The translations under genes were made by a program, and so were the position numbers. From Alphaproteobacteria bacterium (GTDB lineage: Bacteria > Pseudomonadota > Alphaproteobacteria > Rickettsiales > UBA8987): DNA of 64,000 nucleotides. Shown here in pieces: positions 1-64,000 of the stretch. A model generated the notes under the pieces. That model ran no database searches. It saw nothing but the letters and a program-made list of their open reading frames with translations, and was not told the origin of the DNA. The DNA is taken from assembly GCA_030429625.1 (NCBI GenBank), contig JAUIFA010000004.1:1-64000 (forward strand). Reading direction: 5' to 3'. Each line of letters starts with the position of its first letter. Positions within the stretch are counted from its first letter, which is position 1.

Positions 1-551
1 ACGAAGCCCTGCCCGGCGACATGATAGACGCCACAGACTTCTGGTCGGGTGCGGTTGGCAACGGGGATGGCGATGGGTTGATAAACAATGAATCAGTGGC
101 CAATGGCGAGCCCCAACTTTTCTTTATTCATCTAAAACAAGCCGGTTTCATAGAAGGTGCCTTTGATGGCGCATGGCCTGCTCTTATCGGCAGCACCTTA
201 CCAAATACTGATATTACTGGTGCAACCTTCTGGCCATTTGAGATTTCAGAATCAGATTATTTTAAAGCTGGCGGGGGAACAATTACCGCTGGCACAACGG
301 TTAATATACTATCTTTTGGCAAGGCTCTTTCTGGAAAGCCTCCTCAAGGCGCAGTATTTACTCCTCGTGAAGCTCATATTGTTGATTTAAAAATGGACGA
401 TGGTCTTTCACTAGAAGGAGAAATTATAGGAGGGCCATCAAGAGGTTCAACTGGATGCTCAACTGGTGGAGGGACTCCCGTTGTTGGAACGGATAATTAT
501 GATTTTGCCAGTTCTGATTTGGAATGTATCATGGGGCTAGTGCTGCCTTAA
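1..551 (+). CDS. Type IV prepilin-like protein, C-terminal part (5' end outside window)
   Basis: The reading frame is open from base 3 to the stop at 549-551, so the gene is cut by the window edge. It is a paralogue of the next gene: both share the EALPGDMIDATDFW segment and a similar ending (GCSTGG, then TDNYDF, then GLVLP). The N-terminal prepilin signal is not visible here but is expected from the paralogue. Likely an exported, PilD-processed pseudopilin or minor pilin. Bases 1-82 are identical to 811-892 in the next gene, after which the two diverge abruptly. The ATG at base 21 is an internal methionine, not the start. Confidence 0.75.
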   Translation, partial: EALPGDMIDATDFWSGAVGNGDGDGLINNESVANGEPQLFFIHLKQAGFIEGAFDGAWPALIGSTLPNTDITGATFWPFEISESDYFKAGGGTITAGTTVNILSFGKALSGKPPQGAVFTPREAHIVDLKMDDGLSLEGEIIGGPSRGSTGCSTGGGTPVVGTDNYDFASSDLECIMGLVLP

Positions 552-620
552 CGGCAATAAGTTGCACCGATTGATTTGTTTTGCTATACTCCCCCTATAT
601 GTATTTGGAAGGGTCTGGGA

Positions 621-1367
621 ATGAATTATCATAAACCTGTAAAAACCGCTGGCTTTACGTTAATTGAGATGTCGGTTGTTCTTGTTATTATCGGGCTGAT
701 TGTCGCGGCCATCATCTCTGGGCAAGATATGATTCGTACCGCGCGGATCAACAACATCATCACCGACTTTAATCACTATAAAAGCGTTGTTTCCGGCTTT
801 GACACAAAATACGAAGCCCTGCCCGGCGACATGATAGACGCCACAGACTTCTGGTCGGGTGCGGTTGGCAACGGGGATGGCGATGGGTTGATTGAAGCCA
901 ATACAGAATCTGCTTTGTTTTTTGTCCATCTCAAACAAGCTGGATTTATTGAAGGATCCTTCGATGGCGTCTTTGGTGGCAGTGGAACGGTTATTGGCAC
1001 CAACGCCCCCTACACCGACATCACAGGTGCTACCTTTTGGCCTATGGACGTGGATGAATTGCAATATTTTCAGAAAGGTTACCGTGGTTCTGGCACCTGT
1101 GCGACACTGGATTGTGTCAATATTCTGTCTTTTGGGAAGGAAGTCAGTGCCAGTTGGCCTTTTAATCCGGTTTTTACCCCTCGTGAAGCCCATATTATGG
1201 ATTTAAAAATGGACGACGGGCTGGCTGGGGAAGGGGAAATATTAGCCGGCCCTGAAAGAGGGTTAAGTGGCTGTTCTACCGGCGGAACAACGCCAGCCAT
1301 AGGAACAGACAATTACGACTTTACCAACAAAGATCTGGAATGTGTTATCGGGCTAGTACTGCCTTAA
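621..1367 (+). CDS. Type IV prepilin-like protein
   Basis: 248 aa from the ATG at 621, which follows a weak purine-rich stretch. Residues 8-16 carry the prepilin cleavage motif KTAGFTLIE with the conserved glycine before Phe and Glu at +5. A hydrophobic helix to about residue 36 (SVVLVIIGLIVAAIISG) follows, then a helical spine and a variable globular domain. This architecture means processing and N-methylation by a prepilin peptidase and assembly in a type IV pilus or type II secretion-like machine. The globular part is not a recognised pilin family. It is a tandem paralogue of the truncated upstream gene. No pilus assembly genes are in the window. An in-frame start at 576 exists but would put an extra 15 residues ahead of the signal. 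Confidence 0.8.
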   Translation: MNYHKPVKTAGFTLIEMSVVLVIIGLIVAAIISGQDMIRTARINNIITDFNHYKSVVSGFDTKYEALPGDMIDATDFWSGAVGNGDGDGLIEANTESALFFVHLKQAGFIEGSFDGVFGGSGTVIGTNAPYTDITGATFWPMDVDELQYFQKGYRGSGTCATLDCVNILSFGKEVSASWPFNPVFTPREAHIMDLKMDDGLAGEGEILAGPERGLSGCSTGGTTPAIGTDNYDFTNKDLECVIGLVLP

Positions 1368-2107
1368 CGGGATGGAGCCGAACCCTTATCTTCTTCTTTG
1401 TCGGGGCCTTTTCTTTGTTCGCCTATGATATCTCTCCACGCAGTTTCAGCAACTGTATTTGAAGGAGGAGAAGTGCTGCCCTGTCTAGGAGGTGTGCCTT
1501 CTGCTTTTGCCCCTTTTTTTGTGGCCTCAAACTCTTTCTCCAACTCCCAAACCCTTCTTGTACCTTCTGTCGCAAGACCTTTTTTGACAAATTCTTCCTG
1601 CTCTTCAACTTCGCGCATGGTTCTTGTGCCATTGTCTTTTGGGGCCCTTACCCTCCGTGCGATTTCTTCTCCATCAATATGGGGCGCCTCTTCTATTTTT
1701 TCATCCGCCCGTGCGGCTCTTTTTACTGCTGGTAAAGAAGCTTTTATTTTGTTCAATATTTTTGTATCACCCATTATCGAACCAGCCCAATCAACCGCCT
1801 CTCCGAACATATATTTAGCTTTAGCTCCCACATAACCAATAGACCAGCTCGCCACATAGGTAGCTCCCACCATTACCGCACCTGTGACCACTGCCCCACC
1901 AAGAAAAATAAGCGGTCCTGTTGCGAAAAATCCTGTCACCGCAGCACCCAATACCAGCCCAGCCACACCAAGAGCAATCGCCAACTTTGTCGTTGGCGTA
2001 TCTTTGTATGAAAGGGCATCTTTATCCATAATTCTAGGGTTTTCCCATATAGGGCGATTCTTAGAACCTGAGCCATTCTCCATACTACTTTGATCGTCTT
2101 CTGTCAT
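1364..2107 (-). CDS. Hypothetical membrane protein with charged C-terminal tail
   Basis: 247 aa from the ATG at 2107; a GTG at 2116 is an alternative start. Residues about 38-92 hold two hydrophobic helices rich in Gly/Ala (AIALGVAGLVLGAAVTGFF and LIFLGGAVVTGAVMVGA). The remaining 150 residues are highly charged, helix-prone and proline/serine-rich at the end. I do not recognise a family. It is convergent with the prepilin gene and their stop codons overlap by two bases. Its position beside prepilin genes does not by itself assign a role. Confidence 0.6.
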   Translation of the reverse strand: MTEDDQSSMENGSGSKNRPIWENPRIMDKDALSYKDTPTTKLAIALGVAGLVLGAAVTGFFATGPLIFLGGAVVTGAVMVGATYVASWSIGYVGAKAKYMFGEAVDWAGSIMGDTKILNKIKASLPAVKRAARADEKIEEAPHIDGEEIARRVRAPKDNGTRTMREVEEQEEFVKKGLATEGTRRVWELEKEFEATKKGAKAEGTPPRQGSTSPPSNTVAETAWRDIIGEQRKGPDKEEDKGSAPSR

Positions 2108-2274
2108 AAAACACACTTTTGTTTAAAATCTATCCACTGTAACTATAGCAGCTATAGATTAAAAAATCGTTAACATTATTATAACAGAGCATGGTTAGTT
2201 GAAAACTTGCTTATTTCATCATTGCCTGATATACAGTTTTTTGAATCTAGATATGGAATTTAAGGAATTCATAG

Positions 2275-3804
2275 ATGAAAACAACCATCGTCCAACAGCT
2301 TGAAGAAAAACGCCGAGGCGCACGCCTTGGAGGTGGTCAAGAACGCATAGATGCCCAGCATAAGCGAGGCAAGCTTGCCGCCAGAGAGCGCCTTGAAGTG
2401 TTGCTTGACCCAGAATCGTTTGAAGAAATTGGTATGTTCGTTGAACATCGTTATCACGATTTTGGTATGGAAAAAAACCGTATTCCCGGCGATGGGGTGG
2501 TCACCGGCCATGGCACCATCAACGGACGCCTTGTCTTTGTTTACAGTCAGGATTTTACCGTTCTTGGTGGCTCAATGAGCGAAGCAAACGCCAATAAAAT
2601 CTGCCAAATTATGGACATGGCCATGAAGGTGGGAGCACCAGTCATTGGGCTGAACGATTCGGGCGGAGCACGTATTCAAGAGGGGGTGGGTTCACTTGGC
2701 GGCTATGGTGAGATTTTCCAACGCAATGTCAATGCTTCTGGCGTGATCCCGCAGATGTCGATGATTATGGGTCCGTGCGCTGGTGGCGCGGTCTATTCTC
2801 CGGCATTGACCGATTTTACCATGATGGTCAATAACACATCCTATATGTTTGTCACTGGTCCTGACGTGGTGAAGACCGTAACGCATGAAGAGGTTACTCA
2901 GGAAGAATTGGGGGGCGCGCAGACCCATACACAAAAAACTGGTGTGGCTGATATCCGCTTTGACTGCGACATTGATGCACTGATTCAGGCGCGGCGTTTG
3001 TTTAATTTTCTGCCTTCTTCCAACCGTGAAGCCCCTCCTGTGCGGATGACGGAAGACCCGGCTGACCGGATTGACCTATCCCTCAACACATTAATTCCTG
3101 AAAACCCGAACAAGCCTTACGACATGATGGAGTTGATTAACCGCGTGGTGGATGAAGGAGATTTTCTTGAAATAAAACCCGAATATGCCAAGAATATCCT
3201 TGTAGGATTTGGCCGAATGAGCGGTTCTACCGTAGGGTTTGTGGCCAATCAGCCCATGCATCTGGCGGGCTGTTTGGATATTGACGCGTCCACCAAAGCC
3301 GCACGTTTTATCCGCTTTTGTGACGCATTTAACATCCCCATTGTTACCTTTGTCGACGTACCCGGCTTTCTTCCTGGGGTTAATCAAGAACATAACGGCA
3401 TTATCAAACACGGTGCAAAATTACTCTATGCTTATGCGGAGGCCACCGTACCAAAGATTACCATTGTCACCCGCAAGGCCTATGGTGGTGCTTATATCGT
3501 GATGAATTCCCGCCACCTAAAAGGGGACATTAATTATGCTTGGGCGGACGCAGAGATTGCGGTTATGGGGGCCGATGGTGCATCAAGAATTCTTTTCCGT
3601 AGCGAAGAGGAGGAACAACGTAAAGTGTTGGAAGAGGATTATAAACAGCGTTTTTCCAGCCCGTTCGTTGCTGCATCAAGAGGGTTTATTGACGATGTCA
3701 TACGCCCACAAAACACGCGCTGGAGGATTTGCCGTGCCCTAACCTTATTGCGAGACAAAGAGGTTACCACCCCGTGGAAGAAACATGATAATTTGCCGTT
3801 GTAA
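2275..3804 (+). CDS. pccB: Propionyl-CoA carboxylase beta chain (carboxyltransferase)
   Basis: 509 aa, the usual length for PccB. It transfers carboxyl from carboxybiotin to propionyl-CoA, giving methylmalonyl-CoA, in a cytosolic complex with PccA. Family signatures are visible: the SGGARIQEG oxyanion-hole segment (about 128-136), [17 protein letters not shown] near 165-181, and the second crotonase-like half with FVDVPGF and [11 protein letters not shown] (about 362-412). The ATG at 2275 follows TAAGGAAT. pccA starts 21 bases after the stop, so the two are co-transcribed. A broader acyl-CoA carboxylase specificity cannot be excluded from sequence alone. No methylmalonyl-CoA mutase is in the window. 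Confidence 0.92.
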
Positions 3805-3825
3805 ACATTAGGATGTGAGCACACT

Positions 3826-5856
3826 ATGTTCAAGAAGATACTTATCGCCAATCGTGGAGAAATCGCCCGTCGTATTATTAGAACCTGTAAAAGGATGGGG
3901 ATTAAAACCGTCGCGGTTTATTCTGAAGCGGACACCAACACCTTGCACGTGGCCGAGGCAGACGAAGCGGTGTATATTGGCCCTTCACCGGCAGATCAAA
4001 GCTATCTGGTGATTGAACATATTCTTGATGCTGTACGCCAAAGCGGTGCTCAAGCCGTGCACCCAGGCTATGGTTTTCTTTCTGAAAACACACTGTTTGC
4101 TGAGGCGCTGCGTAAAGAGGGCGTGGCTTTTATCGGGCCTACTCCCGATGCCATTGCCAAGATGGGAGATAAAATTGAGGCCAAAAGAATTGCTGAAAAG
4201 GCCAAAGTTTCTACTGTTCCTGGTGATGACTCTGATATTACCACTGCACGTGATGCGGCAAGAATCGCCGCCAAGATTGGCTTCCCTGTGATGATAAAGG
4301 CTGCTGCCGGTGGCGGTGGTAAAGGCATGCGCATCGTGCATAAAAAATCTGAAGTTGAACAAGCCTTTAAGTCAACACGTAACGAAGCCAAGAAAAGTTT
4401 TAGCAGTGATCGAATCTTTATTGAGAAGTTTATTGAAAATCCACGTCATATTGAAATTCAGATTCTGGCAGACAAATATGGAAAAGTGGTTTGTTTGGGT
4501 GAACGGGAATGTTCTATTCAACGCCACCATCAAAAGGTGATTGAAGAGGCTCCAAGCCCTTATATTACTGAAAAAACCCGCCAGAAAATGTACGAGCAAT
4601 CTATTTCTCTGGCTAAGAATGTTGGCTACCAATCGGCGGGTACCATTGAATATATTATGGATCAGAAACAAAATTTCTATTTTCTGGAAATGAACACACG
4701 TTTGCAGGTAGAGCATCCTGTCACCGAAAATGTTACCGGACTGGATCTTGTGGAACTAATGATTAGGATTGCCTGGGGAGAACGTCTGCGATTGAACCAG
4801 AAAGATGTAAAAATAAAAGGGCACTCCATCGAAACACGCATCTATGCGGAAGACCCTGAACGTAGGTTCTTACCCTCTACAGGACGGATCACCGAATATA
4901 AAGAGCCTAAACATACCGATAAAGTTCGGGTCGATAGTGGTGTTTATGCCGGAGATGAGATCAGTATTTTCTATGACGCAATGATTGCTAAGCTCATCAC
5001 CTATGCGCCTACGAGAGCCGATGCCATTAAGTTTATGCAACGGGCGTTGGGGGAGTATGTCATTAGTGGCATTTCCCATAATATCAGCTTCTTAGAAGCG
5101 TTGATGTCGCATCCGCGCTTTGCGGAAGGTAATTTGTCTACTAATTTTATTGAAGAGGAGTACCCAGATGGATTCTCTGGTGCAGAATTGGATGAAGAAC
5201 GTACCAAAGCATTGCTGAGTGTGGGCTTGTATATTTTCCTTGAAGATGCCAAACGCGCGCGGGAAATTTCTGGCCAATTGCCCGATCGAAAACGCCAACT
5301 TTCAACACGGTGGGTGGTGTCAGTGGGGGATCAGAGCTATTCTGTAAGTGTTCAGAATCGTAAAGACGGTTATGATATTCGCTACGAAGAGCATTTCTTT
5401 AGCATTTACAGCAACTGGGTCTTAGGAAGTCGCTTGTTTCAAGGAGTGATGGATGGACGTCATATCAACGTGAAGATTGAACATACTCCTGGCGGATATA
5501 TGCTTACTCATGCCGGAGTGACGGTAAAAGTGACAGTAAGAACCCCACGTGTAGCAGAGCTGGCACGTTATATGCCGGAAGTGGACAATTCTCTGGGTGC
5601 TATGACCTTGTCCGCACCTATTTCAGGCAGAGTTGTAGAAATCAAAGTCAAAGAGGGGCAGGCCGTTTCTGCGGGCAGCCCCTTGATGACTCTCGAAGCA
5701 ATGAAAATGGAAAATGTCTTTTACGCCGAGAATAATGTGGTGATCGATAAAATCCTAATTGCCGAGGGTGATTCTGTGCAAGTCAACGAAACTATTTTTG
5801 AGTTTGCGTTGGCAGGGAACGAAGAGAAGAAAGAAAAGAAGGCCAAAAAGAAGTAA
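3826..5856 (+). CDS. pccA: Propionyl-CoA carboxylase alpha chain (biotin carboxylase + biotin carrier)
   Basis: 676 aa. N-terminal biotin carboxylase domain (KILIANRGEIARR at residues 3-15, the Gly-rich ATP loop AAAGGGGKGMR near 160, and EMNTRLQVEHPVTE near 290). A middle region follows that corresponds to the BT domain holding the beta chain. The C-terminal biotinyl domain has EAMKMEN, with the biotinylated Lys at about residue 627. The last residues form a lysine/glutamate-rich tail (EEKKEKKAKKK), which is unusual but short. It catalyses ATP-dependent carboxylation of biotin. Operon partner of pccB. Confidence 0.92.
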   Translation: MFKKILIANRGEIARRIIRTCKRMGIKTVAVYSEADTNTLHVAEADEAVYIGPSPADQSYLVIEHILDAVRQSGAQAVHPGYGFLSENTLFAEALRKEGVAFIGPTPDAIAKMGDKIEAKRIAEKAKVSTVPGDDSDITTARDAARIAAKIGFPVMIKAAAGGGGKGMRIVHKKSEVEQAFKSTRNEAKKSFSSDRIFIEKFIENPRHIEIQILADKYGKVVCLGERECSIQRHHQKVIEEAPSPYITEKTRQKMYEQSISLAKNVGYQSAGTIEYIMDQKQNFYFLEMNTRLQVEHPVTENVTGLDLVELMIRIAWGERLRLNQKDVKIKGHSIETRIYAEDPERRFLPSTGRITEYKEPKHTDKVRVDSGVYAGDEISIFYDAMIAKLITYAPTRADAIKFMQRALGEYVISGISHNISFLEALMSHPRFAEGNLSTNFIEEEYPDGFSGAELDEERTKALLSVGLYIFLEDAKRAREISGQLPDRKRQLSTRWVVSVGDQSYSVSVQNRKDGYDIRYEEHFFSIYSNWVLGSRLFQGVMDGRHINVKIEHTPGGYMLTHAGVTVKVTVRTPRVAELARYMPEVDNSLGAMTLSAPISGRVVEIKVKEGQAVSAGSPLMTLEAMKMENVFYAENNVVIDKILIAEGDSVQVNETIFEFALAGNEEKKEKKAKKK

Positions 5857-5860
5857 CCAA

Positions 5861-7264
5861 TTATTCTTTGACCAATACTGAGTACACCTTACCCTTATAG
5901 GCCTCGTGCCAACCAAGATCGTCAATGAGGATGTAGCGCATTAATCCGTCAGATGGCAGAATGGCGGCCGTCATACTGTATTTTTCTAATATGGACTGCC
6001 AATCTTCATTTCGGTTGTCTATATTAATATGGTCTTCTAACACTTCTTCGCTGTAGGCCGTGTCTGCTCGCCCATCGACAAATATTTTTAGCTTGCCCTT
6101 GCTGTAATAGATAAGCTGTCCGCCATCACCATAACCATTAAGAAAGTTTCGTTCTGGATAATGCTCTAAAGCAAATTCGACGGCCACCTGAATATCCGGT
6201 TGCTCTTTTTCTTTGATTTCTACCATGGTACTCAACAAAACAACCGCCACCAAAACGGAGAAACCCAGACTTCTTAAACGGAACATTATGTCTTGCGCCC
6301 TTGCCTCAATAGGAAATGTCTGGTGAGGCTTAAATGAGGCAATGGAAAGAGCGATATAAGGAGCGGCCAACAAAGCAAACACACTGAAATTACGGCCGGC
6401 ATCCAGCCCCATAAACACAAAGCCGAAGGTAATGATTTTGTCGGCCAGAGGGATGTCCTTTAGCCGTAAGTTGGTGACCAATAAAAATACTGCAAATAAC
6501 GGCGTGGTAGCTGGGCTGGAAAACACTCGAATCGGTTGCCATTCAGAAATATAAGGCTTCATGACCGAGTCCAACGTGCGCAATATCCCAGGAATAATAT
6601 GCCAGCCAAGTGGCGTAAGAAACATGGCAAAGAAGCACAACACACCAACGATAAAAAGCTGCTTAAACCATGTCCAGTTTTTATGCACGATGGATTCCAA
6701 ACCATAAGAGCCAATGAGGATCAACCCCACCAATACACTGCCGTGGAAATTCGCCCAGATAACGGTCAACAGCGGCAGAACATACAATGCTGTGCTGGAT
6801 TGCCGTGATTTTTGCAGCTGAAAATGAAAGATTAGCGCCAAGATAAAAGACAACAGATGCGGCCGCAGGGACAGGGCAGGGCTGATGGCAAAACCGCATA
6901 AGAAGGTGGCGATCAGCGCCACCTCTATGCTTACATTACGGCTATAGATATTTCTAAACAAAAAACCAATAACGGTGGCCGCCAACGCAAGGCGTATAAT
7001 CTCTAGGCCATGATAACCAAAACGCTCATGCACCATACTTAAGACAACATCAAAACTCCAAGACAAATTATACCACCTCGCGTCTCCGGCAGAATGTGAC
7101 CAAGGGTCGTGCAGAGGAATACCATGCTCGCGAATATAATCGCCTGCCGCAATGTGCCAGTATGTATCAGGGAAATGTAGAATATCTGGCGAAAGAAAGT
7201 TAAACCAGGCAATGGCAAAAAGAATGATCGGCGGGATAAACCCGTTAGGAATGATTCGCTGCAT
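5861..7264 (-). CDS. Polytopic membrane protein, GT-C glycosyltransferase-like
   Basis: 467 aa with about ten hydrophobic helices and a soluble C-terminal part from about residue 370. Near the N-terminus, after the first helix, is DTYWHIAAGDYIREHG followed by DPWSH, a pattern typical of the first periplasmic loop of GT-C enzymes that use polyprenyl-phosphate sugars. The gene overlaps the upstream GT2 gene by one base (TAATG), which predicts coupled translation. GT2 enzymes of this type make the polyprenyl-phosphate sugar and GT-C partners transfer it across the membrane. The actual acceptor is unknown. No specific family name is claimed. Confidence 0.65.
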   Translation of the reverse strand: MQRIIPNGFIPPIILFAIAWFNFLSPDILHFPDTYWHIAAGDYIREHGIPLHDPWSHSAGDARWYNLSWSFDVVLSMVHERFGYHGLEIIRLALAATVIGFLFRNIYSRNVSIEVALIATFLCGFAISPALSLRPHLLSFILALIFHFQLQKSRQSSTALYVLPLLTVIWANFHGSVLVGLILIGSYGLESIVHKNWTWFKQLFIVGVLCFFAMFLTPLGWHIIPGILRTLDSVMKPYISEWQPIRVFSSPATTPLFAVFLLVTNLRLKDIPLADKIITFGFVFMGLDAGRNFSVFALLAAPYIALSIASFKPHQTFPIEARAQDIMFRLRSLGFSVLVAVVLLSTMVEIKEKEQPDIQVAVEFALEHYPERNFLNGYGDGGQLIYYSKGKLKIFVDGRADTAYSEEVLEDHINIDNRNEDWQSILEKYSMTAAILPSDGLMRYILIDDLGWHEAYKGKVYSVLVKE

Positions 7265-8223
7265 TAGTCTTTAAAGCCCTTCTTTTCATTGATAATATAC
7301 AGAGGGCGGTGTTTTACCTCTTTATAGATACGACTGATATATTCCCCTTGAATCCCAAGGCTTATAAGCTGAATGCCCCCAATAAACAGTACCACCGTAA
7401 TCAACGAAGCATAGCCGGGAACGTCTACCCCATAGATAATTGTTTTGGCGATCAATGTACCCGCATAAATGAACGACACCAACGAAATTATAATCCCCAC
7501 ATAGGTCCATATTTTTAAGGGTGCAGAGGTAAATCCAAAAATTCCGTCCAGTGCGAACTGCCATAATTTCCACATGTTCCAGCTTGTCTTCCCAGCATGT
7601 CTAGGATCACGGTCAAAATAGACCGAAGTGGTTTTAAAGCCTGGCCAAGCCAATATTCCTTTCATAAAACGGCTGCGCTCAGGTAATTGTTTGATTGCAT
7701 TGACCACCTTCCTATCCAACAGACGGAAATCACCTGTATTGGCGGGAATGTTAATATGGGATATCTTACCAATGATTTTATAAAAGGCCGAAGCAGTAGC
7801 CTTCTTTAAGTACGTCTCTCCCTGACGATTTTTACGAGTGGCCAAGACCACATCAAATCCCTCCCGCCATTTCTCAATCATTTCAGGAATCAGAGAAGGA
7901 GGGTCTTGCAAATCCGCATCTATGGGGATCACAATATCCCCAGAAGCATGTTCCAACCCGGCCGAAAGAGCGATTTCTTTCCCAAAATTGCGTGAAAAAG
8001 AAAGGATTTTTACTCTCTCATCCTTATTACTAATTTCACAAAGCATATCGTAGCTTTTATCCTGACTGCCATCGTCCACACAAATAATCTCCCAATCGGA
8101 AAGCAATTTCTGCTCCTGACATTCCTGTAAAACTTTGTTCATAACGTCAAAAAAGTTTGCAATGACCTCTTCTTCGTTAAAGATTGGGACAATTATGGAC
8201 AAATAACTGTTTTGTTTTTTCAT
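7264..8223 (-). CDS. Polyprenyl-phosphate glycosyltransferase (GT2, DPM1/GtrB-like)
   Basis: 319 aa from the ATG at 8223; a TTG one codon earlier is possible. Residues 1-230 form a GT-A domain: SIIVPIFNEEEVI at the N-terminus, CVDDGSQDKSYD, and the metal-binding DADLQDPP. Two C-terminal helices (about 235-300) anchor it in the inner membrane, as in GtrB and ArnC. It likely transfers a sugar from a nucleotide donor to undecaprenyl phosphate for use by the coupled downstream GT-C-like protein. The sugar cannot be read from the sequence. Confidence 0.85.
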   Translation of the reverse strand: MKKQNSYLSIIVPIFNEEEVIANFFDVMNKVLQECQEQKLLSDWEIICVDDGSQDKSYDMLCEISNKDERVKILSFSRNFGKEIALSAGLEHASGDIVIPIDADLQDPPSLIPEMIEKWREGFDVVLATRKNRQGETYLKKATASAFYKIIGKISHINIPANTGDFRLLDRKVVNAIKQLPERSRFMKGILAWPGFKTTSVYFDRDPRHAGKTSWNMWKLWQFALDGIFGFTSAPLKIWTYVGIIISLVSFIYAGTLIAKTIIYGVDVPGYASLITVVLFIGGIQLISLGIQGEYISRIYKEVKHRPLYIINEKKGFKD

Positions 8224-8339
8224 CAATTCTACGCTTACTTAAATGAATCTTTTCGGGGAATTATAATCGAAAAATAAAATATTGCTAGAAGATATAAATC
8301 GGGGTAAACAACCACCTGTCTTATGTTATTACATCTTAA

Positions 8340-9551
<1,212 letters not shown>

Positions 9552-9557
9552 AATGTT

Positions 9558-10574
9558 ATGTTCAAAAGAGCCTACAAAATTTCTCCTAGTGCACATAAAT
9601 CCAATTACATAAAACATGCAGCCGTTGATTTAGAAAATAATTCTGCCTTTTGGTGTTATGGGCATAAGGATAATAGTCGTGAACCACACTATATTTATCT
9701 CCTAGAACATGAAGGAAGATGTTACCCATTTCTAAGCTCAGGTACATTTAAAACAGATCTCCGGATTGGTCATTGGGTTGTTGGCGAGATATCTTTTTTT
9801 TGCCAAACAAAAGATTACTTAATGTCTAAAACCAATTTTAAGGAAATAGATTTGGTTGGCATTAATAGTTTTTGTTACGAATATGAATCTATAGAACATT
9901 ATCAGAAAATTATTTCTATCATACAGAAAGCCGTTCAGGTCCTTTACAGCGGTCCGTCGAGCCCATATTTACTATCAGCCCCCTGCTTTCTATACGATAT
10001 ATTTTTCCCCGAGATTCCTCTAAATTTGGCCATTAAAGCAGAATCACCACCTATCGAAGAACAACGTCCAAAAGACCTTTCTTTTCAAGCTTTATATAAC
10101 ATAGCCTCTCTGATGCATGGCCATCAACTATTAAAGAATCTGGGTTATTCTACTTCTAAACCTCCCTTTAAAGTTAGTGAAAAGGATCTTAATGAATTAA
10201 AAAAGAAAAAATCTGCACACGCTATCCAACTGGCAAAGACATACATAGAAGAATCTATTCCTTACATGCCATTTGAAGAGGTAAAAGATTATTTCTCTAG
10301 AGCAAATAAAAATAATGAATTGTTAGAGTTTGAAGAAATTACTTCATATTTACTAGTGTTAAATAATGACAAGGCCCGCATGGGTCCATACAAGAAGATA
10401 GGAATAATACACTCGGGTATTCTTTTTAGTGAAGATTTTCTCTCTCTTCTAGAGAAAATCTATAAACATAAATATGCTAATGTTTTTAAAAGCTTTGGAG
10501 AAATGCTAGCACGGTTGCTTCTAGAGTTAGAAAAAGAAGGTTTGTTCTATGCAATATCTGAACAACATCAGTAA
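9558..10574 (+). CDS. Hypothetical protein, 338 aa
   Basis: Not recognised. The ORF begins six bases after aatA. Its codon use is much more A/T-rich than aatA (many TTA, AAT, ATA and AAA codons), suggesting either relaxed selection or acquisition. It is soluble, with no signal peptide or membrane helix. The first half is rich in aromatic residues (FWCYGHKDN, SHYIYLLEHEG-like segments); the second half is lysine/glutamate-rich and helical. No catalytic motif was found. The start could be the ATG at 9558 or a later in-frame codon, since no clear ribosome site is visible. Confidence 0.6.
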   Translation: MFKRAYKISPSAHKSNYIKHAAVDLENNSAFWCYGHKDNSREPHYIYLLEHEGRCYPFLSSGTFKTDLRIGHWVVGEISFFCQTKDYLMSKTNFKEIDLVGINSFCYEYESIEHYQKIISIIQKAVQVLYSGPSSPYLLSAPCFLYDIFFPEIPLNLAIKAESPPIEEQRPKDLSFQALYNIASLMHGHQLLKNLGYSTSKPPFKVSEKDLNELKKKKSAHAIQLAKTYIEESIPYMPFEEVKDYFSRANKNNELLEFEEITSYLLVLNNDKARMGPYKKIGIIHSGILFSEDFLSLLEKIYKHKYANVFKSFGEMLARLLLELEKEGLFYAISEQHQ

Positions 10575-10668
10575 TTTCAAGAAGAAATACACACGAAACG
10601 GACAAAATCGTGTAAACTTGACAAATCTTTTAAGTTATTTAACTTCTTTTCCAGAAAATAAGCCTAAC

Positions 10669-10935
10669 CTACCGCCCGAAAACACGAGAGCCGCGTTCAC
10701 GCATCGTAGACTTGCTTCGTTTGATCGAACCGCGCATGCTGGTAACTTTGTCACGCCAGTGGTGATCTCCCCCATCCAGCACACCTTCCTTGCTGGGGGT
10801 CATCGTACCACCGGAAGAAACCTGAGCCAGTTTTTGTTGTTCTTGGTGGATCTTTTTAGTGTGATCCTTAATAAACTGCTTCTTATTCTTCTGCTGGTAA
10901 TATTCTTTTTTGGTCTCAGGTGGTTTCTCGCCCAT
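10669..10935 (-). CDS. Small basic protein, 88 aa, unknown
   Basis: 88 aa, rich in Lys, Gln and Glu. The N-terminal half (KKEYYQQKNKKQFIKDH) is probably helical; the C-terminal half has GGDHHWRDKV and ends RERGSRVFGR. Its ATG at 10935 overlaps the stop codon of the 41-aa gene upstream (TAATG), with GAGAG just before it, which supports translational coupling. The overlapping plus-strand ORF of 180 aa is hydrophobic nonsense with no ribosome site, so the minus strand is preferred. The function is unknown. Confidence 0.6.
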   Translation of the reverse strand: MGEKPPETKKEYYQQKNKKQFIKDHTKKIHQEQQKLAQVSSGGTMTPSKEGVLDGGDHHWRDKVTSMRGSIKRSKSTMRERGSRVFGR

Positions 10936-11060
10936 TATCTCTCATCTTTATTAGGATTCTTTCTTCTACGAAGATTTTCCCTCAGCGCAGAGCCAAGCTT
11001 TTCCTCTCGCGGAGAGTTCTTTTTCGTATTGTCACCTTTCCTATCCGTGGATTTTATCAT
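10935..11060 (-). CDS. Tiny basic alphaproteobacterial protein (LRENLRRRK motif)
   Basis: 41 aa. The ATG at 11060 is preceded by ACGGAGC at good spacing and the stop TAA at 10935-10937 overlaps the next ATG. Residues 21-34 read KLGSALRENLRRRK. From memory this matches a short, widespread alphaproteobacterial protein (often written ...ALRENLRRRKAQAR...) commonly seen near murA. No function is known to me. The ribosome site, the coupling and the conserved motif together argue that this is a real gene. Confidence 0.65.
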   Translation of the reverse strand: MIKSTDRKGDNTKKNSPREEKLGSALRENLRRRKNPNKDER

Positions 11061-11189
11061 TTTTGCTCCGTTCTGCCTAGATAAATTTTAATAAAATTTA
11101 AATATTCTATAAAATTCTTAATTGCCAGTATTTTTCCTTGCGCTTTTTGTCTTTATGGGGCAGATTCCGCCTTGTTTTAAAAAACACAT

Positions 11190-11264
11190 GCCGGTGTAGC
11201 TCAGTGGTAGAGCACGTCATTGGTAATGACGGGGTCGCAAGTTCAATTCTCGCCACCGGCACCA
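11190..11264 (+). tRNA. tRNA-Thr (GGT anticodon)
   Basis: Full cloverleaf: acceptor GCCGGTG/CACCGGC, D-arm GCTCAGTGGTAGAGC, anticodon stem CGTCA/TGACG with loop TTGGTAA (anticodon GGT), T-arm with TTCAATT, discriminator A and encoded CCA at 11262-11264. It reads ACC and ACT codons. Confidence 0.95.
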
Positions 11265-11298
11265 TTACCCACTTTCATCTGAACCTTATGAGATATTT

Positions 11299-11508
11299 AT
11301 GGACACAAAAGATTCAAACGGCAATCTGCTGCAAGACGGTGATTGCGTCACCTTAACCAAAGATTTAAAGGTAAAAGGTTCCTCAATCAATCTAAAACGT
11401 GGCACAACCATAAAGAATATCCGACTGACTGACGATGATGGCGAGGTTGAGTGTCGCCAAGGAAAATCCACTATTGTGTTGAAAACATGTTTTTTAAAGA
11501 AGGTATAA
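11299..11508 (+). CDS. PhnA-like protein, C-terminal domain only
   Basis: 69 aa. The sequence from KDSNGNLLQDGD through LKVKGSS, LKRGT, KNIRLTDDDGEVE to the LKTCFLKK end follows the PhnA/YjdM C-terminal domain closely. The N-terminal zinc ribbon of full-length E. coli YjdM is absent, which is common in short PhnA-domain proteins. Despite its old name the family has no established role in phosphonate breakdown. The ATG at 11299 lies 35 bases after tRNA-Thr. Confidence 0.8.
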   Translation: MDTKDSNGNLLQDGDCVTLTKDLKVKGSSINLKRGTTIKNIRLTDDDGEVECRQGKSTIVLKTCFLKKV

Positions 11509-11573
11509 ACAATATGAATGGACATCATTTAAACTGTTGAGCTTTTGAAAGAAGTGTATATTTTCATAAGATT

Positions 11574-11984
11574 ATGATGAACACAATCCGGAACATTCGA
11601 TATCTGTCTGCCATTACTCTCATTGCGTTTTTGTTTAATGCGATGCTGCCGTTTTTTGCGGTATACGATCTTGATAACGCAAAAGCCTCTGAATTATCTG
11701 ATCCCTCCCAGAAAATCCTTATTTGCACAGGAGAGGGCTTTAAATGGATCAGTTTGGAAGACCTCCAATCCGGCAAAGAGTCCCCCAAACAAAATAAAGA
11801 CCTCAAATGCCCGTTATGTTATTTTGTTTTACATGGCAAATATACATTCACCCCTTATGAATTAGCGACTCAATCTGTTTTCTATTCTACGCCTTTGCTT
11901 TTTAAAGGTTTAGAAAACCGTTTGGCAAAAACATTATTTAGATCTTCCCCCTACAGTAGCCGTGCACCTCCTCATATAGCCTAA
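11574..11984 (+). CDS. DUF2946-type exported protein
   Basis: 136 aa. A hydrophobic N-terminal helix (about residues 9-32) is followed by KILICTGEGFKWISL, then a KCPLCYF cysteine pair near residue 80, and an ending with SRAPPHIA. This is the DUF2946 pattern (an ICT..G.KW segment, CPLC, and terminal RAPP). Members are usually found beside copper-type TonB receptors, as here, 70 bases before the OprC-like gene. The Cys and His residues suggest metal handling in the envelope, which is inference. ATG codons at 11574 and 11577 are equally possible starts. Confidence 0.75.
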   Translation: MMNTIRNIRYLSAITLIAFLFNAMLPFFAVYDLDNAKASELSDPSQKILICTGEGFKWISLEDLQSGKESPKQNKDLKCPLCYFVLHGKYTFTPYELATQSVFYSTPLLFKGLENRLAKTLFRSSPYSSRAPPHIA

Positions 11985-12054
11985 AATTTATCAATTACTT
12001 TATATGCCAGCGGATTTAACCGTATGGTTTTTGGCTATTTCTATGAGGATTATA

Positions 12055-14139
12055 ATGAATAAATCTACATTATTATTTGGCATTATGCTTGCCAGTACTG
12101 CCCTTAGCGCAAATGTTAAGGCAGAAGAAAACAACTCTCTTAAAACAATCAATGTCATTGCACCATTACAAACGCCGGCGGTGGATTCTTTGAATGTCGA
12201 TGATAATCTAAACATAACCCCCTATAGCGACAGTGCGGACTCTTTTAAGTCTCTGCCCGGACTCTCTGCTGGCCGCTTTGGCGGCCATGGGCTAGAACCG
12301 GTCATTCGTGGTCAATCGCAAAACCAGATCAACGTCATTGACAGCGATGCTTATGTCTTTGGCGGCTGCCCAAATCGTATGGATCCCCCCTCTTCCTATC
12401 TGGATCTGGAATCGGCCGATGTTTTGACCATTGTTAAAGGCTATCAATCTGTGCTTAACGGTTCCGGTGGGGCTGGCGGGACGATTATTGTCGAACGTAA
12501 CACCCCTAAAAAACTTGACAGTGCGCTTGGTTATTACGGCTCAGCCGATGCCGGGTTTGATGGCAACAGCCAAAGCTGGTTCTCGGGTGCACAGGCCACC
12601 GGCGGTACCGATCAGGCCTATGTGAAAGCCACGGCACGCATCAAGGACGCTGAAAATTACGAGGACGGCAACGGTAACGTGGTGCGCAGCTCTTTTGCAG
12701 AAAAATCTGGTGGGTTTGCCCTAGGCATCACCCCGGAAGACACCCATCTCTATGCCGGTTATGATTTTAAGAAAATTGACGATGCGTTGTTCCCTGGTGC
12801 TGGAATGGACAGCGTGCTTGCAGAAAATCAAACCTTTCGTTTAGGCTTTGAGAAACATTACGCCAACCAGCTCCTTTCCTTAATAAATGTCAGTGCATAT
12901 GGAACGCTGGTCGACCATGTGATGGACACGTATTCTCTACGCCCAAATCCAACTATGTTTGCGCGGGTAGATTCTCAATCAGACACGTTTGGGGCAAAGT
13001 TAAAAACTGATTTTACACTAAGCGACCAAACCGTCCACAGCGTAGTAGAGTGGCGCCGCAATAACCGTAACTCCGATAAATATATGGGCATGATGGCCAG
13101 TAATGTATCGAATCTACAATCGGTGATGTGGCCGGACATTACATTGGATGAAATCGGCTTAGGGCTGGAGACCAGTTTTATTTTAAGCGAACAAGATCTG
13201 TTGGTTGTCGGTGGGCGTTACGATTATGTGTCGGTGGAATATGGCCGCGCTAATGACGTGGCGGCGGCTTCGGGCTTAAGTGCCAACGATCTGTATCGCC
13301 AGTTTTATGGCGCAACCGCCAAAGACGAGCACGAGCATAATCTGAGTGGATTGCTGCGTCTGGAGCATAAACTGGACAATGATACAACCCTCTATTCTGC
13401 CCTCAGTCGCTCCGTACGTACGGCAGACGCTACCGAACGCGGACTGGCCAATTACACGATGATGATGGGCAACAACCTCTCTTGGGTAGGCAACCCCAAC
13501 ATCAAACCGGAAAAGCATCACCAGCTGGAAGCGGGTGTGTCTGTGGCCAAAGAGGAATGGGACACCAATGTGAGTCTGTATGCCAACCGGGTCAGTGATT
13601 ACATCTTACGGGATTCGGCACGAGGGCAAAACGGTATTTTGGTGACTGCAACCAATGCCGACATATACCGCAATGTGGACGCTTTGCTCAGTGGGGTTGA
13701 AGTGGAAGGAAGCTGGGACATTGCCCAAAATTGGACGCTTTCTGCCGATGCCACCTATACGTATGGAGAGAATCTGGACGACGACATGGTGCTGGCACAA
13801 ATCCCACCGCTGCAAGGGCACGTTAATTTGGCATGGTTGGCTTCTGATGCAATCACTGTTAATCAGGGCATGCGCTGGGCGACAACCCAAACACGTGTGG
13901 ATACTGATCCCACCGTAGGTAGTGGCTTGGACGTAGGAAAAACCAGTGGCTATGCCGTGTTTGACTTTAACACAATAGTCAAACACACTGAGGATGCTCG
14001 CTTTATAATCGGGGTCAATAATCTATTCGACCAGACCTATGCCAATCACCTAAATCGCTCAAATATTTCTGACCCGACACAAATTCAGGTCAATGAGCCT
14101 GGGCGTTCTTTTTATGCCCAGTTAAAAATTACGTTCTAA
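12055..14139 (+). CDS. oprC: TonB-dependent copper receptor (OprC/NosA family)
   Basis: 694 aa from the ATG at 12055, preceded by GAGGA at good spacing; an in-frame TG-poor extension to 12004 lacks a ribosome site. The signal peptide ends about residue 24 (ALSANVKA). The plug domain holds FGGCPNRMDPPSSYLDLES (about residues 101-120), the hallmark of the TonB-copper receptor group, followed by IVKGYQSVLNGSGGAGGTI. The C-terminal barrel ends in aromatic FYAQLKITF. It imports copper across the outer membrane. Copper is needed by denitrification enzymes such as NosZ, although none of those genes are in this window. Confidence 0.88.
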   Translation: MNKSTLLFGIMLASTALSANVKAEENNSLKTINVIAPLQTPAVDSLNVDDNLNITPYSDSADSFKSLPGLSAGRFGGHGLEPVIRGQSQNQINVIDSDAYVFGGCPNRMDPPSSYLDLESADVLTIVKGYQSVLNGSGGAGGTIIVERNTPKKLDSALGYYGSADAGFDGNSQSWFSGAQATGGTDQAYVKATARIKDAENYEDGNGNVVRSSFAEKSGGFALGITPEDTHLYAGYDFKKIDDALFPGAGMDSVLAENQTFRLGFEKHYANQLLSLINVSAYGTLVDHVMDTYSLRPNPTMFARVDSQSDTFGAKLKTDFTLSDQTVHSVVEWRRNNRNSDKYMGMMASNVSNLQSVMWPDITLDEIGLGLETSFILSEQDLLVVGGRYDYVSVEYGRANDVAAASGLSANDLYRQFYGATAKDEHEHNLSGLLRLEHKLDNDTTLYSALSRSVRTADATERGLANYTMMMGNNLSWVGNPNIKPEKHHQLEAGVSVAKEEWDTNVSLYANRVSDYILRDSARGQNGILVTATNADIYRNVDALLSGVEVEGSWDIAQNWTLSADATYTYGENLDDDMVLAQIPPLQGHVNLAWLASDAITVNQGMRWATTQTRVDTDPTVGSGLDVGKTSGYAVFDFNTIVKHTEDARFIIGVNNLFDQTYANHLNRSNISDPTQIQVNEPGRSFYAQLKITF

Positions 14140-14149
14140 CGTTAAAAAT

Positions 14150-14173
14150 GGGGACGTGTGTTTGCGCGTCCCC
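14150..14173 (+). other. GC-rich hairpin between oprC and tonB
   Basis: GGGGACG (14150-14156) pairs perfectly with CGTCCCC (14167-14173) across a 10-base loop. It lies 10 bases after the oprC stop. It has no T-run, so it is not a standard intrinsic terminator. It may stabilise the oprC transcript or tune tonB expression. Confidence 0.5.
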
Positions 14174-14183
14174 CAGAAACCTT

Positions 14184-14906
14184 ATGAAATTTTTACGCCT
14201 TACATCGTTTTTTGCTAATTATGAAGGAACTCTGCTGGCCTATGGCGCCTCATTGGTACTGCATTCTGGACTGGCCGTATGGCTGGGAATGAACATGGCT
14301 GAAGCAGAATCGGTTAATCAAGGCAGCATCTCCCTTGAGCCGATTACAATCTCGATTGTAACACAGTATGGTGATTCTATCTATGCTCCTGAAGCGGCGC
14401 AAAAAAAGGGAAATATGGCCAAGGAAATGACAAAAGAACCTTCTAATCGAAAAGAAAAACCACCAAAGAAGAGAAACCTTATCACCCACTACCAAAAAGA
14501 GCTTGCCAAGGCGGAAGTAAAAAAACAGTCTCCGCAACCAATATCTGTTTCCAAAACCACCGGTATAAAAACCAGCGCTAAAAAACAAGCCTCCCTTAAA
14601 ATAGCTGAAAAAAATGGTGATGAACTACACTATAATAGCTTGGTACGCGCCCTCTTAGAAAAACACAAAACCTACCCCAGAAAGGCACAAAAACGTAAAA
14701 TTGAAGGGGTGGTGGAAATTATCTTTACCATTGATATCACAGGGGAAATAATTTCTAAACATCTTAAAAAAAGTTCCGGGTCTCGGACACTTGACAAAGC
14801 GGCTCTTCAATCCCTAGAGCGCGCCAATCCACTGCCACCCCTCCCAGAAAAATTAGGAACATCTAAACTAACCCTCACTGTACCGTTTGGCTTTTTCTTG
14901 ATGTAG
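14184..14906 (+). CDS. tonB: TonB family energy-transducing protein
   Basis: 240 aa from the ATG at 14184; an upstream in-frame ATG at 14148 would read through the hairpin and is less likely. A single N-terminal membrane anchor (about residues 17-38, LLAYGASLVLHSGLAVWLG) is followed by a long Lys/Pro/Ser-rich periplasmic linker. The C-terminal TonB domain from about residue 155 contains YPRKAQKRKIEGVVEIIFTI and RANPLPPLP. It couples the proton-motive force to outer-membrane receptors, most obviously the copper receptor directly upstream. ExbB and ExbD are not in the window. Confidence 0.85.
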   Translation: MKFLRLTSFFANYEGTLLAYGASLVLHSGLAVWLGMNMAEAESVNQGSISLEPITISIVTQYGDSIYAPEAAQKKGNMAKEMTKEPSNRKEKPPKKRNLITHYQKELAKAEVKKQSPQPISVSKTTGIKTSAKKQASLKIAEKNGDELHYNSLVRALLEKHKTYPRKAQKRKIEGVVEIIFTIDITGEIISKHLKKSSGSRTLDKAALQSLERANPLPPLPEKLGTSKLTLTVPFGFFLM

Positions 14907-14908
14907 CC

Positions 14909-16177
14909 TTATTCACGAATGCTGGCAATAAACTCAGCAACCTGAGTCCTTAATTTTTCAGCATGCTCGTTAAGCTTTTCATTCACATTATTGATCTGAA
15001 TGGATGTATCTCCTACCTCAACAGACGATTGCGAAACCTTAGTCACTGACTCTGAAACCTCACTGGTATTACGTGCAGCATTCTCGATGGAGGAAGCAAT
15101 TTCAGCCGTTGCCGTACTTTGCTCTTCCATGGCCGCGGAGGTAGAGCTGGCAATTTCATTCATCTCTCCAATGGTTTTTATGATTTCCTCTAATGCCCGA
15201 TCAGTGTTACTGGTCTTATCCGTAACGTTCTTAATGTGTTCCGCAATTTCAGCCGTGGCGTTACCCGTCTGTTCCGCCAGATTTTTTACTTCCCCTGCTA
15301 CCACCGCAAACCCCTTGCCGGCCTCACCGGCTCGCGCGGCCTCAATAGTGGCGTTGAGTGCCAATAGATTAATCTGCTCGGCAATATCACTTATTAAATT
15401 AAGAACCGCGCCAATCTGATTGGTACTGGTGACCAGCTCCTCAAAGATTGTACTGACTTCATGCCCCTTATTCACCGCATCACTGGCAATTTGACTTGAA
15501 TGACTGACTTTACTGCTGACTTCATTGATCGAAGATATTAGCCCCCTTGACGAATCGGCAACCGCGTTAACACTGTCCAACGCACGCTGAGTGGCTCCCG
15601 CCAAACCTTCTGCCTGCTGGCTGCCAGAGTTGGCAATGGCAGACAAAGATTGTGCCGCATATTGGAACTCATTGGCTGAAAATGAGACTCCTTCGACCAC
15701 CTCACCAACAGCATCCTCAAAACGCTGCGCCAATTCTTCACGTGTTTTACGACGTTCCTCCTCTGCACGCTCTTCGGCCACCTCCTGTTCTTTTTGCAGT
15801 GCAAGCAGCTGTTTTGCATTTTCCTGAAACACTTTAGCCTTACGAGCAGTGCTGCCAATTTGGTCGCCTCTTGTAATGTAGGGAATCTCAAAATCCAGCT
15901 TATTTTCTGTCAAAGCGCGCATCACTTCATTGATGGCATTGATCGGCTTAATGGCAATATTATTAATAACTACTGCCACAAAAATATTGATCACGATTGC
16001 GATTAGTATTTGAATGTACAGATCCGAGAGAAAAACATCACTGGCCTCTGCGCCAAATGTGCCTCTGACATGAATGTAACTTTTTATGCCAAACCCGACC
16101 CCTACTAAAGACAGGAAGATGACCACGCACTGGAGTCTTGTCGACAAATTCCGAAAAAATCTTTGTATTTTATACAT
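14909..16177 (-). CDS. Methyl-accepting chemotaxis protein without a periplasmic sensor domain
   Basis: 422 aa. Two membrane helices (about 18-36 and 53-76) are separated by only about 16 residues, so there is no periplasmic ligand domain. A HAMP domain (about 73-125) and a long cytoplasmic coiled coil follow, with the conserved hairpin tip [20 protein letters not shown] near residue 290. It signals to CheA/CheW. With no sensor domain it may respond to membrane state, internal signals or partners in the array. It is convergent with tonB, two bases away. No che genes are nearby. Confidence 0.88.
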
Positions 16178-16204
16178 TTATCCCCCTAACTATAAACAGC
16201 CATA

Positions 16205-16774
16205 TCACCTAATTAGTTTCAAGAATTCTTCTCTTGTTCTCGCATCCTTTCTAAAAAGTCCGGTCATATGAGATGTCTTCATCGTTGAACCGCTTTTATG
16301 CACCCCACGGGTCGACATACAATGATGTGTTGCTTCGACGATCACCCCCACACCTTTAGGCTCCAAAACCTCTTGAATGGCATTGGCGATTTGTGCTGTA
16401 AATTTCTCCTGAATTTGTAGACGTTTGGCAAAAGCGTCTACAACTCTTGCCAGCTTACTAATCCCAACCACTTTATTCGTTGGTAGATAACCAATATGTG
16501 CCTTTCCTATGATGGGTAACATGTGATGTTCACAATGGGACTCAAACTCAATATCACTAAGAACAATCATTTCATCGTAATTTTCTATTTCACTAAAAAC
16601 ACGGGCAAGTATTTCGTTGGGGTTTTGGCTGTAACCACCAAAATGCTCTTCGTAACTTTTAATCACCCGCTTCGGGGTGTCCAACAGCCCCTCACGCATT
16701 GGATCATCGCCTGCCCAACTTATCAATGTACGCACTGCCTCAATGGCTTGTTCTTTGTTTGGTTTGTGTGTCAT
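16205..16774 (-). CDS. folE: GTP cyclohydrolase I
   Basis: 189 aa, the normal length. It converts GTP to 7,8-dihydroneopterin triphosphate, the first step of folate synthesis. The zinc ligands are visible in [11 protein letters not shown] (about 83-93) and in [11 protein letters not shown] (about 147-157), along with [10 protein letters not shown]. Its ATG overlaps the stop of the upstream lipoprotein gene by one base (TAATG), so the two are translated together. Confidence 0.95.
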
Positions 16775-17913
16775 TACTTTATATATATCTCAACTCTACG
16801 GCTTGCTTTGGCTTTCTCTTCACTTTGGGACTCTTCTACTGGAGCAGTCTCACTAAAACCATAATATTCAATGGAATCTTTCTTAACACCTTGTTCCGTC
16901 AATGCGTTAAACACTGCCTCTGCTCTAAGCTCAGCCAGATTAACGTCCGGCTTTATTTCATCGCTCTGCCCCACATAGCCCAGAGCAGTTATTTCATACG
17001 TATCTCTTTGTGACAACAGATGCACTATGTCCGCAATCACACTGATGCCAAATTCATTGATCTGTGCGCTGGACGCATCAAAAAATAAATAAAACGACTT
17101 CTGTTCATCTGTGCCAGTATCCTGCACCTCTATAGACTGACTGGCCGGAGCTTCTTTTACTTCACTCGGCAGAGTTTCTTCTTGTTCTTCCTGTGGATTT
17201 TCTGCCTCCTTGTTGCTTTCACTTTTGGGCTCAGATTTTGCCTCAGGAGCAATTATTTCCTCAAAAATAACCTCCTGATTGCCAATAAATTTCTTTTCGT
17301 CTTCGTTGATGGCTTTATCATCCTCAACAATGTCTTTGCCTTCGACTTTGGTCGTCGGTACGGCTTTGCCGGAAGGTTTTTCTGTTTCCGCATCGCCTGT
17401 GGTTTGTATGACCTTCACCTCGTCCGCAGGTGGGTTTTGAATCCAGTCAATCGTATCATAAAACCCATTGCGACAATTAGAGATATCGTCTTCCTGCCCC
17501 TCCTCCATTTCTTCAACCCAGCAATCAAAAAGGAAATATGCCTTGGCCGATTGTTTGGGATAGGTAGCAATAACCTCCCCAGAAACCACATCAAGCAACA
17601 ACCTTCTTGCATTTAACAACGTGGGCAATAATGTTTCAGAAATATTCCAGTCTTCAGGATGTTCTGGATCAACCTCTATGCCATTGGCTGCACGGATTCC
17701 TTTATTGGCAAAATAGCGTGCGGCTGCCCAATCCGTCCCATCCACCTCACTCTCAGAAAACTCTTTGTACAGACGAGCCAGCTCGGAAGAAAAAATTTCT
17801 CCAGAAATAGAGGTGTTTTTAAACCTATCTGTACTGTATTGCAGAAAACATCCCGGAAGCAGTAACAATACCAATACATATGTCAGCCTATGTGTTTTTG
17901 TTTTCAGCACCAA
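16774..17913 (-). CDS. OmpA-family lipoprotein
   Basis: 379 aa. The N-terminus is a lipoprotein signal with the lipobox LPGC at residues 19-22. A helical globular region follows (about 30-165), then a long acidic, Glu/Lys-rich linker (about 170-265), and a C-terminal OmpA-like domain (about 275-379) with [14 protein letters not shown], which binds peptidoglycan. No ATG is available near the signal; the frame starts at TTG 17913 with AAGGGAAT in front, or at the GTG one codon later. This is likely an outer-membrane to cell-wall tether. It is translationally coupled to folE. Confidence 0.75.
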
Positions 17914-17986
17914 GTGTATTCCCTTATTCTACCTGCATATCGTATGCGGCTCATTATATATTTTTTTTACATACAGTCACGTAATT

Positions 17987-18556
17987 TTATATTTTTGGTA
18001 GAGTCACCCCTGTTTGCCTCATATATTTACCGTCTCTGTCCGCATAGGTGGTCTCGCAAGGCTGATCCCCTTTAAAAAATAAGAACTGACACGCTCCCTC
18101 ATTGGCATAAATTTTTGCCGGCAGTGGGGTCGTATTGGAAAACTCTAACGTCACATGCCCCTCCCACCCCGGCTCAAGCGGGGTCACATTGACAATAATT
18201 CCGCAACGCGCATAGGTAGACTTGCCCACACAGACCACCAAAACATCGTCTGGAATTCTGAAATATTCCACTGTTCTGGCCAATACAAAGCTGTTGGGAG
18301 GAATGATACAGATATCGGTTTTTTTATCCACAAACCCTTTAGGACAAAAATCTTTTGGGTCAACCGTAGAAGATTCTATGTTGGTAAAAATCTTAAACTC
18401 ATCGGAAACCCTTGCATCATAGCCGTAAGACGACACCCCGTAGGAAATAATGCCTTTTTCTTTTTGGTCCTTCTTTTCCTGACGTGCCACAAAGGGCTCA
18501 ATCATCTGATTCTCCAGTGCCAGCTTGGTAATAGACTTGTCCGATAAAATAGCCAT
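17987..18556 (-). CDS. dcd: dCTP deaminase
   Basis: 189 aa from the ATG at 18556, giving the family's typical start MAILSDKSI; the frame is open further upstream but that part is not conserved. It deaminates dCTP to dUTP for thymidylate synthesis. Key segments are [13 protein letters not shown], the catalytic region [20 protein letters not shown] (about 110-129) and [13 protein letters not shown]. It is divergent from the DUF4139 gene. Confidence 0.93.
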
Positions 18557-18714
18557 ATTATGTAATACCCCACACGTTGCGTAATAAAGCGATAATGCCG
18601 ATAAATAATAAGGAATCAAGAGATAATGTTAAGTCGTTTTATCACAAATCTTGACTATTTACACAACATGGTTTCTTATCAGCGGGAAAATAAATGGTTC
18701 TTAAGGAGAGAGGA

Positions 18715-20262
18715 ATGAGAATTTTATCGTTATGTGTGGCCATTGCCGTATTTGTGACCGGAATTTCTGCCAATGCCCTGCCCACAAAAAAGGAAGCCGA
18801 AAATAAAAACACCAGCATCACCATTTACAGCAAAGCCGGTGCCGGTTCAATTTCACCATCCATGTATCGCCCCACGCCGAACAATTATGGCTGGACAAAC
18901 GCCTCCTCGATTCCGGGATACGCTCTGATTCGTCAAGAGCGTGATGTGTACTTACAAAAAGATCGGCAGATGTTGATGTTTGATGACAGCGCCGCCTATA
19001 TCGACCCGACCACGGTGACCTTCAAATCGTTAACCGACCCAGAACATACTTCTGCCATAGAACAGAATTTTTATTTTGATCTGGTCAGCCCGCAAAAACT
19101 TGCCGAACGTTACGTTGGTGAAACCATTTCTATTGAGAAGAATTTTAAAAATAAGGACATGGAGATTTTCAGCGGACAACTCTTAAGTACAAGCGGTAAC
19201 CAGCTCTCAGTAGAAAAAGAAGACGGTTCAATTGTTTCTGCTTCTCTTAGTGACGCAATATTTCCAGCCCTACCCGGAGGGCTTTTCACCAAGCCGACTC
19301 TGGCATTGGACGTTGTCTCAAAACAGCGAGGGAAACACCGCATTGAAACCAGCTATCAAACCGAAGGCATGACCTGGTGGTCAGATTATAACGCCGTTTA
19401 TTCCGATGGCAAGAATGAGAATGAAGGTTATTTGGACATTGGCGCATGGGTAAGCATCGTGAACAAATCTGGGGCAGATTATGGCGACACAAAGCTAAAA
19501 TTAATCGCCGGAGACGTAAACCGTGTTACTCCTCAGTCTGTTGGCAGAAACTATAAAGCCATGGCAATGGAATCCTTGGCCGATGCCTCTAACGTTGCCG
19601 GATTTGCTGAGAAATCCTTCTTTGAATTTCATCTTTATACTTTGGGTAGACCGACCAGCCTACCAAACAATTCAACCAAACAAATTGAACTGTTTGAACA
19701 AGCCAACCACGTTCCCGTGGAAAAATTATTGATGTATAATGGCAATCTCAATCGCTATTATGGTGGCACCAACACCGATCCTAACTTTGGCCAACAAAGC
19801 AATAAGAAAGTCGATGTATATCTAAAGTTTAAAAACGACAAAGCACATGGTTTAGGCATCCCCCTGCCTGCTGGGCGCGTGCGGGTGAGCAAGCGTGATA
19901 TGGCGGACGATTCGTTGGAATTTATTGGTGAAGACACCATAGACCACACTTCTAAGGATGAAGAAATAAAACTCAAACTAGGGAAGGCCTTTGATGTAGT
20001 GGGGCAACGCAAACAGTCCAATTTCTACATCGACCACCGACGCAAATATATGAGTGAGAACATTGAAATCTCGGTAAGCAACCATAAAAACGAAGCCGTG
20101 GATGTTCTGGTGGTTGAAAATCTCAACAGAGGGGTAAACTGGACCATTGAAGAAAGCAGTATGTCCTATGAAAAGCTCGATTCACGCACTTTACATTTTC
20201 CTCTTTCTGTCCCCGCCGGAGAAACTAAAAATATCCGTTATAAGGTGGGTTACAGCTGGTAA
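18715..20262 (+). CDS. DUF4139 domain protein, exported
   Basis: 515 aa from the ATG at 18715, which has AAGGAGAGAGGA directly before it; a start at 18694 lies upstream of that ribosome site. The signal peptide covers residues 1 to about 22 (LCVAIAVFVTGISANA). The body matches the DUF4139 pattern, with TSYQTEGMTWWSDYNAVY (about 222-239), repeated beta-rich segments and a final PAGETKNIRYKVGYSW. Members are predicted periplasmic beta proteins of unknown function. It is monocistronic here. Confidence 0.8.
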   Translation: MRILSLCVAIAVFVTGISANALPTKKEAENKNTSITIYSKAGAGSISPSMYRPTPNNYGWTNASSIPGYALIRQERDVYLQKDRQMLMFDDSAAYIDPTTVTFKSLTDPEHTSAIEQNFYFDLVSPQKLAERYVGETISIEKNFKNKDMEIFSGQLLSTSGNQLSVEKEDGSIVSASLSDAIFPALPGGLFTKPTLALDVVSKQRGKHRIETSYQTEGMTWWSDYNAVYSDGKNENEGYLDIGAWVSIVNKSGADYGDTKLKLIAGDVNRVTPQSVGRNYKAMAMESLADASNVAGFAEKSFFEFHLYTLGRPTSLPNNSTKQIELFEQANHVPVEKLLMYNGNLNRYYGGTNTDPNFGQQSNKKVDVYLKFKNDKAHGLGIPLPAGRVRVSKRDMADDSLEFIGEDTIDHTSKDEEIKLKLGKAFDVVGQRKQSNFYIDHRRKYMSENIEISVSNHKNEAVDVLVVENLNRGVNWTIEESSMSYEKLDSRTLHFPLSVPAGETKNIRYKVGYSW

Positions 20263-20382
20263 TAATGATAGTGCAAAAAATAATAATACAGTTATATTGT
20301 TGCTAACATATAATAATACTTGCGTTTTATTTCATTTTATATATATTCCGCTTGAGTTTTCTATATACTCTTTACAATTGCT

Positions 20383-20396
20383 GTCACTAAAGTGAC
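20383..20396. repeat. Perfect 14-bp palindrome upstream of cspA
   Basis: GTCACT-AA-AGTGAC. Its position upstream of the probable leader makes it a candidate operator or promoter-proximal site. No regulator is assigned. Confidence 0.45.
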
Positions 20397-20445
20397 CATG
20401 CCTTAACCGGCTTTTCGATCTCCCTACATGTTGATCCTAAGCGTT

Positions 20446-20497
20446 TGAACAAGAGTAAACCACTGTTTTATACAGTTAAGATGGCAACTCTTGTTTA
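20446..20497 (+). promoter_or_regulatory. Nested stem-loop in the cspA leader
   Basis: The outer stem pairs TGAACAAGAGT (20446-20456) with ACTCTTGTTTA (20487-20497), with one G-U pair. Inside it ACTGT (20462-20466) pairs with ACAGT (20472-20476) around a TTTAT loop. It ends 50 bases before the cspA ATG. Long, foldable leaders control mRNA stability and translation of cold-shock genes, so a temperature-responsive leader is likely but unproven. Confidence 0.45.
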
Positions 20498-20547
20498 TAC
20501 GAATTAACGTGTAAACAGCAATATTAACGCCAACGGAGATACACTAA

Positions 20548-20766
20548 ATGGCAAACGGTACAGTAAAATGGTTTAATGCGACTAAAGGTTATGGCTTTAT
20601 TCAGCCCGACGACGGAAGTAATGATGTTTTTGTTCACATCAGTGAAGTAGAAAAATCAGGCTTATCTCAGCTTAATGAGGGTCAAAAAATTAGTTACGAG
20701 ATTGTAACCAATAAAGGCAAAAGCTCAGCAGCGAATCTTAAAGTTAATGATTCTGAAGCTGCCTAA
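20548..20766 (+). CDS. cspA: Cold-shock protein (CspA family)
   Basis: 72 aa, a single cold-shock domain. RNP1 ([10 protein letters not shown]) and RNP2 (DVFVHIS) are intact. It binds single-stranded RNA and DNA and acts as an RNA chaperone. A good ribosome site (GGAGAT) precedes the ATG. It has a long structured leader and is followed by a DEAD-box helicase, a common partnership for unwinding RNA in the cold. Confidence 0.95.
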
Positions 20767-20852
20767 ACGGCTCTTTAAAAAATTAAAATTATTGCAAGCA
20801 TTGTGTCCCGTTGAAATTCGGGCACGATTTGCCTTGCCATAAAGGAAATTCA

Positions 20853-22058
20853 ATGGAAAACTTTACTATGCTGGGGCTCCCTGAGCCCTTAATGCATACG
20901 CTCGCCCACATGCAGTTTAGCGTGCCCACCCCTATTCAGGCACAAGCGATTCCGCCCGCTCTTAAGGGCAGGGATATACTTGGTTCTGCACAGACGGGAA
21001 CAGGGAAAACTGCTGCATTTGGTATCCCACTGGTTACAAAACTTATGTCCAATCCTAGAGGTTGCGCATTGGTGATGACCCCAACACGGGAGTTGGCTGT
21101 TCAGGTTATCGAGCAATTACAAAGCTTGCTGGGCAAACGTTCCTCTATCAAATCAGCATTGTTGATTGGTGGCGAATCTATGCCAAAACAATTGCAACAA
21201 TTGCGCAACCGTCCGAGGTTGATTGTTGGCACACCGGGAAGAATAAACGATCACTTGACGCGTGGCAGCCTTATGCTACACGATTTCAATTTTCTGGTTT
21301 TGGATGAAACCGACAGAATGATGGATATGGGCTTTACAATTCAGATTGAAAAAATCATGAAATATCTGCCCAAACAGCGTCAAACATTATTATTCTCTGC
21401 TACATTACCAAAAAATATTGTGTCTATTTCAGAGAAATATCTCATCGACCCGCTACGTGTTTCTGTCGATGCACCATCAAGCGCTGTTGAAAAGATAAAA
21501 CAGGAAATATTACACGTGACAGACGCAGAAAAATACCAACAGCTTTTAACCCAGCTTGACGCACGCGAAGGCTCGATCATTATCTTTGTAAAAACCAAAT
21601 ATGGGGCAGAGAAAATGGCGGTTAAACTTTCTAAAGCACATTACAGTGCTGAGGCGATTCATGGCGACTTGCGTCAAAGCAAGCGTGATCGTGTCATCAG
21701 CGCTTTTCGTGACCGTAAGCACCGCATCTTAGTGGCCACAGATATTGCCGCACGTGGGTTAGACATTCCCCACATTGAGCATGTGATCAATTATGATCTT
21801 CCCCAATGCCCGGAAGATTATATTCATCGGATTGGGCGCACTGCCCGTGCCGGAGCAGAAGGTTCGGCTCTGTGTCTTATCGCACCAGCAGACAAGCGGA
21901 AATGGTCCGCCATTTACAGCTTGCTTAACCCTGGTGAAAAACCTGCCAATATGCCGCACAAAGACCACACCCACAAAAATTCTAATAAAAAGCATACGTT
22001 TAAAAGTCACAAGCGGACGCATAAAAAAAAAGCGGACGGGTATAAAAAAGCCGCCTAA
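20853..22058 (+). CDS. rhlE: DEAD-box RNA helicase (RhlE-like)
   Basis: 401 aa from the ATG at 20853, preceded by AAAGGA; the frame also opens at 20811 without a ribosome site. All helicase motifs are present: Q motif (FSVPTPIQAQAIP), SAQTGTGKTAAF, PTRELAVQ, GTPGRI, a DETD box instead of DEAD (VLDETDRMMDMGF), SAT, and HRIGRTARAG. The C-terminal 40 residues are Lys/His-rich (KDHTHKNSNKKH), typical of an RNA-binding tail. The D-E-T-D variant of motif II is unusual but keeps the catalytic D and E. The exact subgroup (RhlE versus others) is inferred. Confidence 0.85.
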   Translation: MENFTMLGLPEPLMHTLAHMQFSVPTPIQAQAIPPALKGRDILGSAQTGTGKTAAFGIPLVTKLMSNPRGCALVMTPTRELAVQVIEQLQSLLGKRSSIKSALLIGGESMPKQLQQLRNRPRLIVGTPGRINDHLTRGSLMLHDFNFLVLDETDRMMDMGFTIQIEKIMKYLPKQRQTLLFSATLPKNIVSISEKYLIDPLRVSVDAPSSAVEKIKQEILHVTDAEKYQQLLTQLDAREGSIIIFVKTKYGAEKMAVKLSKAHYSAEAIHGDLRQSKRDRVISAFRDRKHRILVATDIAARGLDIPHIEHVINYDLPQCPEDYIHRIGRTARAGAEGSALCLIAPADKRKWSAIYSLLNPGEKPANMPHKDHTHKNSNKKHTFKSHKRTHKKKADGYKKAA

Positions 22059-22179
22059 ATAAACAATTCTGTCATGATGTGTCCGTCTTAAGGCCGCTGT
22101 GATGCTGTCTGACAAACGCTTCCGCCTGTTATGTTATGTCCTTGTCAATATTGTTCATTCATAGTACAATTTGTTTATT

Positions 22180-22482
22180 ATGGACGAATATGTCTGCACA
22201 CAATGCCACTATGTTGGCCAGTTTAAGCGCAAAAAGCGCGGAAGCACCAAGACAGAAGTCATCGCTTGGTTGCTGTTTCCGTTAGGAATCCCCTATAGCC
22301 TCTGGCGTATGTGTAACAAAATTAAGGTCTGCCCTGATTGTGAGAGTGATCTTCTGGTCTCGTCCGACAGTGCCTTGGGCAAAAGAATCCTTGATAATAT
22401 GGATGCCGAGCTAACCGCAAAGCTTGCCGCCAAACAGCACCTCCCCACCCGCACACCGCGTGAGACACAGAAAAATATCTAA
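22180..22482 (+). CDS. Small zinc-ribbon protein with hydrophobic insert
   Basis: 100 aa from the ATG at 22180; a TTG at 22171 is possible. Two cysteine pairs (CTQCHYVG at residues 6-13 and CPDCESD near 47-53) flank a hydrophobic segment (VIAWLLFPLGIPYSLW), a split zinc ribbon around a membrane-associated helix. The function is unknown. The last 12 codons and 30 bases beyond the stop recur, diverged, at 48694-48760. Confidence 0.6.
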   Translation: MDEYVCTQCHYVGQFKRKKRGSTKTEVIAWLLFPLGIPYSLWRMCNKIKVCPDCESDLLVSSDSALGKRILDNMDAELTAKLAAKQHLPTRTPRETQKNI

Positions 22483-22515
22483 GTTGTTATAATATAATAG
22501 AAAAACAGTGGTGGG
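22448..22515 (+). repeat. 68-bp sequence repeated at 48694-48760 (copy A)
   Basis: It starts at CCCGCAC and ends at GTGGTGGG. It includes the 3' end of the zinc-ribbon gene and an A/T-rich tail with TATAATATAATAG. The second copy differs at a handful of positions and by one small gap. In this copy the region is coding up to 22482. Confidence 0.7.
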
Positions 22516-22770
22516 GCAGTTAATTACTTGATCACCTAGCCATCCGTTTCCCTGATAACCCCTTATTTACAGGGTAATTTTAGAAAATAACAGGGAAATA
22601 GTAGGAAAATTAAAACTTAGCTCTCAGCTGTAGCCATATGTATGTTTTCTGCGTATTAGTAGCAAAAGTATCTGCATCATAATTTGTTATTTCAGCATAA
22701 CAGAATAAAGGACATGCGGTGATTCTTTATGGCTAAGCCCTATTCAGTATAAAAAATAAAATCCAAGAAT

Positions 22771-22784
22771 GTGACCTAAATCAA
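22771..22784. promoter_or_regulatory. FNR-like box upstream of nrdD
   Basis: GTGAC-CTAA-ATCAA against the consensus TTGAT-N4-ATCAA. The right half is perfect and the left half matches three of five bases. It lies 82 bases before the nrdD start, a sensible place for anaerobic activation. Confidence 0.5.
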
Positions 22785-22805
22785 TTTTCTGAACGAAAAT
22801 ATATT

Positions 22806-22821
22806 ATACAACATATAGGGT
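22806..22821. promoter_or_regulatory. NrdR box 1 upstream of nrdD
   Basis: ATACAACATATAGGGT fits acaCwAtATaTwGtgt at 13 of 16 positions by my count, including the C and G anchors. It is placed exactly 31 bp before box 2. Confidence 0.6.
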
Positions 22822-22836
22822 TAATTATAAGGAAAC

Positions 22837-22852
22837 ATACTATATATAGTTA
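22837..22852. promoter_or_regulatory. NrdR box 2 upstream of nrdD
   Basis: ATACTATATATAGTTA contains the full CTATATATAG core of the NrdR consensus. It lies 15 bp after box 1 and 13 bases before the nrdD start, next to the ribosome site. Tandem NrdR boxes at this spacing are the family's usual operator, so repression by (d)ATP-bound NrdR is predicted. Confidence 0.7.
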
Positions 22853-22865
22853 TAAGGAGGAAAAT

Positions 22866-25073
22866 ATGACAATTATTCAAAGCAACGCCACACAGCCCAG
22901 CACTGTTTCGCCAGCCTTTCTTTTGCCTGAAGGAATACAACAAAAACTACACAAAGCCTTTAGCGCGTCGGGTGCGGCATTTTCCTCCGATTTTTATGCA
23001 TCTTTGGCTTTAACTCTGCAAGAAAAATCTCCAAAAAATGAGCGGGAATGTGCGGACATTGTAGAGCAGGAATTAGCTCGGGCAGAGTTATTCGATGTAC
23101 TGAAGCGTTTCCTTCTGCTTGAAGACGACACGGCCATTGAAGGTCATCGGGACACCATTGTTAGCAGCAAAGAAACCGTAGAGGAATATATCAATAAAGT
23201 GGACTGGCGGATTAATGCCAATGCCAATGTTGGCTACAGTAATGCTGGCTTGATCAACCAGACAGCGGGGAAAATCATTGCTAATTATTGGCTCGATTCC
23301 GTGTATTCAGAAGAGGAGGGAGATGCGCACCGCCGAGCGGATCTTCATATTCATGATCTGGATTGCTTAACAGGTTACTGTGCCGGATGGAGCTTGCGCC
23401 AATTACTGGATGAAGGCTTCAATGGTGTGCCGGGACGTGTTTCCAGCCGTGCTCCTAACCATTTGAATGAGGCACTGGGACAAATGGCCAATTTCCTCGG
23501 TATTTTGCAATCTGAGTGGGCGGGCGCTCAAGCATTTAGCTCCTTTGATACCTATCTTGCGCCTTATGTGTTTAAGGACAATATGTCATTCTCTGATGTA
23601 AAAAAAGCAATACGGCGTTTTGTCTATAATCTCAACGTACCGGCTCGTTGGGGGCAATCTCCGTTTACTAATGTTACTCTTGATTTCACGGTGCCTAAAG
23701 ATTTACGTGACCAGTTCCCTAGTCGCAATTGCCGCCACCTGTTTGAGAAAATAGACGATGAAGACGTGTTGGCACGTATCCGTGCACGAGGGGTTCAGGA
23801 TCCCGCAGCACTTACCTATAAAGATTTTCAGCCTGAAATTGAACTTATAGACATTGCCTTTTATGAAGTGCTGACCGAAGGAGATAGCCACCAACAACCT
23901 TTCACCTTCCCGATTCCGACAGTTAACATTACCGAAGATTTTAACTGGAACAGCCCAGCGGCCGAAGCCTTGTTTGAAAATACGGCTAAAGTAGGCAATT
24001 CATATTTCCAGAATTTTATTGGCAGTCAATACATTGAAGATGAAGAAGGCAATAGAGTACCCAATCCTGAAGCTTATGCTCCAGATGCTGTCCGCAGTAT
24101 GTGTTGTCGATTGCAGCTGGACTTGCGCGAATTACTTAAGCGAGGCAACGGCCTGTTCGGTTCAGCAGAGATGACCGGTTCTATCGGTGTGGTGACCATT
24201 AATATGGCACGGCTTGGCTACCGCTTTAAAGGCGATAAGAAAGGGATTTACAGAGAACTTACCCGTCTGATGGACATTGCCAAATCAACCTTGGAGAAAA
24301 AGCGGGTCTTCGTACAGGAAATGTATAATCGTGGGCTATTTCCGTATACACGTCGCTATCTGCGAGGTTTCCAGAACCATTTTAGTACGATCGGGGTCAA
24401 TGGGATGAATGAAATGTTGGCCAATTTCAACGGTGGCATTTACGATATCAGTAAAGCTGAGGGTGTAGAATTTTGTTCAGAAATTTTAGAATTTGTGCGC
24501 AATCGTATGAAACAATATCAAGAAGAAACCGGAAATCTGTATAATCTGGAGGCCACTCCTGCGGAAGGAACCACCTACCGTTTTGCTAAGGAAGATAAGA
24601 AACGCTATCCTGGTATTGCGCAAGCTGGGCAGGGCGAAAATATCTACTATACCAACAGTAGCCAGCTGCCTGTTGATTTCACGGATGATCCTTTCTATGC
24701 CTTGGAAAAACAGGATAAGCTACAGTGTAAATATACCGGCGGAACAGTTCTGCATCTCTATATGAATGAAAAAATTCATTCCGGTGAGGCATGTGCCCGT
24801 TTTGTTAAAAGCGTGATTCAAAATTATAAATTGCCTTATATTACGGTGACCCCTGTCTTTTCTGTGTGTGAAGAACATGGGTATTTAGCTGGAGAACAAC
24901 CAAAATGCCCAAAATGTGAGAAGGAAACATTGGTTTGGACACGCGTCATGGGCTATCATCGTCCGGTTTCTAGCTTCAATCGTGGTAAAAAAGGTGAACA
25001 TACGCAGCGTAAACATTTCCGTGAAGACGCAGCACATCTTCCACTGTTTGAAAAAGGAGAATGTTGCCATTAA
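22866..25073 (+). CDS. nrdD: Anaerobic ribonucleoside-triphosphate reductase
   Basis: 735 aa. Class III reductase making dNTPs without oxygen, using a glycyl radical. The C-terminus has the CxxC pairs of the zinc site (CEEHGY, CPKCE) and the glycyl radical segment RVMGYHRPV near residue 697. VGYSNAGLINQTAG near 120 and ETGNLYNLEATPAEGTTYR near 555 are typical of the family. The first 90 residues resemble an ATP-cone (ECADIVEQEL) but lack an obvious VxKRDG start. It is directly followed by nrdG with no gap. Control by NrdR and an FNR-type factor is suggested by the upstream boxes. Confidence 0.93.
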   Translation: MTIIQSNATQPSTVSPAFLLPEGIQQKLHKAFSASGAAFSSDFYASLALTLQEKSPKNERECADIVEQELARAELFDVLKRFLLLEDDTAIEGHRDTIVSSKETVEEYINKVDWRINANANVGYSNAGLINQTAGKIIANYWLDSVYSEEEGDAHRRADLHIHDLDCLTGYCAGWSLRQLLDEGFNGVPGRVSSRAPNHLNEALGQMANFLGILQSEWAGAQAFSSFDTYLAPYVFKDNMSFSDVKKAIRRFVYNLNVPARWGQSPFTNVTLDFTVPKDLRDQFPSRNCRHLFEKIDDEDVLARIRARGVQDPAALTYKDFQPEIELIDIAFYEVLTEGDSHQQPFTFPIPTVNITEDFNWNSPAAEALFENTAKVGNSYFQNFIGSQYIEDEEGNRVPNPEAYAPDAVRSMCCRLQLDLRELLKRGNGLFGSAEMTGSIGVVTINMARLGYRFKGDKKGIYRELTRLMDIAKSTLEKKRVFVQEMYNRGLFPYTRRYLRGFQNHFSTIGVNGMNEMLANFNGGIYDISKAEGVEFCSEILEFVRNRMKQYQEETGNLYNLEATPAEGTTYRFAKEDKKRYPGIAQAGQGENIYYTNSSQLPVDFTDDPFYALEKQDKLQCKYTGGTVLHLYMNEKIHSGEACARFVKSVIQNYKLPYITVTPVFSVCEEHGYLAGEQPKCPKCEKETLVWTRVMGYHRPVSSFNRGKKGEHTQRKHFREDAAHLPLFEKGECCH

Positions 25074-25760
25074 ATGAAGTTACCCATTTGCGACATCACT
25101 TCCTTTACGCTTCAGGATTTTCCTAACCATACTGCCTGTATCTTATGGTTTGGGGGGTGTAATATGCGGTGCTCCTACTGCCATAACCCTGAACTTGTTT
25201 TGGGAAAGAAAAAGCTTCTGCCATGGCAGGATATTCAACAATTTTTAAAGGAGCGACAGAAACTGCTTGATGGCGTAGTATTTTCTGGAGGGGAGTGTAC
25301 GTTGTCTCCCGAATTGCCCGAGTTGATAAAATATGTTCGAGAACTTGGTTATAAGGTCAAGCTAGACACTAACGGATTGCGTCCGGAGATATTGGATCTT
25401 CTGCTCACCGATCAACAGCTGGATTACGTTGCATTGGACTACAAAGCACCACGTGATAAATTTAAAGAGATAACGGGGAAATCACAGTTTGATATGTTTA
25501 GGAAAAGTCTTGAGATGTTGTGCACGAACGATGTGCCGTTTGAGGTGCGTACAACCGTGCACACAGGATTGATGGACGAAAAGGATATCAAGGTTATTAT
25601 GGCCGATTTGGAGCATCTGGGTTTTAACGGCAACTACTATCTTCAGAATTTCCAGCCAGCACCTTCCACACTGCGTCCACTGCCAGAACAGTTGCGTAAA
25701 CTGGATATTCATGCCCTACCTTCTTCTAAAGCCTTTACCGTACATACACGAAATTTTTAG
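25074..25760 (+). CDS. nrdG: Anaerobic RNR activating enzyme (radical SAM)
   Basis: 228 aa. The radical-SAM cluster motif CNMRCSYC at residues 29-36 is followed by SGGECTLSPEL, which binds SAM. It generates the glycyl radical on NrdD. The ATG directly abuts the nrdD stop (TAA-ATG), so both come from one transcript. The family form with the N-terminal ITSFTLQDFPNHTACILWFGGC is the longer, PflA-like NrdG type. Confidence 0.92.
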   Translation: MKLPICDITSFTLQDFPNHTACILWFGGCNMRCSYCHNPELVLGKKKLLPWQDIQQFLKERQKLLDGVVFSGGECTLSPELPELIKYVRELGYKVKLDTNGLRPEILDLLLTDQQLDYVALDYKAPRDKFKEITGKSQFDMFRKSLEMLCTNDVPFEVRTTVHTGLMDEKDIKVIMADLEHLGFNGNYYLQNFQPAPSTLRPLPEQLRKLDIHALPSSKAFTVHTRNF

Positions 25761-25782
25761 TTTTTAATTAAATCAGCAGTCT

Positions 25783-26484
25783 TTATCCTTTAGGAAGGTT
25801 ACACCAATTATCTAGCAATGAATAAAGAGCATGACTCGTATGGATTGATCTTGATTTTTCTTGAATGATCTTTGTAGCTTGTACCCACCTTCCTTCAGCC
25901 AAATTCTTCCCACAAGCTTTTAAAATAGCGGCGAGGGCAGCTTCATCCATTTCAAGATGAAATTGTAGCCCCAACACACGGTCACGGTATAAAAATGCTT
26001 GATGATCACAGGCGGCACTTCTCATAAGATGGAGTGCATCTTCCGGTATCTCAAAACGGTCACTGTGCCAATGAAAAACATCCATCTCTCTATTGACTCC
26101 TCTAAGAATAGGGTGATTTTCCGCCTGATCTGTTACGGTCACGGGAAACCACCCTATTTCCTTATATTTATGTGGCAAAACACAAGAACCAAGGCTCGAT
26201 GCGATTAGTTGTGCTCCAAGACAAACCCCAAGCACAAGCTTTCCCGCCTCAATCGCATCACGGATATGCTGTTTTTCTGTTCTAAGCCATGGATATTCTG
26301 TTTCATCATTTGCCCCCATCGGTCCACCCATCACAATCAGCGCGTCATAATCTGCAAGATTAGGGAACATAGGTGATGGCAGGTAAAAGGCTGTCTTCTT
26401 AAATGTATGATTACGTTTTTCTATCCATCCCTGAATCATGCCAAGCCCTTCAAACGGCACATGCTCAAAACTATGAATGTGCAT
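25783..26484 (-). CDS. Class I glutamine amidotransferase-like protein
   Basis: 233 aa. A stand-alone GATase1 domain with MGGPMGANDE near residue 52, the nucleophile elbow VLGVCLGAQLIA near 84-95, and the His-Glu of the triad in LQFHLEMDEAAL near 172-183. It resembles the GMP-synthase-like amidotransferase group, whose substrates are mostly unknown. It lies 72 bases downstream of ubiV on the same strand and convergent to nrdG, so it may be the last gene of the nar-ubi transcript or independent. Confidence 0.8.
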   Translation of the reverse strand: MHIHSFEHVPFEGLGMIQGWIEKRNHTFKKTAFYLPSPMFPNLADYDALIVMGGPMGANDETEYPWLRTEKQHIRDAIEAGKLVLGVCLGAQLIASSLGSCVLPHKYKEIGWFPVTVTDQAENHPILRGVNREMDVFHWHSDRFEIPEDALHLMRSAACDHQAFLYRDRVLGLQFHLEMDEAALAAILKACGKNLAEGRWVQATKIIQEKSRSIHTSHALYSLLDNWCNLPKG

Positions 26485-26556
26485 AACAGATCTCTCTCAC
26501 AGATAAAGTAAATGTCGCATAACCAATCATACTCAACCTTTAAAATGATTTTTTAT

Positions 26557-27456
26557 TCATGCAACTTTCCTGATTCCCTCTTTTCGATGATAGAAGCCAT
26601 TGGCAAATTCTACTCCCGGCAATCGGGTTGCAAGCTGTTTTTCGGCATCTTTTATCTCAACTTCCCCATCGAGAACCTGTCGAAAAAGATTACTTATAGC
26701 CACCATATCAGTAGAATGAGGTGATAATCTGAAATGTGTAATGCCGTGTTGTTGCAACTGGCTGATTTCATTTATTAGGTTTAAATATGGATAGGACATG
26801 GTTTGGATGCCGTTAACTGCCAAGAAGGGTTGATTTTCTAGAGTATGGAGCGCCATACCGTCGGGATCTTTTTCACAGACAAACTGACATGTATCTTTTC
26901 GCAAACCGTACGCACGTGCATGGTAGCAACGTGCTGAAAGGGCCAAAGGCATACGACCAAATACCTGAACTTCGAGAGTAACATTATGTGGTGCCGCGTT
27001 TTTACTAAGAACCGAAATAGCGTGTGCGGGAAGCTCTACGGGTAGAGTAATGTGCTGTGCGCCTTTGCGCACCAAAAAAGCAAGACTGTCTTCATTATAA
27101 GTATTAAACAACTGCCCAACATAGAATTTTCTATCCTCCAAATAGCTTAATGCCGATACATCATTTATTTCAATCATTAAATTTTCTTCGGCGGTTATGC
27201 TCTTGACTACTTTAATGTCCTGCGTACTCATCACCTCAGCAAGAGTGGACAGCACCACTTCTTTTCCTGAATTTAGCAATCGTTCGATAACCTCCGGATA
27301 GAAATTTTGGAAGAGAGGGTAACGTTTAGAACAGACAACCTCGCCAATATACACTCGGTCAATGGGTGCTTCGTCTGCGATATGGAAGTAAAAATCTCGC
27401 CAGTGCTCCGGCTGCCAATTAAAGAGTACAGGCCCTAATGTTAAAGATGTTGTCAT
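26557..27456 (-). CDS. ubiV: UbiV, O2-independent ubiquinone synthesis (U32 family)
   Basis: 299 aa. A U32 peptidase-like protein with the pattern of UbiV/YhbV: DRVYIGEVVCSKRYPL near 34-49, the cysteines in ALSARCYHARAYGLRKDTCQFVC near 171-195, which would bind a 4Fe-4S cluster, and LRLSPHSTDM-like residues near the end. UbiU and UbiV together hydroxylate the ubiquinone ring without oxygen. Its start is three bases after the ubiU stop. Confidence 0.88.
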   Translation of the reverse strand: MTTSLTLGPVLFNWQPEHWRDFYFHIADEAPIDRVYIGEVVCSKRYPLFQNFYPEVIERLLNSGKEVVLSTLAEVMSTQDIKVVKSITAEENLMIEINDVSALSYLEDRKFYVGQLFNTYNEDSLAFLVRKGAQHITLPVELPAHAISVLSKNAAPHNVTLEVQVFGRMPLALSARCYHARAYGLRKDTCQFVCEKDPDGMALHTLENQPFLAVNGIQTMSYPYLNLINEISQLQQHGITHFRLSPHSTDMVAISNLFRQVLDGEVEIKDAEKQLATRLPGVEFANGFYHRKEGIRKVA

Positions 27457-27459
27457 GCA

Positions 27460-28470
27460 TTACCTCCATGATTTTCCGGCAAAAGCGCCTTGTGTTTCTT
27501 TTTGCCCTTCCGTGAGTGCCAATAAGCCGGAAATATCTGGCTCTTCACCCGCCATATAGGCATCTACTGCCTGACGAAAAGAGGACACAACATCCCTGAT
27601 ATAGGCGCGGGAACGTTGGCGTCCTTCAATTTTAAGTGCCGTCACCCCAGCACGTATTAAGTCTGGTAGTAATCGGGTCAGGTTAAGGCTTACAGGCTCC
27701 TCAAACGCATAATAATTTTGTTTCACAGAGCAGTTATAACGTCCTTTACAGATCGTAGGGTAACCGGCATTCTCACTGCAGCTGAAGCAATCAACCGTAT
27801 AGTCCCCTAATAGGCTTTTCATATTGCCGGAACTGTCTTTTTCATAATGGACATATTCTGCCGGAGAACATACGCCATCCATGTTGGTAGACTTGCCGGT
27901 CACATAAGCAGAAAGACTACATCGCCCTTCTGCCATCAAACCAATATTGCCAAAAATGAAGGCTTCAATTTCACAAGGAATAACATCATGCACGGCTTTT
28001 ATTTCAGCCACCGTTAGGATGCGGGGAAGCACTACCCGTTTCACCCCAAACTCTTTACAATAATAACGAATAGCCTCGGGTGAACATGCCCCCGCTTGCA
28101 CCGATAAATGCAGACGTAAATCTGGATATTGCGCCGACACATAATCGGCCATGCCAATATCAGCAACAATAACCGCATCTGCCCCACAGGTGGCTGCATG
28201 TTCTACGGACTGTTTCCATAAATCTGTTTTGCCCGCAGGTGGAAAAGAATTAATTGCTGTAAGAATCTTTGCATTATGGTCATGCACATAATCGGCAGCT
28301 TGTTGCATTTCATCAAACGTAAAATTAAGCCCGGGAAAATTGCGTGCATTTGTGGGCCCTTGAAAACCACAGTAAACTGCATCTGCTCCTGCATCTATCG
28401 CCGTACGCAATCCAGCAGGTGTTCCTGCGGGGCACACCAATTCAGGGGCGCATAAAGGTTCTTTGCTCAT
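27460..28470 (-). CDS. ubiU: UbiU, O2-independent ubiquinone synthesis (U32 family)
   Basis: 336 aa. The U32 start ELVCPAGTPAGLRTAIDAGADAVYCG is at about residues 10-35. EAFIFGNIGLMAEGRCSLSAY holds one conserved Cys; CFSCSENAGYPTICKGRYNC near 233-252 supplies others for a 4Fe-4S cluster. Partner of UbiV. The start overlaps the ubiT stop (ATGA). Related U32 proteins act on RNA (RlhA, TrhP) or proteins, but the ubiT-ubiU-ubiV order makes the quinone role firm. Confidence 0.9.
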   Translation of the reverse strand: MSKEPLCAPELVCPAGTPAGLRTAIDAGADAVYCGFQGPTNARNFPGLNFTFDEMQQAADYVHDHNAKILTAINSFPPAGKTDLWKQSVEHAATCGADAVIVADIGMADYVSAQYPDLRLHLSVQAGACSPEAIRYYCKEFGVKRVVLPRILTVAEIKAVHDVIPCEIEAFIFGNIGLMAEGRCSLSAYVTGKSTNMDGVCSPAEYVHYEKDSSGNMKSLLGDYTVDCFSCSENAGYPTICKGRYNCSVKQNYYAFEEPVSLNLTRLLPDLIRAGVTALKIEGRQRSRAYIRDVVSSFRQAVDAYMAGEEPDISGLLALTEGQKETQGAFAGKSWR

Positions 28471-28967
28471 CGACCACTCCTTCTTTTTTCCCTTATAACC
28501 AATAATTTTTTAATAGGCATTGCAAACATGCCTACAGACAATAGTATCTCCTCTAATAGAGAGTGATCCATGTTGTCCAATGCATTTCTCAGCGCTACCA
28601 CTGCTCCTGTATCTCCCTCAATACAGAGAGCTCGGCTGAAAAATAATGCGTCCCCGTCACTGTCCCCCTTTGCCATATCTAATAATGTTGAAAAACTACC
28701 CGATATACGCACGTCGTAGCTATCGGACTCCTTACATGTAAGAAGTATCCGTAGCCTAGGTTTTTCAGTACGAGGTTCTAGTAAGAATGCTAACGGAAGG
28801 TTCGTAGGATTAATAAAGAAACGCTTATTAGCATGTTCCCCAAGCCGTGCAAAAAACTGCGGCTGCTGTTTGACAATATTACACACCATTCGAGACAGAA
28901 GAAGCTCTATCGGCAGCAAAGCAGGAGAAGCAAGATGGGCAGGTAGAAAATGATTCACTGAACTCAT
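28467..28967 (-). CDS. ubiT: UbiT, SCP2-type lipid carrier for O2-independent ubiquinone synthesis
   Basis: 166 aa. An SCP2-like domain (about residues 40-140) with LRILLTCKESDSYDVRISGSF and GDSDGDALFFSRALCIEGDTGAVVALRNALD, the last closely matching the UbiT/YhbT signature. It binds polyprenyl intermediates for UbiU/UbiV. It overlaps ubiU by four bases and begins two bases after the globin gene, within the nar transcript. Confidence 0.87.
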   Translation of the reverse strand: MSSVNHFLPAHLASPALLPIELLLSRMVCNIVKQQPQFFARLGEHANKRFFINPTNLPLAFLLEPRTEKPRLRILLTCKESDSYDVRISGSFSTLLDMAKGDSDGDALFFSRALCIEGDTGAVVALRNALDNMDHSLLEEILLSVGMFAMPIKKLLVIREKRRSGR

Positions 28968-28969
28968 TA

Positions 28970-29401
28970 TTATTTATCCTCTTTGTTATATTGGGAAATC
29001 ATAAATTCTATGGTTGGCTTTAGTACATCCTTCCACGCCTCTCCTAACGCATGTGAATATTTGGGATCGTGCTTGCTGACCGTTTGTATCATACATTCCA
29101 ACCAGATAGGGTAGAGGTCTGGCCTGATATTATAATGGTCTATAGAATGTGAAGAGGCGATGTTCGCCATAAGTACTTTGACAAGATGAACAGATGGCTC
29201 CTTGGCAAATAAAATTGCTGATTTTAATGCAGATTTGAGAAGGTACCGTTGACGATACCAGTCTGTTTGTTCAAACATGGCAGAGATTTCATCCGATTGA
29301 GATAAAAAACTTCTATAAAAATCTTCAAAGAAAGCCTCATCTTTACAACAACGCGAATAGCTGTCACTTACCTGCTGAATCTGCGTTCTCAAGTTAGGCA
29401 T
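28970..29401 (-). CDS. Single-domain globin
   Basis: 143 aa. The globin fold is recognisable: FFEDFYRSFLSQSDEISAMF for helices A-C, DWYRQRYLLKSAL, a probable proximal His in ASSHSIDHYNI (near residue 83), the LYPIWLECMI G-helix and a final AWKDVLKPTIEFMISQY. Such short haemoglobins bind O2 or NO. The location between narI-side genes and ubiTUV suggests NO protection or redox sensing during nitrate respiration, which is inference. Confidence 0.8.
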   Translation of the reverse strand: MPNLRTQIQQVSDSYSRCCKDEAFFEDFYRSFLSQSDEISAMFEQTDWYRQRYLLKSALKSAILFAKEPSVHLVKVLMANIASSHSIDHYNIRPDLYPIWLECMIQTVSKHDPKYSHALGEAWKDVLKPTIEFMISQYNKEDK

Positions 29402-29412
29402 TTTACTCCTTT

Positions 29413-29883
29413 TTACTGCACCAGCGGACTATCACTTCCCTCCAGATCAAATCCTGCGATGCGAGCTTTTCCAGCAAGTAATTTAATGTATTGATTGATA
29501 CCCGTTTGTAGGGAACGTGCATGAAGGTAATCCCTGATGTGGGTAGAAACACTTTCAAACGGTAGCACCTGATGGGTTTTTTTATCAATAAACCGTTCCA
29601 AATTCTGGTCGTAATAACGTTTACAACTTTTTTCATCCGCTTGTGGAACTACTACTTCCTGCTGGATAAGAACATCAATGCTTTCTTCAATTTTTTTACT
29701 GTCGGCATGTTTAGGGTCATCCAACAACTTCTTTTCCTTAGCCGCCTGCAGCAGTAATTGCCGAATCACAAGTGCCTGTGCGGCTTTATGACGCGCGGCT
29801 TCTATCGATGAAGCCGGATGGTACTGCATCTCCGCATGCACCTCATCGTCGGTGATTTCTACATTATTAATAATAATAGGCAT
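29413..29883 (-). CDS. NifM/PpiC-like nar accessory protein lacking the rotamase domain
   Basis: 156 aa. The N-terminal half (EVHAEMQYHPASSIEAARHKAAQALVIRQLL in two parts, then DVLIQQEVVVP and CKRYYDQNLERF) matches the chaperone part of the PpiC-type protein that follows narI in Pseudomonas and relatives. The C-terminal VLPFESVSTHIRDYL and LAGKARIAGFDLEG also match. From memory the usual protein has a parvulin domain of about 90-100 residues between these parts. Here FIDKKTH joins them directly, so the catalytic domain is missing while the frame is intact. The ribosome site (GGAGGAGAG) is strong. Likely a NarGHI assembly chaperone. Confidence 0.75.
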   Translation of the reverse strand: MPIIINNVEITDDEVHAEMQYHPASSIEAARHKAAQALVIRQLLLQAAKEKKLLDDPKHADSKKIEESIDVLIQQEVVVPQADEKSCKRYYDQNLERFIDKKTHQVLPFESVSTHIRDYLHARSLQTGINQYIKLLAGKARIAGFDLEGSDSPLVQ

Positions 29884-29895
29884 CGCTCTCCTCCT

Positions 29896-30591
29896 CTACC
29901 AGCGTTTACGCACAATTTGATAGCCTGAACGTGTCAGATATTTAATCGGTGCCGCAATCCCACTGAACACATGCACCATACGAGTAAAGGGAAAGAGTAG
30001 AAATATGGTAGTTCCCAGCACCAGGTGTAGTTTGAAAATTAGTGCTTCCTCCACAATGAAATCAGCAGCTCCGGCGCGGAAAGTCACTATATACTGTGCC
30101 CAGTTTGCCAGCGCAATCATGGAGCTGCCATCCATGTGCTGTGCTGAAAAAGGAATAGTAATCAGACCTAGAATCAGCTGCACATACAGTATAAGTAATA
30201 TGAGAATATCCGAAGGCTTGCTCGTAGCACGGATACGTGGATCAAATAGGCGGCGTATTAACAGCATGGTCATGCCAATAAAACATAGTGTGCCAAAGAT
30301 ACCACCGGCGACCATCGCCATCATTTGCTTGGTGCCCGCATCCATAAAATGATGATAGACCTCATGCGGCGTAAGCAATCCAACCAAGTGGCCGAAGAAC
30401 AGAAGAATAATGCCGATATGGAATAGATTGTTTCCAATACGCATGCCTTTTTTACGGAGCAATTGGCTGGAATCGGCTTTCCATGTATATTGATCACGGT
30501 CATAGCGTAGTGCACTCCCCAACACGAATACTGTCAGACAGATATAAGGGTAATAACCGAATAAAAACTGATGAATAAAATCGATGGTCAT
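29896..30591 (-). CDS. narI: Respiratory nitrate reductase gamma subunit (cytochrome b)
   Basis: 231 aa from the ATG at 30591, which overlaps the narJ stop (TAATG). Five membrane helices. Haem ligands are visible in [21 protein letters not shown] (two His in helix II) and in the helix V pair HLVLG and [10 protein letters not shown]. It oxidises quinol at the membrane and passes electrons to NarH. The in-frame extension to 30657 lies inside narJ and is not conserved. Confidence 0.93.
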
Positions 30592-31292
30592 TATATACCT
30601 CCAGCCATTTTCTTTAATTCTTCCGAAGCATTTGGAAAGGCATTGCAACTTCCACAATCGGCGGCAACATCCTGAAGCGGGTCACCGCTAAAGGCTTCTG
30701 CTTCTTTCCATTCCTCATCCAATTCTTCTAATGTTTCAGGATCTTTTGGGGCAGACTCCAAGGCCTCTTTAATTTTTACCTGATCTGGCTTGATCGCAGA
30801 AAGTGCCGTAATGGCATCAAACACCACAGCGTAAGGTGACTTGCGTTTCTCTAGCTTTTTGCCAATAACAGCAATTACATCAATAGCCTCGCCTAATAGT
30901 CCACTGGCTTCCTCAAAGGAGCAGCGCGATAGGTATTCCATAAATAAAGGCAGGTAATCAGGGAGCTCATTATTGTTGATATATAGCCCTTTGGATGCGT
31001 AAGCATCGCTTAAATCCACCATAGCCTGACCACGATCACGCGATTCACCGTGGATATGTTCAAACAGATGCAGACAGTGAGCACGTCCACGATCAAAGAT
31101 TTCAACGTAATCTTCCTGAACATCCATCAGATCTTTTGACTTTTGTGTGGTAAGAAATTGTTCAATGGACTTGATAGATTTCTCTGACAGCACGGCCTCC
31201 TCACGCAACAGTGACAGTAATTCATCTGATGCTTCATATAAACTTCCTTCGGGATAGGTAAGTAGTAAGCCTAGTAGTTTAAATGTTTTCAT
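30591..31292 (-). CDS. narJ: Nitrate reductase molybdenum cofactor assembly chaperone
   Basis: 233 aa from the ATG at 31292, whose ATGA overlaps the narH stop. TorD-like all-helical chaperone with [30 protein letters not shown] (about 82-99) and [16 protein letters not shown], the NarJ signature. It binds apo-NarG for Mo-cofactor insertion and membrane targeting. The C-terminus carries CGSCNAF. Confidence 0.92.
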
Positions 31293-32893
31293 GAGCAACT
31301 CCCGCAGCCACCAGAGCCACAACTTGTTTTAGGTTCACTAACCTTTGTTTCCGGTATCTTTCCACTCATTGTGTTTTTGTGGGTTTTGGCGCCGAATAGG
31401 TTAGACTTACTTTCCCCACCAGAACACCCATTGCCAAAACTGAACCCACAGGAGGAGCGCGTATCAAACGGAATTTCGTTATCAAACGGTGTTTCTCCTG
31501 AATATTCACGGTGATTGGTAGGGATCACAAAGCGGTCTTCATACGCGGCCAGTGCCATAATACGGTACATATCATCCACTGTCGCCACATCTAAACCAAC
31601 TTGGTCTAATAATTTCACGTTATTAACCCCTTCAACATTCTTACCGCGCATATATTCACGCATGGCAATCATTCTTTCTAAGGCATGTACAACAGGAGCT
31701 TCTTTGCCCGCAGTGAGCAAGTTAGCAAGGTATTTCACCGGAATACGGAGCTTATGGACATCCGGAATCACACCATCCATCGGAATATCTCCTTTTGCGG
31801 CGGCATTGTTGATAGGTGAAAGTGGTGGAATGTACCATACCATTGGTAATGTACGATATTCAGGATGCAGCGGGAAGGCTACTTTCCAGTCCATGGCCAT
31901 CTTATAGATCGGCGAATTCTGCGCCGCAGTAATCCAGCTATCTGGAATACCGTCTTTTTTGGCCTGTGCAATGACTTCAGGATCAAACGGATCAAGGAAA
32001 ATATCCAGCTGCGACTGATAGAGATCTTCGGGATCTTCAACGCTTGCCGCCTCTTTGATACGATCTGCATCATAGAGCAGCACACCCAAATAACGAATAC
32101 GTCCAACACAGGTTTCCGAGCAAACCGTTGGATCTCCGGCCTCAATACGAGGATAGCAGAAGGTACATTTCTCGGACTTCCCTGACTGCCAATTGAAATA
32201 GATTTTTTTGTACGGGCAGCCGGAGACGCACATACGCCAGCCACGACATTTGTCTTGGTCGATAAGCACAATGCCGTCTTCCTCACGCTTGTAAATCGCG
32301 CCACTTGGGCAGGAAGCCACGCAGGTAGGGTTCAGACAATGCTCGCACAGACGTGGTAGATACATCATGAACGTATTTTCAAACTGACCGTAAATATCAG
32401 CTTCTATGTCTTTAAAGTTATAGTCCTCACGGCGTTTTTCAAACTCTCCGCCAAGAATTTCTTCCCAGTTTGGCCCCCATTCCGGCTTTTCCATCTTCTT
32501 GCCGGTAATCACGGAATGGGCACGAGCGGTAGGCATAGCCTTCGATTCCGGTGCCTTTTGCAGCCGTTCATATTCAAAGGTAAACGGTTCGTAATAATCA
32601 TCAATTTCCGGTAAATCCGGATTGGCAAAAATCTTGGCCAGCAGGCGAAATTTACCGCCCATTTTAGGCGCAATATCACCACTTGCTTTACGCTCCCAAC
32701 CACCATTCCAGACTTTCTGGTCTTCCCATTTCTTGGGATAGCCTACGCCCGGCTTGGTTTCCACATTGTTGAACCAAGCATATTCCACGCCTTGACGTGA
32801 AGTCCAGACATTCTTACAGGTTACCGAACAAGTGTGGCAGCCAATACATTTGTCTAGGTTCAGAACTTTTCCGATTTGTGCACGTATTTTCAT
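31289..32893 (-). CDS. narH: Respiratory nitrate reductase beta subunit (Fe-S)
   Basis: 534 aa. Four cysteine clusters are visible: CIGCHTCSVTCKNVW (17-31), CEHCLNPTCVASC, CRGWRMCVSGC with the Trp that makes this a 3Fe-4S site, and CTFCYPRIEAG with CSETCVG. It carries electrons from NarI to NarG. After the usual NarH end (CGFSFGNGCSGG, NLFG) there is an extra tail of about 35 residues finishing [10 protein letters not shown]. It starts directly after the narG stop with no gap. Confidence 0.95.
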   Translation of the reverse strand: MKIRAQIGKVLNLDKCIGCHTCSVTCKNVWTSRQGVEYAWFNNVETKPGVGYPKKWEDQKVWNGGWERKASGDIAPKMGGKFRLLAKIFANPDLPEIDDYYEPFTFEYERLQKAPESKAMPTARAHSVITGKKMEKPEWGPNWEEILGGEFEKRREDYNFKDIEADIYGQFENTFMMYLPRLCEHCLNPTCVASCPSGAIYKREEDGIVLIDQDKCRGWRMCVSGCPYKKIYFNWQSGKSEKCTFCYPRIEAGDPTVCSETCVGRIRYLGVLLYDADRIKEAASVEDPEDLYQSQLDIFLDPFDPEVIAQAKKDGIPDSWITAAQNSPIYKMAMDWKVAFPLHPEYRTLPMVWYIPPLSPINNAAAKGDIPMDGVIPDVHKLRIPVKYLANLLTAGKEAPVVHALERMIAMREYMRGKNVEGVNNVKLLDQVGLDVATVDDMYRIMALAAYEDRFVIPTNHREYSGETPFDNEIPFDTRSSCGFSFGNGCSGGESKSNLFGAKTHKNTMSGKIPETKVSEPKTSCGSGGCGSCS

Positions 32894-35800
32894 CTAAGCG
32901 ACCTCCCCATGATCAAGATTACCGGCAGGTTCTTCCAGCCAATCAACATTTTCCATTTTACGCACAATAACAAATTCATCACGGTTAGAACCTACCGTAC
33001 CGTAATAGTTAAAACCGTAGGCCAGCTGAGCATAGCCACCAATCATGTGGGTTGGTTTGACAACGGTGCGTGTAACAGAATTGTGAATACCACCACGTTT
33101 TCCTGTAACTTTTGAACCCGGCGTGTTGATGATTTTTTCCTGAGCGTGATACATCATGCTCATACCTTCCGGCACACGCTGTGAGACCACTGCACGCGCA
33201 GCAATAGCGCCGTTGGTGTTGTAAAGCTCGATCCAGTCATTATCCTCCACACCAATTTTCTTAGCATCCATCTCACTGATCCAGACCACTGGGCCACCGC
33301 GATTGAGCGTAAGCATTAAAAGGTTTTCCGAATAAGTACTGTGAATTCCCCATTTCTGGTGTGGGGTGATCCAGTTGAGTACCACCTGTTTATGCCCTTT
33401 GCCATGCACATCAATTACTGGTGTAACAGTTTTGGTATTAATCGGCGGCTTGTAAACACACAAACCTTCACCAAAATCACGCATCCACTCATGATCTTGA
33501 TAGAATTGCTGACGGCCAGTAAGAGTACGCCATGGAATCAATTCATGTGTGTTGGTATAGCCTGCGTTATAACTAACATGTTCATCTTCCAATCCGCTCC
33601 AGGTAGGTGAGGAAATAATCTTACGTGGCTGTGCCTGAATATCACGAAAGCGGATTTTTTCCTCTTCTTTGGGCTTGGCCAGATGGGTATGATCCCGTCC
33701 GGTAAATTTGCCCAATGCCTCCCATGCTTTGACGGCGACTTGTCCATTGGTTTCCGGTGCAAGGGAAAGTACCACTTCTGTCGCATCAATATCAGATGCA
33801 ATACGCGGTAATCCTTTTGAAACACCTTCTTCTGTTACCACACGATTCAACTCACCGAGGAATTTGACTTCCATTTCGGTGTTCCAGGCAATACCTTTGC
33901 CGCCATTACCGATCTTAGTTAAGAGTGGACCGAGGGCTGTGAATTTCTTGTACGTATTAAGATAATCACGTTCAACCTCGACAAAAGACGGCATGGTTTT
34001 GCCCGGGATTGGGTCAATCTCACCTTTTTTCCAGTCTTTTACATCCAGAGCCTGTGCTATCTCACCGGGTGTATCATGAAGAATCGGTAATGCGACCACG
34101 TCTTTTTCTACACCCAAATGCCCTACACATAACTCTGAGAAAGTTTTCGCAATGCCTTTATAAATCTCCCAGTCACTACGTGATTCCCATGCCGGATCAA
34201 CCGCACGGGACAGTGGGTGAATGAAAGGGTGCATATCGGAAGTGTTGAGATCATTCTTCTCGTACCACGTCGCCGAAGGCAGCACAATATCGGAATAAAC
34301 GCAGGTGGTTGACATACGGAAATCCAGTGTTACCACCAAGTCAAGCTTGCCTTCCGGCGCTTCTTCATGCCATGCCACTTCTTGAGGCTTAGCACCACCA
34401 AGTTCTCCTAAATCTTTGCCCATTACCCCATGCTGTGTTCCTAACAAATGCTTGAGCATATATTCGTGCCCCTTGCCGGAAGATCCCAGTAGGTTTGAAC
34501 GCCAGATAAATAAGTTGCGTGGGAAGTTACGCGGATTATCCGGGTCTTCACAGGACATTTTCAAGCTACCGGCTTTTAGGCGCTCCACAATATAGTCTTT
34601 GCTTTCTTTGCCGGCTTTCTCTGCCGCCTTGGTCAACTCAAGTGGATTTTCCTCCAGCTGTGGTGCAGAAGGCAGCCAGCCCATACGCTCTGAGCGCACA
34701 TTGCAGTCAATGAGTGAATAGTTTTTCCACTTCTTTTTGTCAGCAAGTGGTGAAAGAATCTCATCAACCTCCAGCTTTTCATATCGCCACTGGTTAGAAT
34801 GGGCATAGAAGAAGCTAGTAGAATTCATATGACGTGGTGGACGGTGCCAATCTGTGGCAAATGCAAGTGGCAGCCATCCCGTTTGTGGACGCAGTTTCTC
34901 CTGCCCAACATAATGCGCCCAGCCACCGCCGGATTTGCCGATACAGCCACACATCATCAACATGTTGATAATACCACGATAGATCATGTCCATATGATAC
35001 CAGTGGTTAATTGCCGCCCCTAAAATCACCATAGACCGCCCACGGGTTTTGTCTGCATTGTCGGCAAATTCACGCGCGATGCGTGTCACCAGATCTGCTG
35101 ATACTCCCGTAATTTTCTCCTGCCAAGCTGGGGTATAAGGAATGTCATCTTCAAGCGATGCTGCGACATTACCACCGCCCAGTCCACGATCAACACCATA
35201 ATTGGCAACCATCAAATCAAAGACCGTGGCTACCAGCACCTCTTTCTTGCCATTTAACTTTATCCGCTTTGCCGGTACGTTACGTACCAGTACACTCTCA
35301 TGGCCTGTGTGGGCAAAAATCGGTTGATCATTTTCCAGATTACCAAAATAAGGGAAGCCAATCGGCACTACTTCATCCGAATCAGCAATAAATGTAGTCT
35401 CCGGCCATATTTCTGAACCGTCAGCAACATTCTTTGCCTCCAGATTCCACTTGCCGCTTTCATCCCAACGTGAGCCAACCGTTCCATTAGGAACAGTAAC
35501 TTTGCCTGACGTTGCATCGAAAATCACCGGCTTCCATTCCGGATTTTTCTTTTCACCCAAACCATCTTTGAAGTCTGACGCACGCAATGTCCGATTTGGC
35601 ACATAGCTACCCTCGCGCTCTTCTAACATCACTAAGAACGGCATATCGGTGTACATGCGGCAATAATCATCAAAATATTCACTTTTTCCTGCGCAGTGGA
35701 ACTCCTTGAGAATCACATGTCCCATCGCCATGGCCAGCGCAGAATCTGTACCTTGCCGTACCGGCAACCAGTTATCAGAAAGCTTAGCAACTTCGCTATA

Positions 35801-36655
35801 ATCAGGAGTTACAGCAACGGTTTTGGTGCCATTGTACCGAGCTTCGGTAAAGAAGTGGGCGTCGGGCGTGCGCGTCTGCGGTACATTTGATCCCCATGCT
35901 ATAATATAGGAAGAATTATACCAATCCGCACTTTCCGGTACGTCGGTCTGTTCACCCCAGACCTGAGGCGAGCTTGGTGGCAAATCGCAATACCAATCGT
36001 AAAAGCTCATACAGGTGCCACCAATGAGGGACAAATAACGACTGCCCGCAGCATAGGACACCATCGACATCGCTGGAATAGGTGAAAAGCCGATGATACG
36101 ATCTGGCCCAAATTCCTTAGCGGTATAGACGTTGGCAGCGGCAATGATTTCATTGACCTCATCCCAATGGGCACGTACCATGCCACCATGGCCACGTATT
36201 TGTTTATATTCTTTCGCCTTTTTTGAATCAGACACAATGCTTTCCCATGCATTCACTGGATCAGGGCACATGGTTTTTGCCGTACGCCACAATTTAAGCA
36301 GGCGAGAGCGGATCATCGGATATTTTAAACGCGCAGCACTGTAAAGATACCAACTGTAACTGGCACCACGGGCACAACCGCGTGGTTCATGGTTAGGAAG
36401 ATCTGGACGTGTGCGTGGGTAATCTGTTTGTTGTGTTTCCCATGTTACCAGACCATTCTTGACGTAAATCTTCCAGCTACAAGAGCCGGTGCAATTTACA
36501 CCATGCGTGGAGCGTACCACCTTGTCGTGCGACCACCGTCCACGATAGGCGCGCTCCCAGTCACGATTTTCTTCAGTCGTAATCCCATGACCGTCTGAAA
36601 AAGTTTCAGGAGACTTATTTGTGAAGAATGTCAACTTATCGATTATATGACTCAT
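32894..36655 (-). CDS. narG: Respiratory nitrate reductase alpha subunit (catalytic)
   Basis: 1253 aa, full length. Molybdo-bis-PGD enzyme reducing nitrate to nitrite on the cytoplasmic side. The FS0 cluster motif HGVNCTGSCSWKIYVK (about 49-64) and RGCARGASYSWYLYS are present, as is NSSYIIAWGSNVPQTRTPDAHF. The N-terminus lacks a twin-arginine export signal of the periplasmic type. AAGGGAG precedes the ATG. It is 20 bases after narK2 and so belongs to the same transcript. Confidence 0.96.
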   Translation of the reverse strand: MSHIIDKLTFFTNKSPETFSDGHGITTEENRDWERAYRGRWSHDKVVRSTHGVNCTGSCSWKIYVKNGLVTWETQQTDYPRTRPDLPNHEPRGCARGASYSWYLYSAARLKYPMIRSRLLKLWRTAKTMCPDPVNAWESIVSDSKKAKEYKQIRGHGGMVRAHWDEVNEIIAAANVYTAKEFGPDRIIGFSPIPAMSMVSYAAGSRYLSLIGGTCMSFYDWYCDLPPSSPQVWGEQTDVPESADWYNSSYIIAWGSNVPQTRTPDAHFFTEARYNGTKTVAVTPDYSEVAKLSDNWLPVRQGTDSALAMAMGHVILKEFHCAGKSEYFDDYCRMYTDMPFLVMLEEREGSYVPNRTLRASDFKDGLGEKKNPEWKPVIFDATSGKVTVPNGTVGSRWDESGKWNLEAKNVADGSEIWPETTFIADSDEVVPIGFPYFGNLENDQPIFAHTGHESVLVRNVPAKRIKLNGKKEVLVATVFDLMVANYGVDRGLGGGNVAASLEDDIPYTPAWQEKITGVSADLVTRIAREFADNADKTRGRSMVILGAAINHWYHMDMIYRGIINMLMMCGCIGKSGGGWAHYVGQEKLRPQTGWLPLAFATDWHRPPRHMNSTSFFYAHSNQWRYEKLEVDEILSPLADKKKWKNYSLIDCNVRSERMGWLPSAPQLEENPLELTKAAEKAGKESKDYIVERLKAGSLKMSCEDPDNPRNFPRNLFIWRSNLLGSSGKGHEYMLKHLLGTQHGVMGKDLGELGGAKPQEVAWHEEAPEGKLDLVVTLDFRMSTTCVYSDIVLPSATWYEKNDLNTSDMHPFIHPLSRAVDPAWESRSDWEIYKGIAKTFSELCVGHLGVEKDVVALPILHDTPGEIAQALDVKDWKKGEIDPIPGKTMPSFVEVERDYLNTYKKFTALGPLLTKIGNGGKGIAWNTEMEVKFLGELNRVVTEEGVSKGLPRIASDIDATEVVLSLAPETNGQVAVKAWEALGKFTGRDHTHLAKPKEEEKIRFRDIQAQPRKIISSPTWSGLEDEHVSYNAGYTNTHELIPWRTLTGRQQFYQDHEWMRDFGEGLCVYKPPINTKTVTPVIDVHGKGHKQVVLNWITPHQKWGIHSTYSENLLMLTLNRGGPVVWISEMDAKKIGVEDNDWIELYNTNGAIAARAVVSQRVPEGMSMMYHAQEKIINTPGSKVTGKRGGIHNSVTRTVVKPTHMIGGYAQLAYGFNYYGTVGSNRDEFVIVRKMENVDWLEEPAGNLDHGEVA

Positions 36656-36675
36656 TTATATAACTCCCTTACCGT

Positions 36676-38289
36676 TTACGGATTTTGTACATAGGCGTTT
36701 TTACGCAGGTAGAACCACCAATTAATAACAATGCATACTATGTAGAAGATGGCGAACCCATAAAGGGCAATTTCTGGAGTGGTTGCCTTAATCTGTTCAC
36801 CGAATACTTTTGGAATAATAAATGCACCATAGGCAGCCACGGCAGATGTCCATCCTAACACTGGCCCAGCCTGTTCTTTGTCAAACACAACAGCAATGGT
36901 GCGGAAAGTTGACCCATTACCGATTCCTGTGGCTGCAAACAAAATTAGGAATAGGCCAAGAAACGGATAGAAATACTCTTCCGGTGTTGCCGAGGCATAA
37001 GCCGCCTTCATAAAATAGGCCACACCCAACGCACTTATTACCATGATAACAGAGATAATCTGTGTTACCTTCGCCCCACCCATTTTATCCGCAATTTTGC
37101 CGCCAACAGGGCGAATAAGTGCCCCAATAAATGGCCCCATCCACGCAAACATTAATGCGGCGGGGCCATTTGGGTTGATGGTATTATGTGTCATTACCCC
37201 GTCCACCATCAGGTGCTGGAAACCAAATACCACCTTAATGGACAGTGCTAATGCAGCCGAATAGCCAATAAATGAACCAAACGTCATGGTGTAAATAACT
37301 GTCATTGCCCAAGTATGCTTGTTATTAAAAATACGATATTGTCTTTTCAAGCCTTCTTTATAAGCACTGCCAAGTGGCAATAATTTCAGTGCAAACACCG
37401 TAGCAGCAATTACGAGCGGTAAAACAATCCACTTGTTTAGCTCCAACCCCATGCCATTGGCTTTTTCAGGTAACATGAGATAAAGGCCGCCTGCAGCGAT
37501 GACCAGTCCAATGCCAAGCATCACAATAATCTTAAAAAAAGCACTGGAGGTTGAACCAATATTGGGGGACACATGTTCGTCAATTATATTGTTCATGCCT
37601 ACCCAGGCTGCAATTGATAGCGGTATCAGGAAACACAGCCAGATATAACCAGCGTTATGAATAAATGTTTCCGTGCCTGCGGGAATCTTACCAATTAATG
37701 TCCCGCTAAAATTTTGTAGAATCATCGGCTCTCCACCAAATAACCCGAACGTCATAACACAGGGAATCAACAGCTGCATAGTGGTAACACCAAAATTGCC
37801 CAGGCCCGCATTCATCCCTAAAGAATAGCCCTGCACTCTTTTAGGATAGAAAAAGCTGATATTGGACATGGAGGAGGCAAAATTACCACCGCCAAAGCCC
37901 GAGAGAAGTGCCAAAAGTTGAAAGTGCCAAAGCGGTGTATCCACACTTTGAAGTGCAATGGCTGTACCGATAGCAGGAAGTATTAATAGAGAAGTGGTTA
38001 GAAAGATAGTGTTGCGCCCACCGGCCAACCTAATAAAAAAAGCACTCGGGATGCGAAGCGTAGCACCAGACAGTCCAGCAATTGCCATGAGAGAAAACAA
38101 ATCGGGCTTGCTGAAAGGAAAGCCAAGATTTAACATCTGTACCGTGATGATACTCCAATAGAGCCAGACAGCAAAACCGCAAAGCAGGCTGGGAATTGAT
38201 ATCCACAAATTTCGGTTCGCCACACTTTTTCCATAAGATTGCCACTGTTGCTCATCTTCTGGATTCCAGTTTTGCAGGTCTTTTGCCAT
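36676..38289 (-). CDS. narK2: Nitrate/nitrite antiporter, NarK2 type
   Basis: 537 aa, MFS with 12 helices plus a longer extra-membrane segment. The start NWNPEDEQQWQSYGKSVANRNLWISIP in two parts is the NarK hallmark. LSGFGGGNFASSMSNISFFYP contains the nitrate signature of the family. It exchanges external nitrate for internal nitrite, supplying NarG and removing its product. It lies between narK1 and narG. Confidence 0.92.
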   Translation of the reverse strand: MAKDLQNWNPEDEQQWQSYGKSVANRNLWISIPSLLCGFAVWLYWSIITVQMLNLGFPFSKPDLFSLMAIAGLSGATLRIPSAFFIRLAGGRNTIFLTTSLLILPAIGTAIALQSVDTPLWHFQLLALLSGFGGGNFASSMSNISFFYPKRVQGYSLGMNAGLGNFGVTTMQLLIPCVMTFGLFGGEPMILQNFSGTLIGKIPAGTETFIHNAGYIWLCFLIPLSIAAWVGMNNIIDEHVSPNIGSTSSAFFKIIVMLGIGLVIAAGGLYLMLPEKANGMGLELNKWIVLPLVIAATVFALKLLPLGSAYKEGLKRQYRIFNNKHTWAMTVIYTMTFGSFIGYSAALALSIKVVFGFQHLMVDGVMTHNTINPNGPAALMFAWMGPFIGALIRPVGGKIADKMGGAKVTQIISVIMVISALGVAYFMKAAYASATPEEYFYPFLGLFLILFAATGIGNGSTFRTIAVVFDKEQAGPVLGWTSAVAAYGAFIIPKVFGEQIKATTPEIALYGFAIFYIVCIVINWWFYLRKNAYVQNP

Positions 38290-38346
38290 AATTTTTCTCC
38301 TTTAGGCTTTAGCAAGTATTTTACGGTTTTGCCCGCATTTTTTGTT

Positions 38347-39696
38347 TTATGTTTTCATCATAGCAGCACGCTGCTGCATCTGATTTTTTTCTTCATCTGT
38401 TGTTAGTTCAGGCAGGTATTTTGGCCCGCGTAGCTCAGGATGTTGCTGGCGGTCCATACACCGAATGGCAAAATGCATCCAGGTTAGCGCAATAGCAATA
38501 ATGATGGTGAGTAGCATAAAGCAGCTGGTCCATACGCCGATTATATCGTTCATAATTCCGAAGGTAATCGGCAGAAAGAATCCACCTAAGCCGCCAATTA
38601 GGCCAACCATTCCACCAACAGAACCCACATGGTTCGGGTAATAAACAGGGATATGTTTGTAGACTGCCGCTTTGCCCAGAGACATGAAGAAACCAAGAAC
38701 AACTGTTAAGGCAACAAACAACCAAAGTGGAATGGTCAAATTAAACGTAATAGGACCCTCAATGCCAGCTACAGTGTAATCTGTGGCTGGATAGGACATG
38801 ATGAAGGTGCAAATGACACAGGCAATAAACGTCCAGTACATCACTGTGCGTGCGCCAAATTTATCAGACATCCAGCCGCCAAGGGCACGGAAAATACTGC
38901 CCGGCATGGCGTAACATGCAGCCAGCAAGCCCGCTGTTTTCAGATCAAGCCCGTAAGCACCCATATAAAAACGTGGCAGCCACAGCGCCAGCGCAACAAA
39001 CGCACCGAACACGAAGAAGTAATAAAGAGAGAAACGCCAAACTTGTAAATTCTTTAATGGCTCAAGCTGCTTGAGAAACGGCACATGTTCCACACCTTTT
39101 TCTTTACGTTCCTGTAAAGCTGGATCATTTTTGGTAAAAAGGAAGAAAAGAACTGCTGTTGCTCCCACAACCATAGCATAAATTTGTGCAACAACCTGCC
39201 ATTGTCCACCCATAGCCACCAGCAGGATTGGTGCACCAAAGTTAGTAACTGCTGCCCCTACATTACCCGCACCAAAAATACCCAGTGCCGTACCCGTTTT
39301 TTCTTTTGGATACCAGGTGGAAACATATTGAACGCCCACCGCAAAACTACCACCAGCCAATCCGACACCCAGCGCTGCAACAAGAAACATCGGGTAGGTA
39401 CTGACCATCGTCAGCAAATACGTTGCCGCTGCAGTTGCTAACATCTGCAACGCAAATATCAGGCGTCCACCGTATTGATCCGCCCAAACGCCAAGAAAAA
39501 TACGGCTTAAAGAGCCAGTGAGTACCGGAGTAGCCACTAAAATTCCAAACTCCGTATCATTAAGTCCTAATTCAGCCTTGATTTTAATGCCGATGATTGA
39601 AAAAATAGTCCACACGGCAAAACACACCGTAAACGCCAGAGTGCTAGCGGTTAATGCTTGGACTTGTTGACCAGATGTTACATTCTTAAGACTCAT
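38347..39696 (-). CDS. narK1: Nitrate transporter, NarK1 type
   Basis: 449 aa from the ATG at 39696; an upstream in-frame codon at 39711 has no ribosome site. MFS fold with ELGLNDTEFGILVATPVL near 45, GGSFAVGVQYVSTWYP (nitrate signature) near 134 and GLGGFFLPITFGIM in the second half. NarK1 proteins are thought to be nitrate/proton symporters that start respiration before nitrite accumulates. In Paracoccus NarK1 and NarK2 are fused; here they are separate neighbours. An FNR-like box lies 71 bases before the start. Confidence 0.9.
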   Translation of the reverse strand: MSLKNVTSGQQVQALTASTLAFTVCFAVWTIFSIIGIKIKAELGLNDTEFGILVATPVLTGSLSRIFLGVWADQYGGRLIFALQMLATAAATYLLTMVSTYPMFLVAALGVGLAGGSFAVGVQYVSTWYPKEKTGTALGIFGAGNVGAAVTNFGAPILLVAMGGQWQVVAQIYAMVVGATAVLFFLFTKNDPALQERKEKGVEHVPFLKQLEPLKNLQVWRFSLYYFFVFGAFVALALWLPRFYMGAYGLDLKTAGLLAACYAMPGSIFRALGGWMSDKFGARTVMYWTFIACVICTFIMSYPATDYTVAGIEGPITFNLTIPLWLFVALTVVLGFFMSLGKAAVYKHIPVYYPNHVGSVGGMVGLIGGLGGFFLPITFGIMNDIIGVWTSCFMLLTIIIAIALTWMHFAIRCMDRQQHPELRGPKYLPELTTDEEKNQMQQRAAMMKT

Positions 39697-39766
39697 AATC
39701 TGTATCCACACCCTTTGGTTGATATCTTATTTCGATGCTACCATGCTAGAATTTTTCTAAAAGGAT

Positions 39767-39780
39767 GTGATATAGATCAA
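39767..39780 (-). promoter_or_regulatory. FNR/Dnr-type box in front of the nar operon
   Basis: GTGAT-ATAG-ATCAA, 9 of 10 bases of TTGAT-N4-ATCAA. It sits in the 263-base gap between divergent narK1 and the NIT-CRP regulator, closer to narK1, so it most likely drives the nar-ubi transcript. Confidence 0.7.
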
Positions 39781-39959
39781 AAATTAAAATTTTGCCCTGC
39801 GGTAGGCATAATTTATAAGTATGTGCTTGGCCCGTAGTTGGTATGTACCTGCCAATTATCCATAGGTTGTGCCCTCTTTGTTTTTAATAATAATCTAAGT
39901 TGTGTTTTGTGTGTCTCTTCGTTAGAATAGGATCCATGACGTAATAGAATTAATGGCAG

Positions 39960-41570
39960 TTGGCTGTGAAAGAAGCACTTTACATATTAGGAGACGTTGT
40001 ACATAGCTTGCAACGAGAGAGGGGATGTGCGTCTGTTTTCCTCTATAGCGAAGGAAAGTTGTTTCATGAAAAAATGTGTGCCCAGTTTTCCAGTTCGGAT
40101 AAAACCATTCAATCCTTACAGGAGGGTTTGGAGCGTTGGAATAACACAAAATCCCTAAAATCATCTCCGTTAGAGAAACTGAACCAATTACTAAAAATAT
40201 GTATGCAGTTGCCTGAGCGGCGGGCGCAGATTGTGGCGAGCGCCATATCTGCCTCTGATGGCATTAGTCATTATTCTCACAAACTAATTGGACCTTTCTT
40301 ACAGATCATGGTTGAGGTAGCCCTTACCATGGAAAAGAGTGATCCGGCCTGTGTCAGTGCATATAATGCCTTTTTGCAATGGAAAGAACGTATTGGGCTG
40401 GAACGCGCTATCGGTGCACGAGGTTTTGTAGGATACAGCTTCCACAATAAAGAGTTTGTAGAACGAGTGTTATTTTTACTGTCTGAGCAGGACAATTACC
40501 AAAACACTTACCTTGCACTGGCGAATATAACTCAAAAGAATCTAATCCATAGTGCATTAGAAAAAAGTCAAAACAACAAGCTAGGGCAGATTCATAAAGT
40601 ACTAAAATCATCTCCTGATAATGGATTGCTTTATGATTTGACGCCAGATTCGTGGTTCGACCTTATCAGTATTAAAATCGATGCCTTACACCATATTGAG
40701 CGAAGCTTGGTAGACAGCCTTATAAAAGAAACATCAGCCGCAGCAGAAACATCAGCCTCAGTGCCGGCAAAAGAAATACTGGAATCGTCACCCCGAAACA
40801 TTTTTGGTGACTATGAGAACCTTATTCGCTCCTTGCAATTATTCTCCGGAATTTCTGTTGAAAACTTACATAAACTCCTGCAACATGGGCAGATTCGTGA
40901 TTTCAATAAAGGTAAATTGCTGTTTCTAGAAGGCGAGCCCGCCAACCGGCTTTACGTAGTATTAAAGGGTTGGGTTAAAATCTTCAAGGGAACGGTCAAT
41001 GGAGAGGAAACGATTTTACAGATGCTCAGCAGTGGTGATGCTATTATGGAGTCAGCAGTATTTCTTAATACCTCATTTCCTGTAAGCGGCCAAGTGGTAC
41101 AAGATGCCACGTTACTCTCAATTCCAGCACCCTTTTTGAGAGAGCAAATTAAAAACAATAACGAACTCGCACTTAACCTACTGGCAACGATGTCCCATCG
41201 TTCTCAAGGGCTAATTCACCAGATTGAAAATGCTCGTCTAAAATCGGCGGATGAGCGTATTGGGTGGTTTTTGCTTAAACTGCTGCTGGATCAGGGGCGG
41301 CTTTCACGCTGTGTGGAGCTTCCCTATGATAAAGCGGTTATTGCTTCCTATTTAGATATGAAACGCGAAACCTTTTCCCGTTCACTGAAGCGCTTGAAAG
41401 AAAAGGGCTTCAGAATTGAAAACGATACGGTGGTTATTCCTGAATTGAACGCTTTATGTGGTTTTTGTGATCACAGTACTGCGGTATTATGTGCTCTGCA
41501 TGGTACAACCGCTTGCCCGAATCCAGACTGTGATGGTGACAATAGTCTAGCTCATCGTATGGAAAATTAG
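39960..41570 (+). CDS. NIT-domain CRP/FNR-family transcription factor
   Basis: 536 aa. Residues 1 to about 245 match the NIT nitrate/nitrite-sensing fold: LQRERGCASVFLYSEG near 17-32 and WKERIGLERAIGARGF near 140-155. A short Ala/Ser linker follows. Residues about 275-390 are a CRP-type effector domain (NKGKLLFLEGEPANRLYVVLKG) and about 400-490 a winged HTH. The recognition helix reads KRETFSRSLK with the E-x-x-S-R of FNR, which reads TTGAT half-sites. No N-terminal FNR cysteines. Cys500, 503, 511, 519, 524 and His505, 514 form a Cys/His-rich tail. The start is TTG 39960 or GTG 39966, because a stop lies just upstream. It is divergent from narK1, so it probably controls nar and moa genes in response to nitrate. 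Confidence 0.85.
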   Translation: MAVKEALYILGDVVHSLQRERGCASVFLYSEGKLFHEKMCAQFSSSDKTIQSLQEGLERWNNTKSLKSSPLEKLNQLLKICMQLPERRAQIVASAISASDGISHYSHKLIGPFLQIMVEVALTMEKSDPACVSAYNAFLQWKERIGLERAIGARGFVGYSFHNKEFVERVLFLLSEQDNYQNTYLALANITQKNLIHSALEKSQNNKLGQIHKVLKSSPDNGLLYDLTPDSWFDLISIKIDALHHIERSLVDSLIKETSAAAETSASVPAKEILESSPRNIFGDYENLIRSLQLFSGISVENLHKLLQHGQIRDFNKGKLLFLEGEPANRLYVVLKGWVKIFKGTVNGEETILQMLSSGDAIMESAVFLNTSFPVSGQVVQDATLLSIPAPFLREQIKNNNELALNLLATMSHRSQGLIHQIENARLKSADERIGWFLLKLLLDQGRLSRCVELPYDKAVIASYLDMKRETFSRSLKRLKEKGFRIENDTVVIPELNALCGFCDHSTAVLCALHGTTACPNPDCDGDNSLAHRMEN

Positions 41571-41575
41571 ACTAT

Positions 41576-41589
41576 TTGACCTGAGTCAC
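41576..41589 (+). promoter_or_regulatory. FNR-like box upstream of moaA
   Basis: TTGAC-CTGA-GTCAC matches TTGAT-N4-ATCAA at 7 of 10 bases and is symmetrical. It lies right after the regulator's stop and 134 bases before moaA. A weaker second candidate (TTAACCTAAGTCGT) lies at about 41638. Confidence 0.5.
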
Positions 41590-41723
41590 ATTTATCCCCT
41601 TTAAATTAGAGTCTAGTACAGCCACTCTGAAGCTCTTTAACCTAAGTCGTTTTTTGATATGGTTTGTGAGCCGGGGTTGCAGGGGAAACACTGTGATCTG
41701 CCGTTATTGCAAAGGAGTTGGGC

Positions 41724-42728
41724 ATGGAGAATAATACTGGTGCGCCTACTGGCGTACTGAAGGACAGTTTCGGACGTAGCTTCCCATATTTGAGGTTATC
41801 CATTACAGATGTGTGCAATTTCCGTTGCAGCTATTGCCTGCCTGATGGATATCAGTGCAGCAGCAAGCCCTCTTTTTTAAACAGTGATGAAATTCGCCGG
41901 TTGGTAGACGGATTTGCTGGGTTGGGTGTTCATAAAATTCGCCTGACCGGTGGTGAGCCAACCGTACGTAAGGATTTTACAGACATTGCCCGTTTGGTTT
42001 CTAGTCATCCAGCCATCACCCAAACTGCCTTTACCACCAATGGTTATCGCTTGCGTGAACACGCACAGGAATGGCGCAATGCTGGGTTGTCGCACATTAA
42101 TGTCAGCGTTGATAGTCTGAATGCAGAGCGTTTTCATGCTATCACTGGACATAACCGCCTACGGGAGGTGTTGGAAGGGATCGACGCAGCATTGGATGCC
42201 GGATTTAAACAGGTAAAAGTCAATGTTGTATTGTTAAAAGGTGTAAACGATCATGAGCTCTCAGAATTTCTTGCCTGGGCAAAATCCACACCGATCAGTA
42301 TCCGGTTTATCGAGCTGATGCAAACAGGGGATAATCTAGACTATTTCCGGAAATATCATCTCTCAGCAGATGTTATTATTCAACAATTAGTAGAGGCTGG
42401 ATGGCAAAAAAAATCACGTGCCTTTGATGCTGGGCCGGCACAAGAATATGTCCATCCAGATTATCATGGATCAATTGGGCTGATTGCTCCTTATTCAAAG
42501 GATTTCTGTAAAGGATGTAACCGTCTTCGTGTGACCTCAATAGGAGATTTACGCCTATGTCTGTTTGGCTCGCAAGGCACAAGCCTGCGCCATCTTTTAC
42601 AAAATGACGCTCAACAACCGCTTTTGACACAACTGATTCACGATCAACTGGTGTTTAAATGTTCCTCACACTTTCTTGATCTAGGGGATACAGGTATCAC
42701 ACCCCATTTGGCATCGGTAGGAGGATAA
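41724..42728 (+). CDS. moaA: GTP 3',8-cyclase
   Basis: 334 aa from the ATG at 41724, spaced well from AAAGGAG (41711-41717); a TTG at 41718 overlaps that site. Radical SAM enzyme with CNFRCSYC near residues 31-38, TGGEPTVR for SAM, and the C-terminal second cluster CKGCNRLRVTSIGDLRLC. It converts GTP to 3',8-cyclo-H2GTP, the first step of molybdopterin synthesis. First gene of the cofactor operon. Confidence 0.94.
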   Translation: MENNTGAPTGVLKDSFGRSFPYLRLSITDVCNFRCSYCLPDGYQCSSKPSFLNSDEIRRLVDGFAGLGVHKIRLTGGEPTVRKDFTDIARLVSSHPAITQTAFTTNGYRLREHAQEWRNAGLSHINVSVDSLNAERFHAITGHNRLREVLEGIDAALDAGFKQVKVNVVLLKGVNDHELSEFLAWAKSTPISIRFIELMQTGDNLDYFRKYHLSADVIIQQLVEAGWQKKSRAFDAGPAQEYVHPDYHGSIGLIAPYSKDFCKGCNRLRVTSIGDLRLCLFGSQGTSLRHLLQNDAQQPLLTQLIHDQLVFKCSSHFLDLGDTGITPHLASVGG

Positions 42729-43769
42729 ATGACCCAACAAAACATCACCGCTTTTTTTGAGAAAAGCCAATATCATATGGCAGACATTACCCGTAAAGCA
42801 CCGAGCTTCCGCCGTGCCGTGGCTATGGGGCGTATTCTTGTGGGGGAGGTAGGTTTTACCCATATTAAAAATGGAACACTGCCCAAGGGCGATGTCTTGA
42901 AACTGGCAGAAATCGCCGGCGTGCAGGGAGCAAAAATGGCGTGGCAGCAGATTCCGATGTGCCATCCGTTGTTGCTGGATCATGTGGCAGTATATCCTGA
43001 ACTGGAAGAAGAAACACACAGCGTTGCCGTTTACGCTATCGTTTCCACCACCGCCAAGACCGGTGTGGAAATGGAAGCATTGGCGGCAGCGAACGCAGCC
43101 TTGTTAACACTCTATGATCTGACTAAGCCGGTAGAACCTGCACTTACCATCACAGACATACGTCTGTTGGTAAAAGAGGGAGGAAAGAAAGGATTATGGG
43201 TGCATCCGGAGGGTATTCCGGCGGCCTTACAGGCGGTCTTGCCTGCCACATCACAACGCCCGTTGGAGGGTAGGAAATCAGCGGTTATCACGTTAAGTGA
43301 TCGAGCATATAAGGGAGAGTATGAAGACAAATCAGGCCCTGCCCTCAAAGAGGCATTGGAGAATTTGGGCAGCAATGTTACGGATGTGGTGGTGATTCCT
43401 GATGAGTCAACGCAGCTAGAACAGGTCATTACCCGATTGGTGGGAACAGTAGAACTGATTGTGACGACCGGTGGGACAGGTCTAGCGCCGCGTGACATCA
43501 CACCGGAGGTATTATCTAAATTTGCCGCAACAGACATTCCAGGCATTGGTGAATTGTTACGTAGCAGTGCCGCAGCGCATGTGCCCACCTCATGGCTTAG
43601 CCGTTCAACAGCGGTTATTATTGACAACACATTGGTAATTGCGCTGCCAGGGAGTATGGGAGGTGTAAAGGATGGGATGGAAGTGCTCAAACCTATCCTG
43701 TCTCATGCGTTGGATCACATACAGAACAAGAAGCACCTACATCCACACCCTAAGGGGGATGCTCTATGA
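42729..43769 (+). CDS. moaCB: MoaC-MoaB fusion protein
   Basis: 346 aa with two full domains. Residues 1-158 are MoaC (cyclic pyranopterin monophosphate synthase) with QQIPMCHPLLLDHV and TGVEMEALAAANAALLTLYDLTK. Residues about 180-340 are MoaB/Mog (molybdopterin adenylyltransferase type) with VITLSDRAYKGEYEDKSGP and VTTGGTGLAPRDITPE. Bifunctional MoaC/MoaB proteins are known elsewhere. It starts directly after the moaA stop. Confidence 0.93.
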   Translation: MTQQNITAFFEKSQYHMADITRKAPSFRRAVAMGRILVGEVGFTHIKNGTLPKGDVLKLAEIAGVQGAKMAWQQIPMCHPLLLDHVAVYPELEEETHSVAVYAIVSTTAKTGVEMEALAAANAALLTLYDLTKPVEPALTITDIRLLVKEGGKKGLWVHPEGIPAALQAVLPATSQRPLEGRKSAVITLSDRAYKGEYEDKSGPALKEALENLGSNVTDVVVIPDESTQLEQVITRLVGTVELIVTTGGTGLAPRDITPEVLSKFAATDIPGIGELLRSSAAAHVPTSWLSRSTAVIIDNTLVIALPGSMGGVKDGMEVLKPILSHALDHIQNKKHLHPHPKGDAL

Positions 43770-44995
43770 TTTCTTACGATCAGGCACAGAACATTATCCA
43801 GCAAGCAGGTCCGCTAGAAACGGTAACATTACCCGCACAGGAAGCGTGTGGGTACGTATTGGCTGAACAGATTGCAAGCACTGTCTTGGTGCCGCCTTTT
43901 GCTAATTCAGCGATGGATGGATTTGCGGTGCGCGCACAGGACATTGCCGACGCAACAAAAGATTCACTAATCACCCTGCCCATTGTCGGTAGTACGGTTG
44001 CCGGAGACCAACCTTCTTCCGGAACACACGGCGCATGGGAGATCATGACCGGCGCTCCAGTGCCGAGTGGCTACGATGCCGTGGTGAAAATCGAGGATGT
44101 GGTAGTAGAGCAAAATAATGTACGGTTTTCTGCTTCCGTTGAGACAGGAAATAACATTCGTAAAGCAGGAGAAGATTTTATAGATGGCGATGAGGTTGCC
44201 AAATCAGGAACATTGCTTACCCCATACCACATTATGGCATTAGCCACTGTTGGATGCAAAATGGCTTCTGTTTATCGTAAACCGAATATGACTGTGTTTA
44301 GTACCGGAAAAGAATTGGTAGAAGATGAGGATGTGCCGTTACAACCTGGGCAAATTCGTAACTCCAATGGCCCTTATTTGATGAGCACGCTACGGGAAAT
44401 GGGGTTGACTCCAAATTATGGCGGTATGATTGCCGATGAGCCGAAACAATTTGAAATCCGTCTGGAAGCAGCATTGCCACAGGCCGACATTATTATTTCC
44501 ACCGGTGCAGTTTCCGCCGGTAAGCATGATTTTATTCCCGACTCCTTACGAAAACTCGGTGCCGATATTCTGTTTCATAAAGTGGCGATTCGTCCGGGAA
44601 AGCCGATACTCTATGCACGCTTTCCAAACGGTACACATTATTTTGGCCTTCCGGGCAATCCCATATCCGCAGCCGTAGGCCTACGTTTTTTTGTAACTCC
44701 GTTATTACGTCAACTGCAGGGTTTGTTGCCAGAGATTCCTGTTGCCACAAATCTTTTGATGCCCTCACCAAAGAAGAAAGGGTTACGCTTTTTCCGAAAA
44801 GCACATATTTCCATAGACACAGGCGGAAAATTACAGCTGCGCATACTCGATGGACAAGAATCCTTCAAAATTAGCCCCATGCTCAAGGCTAACGCTTGGG
44901 CAGTGCTCACCGAAGATCAGGATGGAGTAAACGTTGGGGAGGCAGTCCTTGTTTATCCCCTTATATCAAGCAAATGGGAGTTGGAGAGCGTTTAA
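43766..44995 (+). CDS. moeA: Molybdopterin molybdenumtransferase
   Basis: 409 aa. Overlaps moaCB by four bases (ATGA). Signatures include FANSAMDGFAVRAQD near 46-60, EIMTGAPVPSGYDAVV, GQIRNSNGPYL and TGAVSAGKHDFI, followed by GLPGNPISAAVGLRFFVTPLL. It inserts molybdate into adenylylated molybdopterin. The C-terminal beta domain is present. Confidence 0.94.
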   Translation: MISYDQAQNIIQQAGPLETVTLPAQEACGYVLAEQIASTVLVPPFANSAMDGFAVRAQDIADATKDSLITLPIVGSTVAGDQPSSGTHGAWEIMTGAPVPSGYDAVVKIEDVVVEQNNVRFSASVETGNNIRKAGEDFIDGDEVAKSGTLLTPYHIMALATVGCKMASVYRKPNMTVFSTGKELVEDEDVPLQPGQIRNSNGPYLMSTLREMGLTPNYGGMIADEPKQFEIRLEAALPQADIIISTGAVSAGKHDFIPDSLRKLGADILFHKVAIRPGKPILYARFPNGTHYFGLPGNPISAAVGLRFFVTPLLRQLQGLLPEIPVATNLLMPSPKKKGLRFFRKAHISIDTGGKLQLRILDGQESFKISPMLKANAWAVLTEDQDGVNVGEAVLVYPLISSKWELESV

Positions 44996-46206
44996 TGAGT
45001 CGTATTATACAGATAGAAGAACCACAAAACAAACCAGTGCCGTTTTCCATTTTTTCTTATGGATTTCGTCCTTTTTTTCTGGCGGCAGGCATCTATGCAA
45101 TTTTACCGCTCATCCCGTGGGTGCTTTATCTGACCGGAACGTTTGACCCTAATATCCCACTGCAGCATTGGCATGCCCATGAGATGTTGTTTGGTTTTGT
45201 GGCTGCGGGTATTAATGGCTTTCTTTTAACAGCGCTTCCTAACTGGACAGGGACACCGCCATTGACCGGTACTGGGCTGAAAAGAATTTTTTATTTCTGG
45301 CTGATAGGAAGAATTGCGTTTTGGTTGTTCCTTTTTATTGATCACCCGTTAATTGGCTATGTGCTCTTTCTGGACTTATTGTTGCCTATCGCACAAAGCA
45401 TTCGTATTACCCGCATTGTTACCGCCACACAAAATAAACGTAACTTTATTTTTATTGGTATTTTGAGTATGCTGGCAATCGCCAATCTGCTCATTATTCT
45501 TGATCTAAATAAGCTGACAGAAGGCACTGCCCAAATGGGAGCGCTCTTTGCTGTTAATATTATCATGATTACCATTGCGGTTGTGGGTGGTCGTGTTACC
45601 CCCAATTTTACACGTTCTTATCTGCAACAAAAAGGCATTGCTGAGGAGATTCGTAGCTTTCCAATGATTGAAAAACTGGCAATCGGATTGCTGATACTAA
45701 ACGCACTGACAGATCTGATTGTGCCCCACTCGATGATAAGTTACAGCATTGCCCTGCTGGCTTGTGGCGTACATGCTTTCAGGTTTAGCCACTGGCAGAT
45801 GTATAAAATTCTGCATTACCCTCTTTTGTGGGTGCTGCATGCTGGCTATTTGTGGTTAATTCTTACCTTATTTCTCAAAGGCAGTGAATCGCTTCTGGGG
45901 TTGCCATATCACCTTTACGTACACGCATTTACGGTGGGCGCCATTGGGCTTTATATGCTTGGTATTATGACCCGTGCAACGTTAGGACACACAGGTCGCC
46001 CGCTTTCTATCGGGCCGTCCATTATAATAGTATATTTACTGATATTCGTGGCCGCAATACTACGTACCGTAGCCCCATTCTTCCCAGAACATTATACGGA
46101 AGCAATGGTCTCCACCATGCTTCTTTGGACAGTGGCGTTTGCACTTTATTTATACGTATATGCCCCCATACTTACCCGCCCACGTGTTGACGGCAAGCCC
46201 GGATAA
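44995..46206 (+). CDS. nnrS: NnrS family haem/copper membrane protein
   Basis: 403 aa with about 12 helices. The start overlaps the moeA stop (TAATG). Family landmarks are FSYGFRPFFLAAGIYA, the HWHAHEMLFGFVAAGINGFLLTALPNWTG segment in two parts (His-rich, metal binding), HAFTVGAIGLYMLGIMTRATLGHTGRP. NnrS protects against nitric oxide and nitrosative damage in denitrifiers. Finding it inside a molybdenum-cofactor operon ties both to nitrate respiration. Confidence 0.9.
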   Translation: MSRIIQIEEPQNKPVPFSIFSYGFRPFFLAAGIYAILPLIPWVLYLTGTFDPNIPLQHWHAHEMLFGFVAAGINGFLLTALPNWTGTPPLTGTGLKRIFYFWLIGRIAFWLFLFIDHPLIGYVLFLDLLLPIAQSIRITRIVTATQNKRNFIFIGILSMLAIANLLIILDLNKLTEGTAQMGALFAVNIIMITIAVVGGRVTPNFTRSYLQQKGIAEEIRSFPMIEKLAIGLLILNALTDLIVPHSMISYSIALLACGVHAFRFSHWQMYKILHYPLLWVLHAGYLWLILTLFLKGSESLLGLPYHLYVHAFTVGAIGLYMLGIMTRATLGHTGRPLSIGPSIIIVYLLIFVAAILRTVAPFFPEHYTEAMVSTMLLWTVAFALYLYVYAPILTRPRVDGKPG

Positions 46207-46222
46207 TTAAAAGGAGAAGAGG

Positions 46223-46480
46223 ATGAACATAATCGTACAATGTTTTGGGGCGTTTAGGCCGTTTGGTCAACAAATTAGCCTTTTAGTGCCTGAAGATGCC
46301 ACCGTTTCATCCATACGAAGAGTGCTGGCAGAAGAGCTAAAAAAAATAGATCACTCTTTTAATAAGATGGAGTTAATAAACAGTTCCCGCTTTGCAACAG
46401 AAACGGAAATTCTTCCTGAGTCTACGCCTCTTAAAGACGGAATGAACATTGCTATCATTCCACCTGTATCGGGGGGTTAG
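46223..46480 (+). CDS. moaD: Molybdopterin synthase small subunit
   Basis: 85 aa ubiquitin-like protein ending in the essential Gly-Gly (PPVSGG), which is adenylated and thiocarboxylated. A ribosome site (AAGGAGAAGAGG) precedes the ATG. Two bases separate it from moaE. Confidence 0.92.
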   Translation: MNIIVQCFGAFRPFGQQISLLVPEDATVSSIRRVLAEELKKIDHSFNKMELINSSRFATETEILPESTPLKDGMNIAIIPPVSGG

Positions 46481-46482
46481 CG

Positions 46483-46965
46483 ATGGGAGAAATTTTTATT
46501 GATGTCTGGAACGTAGAGTCACAGCCACTGGATGCCATGGAAGGCTTGGCCTTTGTTACAAAACCACCCAATGGTGCAGAAAGCTTATTCATAGGTACGG
46601 TACGGGATCTCAATCAGGGGAAAGAAGTGCTTGGCGTTAGTTATGATGTATTTGAGCCTCTGGTTAAGCAATCCTTTACTGATATTTGTAAGGAAGCACA
46701 GGAAAAATGGGGTAAAACATTGTCTCTGTATGTGGTACATGGTAAAGGGCGCTTGCCCGTCGGCGGTATCAGTATCGTTATTGCCGTTGGTTCACCGCAT
46801 CGTGATGAGGCTTTTAAGGCATGCCGCTATGTGATTGAGCAAATTAAGCATCGCTCTCCCATCTGGAAGCTGGAGCATTATGAAGATGGCGACAGTCAGT
46901 GGACGCAAGGCTGTGAATTATGTACCCACGAACATGCTGTTGAGGAGCACCACCATCATGGGTAA
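46483..46965 (+). CDS. moaE: Molybdopterin synthase catalytic subunit
   Basis: 160 aa. ESLFIGTVRDLNQGKEVLGVSYDVFEP (in two parts) near 30-56, VVHGKGRLPVGGISIVIAVGSPHRDEAF and VIEQIKHRSPIWKLEHYEDG are the MoaE core with the active-site Lys and Arg. The core ends near residue 143. A short tail with two Cys and six or more His follows (CELCTHEHAVEEHHHHG), which may bind metal. The 3' end overlaps mobA by eight bases. Confidence 0.93.
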   Translation: MGEIFIDVWNVESQPLDAMEGLAFVTKPPNGAESLFIGTVRDLNQGKEVLGVSYDVFEPLVKQSFTDICKEAQEKWGKTLSLYVVHGKGRLPVGGISIVIAVGSPHRDEAFKACRYVIEQIKHRSPIWKLEHYEDGDSQWTQGCELCTHEHAVEEHHHHG

Positions 46966-47503
46966 TTGCGCGGGGGTCATATTAGCCGGAGGGAAATCTT
47001 CCCGTATGGGTGAGGATAAGTCAAACCTTCGTCTTAATGGGAAAACCTTGCTGCAACATATGAGTGATCTTCTTTATGATGCCGGGCTCAAAGAAATCTA
47101 TGTCAGCCACCCAGACATTATTCCGGATGAAATTGCTGGGCGTGGGCCTTTAAGTGGCATACATGCAATTTTAAAGAATATCCCAAAGTCTTATAAGCAC
47201 GTGATTTTTTTACCTGTAGACATGCCACGTCTTACCCCACTCTTAATTTCAGAACTTGTTACTGCGCCGGATAATTATCCTTTAGTAAGTTTTGATAAAT
47301 ATAAAATGCCGTTGCGTTTAAGTACCAACAAACAATGGATAAATATTATAGAGGACATGTTAAATAAAAATGACAATGTTTCACTTGGGGCTTTCCAGAA
47401 CAGTATCAACTCACAGCTCCTAATTGGAACCATGCCGACGCAACAAAGTTGTTTTGATAACATCAACAGTCCTGATCAATGGGATGCATTACTAAAGGGC
47501 TAA
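46958..47503 (+). CDS. mobA: Molybdenum cofactor guanylyltransferase
   Basis: 181 aa from the ATG at 46958 inside the moaE tail; the longer frame from 46835 overlaps moaE deeply and is not conserved. GVILAGGKSSRMGEDKSNL at residues 5-23 is the GTP-binding signature, followed by GPLSGIHAIL and FLPVDMPRLTP. It attaches GMP to Mo-molybdopterin to form the bis-MGD cofactor needed by NarG. Confidence 0.92.
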   Translation: MGNCAGVILAGGKSSRMGEDKSNLRLNGKTLLQHMSDLLYDAGLKEIYVSHPDIIPDEIAGRGPLSGIHAILKNIPKSYKHVIFLPVDMPRLTPLLISELVTAPDNYPLVSFDKYKMPLRLSTNKQWINIIEDMLNKNDNVSLGAFQNSINSQLLIGTMPTQQSCFDNINSPDQWDALLKG

Positions 47504-47507
47504 GTTC

Positions 47508-47843
47508 ATGAATTTACGCATAGAAGAACAGTGTTTCCGCTTTCGTATTAGCAAAGAAGAATTGAAGAAGCTTCTTGCTGGAGAGGCTCTAAAACAAAAA
47601 AGCATTTTATCTGAGAGCTCTATATTAATCATAAATATTATAAGCAAAACACAGACAGACATACTGTCGCTGGTTTTTGTAAATAATCACATGACATTAT
47701 CCGTACAGAAAGCGGCTATTGAGGATTTGTATAATACTCTGCCAAGTCGTGAAGGTATCCAATCGTCACAGGATGTTCGTAATGAGCAGGCCTTGCAGTT
47801 AATTCTGGAGGTGGATATCCGCACACAGAAACGCAGGAAATAG
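47508..47843 (+). CDS. Small conserved protein in the Moco operon (DUF7009-like)
   Basis: 111 aa. The start MNLRIEEQCFRFRISKEEL, a beta-rich middle and LYNTLPSREGIQ resemble short proteins I recall as DUF7009, found near molybdenum-cofactor genes. No catalytic motif. It lies four bases after mobA and two bases before the exporter gene, so it is part of the operon. Confidence 0.6.
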   Translation: MNLRIEEQCFRFRISKEELKKLLAGEALKQKSILSESSILIINIISKTQTDILSLVFVNNHMTLSVQKAAIEDLYNTLPSREGIQSSQDVRNEQALQLILEVDIRTQKRRK

Positions 47844-47845
47844 CT

Positions 47846-48583
47846 ATGCTAGGAATGTTATTTGCTTTGGTTGCGCTTTTTTATGCCAGTGTTGGTTTTG
47901 GGGGAGGATCATCCTATTTAGCGTTACTCGCATTATGGGCAGTGGACTATACCATTATTCCCGCAATTGCATTGATCTGTAATATCACGGTCGTTTCCGG
48001 TAATAGCATCCATTATGTACGTGCCGGATATCTGAATTGGCGCTTGTTATTGCCACCCACCATTGCCTCGGTTCCGTTTGCGTATTTAGGCGGGAGAATA
48101 GAGATTGAAAAAGAGCATTTCCTGCTCTTGTTATGCGCCACATTGCTAGTTGCAGGGATACGTTTGCTGTTAAATTACCGTATGTACGATGACGATGCTG
48201 CATCGTATAGGCCCTTACCCTTAAAGATCGGTGGATTCATTGGAGCTATATTGGGATTTATCTCAGGGGTGGTGGGTATCGGCGGCGGGATATTTCTTGC
48301 GCCTATCCTTTATAATTTACGCACCGGTTCACCTAAACAAATCGCCACGACGGCTTCGTTATTTATTCTAATCAACTCGATTGCCGGATTGATTGGCCAA
48401 CTGCAAAAAAATGGCATTAGTGATGTCCTATTAGATTTTTGGTACTTGCCTTGTTTGGTATTGTTGGGAGGACAGCTGGGTAATTTCTTAACCATAAAAT
48501 TTATTCCCACTCGTATCATCGCATTGCTTACGGCTTGTCTTGTACTTTTTGTCGCAGGGAGGTTGGCTTTAGTGATTTGGTAA
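47846..48583 (+). CDS. TauE/SafE family membrane exporter
   Basis: 245 aa with about eight helices and the two-repeat layout of the TauE/SafE family: FYASVGFGGGSSYLALLALW near the N-terminus and GFISGVVGIGGGIFLAPIL in the second half. Members export small anions such as sulfite or organosulfonates. At the end of a Moco operon the substrate might be a sulfur or molybdenum-related anion, which is speculation. Confidence 0.82.
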   Translation: MLGMLFALVALFYASVGFGGGSSYLALLALWAVDYTIIPAIALICNITVVSGNSIHYVRAGYLNWRLLLPPTIASVPFAYLGGRIEIEKEHFLLLLCATLLVAGIRLLLNYRMYDDDAASYRPLPLKIGGFIGAILGFISGVVGIGGGIFLAPILYNLRTGSPKQIATTASLFILINSIAGLIGQLQKNGISDVLLDFWYLPCLVLLGGQLGNFLTIKFIPTRIIALLTACLVLFVAGRLALVIW

Positions 48584-48899
48584 TTGGATAAGTAAAAACC
48601 CTCTAACAAGTATATCCTTCAGGCAAAAGTCTATTATTTTGTACTTCATAAGGGGTTGAGATGTTCTTAGAGGGAAAATCGAATGCCCTAAGCCCCGCAC
48701 GCCGCGTGAGACACTGAAAAAACTTAAGTTGTTGTAATATAATAGAAAAAGAGTGGTGGGCATAAGCGGGGAAAGTTCAAACTCTTTGCTGGAGGTTTTG
48801 AAGGGGTGGAAGAAACTTTTTGAATCAAGTTTTTCTCCAAAGTTAGCTTGCTATAATCTATAAAAGAGTTATAGGTCAATGTCCTAAAAGGATTTATTT
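48584..48899. other. Gene-free region with remnant repeat
   Basis: 316 bases. It contains an 8-bp inverted repeat CCCTCTAA (48599-48606) / TTAGAGGG (48667-48674), possibly a weak terminator stem for the Moco operon, and copy B of the 68-bp repeat. The stretch 48765-48899 shows nothing but a ribosome site (AAAAGGA) for the next small ORF. Confidence 0.55.
48694..48760 (+). pseudogene. Remnant of the zinc-ribbon gene 3' end (repeat copy B)
   Basis: 67 bases matching 22448-22515. In the matching frame it still reads RTPRETLKK against RTPRETQKN of the intact gene, but the original stop is lost and nothing upstream resembles the rest of the gene. It is a decayed duplicate or recombination scar. 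Confidence 0.6.
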
Positions 48900-49061
48900 A
48901 TGACCGACGACCCTCTTGAGCCGTATCGACCTTATATTGATAATTTCGATTTGACTGAGGAGCAGAAGTTGGAGTTGGTGAATGCGCTTAAGTTGATTGC
49001 GGAAATGGTGTTGGAGAAAAAGTTTGGTTTAGCAAAGTACCCTAATAAAGAAACCAATTAA
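48900..49061 (+). CDS. Small protein, 53 aa, recombinase-associated type
   Basis: MTDDPLEPYRPYIDNFDLTE begins the 53-residue frame, followed by EQKLELVNALKLIAEMVLEKKFG. AAAAGGATTT precedes the ATG at good spacing. From memory it resembles short alphaproteobacterial ORFs (LTEDQK..FL.ALW.IM..FVDLGFG) often found beside site-specific recombinases, but no recombinase is present here. The function is unknown. Confidence 0.55.
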   Translation: MTDDPLEPYRPYIDNFDLTEEQKLELVNALKLIAEMVLEKKFGLAKYPNKETN

Positions 49062-49079
49062 CTTTATAATAACCTGATT

Positions 49080-49844
49080 TTAAGCAGCTAATTCTTCTTT
49101 GAAGTTATTTCTTTGACTCCATGGCACTGGTGTAATGTCATAATTTAATAAGGCGTCTTTAAAACTGTTAAGCACTTCTTTTTCATTGTCATTAACAAAA
49201 GCATAGGCTTTGGCATCGTCAGGGCGTGCCTCTCTAGTATCAAGCCAGCCGAATGCAATATCTTCAGCCTTGTTTTTAGTAGGATTATTGACAGTCTGAA
49301 TCATACGCTCAGGAGCGTATTTTGATTTGGGAATTACAAAATCAAATCGTCTATTATATCCAGAATGCCCCGTAAGTGAAAAGCCAGTTGAATATCTAAT
49401 ATCGCAGGTATCAAACCACATTTGAACATCTTCAAAAAACAAGTTAGCAATATTTGATTTTGCCAGATAGAACATATCGTTCACGGACAGAACCGCTTGT
49501 ATGAGGTTATGTTTATTTAAGGCAAAATTTTGCTCCGTGGTTTTTACAAAAAGCTGACTTCCATTTTTTTGAACTCCAAAACCATTGAGAGTCATTTCTA
49601 ATAATTTTTGACGTTTTGGACTGTCTAGTGAGCATCCAGATTGCTCAAGGTCGTCAATAGTATAACTATCATCAGTCAAAATGATATTTGAACCATCTTG
49701 TTTCAAATAAAGTTGTATGTAATCATTATGCCTGTCTAAGTAAGGAGTTGTGATTTCAATCCAATCTTTTAGTTGTTTCAATGCTGTTTTATCTTTCAAC
49801 CATTTGTAGTAGTTGTCTATTAATCTTTCTACATTTGAAGTCAT
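49080..49844 (-). CDS. DUF1828-DUF1829 domain protein
   Basis: 254 aa. Residues about 24-115 match DUF1828 (WIEITTPYLDRHNDYIQLYL, ILTDDSYTIDDLEQSG, SPKRQKLLEM), and about 145-240 match DUF1829 (FSLTGHSGYNRRFDFVIP, AYAFVNDNEKEV). The fold may be nuclease-like, but I see no clear catalytic motif. It overlaps the DUF6978 gene by four bases (ATGA), so the two act together. Candidate toxin-antitoxin or phage-defence effector by context only. Confidence 0.75.
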   Translation of the reverse strand: MTSNVERLIDNYYKWLKDKTALKQLKDWIEITTPYLDRHNDYIQLYLKQDGSNIILTDDSYTIDDLEQSGCSLDSPKRQKLLEMTLNGFGVQKNGSQLFVKTTEQNFALNKHNLIQAVLSVNDMFYLAKSNIANLFFEDVQMWFDTCDIRYSTGFSLTGHSGYNRRFDFVIPKSKYAPERMIQTVNNPTKNKAEDIAFGWLDTREARPDDAKAYAFVNDNEKEVLNSFKDALLNYDITPVPWSQRNNFKEELAA

Positions 49845-50302
49845 GAGAACAACCCCCTTCTAAAGTTTGGAGACTGTGTAATATTACAATACTTCATAAA
49901 ATCATTAAGTATTTTCCATGGGTCATTTAAATCTGATAGTAATCCCTTTGGAATATCGATGGCGTACTTTGAACCAAACCCTTCTTTATAAATATGCAAA
50001 TGAGGAACTCCCACCTCATTACCACCTAGCTCAGGTGGGTTACGGTGAGGGGCACCAAAATCAAGTCTAGCAAGAACTATCGCTTCTCTCGCTCGGTTTT
50101 GATATGTTTGTTTTTTTATATCAATTCGCCCTCGGCGTATATCGAGAATAAAATTTTCTTTTTTATCTGATGAAATTAAAGGCACAGAAATATAACCACC
50201 ACTACCAAAATCCGGCAAATCCCATTCGGTGTTATCAACTCTGACCTTTTCCATTGCGTGGAGAGTATCAGCTTCTTCTTGTGTTAAATTAATTTCAGCC
50301 AT
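49841..50302 (-). CDS. DUF6978-family protein
   Basis: 153 aa from the ATG at 50302; a GTG at 50311 is an alternative. Helical N-terminus (NLTQEEADTLHAMEK), then a beta-rich body with FILDIRRGRIDIKKQTYQNRAREAIVLARLDFG in two parts, APHRNPPE and HLHIYKEGFGSKYAIDIP. This matches what I recall as DUF6978, a partner of DUF1828 proteins. First gene of a two-gene operon. The role is unknown. Confidence 0.65.
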   Translation of the reverse strand: MAEINLTQEEADTLHAMEKVRVDNTEWDLPDFGSGGYISVPLISSDKKENFILDIRRGRIDIKKQTYQNRAREAIVLARLDFGAPHRNPPELGGNEVGVPHLHIYKEGFGSKYAIDIPKGLLSDLNDPWKILNDFMKYCNITQSPNFRRGLFS

Positions 50303-50342
50303 CTCATTCACTACATAGTTATAGTATAAAGATAGCTAATTT

Positions 50343-50356
50343 TTGCTTTGAAGCAA
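50343..50356. promoter_or_regulatory. Palindromic candidate operator of the DUF6978-DUF1828 operon
   Basis: TTGCTT-TG-AAGCAA, a perfect 14-bp palindrome 40 bases before the DUF6978 ATG. A TATACT-like -10 lies between it and the start on the minus strand. The placement suits autoregulation. Confidence 0.45.
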
Positions 50357-50538
50357 TATATTTAGAGTAAAACTACTATATCGGAGTCGAACACCAAGAA
50401 TTTAGCATTATCAAGGTGAATAGTCTGCCGCAATAAAACTGTGATTCTTTAACACTCTAAAATGCTGATTTTACAAACTCCACTTAAGCCTAACGCCTGA
50501 TTATACTTGGCGTCGAAGAGTTTTACTTTGGTGATTAA

Positions 50539-50614
50539 TGGTGGAGGATAGCGGGATCGAACCGCTGACCTCCTGCGTGCAAAGCAGGCGCTCTCCCAGC
50601 TGAGCTAATCCCCC
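50539..50614 (-). tRNA. tRNA-Ala (TGC anticodon)
   Basis: On the minus strand: acceptor GGGGGAT/ATCCTCC, D-arm AGCTCAGCTGGGAGAGC, anticodon loop TTTGCAC (anticodon TGC), T-arm with GGTTCGATCC, discriminator A and encoded CCA. It reads GCA, GCG and GCT codons. It borders the accessory patch. Confidence 0.95.
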
Positions 50615-50776
50615 ACACAAAAAAAGGTGGAAATGAGCCTGAGTACAGGCTCAGCGAAATGCGTTATACGCAACAAGAATCTAATTGTCAAATGTCTTCT
50701 TGACTTTTCTTAATATAACTATAAAATCCGCCCCATCTTAAAGGTTTTAAATTTCATAAACATTGAGGGAACTGTT

Positions 50777-51421
50777 ATGAATCTGCCATTAATGCCGAAG
50801 GCTACTGCCGTATGGCTTGTTGAAAATACGACGCTTACTTTTGAACAAATCTCTGAATTTTGCGGCATGCACCCTTTGGAGGTTCAAGGCATTGCCGATG
50901 GTGATGTGGCCAGCAATGTGGTGGGGAAATGCCCAATCACAGCCAATCAGATCACTCAAGAAAATCTTGACGAGGCACAAAAAGACGCCTCTGTTAAACT
51001 GGTTCTTAAAGGAGATATGAACACATATATTACCTCTCAGAAAAAACGCAAGGCCAGCTATACGCCTGTGGCGCGTCGCCAAGACAAGCCTGATGCCATT
51101 GCCTGGTTGGTTAAAAATCATCCCGACATGAATGACTCTCAAATCTCTAAATTGATTGGAACAACGAAATCAACCATCGCCGCCATTCGGGAACGTAGCC
51201 ACTGGAACATTCAGAACATCAACCCGCGTGATCCGGTGCTTCTCGGCCTGTGTACACAAACAGCACTTCATGCCATTGTAAACAAAATTGATGCCGACAA
51301 AGCCTCTGCTGAAGCTAAGAAAGAAAAAGAAAAAGCCAAAGCCGCCAAAGAAAAAGAAAAGAAGAAGAAAGAAAAGGTTAAAGCTGCTAAATCCGCAGAG
51401 AAGCAAAAAAAGTCCGCCTAA
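50777..51421 (+). CDS. trcR: Cell-cycle transcriptional regulator TrcR (DUF1013)
   Basis: 214 aa. Two helix-turn-helix-like repeats: LPLMPKATAVWLVENTTLTF and DAIAWLVKNHPDMNDSQISKLIGTTKSTI (in two parts), with HPLEVQGIADGDVA and WNIQNINPRDPVLLGLC. This is the alphaproteobacterial DUF1013/TrcR pattern. The last 40 residues are a Lys/Ala/Glu-rich tail. It is monocistronic with a clear terminator. Confidence 0.88.
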   Translation: MNLPLMPKATAVWLVENTTLTFEQISEFCGMHPLEVQGIADGDVASNVVGKCPITANQITQENLDEAQKDASVKLVLKGDMNTYITSQKKRKASYTPVARRQDKPDAIAWLVKNHPDMNDSQISKLIGTTKSTIAAIRERSHWNIQNINPRDPVLLGLCTQTALHAIVNKIDADKASAEAKKEKEKAKAAKEKEKKKKEKVKAAKSAEKQKKSA

Positions 51422-51440
51422 TCTCTTCTTTATCGATTTG

Positions 51441-51474
51441 AAAACCCTCCTGTTGAAAAATGGGAGGGGTTTTT
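51441..51474. terminator. Bidirectional intrinsic terminator between trcR and the PBP gene
   Basis: AAAACCCTCC pairs with GGAGGGGTTTT around a 12-base loop, with A and T runs on both flanks. It serves both convergent genes; its T-run overlaps the PBP stop codon. Confidence 0.85.
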
Positions 51475-53416
51475 ATTGCCCGGAAATTCGGCGCCAGAAA
51501 TCTTCGTTTTTCCGGCGTGGCAAGACCGGCTTTACCTTCGGCGGAGTGTAAAAACTCTCTGTTTGATCGTCCGGATGAATCTCCTGCATAATTTTACTGA
51601 ACAAACGCGCAGGTATCGTGCCGCCAGACACATCAACCATCGGGCTGCTATCATCGTTACCAACCCAGATTCCTGCCACAATGCTAGGGCTGTACCCAAC
51701 AAACCACGCATCGCGATAGTCCTGACTGGTCCCAGTTTTGCCTGCCGAAGACGCGTGGCGGAACTTGGCCGCTTTTCCTGTGCCCTCTTCCACCGCGGCC
51801 ACAAGCATCTTATGCATCTGAGCGGCAACATTTTCGGTTACAACCCGTGGAGATCGGCTTATGTCATCATGTTGATAAAGCACCTCACCCTTATTATTGC
51901 GTATCTCAAGAATGCCTGTTGGTTCTGTGGCATATCCCCCATTGGCAATCTGAGTGTAAGCATTGGTCATTTCAAGGACATGAACCTCACTGGTGCCCAG
52001 CGCAATGGATGGGTGAGAGGACACATCACTTGCTATACCAAATCTGTGCGCCATCTCAATGACATTTTCCCTACCAATCTTTTCCGAAATTCTGACCGCT
52101 ACCGTATTGATTGAATCCTTAAACGCCGATTGCAGTGAAACCATCCCACGATAGTTTTCACTGTAATTATGCGGGGTCCAATCCCCAACTATTATCGGCG
52201 AATCACTGACGACTGTTTCGGGAGTGTAATGATTTTCTAATGCCGCAAGATACACAAACAACTTAAAGGCTGAACCGGGCTGCCTTAATGCTTGGGTTGC
52301 CCGATTATATTGACTCTGCCGGTAGCTTTTTCCACCAACCATGGCCAGAATCTGTCCGTTATAATCGCTCAACACCACACCTGCCTGTTGAGGTTTGTCG
52401 CCAAGAAACAGCCTGACAGCCTGCTCTGCCCGCTCCTGATATTGAAGGTCCAACGTAGTGAACACTGTAATTTCTTCGTCCAGCACCCTAATATAGTTAG
52501 GCACTTGCCCCACAACCCAATTGACAAAATAACGGGCTTTATTGGTTATTTTTTCAGGCTTTGTTTTTATGGTTCTAACTTTTGCCAGCGCATCTGTTGT
52601 GCTAATAAAGCCTGCGTCCACCATGTTGGCAAGCACCTGATGCATCCTTTGCTGAGCCTTTTGTGGGTTGGTAAATGGGCAATAGGTCGTCGGCGCTTTT
52701 AACAAACCCGCGATCATAGCCGACTCACTGACAGAAAGCTCCTTCGCCGGCTTGTTAAAATATGTCCATGCGGCGGAATCCACACCAAAAGCGCCAGCGC
52801 CAAAATACGCACGATTAAGATACATCGCCAAAATCTCTTCTTTGGTAAAATGTCGCTCAAGCCACAAAGCCAGCATGACTTCCTGTATCTTGCGTTTTAA
52901 CGTGCGTTGATGAGAGAGAAAACTTATCTTCGCAAGCTGCTGCGTGATGGAGCTGCCCCCCTGTTTCACATATCCAGCCTCAATATTGGTGTACATCGCA
53001 CGCATAATACCAATCATATCGATTCCGAAATGATCAAAGAACCTTCTATCTTCTGTTGCGATCACCGCGTCGACAAGGCTTTTAGGAAACTCTGAGAATT
53101 TTAAGTTTGAGCCGCGCTCCCCAGCTATTTTTGCTAAAATATTTCCATCTCTAGACACCACTTTTATGGTCGGCACTTTGCCCTGCTGGTTCAAACTGTC
53201 CGTATCAGGCAAATCATGGCCATAATATAGCAGAACAAGACCGCCAAAGATGCCCGCCCAAAGAAGGCAAACCAAAAGAATTTTTGTTATGCGCCATTTA
53301 AGGCTGATTTTTTTCTTTTGGGCACGGGATTTCTTCGCCGTTTTCTTGCTGTTTGATTGAGAGTTTTTCGCGGCGGTTGTTTTTCGTGTTTTTTTGTGTT
53401 TTTTTCTTTCTACCAT
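51473..53416 (-). CDS. Class A penicillin-binding protein (PBP1A family)
   Basis: 647 aa from the ATG at 53416. A Lys/Arg-rich cytoplasmic head (about 45 residues), one membrane helix (TKILLVCLLWAGIFGGLVLLYY), then a GT51 transglycosylase with ATEDRRFFDHFGID and GGSSITQQLAK. The transpeptidase domain has SAFK (serine nucleophile), SIN and KTGTS. It polymerises and cross-links peptidoglycan. The frame extends to 53503 but that part overlaps the divergent cyaY leader. Confidence 0.92.
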   Translation of the reverse strand: MVERKKHKKTRKTTAAKNSQSNSKKTAKKSRAQKKKISLKWRITKILLVCLLWAGIFGGLVLLYYGHDLPDTDSLNQQGKVPTIKVVSRDGNILAKIAGERGSNLKFSEFPKSLVDAVIATEDRRFFDHFGIDMIGIMRAMYTNIEAGYVKQGGSSITQQLAKISFLSHQRTLKRKIQEVMLALWLERHFTKEEILAMYLNRAYFGAGAFGVDSAAWTYFNKPAKELSVSESAMIAGLLKAPTTYCPFTNPQKAQQRMHQVLANMVDAGFISTTDALAKVRTIKTKPEKITNKARYFVNWVVGQVPNYIRVLDEEITVFTTLDLQYQERAEQAVRLFLGDKPQQAGVVLSDYNGQILAMVGGKSYRQSQYNRATQALRQPGSAFKLFVYLAALENHYTPETVVSDSPIIVGDWTPHNYSENYRGMVSLQSAFKDSINTVAVRISEKIGRENVIEMAHRFGIASDVSSHPSIALGTSEVHVLEMTNAYTQIANGGYATEPTGILEIRNNKGEVLYQHDDISRSPRVVTENVAAQMHKMLVAAVEEGTGKAAKFRHASSAGKTGTSQDYRDAWFVGYSPSIVAGIWVGNDDSSPMVDVSGGTIPARLFSKIMQEIHPDDQTESFYTPPKVKPVLPRRKNEDFWRRISGQ

Positions 53417-53490
53417 ATGTGCTATTACTATAGATATATTTGTAGTCTTTTCCAGTCTATAATATGGCTGAGAGAAAAAGGGGGGTTGCC

Positions 53491-53817
53491 ATGGACGAAT
53501 CAAACTATCACGAGCTGGCTGACAGCGTTCTTGAGCATATTTTCCAAACCGTGGAGGAGGCGGATGAAGAGGGGGTAATTGACAGTGACTTTCACGACGG
53601 AGTCATTAACATTGTCCTTCCTGACGGTCAAGAGTTTGTCATCAATAAACATTCCCCCACCCAACAAATCTGGATGTCTTCCCCCAATAGCGGTGCGCGG
53701 CATTTTGTTTATAATGAAGAAGAGAATTTGTGGATAGATACCCGTTCAGAAGATGATCTAATGACCTTATTACAAGAAGATTTTGACGAGCTCACCTCCA
53801 TAAACGCAGCGTTCTAA
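53491..53817 (+). CDS. cyaY: Frataxin-like iron donor CyaY
   Basis: 108 aa from the ATG at 53491, with GGGGGG upstream; an earlier ATG at 53464 is possible. The acidic first helix (HELADSVLEHIFQTVEEADEE) and the sheet residues INIVLPDGQEFVINKH, QQIWMSSPNSGARHF are the frataxin signature. It regulates iron use in Fe-S assembly. It is divergent from the PBP gene and convergent with the antiporter operon. Confidence 0.92.
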   Translation: MDESNYHELADSVLEHIFQTVEEADEEGVIDSDFHDGVINIVLPDGQEFVINKHSPTQQIWMSSPNSGARHFVYNEEENLWIDTRSEDDLMTLLQEDFDELTSINAAF

Positions 53818-53818
53818 C

Positions 53819-55546
53819 TTACCCAGCCACGTAATATAATATCATAAAAATGCTCAGCATTGCACCAGTGAGTGTCACAGTGGTATATAAGCTCCATGGC
53901 TGGGCAAACACCCCTTTCTCGCCAAATTTACCAATAACATATCGGTGTGTTTGCCCCAGTAAAATCAGACTCCATTTTTTACACCCCTTGACAAAATTCA
54001 CCACTCCACGCTCAGAAACAAGCAACAGATTCATCAGTGCCACCCGATAGAACCAATCCATATCAAGGCTAATTGTGTTGGTTCTTTTCAGCCACGGCAG
54101 CGCAACAAAGAAGGCCAATCCCGCCCATAATAATAGTTGCAGCATGGTAATCACATGTTCTGGAGTGTAAGGCTTGTAATGAACCTCTCCGGGTAGTAAT
54201 TTGTATAAGATTTCCGGATAAATTCCTGGAATAATACACATGGCGGCAAGTAAAAACATGGCATAGCGCATTTCTTTGGGTGGCTCTTCTGGGCGCAAAC
54301 CTGAATCTTTCTGAAAGAAAACAAACCACGGGAATTTGATCCCCGCATGTAAGAAAACCCCTGCTGAAGCCGCCACCAGTAAGAACCATACATAAGACAG
54401 ATGTTCCGTTGCCGCAGCAGAAGAAATCATCGATTTACTGACAAATCCTGACGTCCAAGGAAAAGCGGAAATCGCCAACGCACCAATGATCCCACAAATG
54501 GCGGTATATTTCATGCTGTGCCAGAGACCACCAACTTCCGAACATTTATGCTTGCCCGTCATGTGAATGACCGAACCGGCTGACATCAACAATAATGCTT
54601 TGTAGATGATGTGGCAGAACGCATGCGCCGCCACACCAAATTGTGCTAATTCCGTCCCAATTCCAATGCCCGTGACCATAAACCCAACCTGATTGACGAT
54701 GGAGTAGGAAAGAATCCTACGCATGTTGTTTTCCAGCATGGCGTAAATAATCCCATAGAAAATCATAAACAGACCGAGATATATCAAAATATCGGTACCC
54801 GCAAAAATTGTTAGCAACACAAACACCGCCGTCTTGGTAGTAAAGGCGGAAAGAAAGACTGCCCCTGAGGGAGAGCTTTCCGGATAAGCATCGGGCAGCC
54901 ATGCGGAAAAGGGAGGAGCCGCTGCATTGACCAAAACCCCAACGAGCATCAACCCGATGAATATTTTGTCTGTAGCGATTTTTCCTGCCGTAGTAAAATC
55001 TGATAAGGCAATGTCTAATGGCAGAATTTGGGAGGTCCCCACCAATGAAATATGCCCGATAATCCCGACAAGAAAAACCACTCCTCCCAAGAAATGCATA
55101 ATCGCATAGCGCATGGCAGCCCTTCTTGCTGCTGAGGTGCGCCCGCACAACACCACAATGGTCGAGGCAATGGCCATAATCTCCCAATAGAGAAACAATG
55201 AGATATAATCACCACAAAACGTAACCCCAATGGCACTGCCCGCATACACAAAGGCAGCAGCCATTTCTATCGGCCCATCTTTTTTCATCTGATTAAGGGC
55301 AAAAATCCCCCCGCTGAAGGCCGCCAGAGAAAATACCGTGGCAAAGATCAGCGTGAAAGGGTGAACATGAATCGGCATCAGAACAAAACCAGCCATGCGA
55401 TAAAACACCTCATAACCCACCGGCTGCCAGATGGTGTATAATGTCAAAAGTGGAACCGTGACCACCAAAGCCGAGCGTACATTGCGATTAACAAATGGCA
55501 ACAACAACCCACCAACAATCATGATCAGTGCCGGAGGAATTAACAT
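53819..55546 (-). CDS. Mrp-type antiporter subunit D (third D-like subunit)
   Basis: 575 aa with about 15 helices. Proton-conducting subunit of the NuoL/M/N kind: WEIMAIAST holds the TM5 glutamate, SAFTTKTAVFVLL the lysine of TM8, and VNAAAPPFSAWLPDAYPESSP the broken-helix region. A C-terminal extension (YRVALMNLLLVSERGVVNFVKG) is typical of the longer D form. GGAGG inside the upstream small gene provides its ribosome site; the genes overlap by seven bases. Last gene of the operon. Confidence 0.88.
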   Translation of the reverse strand: MLIPPALIMIVGGLLLPFVNRNVRSALVVTVPLLTLYTIWQPVGYEVFYRMAGFVLMPIHVHPFTLIFATVFSLAAFSGGIFALNQMKKDGPIEMAAAFVYAGSAIGVTFCGDYISLFLYWEIMAIASTIVVLCGRTSAARRAAMRYAIMHFLGGVVFLVGIIGHISLVGTSQILPLDIALSDFTTAGKIATDKIFIGLMLVGVLVNAAAPPFSAWLPDAYPESSPSGAVFLSAFTTKTAVFVLLTIFAGTDILIYLGLFMIFYGIIYAMLENNMRRILSYSIVNQVGFMVTGIGIGTELAQFGVAAHAFCHIIYKALLLMSAGSVIHMTGKHKCSEVGGLWHSMKYTAICGIIGALAISAFPWTSGFVSKSMISSAAATEHLSYVWFLLVAASAGVFLHAGIKFPWFVFFQKDSGLRPEEPPKEMRYAMFLLAAMCIIPGIYPEILYKLLPGEVHYKPYTPEHVITMLQLLLWAGLAFFVALPWLKRTNTISLDMDWFYRVALMNLLLVSERGVVNFVKGCKKWSLILLGQTHRYVIGKFGEKGVFAQPWSLYTTVTLTGAMLSIFMILYYVAG

Positions 55547-55779
55547 GCGTCGTCCTCCTTATAATAATCTTCACTGCGCTTTAAAAAACTTAGGAATTTT
55601 GAAACAATGATGATGGCAAGGCAGGAAACAAACCCATACCAAATGTAAAAGAACATCGTGCCATCAATACCAAAGGCGGCATGCGGATGCATAAAAAATT
55701 CCAATATCACGGTTAATAGGAGAATTAGAATCCCTATCTTCCAAGCCTTGCGCACTGTTTTCTGTGTCTTTTTATCCAT
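55540..55779 (-). CDS. Small two-helix membrane protein in the Mrp operon
   Basis: 79 aa. Two helices (about 14-30 IGILILLLTVILEFFMH and 42-60 FFYIWYGFVSCLAIIIVSKF) and a charged C-terminus. It overlaps both neighbours (TAATG with the upstream D subunit, seven bases with the downstream one). It is not MrpE, F or G by sequence that I can see. Probably a small accessory subunit of the complex. Confidence 0.7.
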   Translation of the reverse strand: MDKKTQKTVRKAWKIGILILLLTVILEFFMHPHAAFGIDGTMFFYIWYGFVSCLAIIIVSKFLSFLKRSEDYYKEDDAC

Positions 55780-57272
55780 TATTTCAACTCCGCCGGCACC
55801 GCACCAAGGATTAACATAATATCAGGGAAAAAGAAAAGTCCCAGAGTCAGAAGGGCCGTAATACAAAGGGCGATAACAATGGAAATTGGCGCCTCCCCGT
55901 GTGGTTTTTCTCCCTTGCCTTCCCCCTTAAAGAAAGCCGCATAGATAATTGGTAGAAAATAGGCCGCATTTAAAACCGTACTCAACACCAGCACGCCAAT
56001 GGCCACATAATTACCTACCGACAACGCTCCGCCTATAAGATGAAATTTGGTCAAGAACCCCACTGCCGGAGGGAGTCCAATCATAGAAATTGCCCCAATG
56101 GAAAAAGCAACCATCGTGTATGGCATCCGTCTTCCGATACCGTCAAGCTCACTGACATATTTTTTGCCTGAAGCCGTATAGATAGAACCCGCAGCAAAGA
56201 ATAATGTAATTTTTGACACCGCATGTGCTGCAATGTGAAACGCACCGGCCATAATGGCCTTCGGCGCAAGCAACGATGCCGCAAGCACAATATAAGAAAG
56301 CTGGCTGATGGTGGAAAAAGCCAAACGCTTCTTTAAATTATCTTGCCGCAACGCAATGAATGAGGCGGTAATAATTGTAAAGCCGGCACAATAAGGCAGC
56401 CACGCACCGGCCCACCAATTTTGTCCAATCATGGTGGACAGATGTTCTGTGCCGAAAATATAGACGATGATTTTTAGAACGGTAAATACCCCAGCCTTAA
56501 CTACCGCCACCGCATGCAAAAGCGCACTAACCGGCGTGGGCGCAACCATGGCTGCCGGCAACCAGCCATGAAACGGCATCAAAGCCGCCTTGCCAACCCC
56601 GAACATGAACAAAAACAACAAAATACCCGTTGTAACAGGGCCAACACGCCCTGCAAGAATTCCACCCGCAATAAATTCAAGTGTTCCGGCTTCAAAATAT
56701 GTCCATATAATCGCTGGCAAGAATAGGCAAATTGACGTTCCCAATAAAATACCCAGATAGATCCGCCCCGAATGCATCGCTTCTTTGGTTCCGGAATGGG
56801 TTACAAGGGGGAAAGTACATAAGGTAATAAATTCATAAAACAGGAATAAGGTAAACAAATTGCCAGCCATAGACAGCCCCATCACCCCAAAAATGGCAAG
56901 GGCAAAGAAGCTATAAAAACGATTTTGATGGGACTCATTATTGCCCCGCATATAGCCAATGGAATACAGACTGGTTACTACCCACAAGCCGGAAGCCACC
57001 AACAGAAAGATCATTCCAAAGGGTTCAATGTTAAAACTGATGGAAATACCGGGAAACAGCTCTGCAAAAATGATCTTTGGGCTTTGACCGTTGATAAATT
57101 GCCAAAACACATTCGTTACAATATGCAAGAACAACAGAGCAGAAATACCGACCACCAGCGAATCTCTAACGTTAGGCTTTGAAATTTTTGCAGCCAATAA
57201 CGCACCCAGCAATGGAAGTATCATCGCGATATAAATGGAGTGTTCTGGGGAAAAAGAGAGTATGTTTATCAC
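55779..57272 (-). CDS. Mrp-type antiporter subunit D (second D-like subunit)
   Basis: 497 aa with 14 helices. YEFITLCTFPLVTHSG has the TM5 Glu; VGKAALMPFHGWLPAAMVAPTPVSALLHAVAVVKAG (seen in parts) carries the conserved Lys residues and HAV. Proton or cation translocation. It overlaps the upstream D subunit by four bases (ATGA). Confidence 0.9.
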   Translation of the reverse strand: MINILSFSPEHSIYIAMILPLLGALLAAKISKPNVRDSLVVGISALLFLHIVTNVFWQFINGQSPKIIFAELFPGISISFNIEPFGMIFLLVASGLWVVTSLYSIGYMRGNNESHQNRFYSFFALAIFGVMGLSMAGNLFTLFLFYEFITLCTFPLVTHSGTKEAMHSGRIYLGILLGTSICLFLPAIIWTYFEAGTLEFIAGGILAGRVGPVTTGILLFLFMFGVGKAALMPFHGWLPAAMVAPTPVSALLHAVAVVKAGVFTVLKIIVYIFGTEHLSTMIGQNWWAGAWLPYCAGFTIITASFIALRQDNLKKRLAFSTISQLSYIVLAASLLAPKAIMAGAFHIAAHAVSKITLFFAAGSIYTASGKKYVSELDGIGRRMPYTMVAFSIGAISMIGLPPAVGFLTKFHLIGGALSVGNYVAIGVLVLSTVLNAAYFLPIIYAAFFKGEGKGEKPHGEAPISIVIALCITALLTLGLFFFPDIMLILGAVPAELK

Positions 57273-58771
57273 TTAACCCCCGCATAAAATAACTGGTTGG
57301 CCGCCTCAATGGACAGCCCCAAAGTCAAGTCTGTATTTATTCCAAAATATATATTAGAGAAAGCTAATATATATATGGAAACCAACATCAAGACAGGCGC
57401 TTCTTTGATTTTTTTAGCATTTTTCGGACGCGATTGGAAATACGCCGCCTCTACCACCCTCCAAATATAAATAATGGCCAGGGCTGAGCTTATCAAAAGC
57501 AATATGATCAATGGCCACCAGCCTTTCTCAATTAGGGCATAGATTAGATACCATTTACTGATAAAGCCTGCCGTAAGAGGAACGCCGATCAAACTTAAAC
57601 CGCCAATAACAAAAGCAAACATGGTCAATGGCATTGATTTTGCCACTCCGGCAAAATACTCAATCCTCACCCCACCAACACGCATATATACCGCCCCCAC
57701 ACACAGGAACAACAAGCCTTTAGCCAAAGAGTGGTTTACCAAATGCACAATCGCAGCAGCAAGACCGGTTTCCGTATACAGCCCTAACGCAAGGGCAATA
57801 TATCCTAATTGTGCCACACTGGAAAAAGCCAGCATCCGCTTGATGTTGGGTTGGTAAATTGCCGATACAGATCCCACAATGATGCCCATGATTGATAATG
57901 TTACCAGAATGACTGCCAGCGGCATATGCTCAAAGGCAAATTCAAGCCCAAAGAGAGAATATATGATACGAATAAAGACATAAATCATCACCTTGGTGGC
58001 AGTGGAGGATAAAAATGCTGACACGGCCGAAGGCGCATAAGCATAGGCGTTGGTCAACCAAATATGCAGCGGAAACAGAGCAATTTTCATCGCCAGACCA
58101 AGTGTGATAAAGGCAAAGGCCGCTTCAATGGGGCGTGTATTTTCAACGGATTTTATGTTTTCTGCCATATCGGAAAGGTTGAGTGTACCAATCATCATAT
58201 AAAGCAAGCCAACCCCGATAAGAATAAAAGTTGCACCGATGGTGCCCATGATGAGATATTCAAAGGATGAGGTCATCGCCCTTTTGTCCCTTCCAAGGGC
58301 AATCATGGTGTAGGTAGACAAAGACGATATTTCAATAAACACATAAATGTTGAAGATGTCATTGGTACTGATGATGCCCAACAAACCGGAAAAGCACAAC
58401 AAATACAGCGTATAAAACAGCGGTACTTTCTTGCTGTCCAGTTCGTTTCTTATGCTTCGGCGCGCATAAGGCAACATTGCAAACCCAACAAAAGAAATAA
58501 GCAGCAATATAAGGCTGTTTAATCGGTCTATGTTGTATTCTATCCCAACGGTATAATCGTAAGACTCTGGTCGCCCCCAATTGCCCATATAGTAAGAAAT
58601 TGCACCATTATCAAATGTTTTCAGCAATAAGGCTATGCAGATGAGGAAGCTAAAGAACGTCGCCGTGATACTGATCAACCATGCATAATTTCCCTTACGC
58701 ACTAAGGCACATAATGCTGCAGCAACCATGGGAATAACAACATGTAACACTGGAAGATTTTGTACAATCAC
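57269..58771 (-). CDS. mrpD: Mrp-type antiporter subunit D (first D-like subunit)
   Basis: 500 aa with 14 helices. EISSLSTYTMIALGRDKRA includes the TM5 Glu; AMKIALFPLHIWLTNAYAYAPS and SSTATKVMIY carry the core lysines. It is the closest of the three to standard MrpD, next to MrpC. It overlaps mrpC by four bases. Confidence 0.9.
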   Translation of the reverse strand: MIVQNLPVLHVVIPMVAAALCALVRKGNYAWLISITATFFSFLICIALLLKTFDNGAISYYMGNWGRPESYDYTVGIEYNIDRLNSLILLLISFVGFAMLPYARRSIRNELDSKKVPLFYTLYLLCFSGLLGIISTNDIFNIYVFIEISSLSTYTMIALGRDKRAMTSSFEYLIMGTIGATFILIGVGLLYMMIGTLNLSDMAENIKSVENTRPIEAAFAFITLGLAMKIALFPLHIWLTNAYAYAPSAVSAFLSSTATKVMIYVFIRIIYSLFGLEFAFEHMPLAVILVTLSIMGIIVGSVSAIYQPNIKRMLAFSSVAQLGYIALALGLYTETGLAAAIVHLVNHSLAKGLLFLCVGAVYMRVGGVRIEYFAGVAKSMPLTMFAFVIGGLSLIGVPLTAGFISKWYLIYALIEKGWWPLIILLLISSALAIIYIWRVVEAAYFQSRPKNAKKIKEAPVLMLVSIYILAFSNIYFGINTDLTLGLSIEAANQLFYAGVK

Positions 58772-59190
58772 TTATATCTCCCTGCTTTTTTTTTATTGGA
58801 ATCTTTTTTTGGTGCTTTTGGCTTGGCTACGGCCAGACCGGCCTCTTCAAACATCAACAGCTCACTTTCCTCGATGGAACCATATTCTTCTTTTATTCGC
58901 ACCACCAATGCCAGCCCCACCGCCAAGGTCGCCACCCCCACCACAATGGCCGTCAGCATCAAAACGTGAGGAAGCGGATTAACATATTCACTCACCCCTT
59001 CTGCCAGAATGGGAAAATGCGCACCTCGAACCATACCCGCAGAAATATAGAGCAAAAGTACCGAGGTTTGAAAAATCGCCAAGCCGATAAGTTTTTTTAC
59101 CAGATTCCCGCTGGTAATAACCGCATAGAACCCAACAAGCATAATAATAATGGCCATCCAATAATTATAACCGCTTAGTATATAATCCAT
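58768..59190 (-). CDS. mrpC: Mrp-type antiporter subunit C (NuoK-like)
   Basis: 140 aa from the ATG at 59190; the frame to 59214 would overlap mrpB. Three helices, NuoK-like: GFYAVITSGNLVKKLIGLAIFQT and NPLPHVLMLTAIVVGVATLAVGLAL (in parts) contain the canonical glycines and the PHVLMLTAIVVG motif. A charged C-terminal tail follows from residue 103. AAGGGGG precedes the start. Confidence 0.9.
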   Translation of the reverse strand: MDYILSGYNYWMAIIIMLVGFYAVITSGNLVKKLIGLAIFQTSVLLLYISAGMVRGAHFPILAEGVSEYVNPLPHVLMLTAIVVGVATLAVGLALVVRIKEEYGSIEESELLMFEEAGLAVAKPKAPKKDSNKKKAGRYK

Positions 59191-59191
59191 A

Positions 59192-59611
59192 CTACACCCC
59201 CTTTCGTTTAACAAAAAGGTAGAAGATCAGGAGCATGGAGGAAAACACCGTCACTCCCACGCCCAGCTCAATGATCAAAATGCCGAGTTTTTGCCCGTCA
59301 ACTGGGTCTTTGGAAAACACAGAATACTCCAAAAAACCACCCCCAAGGAACAAGGCGGCCACCCCCGTCCCCGCATAGAGCAACACCCCAATGGAACACA
59401 GCACGCGCAAACTGTTAATAGAAATAATCTTTTTGGTATTCTTCAAACCATACAAAAGACAGTAGACAATAAACGCAGAGGCAAAAATCACCCCCGCCTG
59501 AAACCCGCCGCCCGGGCTATATTCCCCATGCAACTGAATGTAAAGGGCAAAGACAAGGATAATCGGGATAAGAAATTTTGTTACTACCCGCAAAACCAGC
59601 TGGTCTTTCAC
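59192..59611 (-). CDS. mrpB: Mrp-type antiporter subunit B (MnhB domain)
   Basis: 139 aa with four helices. LYIQLHGEYSPGGGFQAGVI (about 23-42) is the MnhB signature. It is the first gene of the operon; no mrpA, E, F or G lies upstream, where only 157 bases separate it from tRNA-Leu. GGAGAGATCTGTG precedes the ATG. Confidence 0.9.
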   Translation of the reverse strand: MKDQLVLRVVTKFLIPIILVFALYIQLHGEYSPGGGFQAGVIFASAFIVYCLLYGLKNTKKIISINSLRVLCSIGVLLYAGTGVAALFLGGGFLEYSVFSKDPVDGQKLGILIIELGVGVTVFSSMLLIFYLFVKRKGV

Positions 59612-59768
59612 AGATCTCTCCTAAAATATTACAAAGCAGGGACGTTTTAACACAGAAAATCCACCCTATCAAACATTTTTGGAAAAATGAGAAGGATCAA
59701 CGACCTAGCATGAAGCCATTGATTTAATGCAATCTGTTAGGAAGGTGGCGATTGTTGATTAAAGATAA

Positions 59769-59856
59769 TGGTGCTCGCGGCCAGACTTGAACTGGCACGG
59801 CCGCAATGGCCGGCGGATTTTAAGTCCGCTGCGTCTACCGATTCCGCCACGCGAGC
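59769..59856 (-). tRNA. tRNA-Leu (TAA anticodon)
   Basis: On the minus strand: acceptor GCTCGCG/CGCGAGC, anticodon stem GCGGA/TCCGC with loop CTTAAAA (anticodon TAA), a long variable arm typical of class II tRNAs, T-loop TTCAAGT, discriminator A and encoded CCA. It reads TTA and TTG codons. Confidence 0.95.
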
Positions 59857-59940
59857 ACAGGGTAAACTTAATCGGGACACTTTAATATCGAGCATGGACA
59901 AAGAATGCAAGCACAAAGTTTTTGAATGAATCCAAGCAGC

Positions 59941-60726
59941 CTAGCGCTCCCGAGGATTTCCAAAATTGGCAGGAATAGGGCGATAAATCATTCGTTTGCG
60001 CCTATCATCAAAAACATTGTCAACATTGGCGGCATAGACCTGCTTCTGTGCCTCTATTATGATCGCCCCACCCCACATGCGAGTGAAGATCGGAAAGCGG
60101 CAAACACGCTGGCTTATTTTGTATAATATCTCTGCAATCCTAAGGAAAAATCGTGAGCGCGTTGGGGGAAATAATAGCGCCATCTCAACACGCTTTGTTT
60201 CAAAAAGACTCTGCCGCAACAGCTCCTGAAGCTGTACAATGGAGTAGGGGTGGCCGTGACCAAACGGTGTGGATTCCACCCGCGACCAGATACTCATCCT
60301 ATTGGGAACAATCACCAATATTTTTCCCTGAGGGGAAAGAATCCGAAAAATCTCATTCAGTAGGTGCTGCGGGTGATTGCTGTATTCAAGCAGATGCGAC
60401 AATATTACGCGCTCCACGCTGTCATCGTCAAAAGGAAGAAGTGTTTCCCCGCTGAGCAGGGATTGGTTCTTGCCCTTTTCCGGCCAATGAACCGCTCCGT
60501 TGCCAGACGCCATGAGTGCCACCGGAAAAAGCGGCATCTTATTTAACATTCTGGTTAAGTAAGGAAGGGCATACCCCATACCGACAATCACTGTTTTTTC
60601 TTTTCTGCTGTCATCAAAGATATCTGGCCAAATTCGCTTTATTTTATGCTGAATACGTCGACACACTGCCGCACCTAGAGTGGAAGCATAAAATCTTTTC
60701 AAATCAATAATATTAGGCCAATACAT
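59941..60726 (-). CDS. Class I SAM-dependent methyltransferase-like protein
   Basis: 261 aa from the ATG at 60726. VIVGMGYALPYL stands for the SAM-binding glycine loop; LLPFDDDSVERVILSHLLEYSNHPQHLLNEIFRIL (seen in parts) and GKILVIVPNRMSIW follow the Methyltransf_11 pattern. The substrate is unknown. It starts five bases after the yggS stop, so both are co-transcribed. Confidence 0.75.
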   Translation of the reverse strand: MYWPNIIDLKRFYASTLGAAVCRRIQHKIKRIWPDIFDDSRKEKTVIVGMGYALPYLTRMLNKMPLFPVALMASGNGAVHWPEKGKNQSLLSGETLLPFDDDSVERVILSHLLEYSNHPQHLLNEIFRILSPQGKILVIVPNRMSIWSRVESTPFGHGHPYSIVQLQELLRQSLFETKRVEMALLFPPTRSRFFLRIAEILYKISQRVCRFPIFTRMWGGAIIIEAQKQVYAANVDNVFDDRRKRMIYRPIPANFGNPRER

Positions 60727-60730
60727 GCTT

Positions 60731-61423
60731 TTACTCCGCCTGGCTTCTGCTGCCAAAAATAGCCGATCCTACCCTAACATAACGTGCCCCCATGGCTGCA
60801 GCAAGCTCATAATCCCTACTCATTCCCATGCTTAAATCCACCAAACCGTTACGCTTGGCAATGTGTGATAATAGGGCAAAATGAACCGATGGCTCTTCGT
60901 CGGCAGGGGGGATGCACATCAGTCCTCTGATTGGCAAGGAGATCTCCGCAACACAATAACGTATAAATTCGTCTGCTTCACTGGGCAATATGCCTGCCTT
61001 CTGTGGCTCTTCCCCCGTATTAACCTGAATAAAACATTCTACCTTCTTATCAGTCTCTTTGATATATTTTGCCAGCATGTTCGCAAGTTTTTTCCTATCA
61101 ACGGTCTCTATTACATCGAATATCTTAAGCGCGTCCTTAACCTTATTTGTCTGCAACGGCCCAATCATGTGCAGCGTACTCTGCGGATATTTCTGCTTAA
61201 GGGGCAACCATTTCTCCAGTGCCTCCTGCACCTTGTTTTCTCCAAACACCCTATGACCATGTTCTAGCAAAACTTCTATGTCCCGAGCCGGAAAGGTTTT
61301 ACTTACCGCAATCAACTCCGTAAAATTGCTAGGATGGAAGATATTATATTCAGCAGCAGCATTTTTTATATTGTCTTTCACTGCTTCTAAATTCTTTATC
61401 AAATTCTCTTCTCTTAAAACCAT
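60731..61423 (-). CDS. yggS: PLP homeostasis protein YggS
   Basis: 230 aa, alanine-racemase N-terminal-like barrel. LIAVSKTFPARDI contains the PLP lysine, then FGENKVQEA, HMIGPLQTNKVK, VNTGEEPQKAG and LSMGMSRDYELAAAMGARYVRVGSAIFG. It binds pyridoxal phosphate and balances vitamin B6 and amino-acid pools. Non-catalytic by family knowledge. Confidence 0.93.
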   Translation of the reverse strand: MVLREENLIKNLEAVKDNIKNAAAEYNIFHPSNFTELIAVSKTFPARDIEVLLEHGHRVFGENKVQEALEKWLPLKQKYPQSTLHMIGPLQTNKVKDALKIFDVIETVDRKKLANMLAKYIKETDKKVECFIQVNTGEEPQKAGILPSEADEFIRYCVAEISLPIRGLMCIPPADEEPSVHFALLSHIAKRNGLVDLSMGMSRDYELAAAMGARYVRVGSAIFGSRSQAE

Positions 61424-61746
61424 TCTTTATAATTATCTTCTTTTTTAAAAACTCAAAATCTTTGTCTTACTACTATTATACGGCAAACAGAACTTAATAA
61501 ACCACTAAATTTCACAGTTATGTCCACCCCCTTGCACTCCCCCAACACGCTTTTGACCAACTAAATAGATCGACTAAACCCCTAAAACTGTAACTTTTTG
61601 GCAACATTCTTCACAATATATGTGTTATAATTGCCTATTTTATGGCCTACACGTTGCCCGTATTCCCTATTTATTTATAATTAGCTCAGGTGCGCTACAC
61701 TTAGTAACGTGTCACATAAATTACTTATAATCAGGGTATAGAAACT
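61424..61746. other. Porin promoter region
   Basis: 323 bases between divergent yggS and the porin. It holds the promoter at 61654-61681. The first 130 bases are A/T-rich with no further structure I can support. Confidence 0.6.
61654..61681 (+). promoter_or_regulatory. Sigma70-type promoter of the porin gene
   Basis: TTGCCC, a 16-base spacer, then a perfect TATAAT at 61676-61681, 65 bases before the ATG. It fits the strong expression suggested by the gene's codon use. Confidence 0.55.
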
Positions 61747-62841
61747 ATGAAAAAACTTTTACTTGGAACTACTGTTCTTTTCGGTGCCGCTGCGTTAGCT
61801 ACATCTGCGCAAGCTGCTCCTTCAGTAACGGTTGGTGGTTTTATTGACTTCCAAGCGGGTATTGCTGATCAAGATTCGGCTTATAAAACTGGCGCTAACA
61901 GCCGTGATGTAAAATTCCAAAACGATACGGAAGTTCACATTAATGTTGCTGGTCAATCTGATACTGGCCTAAGATATGGTGCGGCTATTGAACTTGAAGC
62001 TGATGTAAATGCAGACGCAGACGGTGAAGGCCTAAACGCTGACAAAACTTACATCTACGTTGAAAACGACGAAATGGGTCGTGTTGAAGCCGGTAACAAT
62101 ACTGACGCTGCAGCCGCTCTTAAAGTAGACGCTTCTTCTATCGCTGCTGCTACTGGCGGTATCGACGGTGATTTCTACGATTTCGCTAATCTTGCTGGTT
62201 ACTGGGCAGCTCCTGATCTTCCAACAGCAAACGCTGCTGGTGTGACTGAAGACGCTACAAAAATCACTTACTACACTCCTCGTATGAGCGGTTTCCAAGT
62301 AGGTGCTTCTTACACTCCAGACCAGGGTAATGGCGGTACGGCTTCAGGCTTCACCAGCGATACCAATGGCGACTTTGAAAACGTATTTAACCTAGGTGCA
62401 AATTACGAAGGTTCTTACAATAGTGGTCTTGCCGTTCAAGCCTCTCTAACTGGCGAATTTGGTTCTTCTGAATCTGCAGCTACTGAGGATCTAAACGCTT
62501 GGGCTCTTGGTACAGTTCTTACTTACCAAGGTTGGTCTCTAGCGGGTTCTTATGCGGATGCTGGCGAATCTGGTCTTGCCGTTGGTACTAACGCTGACCA
62601 AACTTTCTGGACTCTTGGTGCTGCGTACGAAACTGGCCCTTATGGCGTTTCTGTAACGTACCTAGATTCTGAAGCAAACAGTCTTGATTTCAACAACATC
62701 GTTGTAGGTGCTGACTATAAACTTGCACCAGGTCTTGTGCCTTACGTTGAAGTTAGCTTCTTTGGAACTGACGACAACAACGTGGCAACTACCGACAATG
62801 ACGGTTCAGTTGTACTAGTTGGTGCTGAACTAAGCTTCTAA
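61747..62841 (+). CDS. Gram-negative porin
   Basis: 364 aa. Signal peptide 1-23 (LLGTTVLFGAAALATSAQA), mature protein starting APSVTVGGFIDFQAG, alternating beta strands and a terminal Phe (VGAELSF), the signal for outer-membrane assembly. An 16-strand trimeric general porin is likely. The codon choice is narrow (Leu mostly CTT or CTA, Gly GGT), unlike neighbours and typical of a very highly expressed gene. A strong terminator follows. Confidence 0.9.
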   Translation: MKKLLLGTTVLFGAAALATSAQAAPSVTVGGFIDFQAGIADQDSAYKTGANSRDVKFQNDTEVHINVAGQSDTGLRYGAAIELEADVNADADGEGLNADKTYIYVENDEMGRVEAGNNTDAAAALKVDASSIAAATGGIDGDFYDFANLAGYWAAPDLPTANAAGVTEDATKITYYTPRMSGFQVGASYTPDQGNGGTASGFTSDTNGDFENVFNLGANYEGSYNSGLAVQASLTGEFGSSESAATEDLNAWALGTVLTYQGWSLAGSYADAGESGLAVGTNADQTFWTLGAAYETGPYGVSVTYLDSEANSLDFNNIVVGADYKLAPGLVPYVEVSFFGTDDNNVATTDNDGSVVLVGAELSF

Positions 62842-62876
62842 GCTTACTCAGACATCTTATCTCGTTAGGGGATTAT

Positions 62877-62907
62877 AGGGCGTCTTTATGGCGCCCTTTC
62901 TTTTTGC
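62877..62907 (+). terminator. Intrinsic terminator of the porin gene
   Basis: AGGGCG (62877-62882) pairs with CGCCCT (62892-62897), followed by TTCTTTTT. Confidence 0.85.
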
Positions 62908-62954
62908 TTGTCATATGGGTTTTTGTCATTTAATAGTGGCGGGGAACATATAAA

Positions 62955-63479
62955 ATGGGACGCGTTATGAAATTTCCTCTTATTATTGTACTATCCATAC
63001 TCATACTGATTCAAGGCTGTAGCGGAATAACGCCCGATGAAAATCAAAGTTTTCCTGAAAGTACTGAAGACGCACGCCGTGCCAAGCGTGGTAAAATTTC
63101 TGGCGAGGGCGGCATTAAATTATTTGATTCCAGTTCTTCCGAGGATGACAGCTCTTCAGGCATCGGGGTTAACAGCTTCCTGTGGCGGGCTTCTTTGGAC
63201 GCACTGTCTTTTGCACCCCTCTCAAGCGTAGATCCCCTTGGTGGTGTCATTATCACGGAATGGTATGAAGATCCTGCTGCAAAGGGTGAAAAATTCAAAA
63301 TCAATGTTATTATTCTGGGTAAAAAGCTGCGTGCCGATGGCCTGCGTGTTTCTGTCTTTAAGAAAGCAAATAATAATGGCGTTTGGGAAGATGCTCCGAT
63401 TTCTACTGACCTTAATCGTCAGCTTGAGGATAAAATCCTCACACGTGCCCGCGAATTACGTATAAAAAGTGCCCAATAG
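62955..63479 (+). CDS. DUF3576 lipoprotein
   Basis: 174 aa. Lipoprotein signal with QGC at residues 20-22. A low-complexity Ser/Asp/Glu stretch (about 55-70) and the DUF3576 core ([32 protein letters not shown], seen in parts; then [17 protein letters not shown]). In alphaproteobacteria it typically precedes leuS, as here, and lptE. It is thought to act in the outer-membrane assembly pathway. The start at 62955 has GGCGGGGA before it; the ATG at 62967 is an alternative. Confidence 0.88.
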
Positions 63480-63493
63480 CCACCGAAACAACT

Positions 63494-64000
63494 ATGACAT
63501 ATAACCCACAGACTATTGAGCCAAAATGGCAGAAATACTGGGAAGATAATCACTGTTTTAAAACGGATGTCTCTGACCCAGATAAAAAATACTATGTTTT
63601 AGAGATGTTTCCCTATCCTTCTGGGAAAATCCACATGGGCCATCTGCGTAATTACGCCATTGGGGATGTCATTGCCCGTTATAAGATGGCACAAGGTTAT
63701 AATGTGCTTCACCCAATGGGGTGGGACGCGTTTGGCCTTCCGGCGGAAAATGCCACCATTTCTTACAATAATAATCCGGCCAATAAAGATAAGAAAACCA
63801 CATCCGATTGGACGCATGGCAACATAGCGACCATGCGTGAACAATTAAAGTCCATCGGACTGTCTTATGACTGGTCGCGTGAATTTGCCACCTGTGATGT
63901 GGAATATTATCAACATGAACAACGTATGTTTCTTGATTTTTTGAAGAACGGGCTGGCTTACCAAAAAGAAGCGGTAGTCAATTGGGATCCCGTGGATCAA
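63494..64000 (+). CDS. leuS: Leucyl-tRNA synthetase, N-terminal part (cut by window end)
   Basis: 169 residues visible. It starts [18 protein letters not shown] and contains [18 protein letters not shown] (the HIGH motif as HMGH) and [15 protein letters not shown]. It charges tRNA-Leu. It starts 14 bases after the DUF3576 gene and probably shares its transcript. The 3' part lies beyond the window. Confidence 0.95.

What the first reader, a model, noticed from the sequence alone, without database searches (positions are those of the whole stretch)
49841..50356. DUF6978 / DUF1828-DUF1829 two-gene module with a palindromic operator: candidate uncharacterised toxin-antitoxin or defence system
Two unknown-function families are translationally coupled (ATGA), stand alone in an accessory patch next to tRNA-Ala, and have a perfect palindrome (TTGCTT-TG-AAGCAA, 50343-50356) in the promoter region. 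Coupling, small size, patchy location and likely autoregulation fit a TA or anti-phage pair. I know of no assigned function for either family.
Basis: partly seen in the sequence, partly recalled or inferred. Interest (0 to 1): 0.65.

Follow-up and report, generated by a model that had tools for sequence, protein, structure and literature searches.

The report
Probable TumE-like toxin–antitoxin defence pair
Two overlapping bacterial genes of unnamed function look like a mobile self-poisoning switch against viruses: a small predicted protein-synthesis toxin and a larger partner that probably holds it in check, often carried beside DNA-restriction genes or in dormant phages.

Summary
The pair is real: DUF6978 (A, 49841-50302, minus) overlaps DUF1828-DUF1829 (B, 49080-49844, minus) by ATGA. 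The palindrome exists but is at chance level. PADLOC-DB already lists both proteins as phage-defence candidate PDC-M24, without a function. I add:
(1) A is a distant TumE-superfamily toxin: a Haloarcula relative passes both Pfam cut-offs, profile-profile P is 8e-6, controls fail, and an R-x-D…H-x-N…H-x-H motif is near-invariant in 105 homologues.
(2) B has a chaperone-like N-domain and a PD-(D/E)XK-fold C-domain without the catalytic lysine.
(3) All 12 above-cut-off A hits in 581 genomes lie beside B (once a broken B).
(4) The pair spans many phyla, beside type I restriction genes (52 of 80 loci; matched test 19 of 27 against 0 of 27) or near phage integrases.
(5) Nine loci have A missing or broken with B intact; I saw no reverse.
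Best reading: a horizontally spread toxin-antitoxin type anti-phage pair, A toxin, B antitoxin or sensor. Toxicity and phage protection could not be tested. In the window the pair stands alone beside tRNA-Ala; the genome's type I genes found are on another contig.

The parts
49841..50302 (-). Gene A: DUF6978 protein (153 aa from ATG 50302; GTG 50311 possible), predicted TumE-superfamily toxin
   Evidence: Pfam PF22398 E 2.9e-38; PADLOC PDC-M24A E 2.4e-50; TumE link of the family; AlphaFold2 mean pLDDT 90.8
49988..50068 (-). Predicted active-site core of A: R79-x-D81 ... H86-x-N88-P89 ... H101-x-H103-x-Y105
   Evidence: R79 104/105, D81 98/105, H86 104/105, N88 105/105, H101 and H103 102/105 of 105 aligned DUF6978 ORFs; same core aligned to TumE by hhalign
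49080..49844 (-). Gene B: DUF1828-DUF1829 protein (254 aa), predicted antitoxin/sensor
   Evidence: Pfam; PADLOC PDC-M24B E 5.1e-105; AlphaFold2 mean pLDDT 90.5, pTM 0.52
49482..49748 (-). DUF1828 part of B, within a domain (residues about 12-130) that resembles class I type III secretion chaperones
   Evidence: Pfam residues 33-121; VIA-align YscB 1xkp_C Z 8.9, 3.2 A, 101 aligned; SpcU 4akx Z 8.2, 3.7 A, 100 aligned
49110..49370 (-). DUF1829 part of B, within a PD-(D/E)XK-fold domain (residues about 132-254) without the motif lysine
   Evidence: Pfam residues 159-245; VIA-align 1y88 Z 11.7, 3.1 A, 111 aligned; Can2 7bdv Z 11.2, 2.8 A, 116 aligned; residue counts
49841..49844 (-). ATGA: stop of A overlaps start of B
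   Evidence: sequence; the same 4-nt overlap in 69 of 92 related loci
50343..50356 (.). 14-nt perfect palindrome; present, not above chance
50539..50614 (-). tRNA-Ala(TGC), flanking landmark; the pair lies on its 3' side
   Evidence: no duplicated tRNA 3' end found in the stretch 30001-50538

Best explanation
The pair is a horizontally spread toxin-antitoxin type anti-phage module. A (DUF6978) is a toxin of the TumE superfamily and most likely blocks translation, probably as an RNase acting through its conserved R/D/H/N/H/H core. B (DUF1828-DUF1829) is a two-domain antitoxin and likely sensor: its chaperone-like N-domain would bind and silence A, and its PD-(D/E)XK-fold C-domain, probably no longer a nuclease, would recognise nucleic acid or the trigger. 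When infection disturbs B, or a linked type I restriction system, A is freed and stops protein synthesis, so that the phage yield drops. Shown by computation: pairing, overlap, spread and contexts, the TumE link, the predicted folds, and loci with A lost but B kept. Inferred: toxicity, neutralisation, trigger and phage protection.
For: Pairing: of loci found through B, 75 of 80 genome loci and 5 of 12 viral loci have an A-type stretch within 60 nt of B, 69 of the 92 with a 4-nt overlap. Found A-first, all 12 above-cut-off hits (6 of 385 genomes of the window's class, 6 of 196 of an archaeal phylum) have B adjacent, in one case a broken B; two of the 12 genomes (the window's own and G765) were known beforehand to hold the pair. 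Three second-copy A hits (two above cut-off, one below) in genomes already known also have B beside them. TumE link: TumE E 0.0028 for a Halorubrum virus A; a Haloarcula A passes both Pfam cut-offs (DUF6978 64.0 bits against 29.6, TumE 24.4 against 23.4); broad profiles hhalign P 8.2e-6, probability 83.6; 20 column-shuffled TumE profiles reach at most 2.5, reversed 0.3; with a broad TumE HMM the best non-TumE hit among 15,762 ORFs is a DUF6978, E 0.052. TumE blocks translation and is neutralised by its partner (PMC10584680, passages). Direction: A missing or broken with B intact in L036, L072, L086, L099, L111, L116, L121, L015 and L033. Defence context: type I restriction genes in 52 of 80 loci; matched subset 19 of 27 against 0 of 27 control regions, Fisher P 2.4e-8; near the integrase in 9 of 10 phage records fetched; PDC-M24. 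Precedents, passages read: DUF1829-bearing partner of a HipA kinase in DS-6/HipAD (PMC13092281); toxic effect of deleting the DUF3037 partner of HipA in PDC-M66 (PMC12548924); DarTG2 between hsdS and hsdR (PMC12255303).
Against: I found no toxicity, neutralisation or phage data for any member. The window protein itself shows no TumE match in Pfam; only 1 of 11 A proteins matched TumE, three of five archaeal A proteins did. The link rests largely on archaeal members: with bacterial and phage DUF6978 only, the hhalign probability falls to 23.0, P 9e-4, and narrow profiles gave nothing firm. AlphaFold2 of A has no firm PDB match, and no TumE model was available to compare. The bias towards lost A is partly built in, because most loci were found through B; some breaks may be assembly errors, and the short A remnants in L072, L099 and L111 were recognised by eye. 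B is large for an antitoxin (recalled), and A comes first, whereas TumE mostly comes second. In the window no other recognised defence gene was seen next to the pair.
Confidence: 0.66

Rival explanations
1. PrrC-like guard of type I restriction: the same toxin, but its main control is the linked HsdMSR complex, so that a phage anti-restriction protein releases A. Lone copies, as in the window, would be watched over in trans or be stranded.
For: Type I components in 52 of 80 loci; HsdS ends within -30 to +100 nt of A in 16; HsdR lies downstream on the same strand in 39. PrrC is silenced by a linked type I enzyme and set free by a phage anti-restriction peptide (PMC2610378, passages). The window's genome has HsdS- and HsdR-type genes, on contig C5.
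Against: 28 of 80 loci show no type I component in the DNA held (some contigs are short; of 45 loci with at least 4 kb on both sides, 14 show none), and none of the 12 viral loci does. The hsdS-hsdR gap also holds unrelated modules and is called a possible recombination hotspot (PMC12255303, passages), so embedding need not mean control.
Confidence: 0.28
2. B is the effector: a PD-(D/E)XK nuclease that cuts phage nucleic acid, with A as its regulator or antitoxin.
For: The C-domain has a clear PD-(D/E)XK fold (1y88 Z 11.7, 3.1 A, 111 aligned; Can2 Z 11.2, 2.8 A, 116 aligned), close to effectors such as Can2 and Card1; D168 is kept in 55 of 57 and E179 in 57 of 57 close relatives.
Against: The usual motif lysine is absent; in the broad set of 16, D168 is N in 3 and E179 is E in only 9. 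B is intact where A is missing or broken in nine loci, which a free nuclease toxin should not be. Pfam finds only DUF1828, not DUF1829, in two archaeal B proteins.
Confidence: 0.13
3. Superinfection exclusion or phage-phage competition gene pair of temperate phages that bacteria have picked up, without toxin-antitoxin logic.
For: In 9 of 10 fetched phage records at most two genes lie between the pair and the integrase, and mostly a repressor-type gene is on the other side; Lj965 has a gene annotated 'superinfection exclusion' two genes downstream of B.
Against: In genome contigs 52 of 80 copies lie near type I restriction genes; the TumE link points to a toxin. The two ideas can both hold.
Confidence: 0.1
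4. Selfish addiction module of mobile elements with no phage role.
For: Found on a conjugative and a mobilizable plasmid, phages and a satellite; toxin-antitoxin anatomy.
Against: Association with type I restriction genes, and few plasmid matches: with the window proteins as queries, 2 of 72,556 plasmid records match A and 9 match B at E 1e-5.
Confidence: 0.12

Closest known systems
PADLOC phage-defence candidate PDC-M24 (PDC-M24A + PDC-M24B)
   Same: Both window proteins match the two components over nearly full length (A E 2.4e-50, B E 5.1e-105).
   Different: Only a bioinformatic candidate: the library gives no function. The toxin assignment, fold of B and loss pattern are added here. Embedding is how PDC systems are said to have been found ('guilt-by-embedding', PMC10855318, passages), but I saw no text on M24 itself.
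TumE-TumA toxin-antitoxin systems (PF20126, formerly DUF6516)
   Same: The A family shares the R-x-D…H…H-x-H core and profile similarity with TumE; two-gene arrangement; no firm PDB fold match for A, as reported for TumE (PMC10584680, passages).
   Different: A is longer (about 150 aa), falls in a different Pfam family, comes before its partner, where TumE mostly comes after it, and its partner is a 254-aa two-domain protein; one TumE partner group is RelB-like.
HipAD / DS-6 / PDC-M66
   Same: Two-gene defence system whose non-toxin partner DS-6B is reported to carry DUF1829 (PMC13092281, passages); in PDC-M66 HipA is required for defence and loss of the DUF3037 partner is toxic (PMC12548924, passages).
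   Different: Toxin there is a HipA kinase; the partner has DUF3037.
DarTG2 inside type I restriction (RptR island of EPEC)
   Same: Toxin-antitoxin pair lying between hsdS and hsdR (PMC12255303, passages).
   Different: Unrelated proteins; DarT is a DNA ADP-ribosyltransferase.
PrrC / EcoprrI anticodon nuclease
   Same: Translation-blocking RNase tied to a type I restriction operon (PMC2610378, passages).
   Different: PrrC is a single protein with ABC-ATPase motifs; the window pair has its own partner protein and no linked restriction genes.

Membership tests
PDC-M24 (PADLOC-DB v2.0.0) | Both components M24A and M24B matched, adjacent | tested here: met
   PDLC04538 E 2.4e-50 and PDLC04539 E 5.1e-105; genes overlap by 4 nt
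TumE (PF20126) | Window protein passes the curated Pfam cut-off | tested here: not met
   no TumE match listed up to E 1 for the window protein
TumE superfamily (remote) | Bridging sequence or significant profile-profile match | tested here: met
   Haloarcula A passes both Pfam cut-offs; hhalign P 8.2e-6, controls fail; weaker without archaeal rows (probability 23.0)
TumE superfamily (remote) | Same three-dimensional fold | tested here: inconclusive
   A is predicted as helix, run of strands, helix; no TumE model at hand; no firm PDB match
TumE superfamily (remote) | Toxic on expression, inhibits translation, neutralised by partner | not testable with these tools
   needs bench work
Toxin-antitoxin system | Two small genes with tight linkage | tested here: met
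   12 of 12 A-first hits have B adjacent, one of them broken; 4-nt overlap in 69 of 92 loci
Toxin-antitoxin system | Antitoxin may be kept without toxin, toxin not without antitoxin | tested here: inconclusive
   nine loci with A missing or broken and B intact, none seen reversed, but most loci were chosen through B
Toxin-antitoxin system | Autoregulation through an operator | tested here: inconclusive
   palindrome at chance level and not found in L036; no binding data
HipAD / PDC-M66 | HipA-type kinase partner | tested here: not met
   partner is DUF6978
PrrC-type restriction-linked guard | Gene inside a type I restriction operon | tested here: not met
   for the window copy: the genome's HsdS- and HsdR-type matches lie on contig C5, the window on C10; 52 of 80 relatives do have type I genes nearby
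PD-(D/E)XK nuclease (B C-domain) | Core fold | tested here: met
   predicted model: 1y88 Z 11.7, 3.1 A, 111 aligned; Can2 Z 11.2, 2.8 A, 116 aligned
PD-(D/E)XK nuclease (B C-domain) | Catalytic D…(D/E)xK residues kept | tested here: not met
   no conserved lysine two positions after E179 or Q183; D168 and E179 vary in the broad set of 16
Class I type III secretion chaperone fold (B N-domain) | Fold match | tested here: inconclusive
   Z 7.4-8.9 to YscB, SpcU, InvB, CesT, SicP (rmsd 3.2-3.8 A, 100-102 aligned), in a range that can arise by common arrangement

The most novel reading that the evidence does not exclude
DUF6978/DUF1828-DUF1829 is a new class of TumE-superfamily toxin systems with a chaperone-fold plus dead-nuclease-fold antitoxin. 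It moves between type I restriction operons, where it acts as a second line that fires when a phage disarms the restriction enzyme, and temperate phages, where it guards the lysogen. Some phages may answer with a DUF1828-only decoy antitoxin.
Probability: 0.25. Interest if true: 0.75.

Novelty: new variant of a known kind. Interest (0 to 1): 0.52.

Why it matters
It would give a first mechanism to a phage-defence candidate catalogued without function. It would join an unknown protein family to the TumE translation toxins. It would also offer a clean test of whether toxin pairs lodged in type I restriction operons guard the restriction enzyme or merely ride along.

Tried and rejected
Palindromic operator: present but at chance level, not found in L036; rejected as evidence. 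Duplicated tRNA 3' end (attachment site) in the stretch 30001-50538: none found with up to 2 mismatches. Direct TumE tests with narrow profiles: hhalign probability 0.5 and 1.8, and no DUF6978 among the 25 best non-TumE hits of a narrow TumE HMM, although A ORFs scored higher on average than other ORFs; only wider profiles with archaeal members resolved it. PDB fold searches with A gave nothing firm (no match at E 0.001; best VIA-align Z 5.0, 4.1 A, 90 aligned); the viral library gave one match at E 5.4e-4 to an uncharacterised 154-aa phage protein, not followed up. NCBIfam gave no match for either protein. I first read the single 403-aa ORF of G346 (L033) as an A-B fusion; by eye its A part is decayed (start lost, second H of H-x-H changed, frame changed), so I count it as broken A. 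DUF1828-only phage proteins as decoy antitoxins: kept only as a side note, because amino-acid identity between copies is below nucleotide identity in all six pairs, as under weak constraint. Literature: full-text searches for DUF6978, DUF1828, DUF1829, PF08861, PF08862 and PDC-M24 returned four papers. I saw passages of three, of which only PMC13092281 bears on function (DUF1829 in DS-6B); the fourth, PMC7970244, I saw in the listing only. A search for TumE, DUF6516, PF20126 and PF22398 returned 1,186 papers, mostly unrelated words; of the 15 listed only PMC10584680 is about this toxin. bioRxiv is not held, so the 'guilt-by-embedding' preprint itself was not seen. Other searched listings were read as listings, with passages of the papers named in the report; passages of PMC11514479 were also seen and name no PDC-M24.

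Rows dropped or limits before counts: the genome scan confirmed 133 relatives of B and kept the best 80. L041 and L056 have little room upstream of B (contig ends) but count among the 80. For the neighbour scans the 4 nearest called genes of each of 27 loci were used (108 proteins; the 27 were chosen for long contigs out of 80); two larger alignments, from which I had left out 2 of 134 and 3 of 135 proteins, were not scanned because the focal one exceeded the residue limit. 15 of 27 phage and plasmid records that match B were fetched; some of the 27 are duplicate records. HsdS/M/R detection used seeds taken from these same loci, so it may miss divergent systems; the unseeded Pfam and PADLOC scans agree in direction. 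Control regions did hold other defence matches, one protein each for Gabija GajA and GajB, a type II methylase and others.
Full report
WHAT IS THERE. The window carries two minus-strand genes. A (49841-50302, or from GTG 50311) is a DUF6978 protein and B (49080-49844) is a DUF1828-DUF1829 protein. They overlap by ATGA. The pair lies on the 3' side of tRNA-Ala(TGC), in a stretch of 35.8% GC inside a window of 44.3%. The next gene beyond the tRNA is trcR. Of 12 trcR loci scanned, the window's included, four have tRNA-Ala beside trcR. In the three relatives among these four, none of the window genes tested on the far side of the pair was found in the DNA fetched, nor A or B, so this junction is variable. 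DUF6978 was found in 1 of 88 related genomes, the window's own. DUF1829 has one match in the genome. This is an accessory gene pair, not a core one.

THE PALINDROME. TTGCTT-TG-AAGCAA at 50343-50356 is real. The 64-kb window holds 19 repeats with the same arm and spacer length, and 169 with 6-nt arms and spacers of 0-8 nt. It was not found in the locus of the nearest relative (L036, 72% identical in B). In 11 relatives A overlaps the end of hsdS by 1 or 4 nt, where no separate operator would fit. I give the palindrome no weight.

CATALOGUE STATUS. PADLOC-DB v2.0.0 names the two proteins PDC-M24A and PDC-M24B. PDC stands for phage defence candidate, found by 'guilt-by-embedding' (passages of PMC10855318; [quoted passage not shown] Searches of the held library for the family names and for PDC-M24 returned four papers; the three I opened at passages give this pair no function, one I saw only as a listing. 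PHROGs has the matching families as unknown function, apart from a weak hit of B to a portal-protein family, E 0.017.

SPREAD AND PAIRING. A scan of the species-genome collection confirmed 133 relatives of B and kept the best 80, at 51-72% identity, with record titles from Alpha-, Beta- and Gammaproteobacteria, Planctomycetota, Nitrospira relatives, Chloroflexi, Spirochaetes, Chlorobia, Omnitrophota, Elusimicrobia, Myxococcota and the archaeon Methanoregula, among others. Such even identity across phyla suggests horizontal transfer. A viral scan gave 12 more loci. An A-type stretch lies within 60 nt of B in 75 of the 80 and 5 of the 12; two of the five misses among the 80 are at contig ends. 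69 of the 92 have the 4-nt overlap. Searching for A first, 6 of 385 genomes of the window's class (Alphaproteobacteria by inference; a seventh match is below the cut-off and has no B) pass the cut-off, and 6 of 196 genomes of an archaeal phylum. All 12 have B beside A. Two of the 12, the window's own genome and G765, were known beforehand to hold the pair. Ten look intact in both genes, one has a decayed A (G346, L033) and one has both broken (L034). Three further A hits in genomes already known (G748, G752, and a below-cut-off hit in G760) also have B beside them.

CONTEXT. Fifteen annotated regions were fetched out of 27 phage and plasmid records that match B. In 9 of 10 phage records at most two genes separate the pair from the integrase, mostly with a repressor-type gene on the other side; one is a 10.9-kb satellite. 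A long A ORF, annotated or not, precedes B in 14 of the 15; the fifteenth (L015) keeps only an A remnant. In genome contigs the striking context is type I restriction: an HsdS, HsdM or HsdR homologue occurs in 52 of 80 loci, all three in 29; HsdS ends within -30 to +100 nt of A in 16; HsdR lies downstream on the same strand in 39; of 45 loci with at least 4 kb on both sides 31 have a component. In a matched test on 27 loci with long contigs, 19 have such genes against 0 of 27 regions taken elsewhere on the same contigs (Fisher P 2.4e-8). Unseeded scans agree: Pfam Methylase_S in 14 of 108 neighbour proteins and HSDR_N in 8; neither appears among the 25 top families listed (of 125) for the 108 control proteins, nor do type I models among the 25 listed (of 167) PADLOC families of the controls, which do include single Gabija and type II methylase matches. 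A relative of an Abi_C protein occurs in 7 of 80 loci, in the four seed loci between B and hsdR. The window copy has no such neighbours; the genome's HsdS- and HsdR-type matches are on contig C5.

A IS A DISTANT TumE. A Halorubrum virus A first matched TumE at E 0.0028; it was the only one of 11 A proteins of that set. An archaeal set then gave a bridging sequence: a Haloarcula A scores 64.0 bits for DUF6978 (cut-off 29.6) and 24.4 for TumE (cut-off 23.4) over overlapping residues; two more of the five archaeal A proteins scanned reach TumE E 3.6e-4 and 3.5e-3, two show none. With 105 A and 40 TumE sequences hhalign gives probability 83.6 and P 8.2e-6 over the core R-x-D…PH…PH-x-H. Archaeal A alone (9) reach 89.4, bacterial and phage A alone (96) 23.0; shuffled, reversed and unrelated profiles reach at most 2.5. 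In 105 aligned A sequences K19, R79, D81, H86, N88, H101 and H103 are kept in 98-105, and the window protein has all of them. TumE stops translation and is silenced by its partner, an RNase activity being proposed but not shown (PMC10584680, passages read). AlphaFold2 of A (mean pLDDT 90.8) has no firm PDB match, which is also what that paper reports for TumE.

B LOOKS LIKE A TWO-DOMAIN ANTITOXIN. The model (mean pLDDT 90.5, pTM 0.52, so domain placement is uncertain) has an N-domain that resembles class I type III secretion chaperones and a C-domain with the PD-(D/E)XK fold. In the N-domain D58 and L66 are invariant in both sets (57 and 16 sequences), and T62 in the broad set of 16 (T, I or V in the 57). 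In the C-domain the motif lysine is absent, and in the broad set D168 is D in 13 of 16 and E179 is E in 9 of 16, so a live nuclease is unlikely. Pfam sees only DUF1828 in two archaeal B proteins, so the N-domain seems the more constant part. Published precedents for such a partner of a toxin are DS-6/HipAD, with DUF1829 (PMC13092281, passages), and PDC-M66, where removal of the DUF3037 partner is toxic (PMC12548924, passages).

WHICH ONE IS THE TOXIN. Nine loci have A missing or broken next to an intact B: L036, L072, L086, L099, L111, L116, L121, L015 and L033. In L086 and L116 the loss takes out the predicted active-site core; in L072, L099 and L111 only a short A tail is left, recognised by eye. 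I saw no intact A with a broken B. Most loci were found through B, so this is only suggestive, but it agrees with A as toxin.

MECHANISM. I propose that B binds and silences A, and that infection removes this block, either by loss of unstable B, by a trigger sensed by B, or, for copies inside type I operons, by disturbance of the restriction complex as for PrrC (PMC2610378, passages). A then blocks translation. The pairing, TumE kinship, folds and contexts are computed; toxicity, neutralisation, trigger and protection are inferred. DarTG2 between hsdS and hsdR (PMC12255303, passages) shows both that such placements occur for real defence pairs and that the site collects unrelated modules.

VERDICT. 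The window copy is an ordinary-looking lone member of a catalogued candidate family; the TumE link, the antitoxin anatomy and the restriction context make the family testable.

Noticed in passing
L123:4993-5388, L124:2976-3371, L125:5998-6393, L126:5995-6375 (also L122 and L127): Viral contigs carry DUF1828-only proteins of about 125-131 aa, 55-60% identical to the N-domain of B (L127 32%), without a DUF6978 match nearby; in L125 next to a gene that by eye looks like a VRR-NUC nuclease. They could be decoy antitoxins or remnants; among L123-L126 amino-acid identity (0.90-0.99) is below nucleotide identity (0.95-0.995) in all six pairs.
   Followed up: partly
L055:6713-7510, L082:6713-7528, L085:6713-7528, L093:6717-7508: A gene with an Abi_C domain (L055: E 6.1e-13) sits between B and hsdR in four type I operons (7 of 80 loci have a relative), so some operons stack two extra candidate modules.
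   Followed up: partly
G000:C5:277141-282888: The window's genome has HsdR- and HsdS-type genes on another contig; the only DUF6978 match of the genome is the window's.
   Followed up: partly
196 genomes of the archaeal phylum of G765: TumE itself is common there: 50 of 196 genomes match at E 0.001, many with several copies.
   Followed up: no
L014:4555-5001 (AP018516.1) and L017:3518-3970: On an Acetobacter orientalis plasmid the A gene is annotated as two short 'prophage protein' fragments on opposite strands, although one long ORF is open; a Staphylococcus delphini element also has a shortened A annotation.
   Followed up: yes
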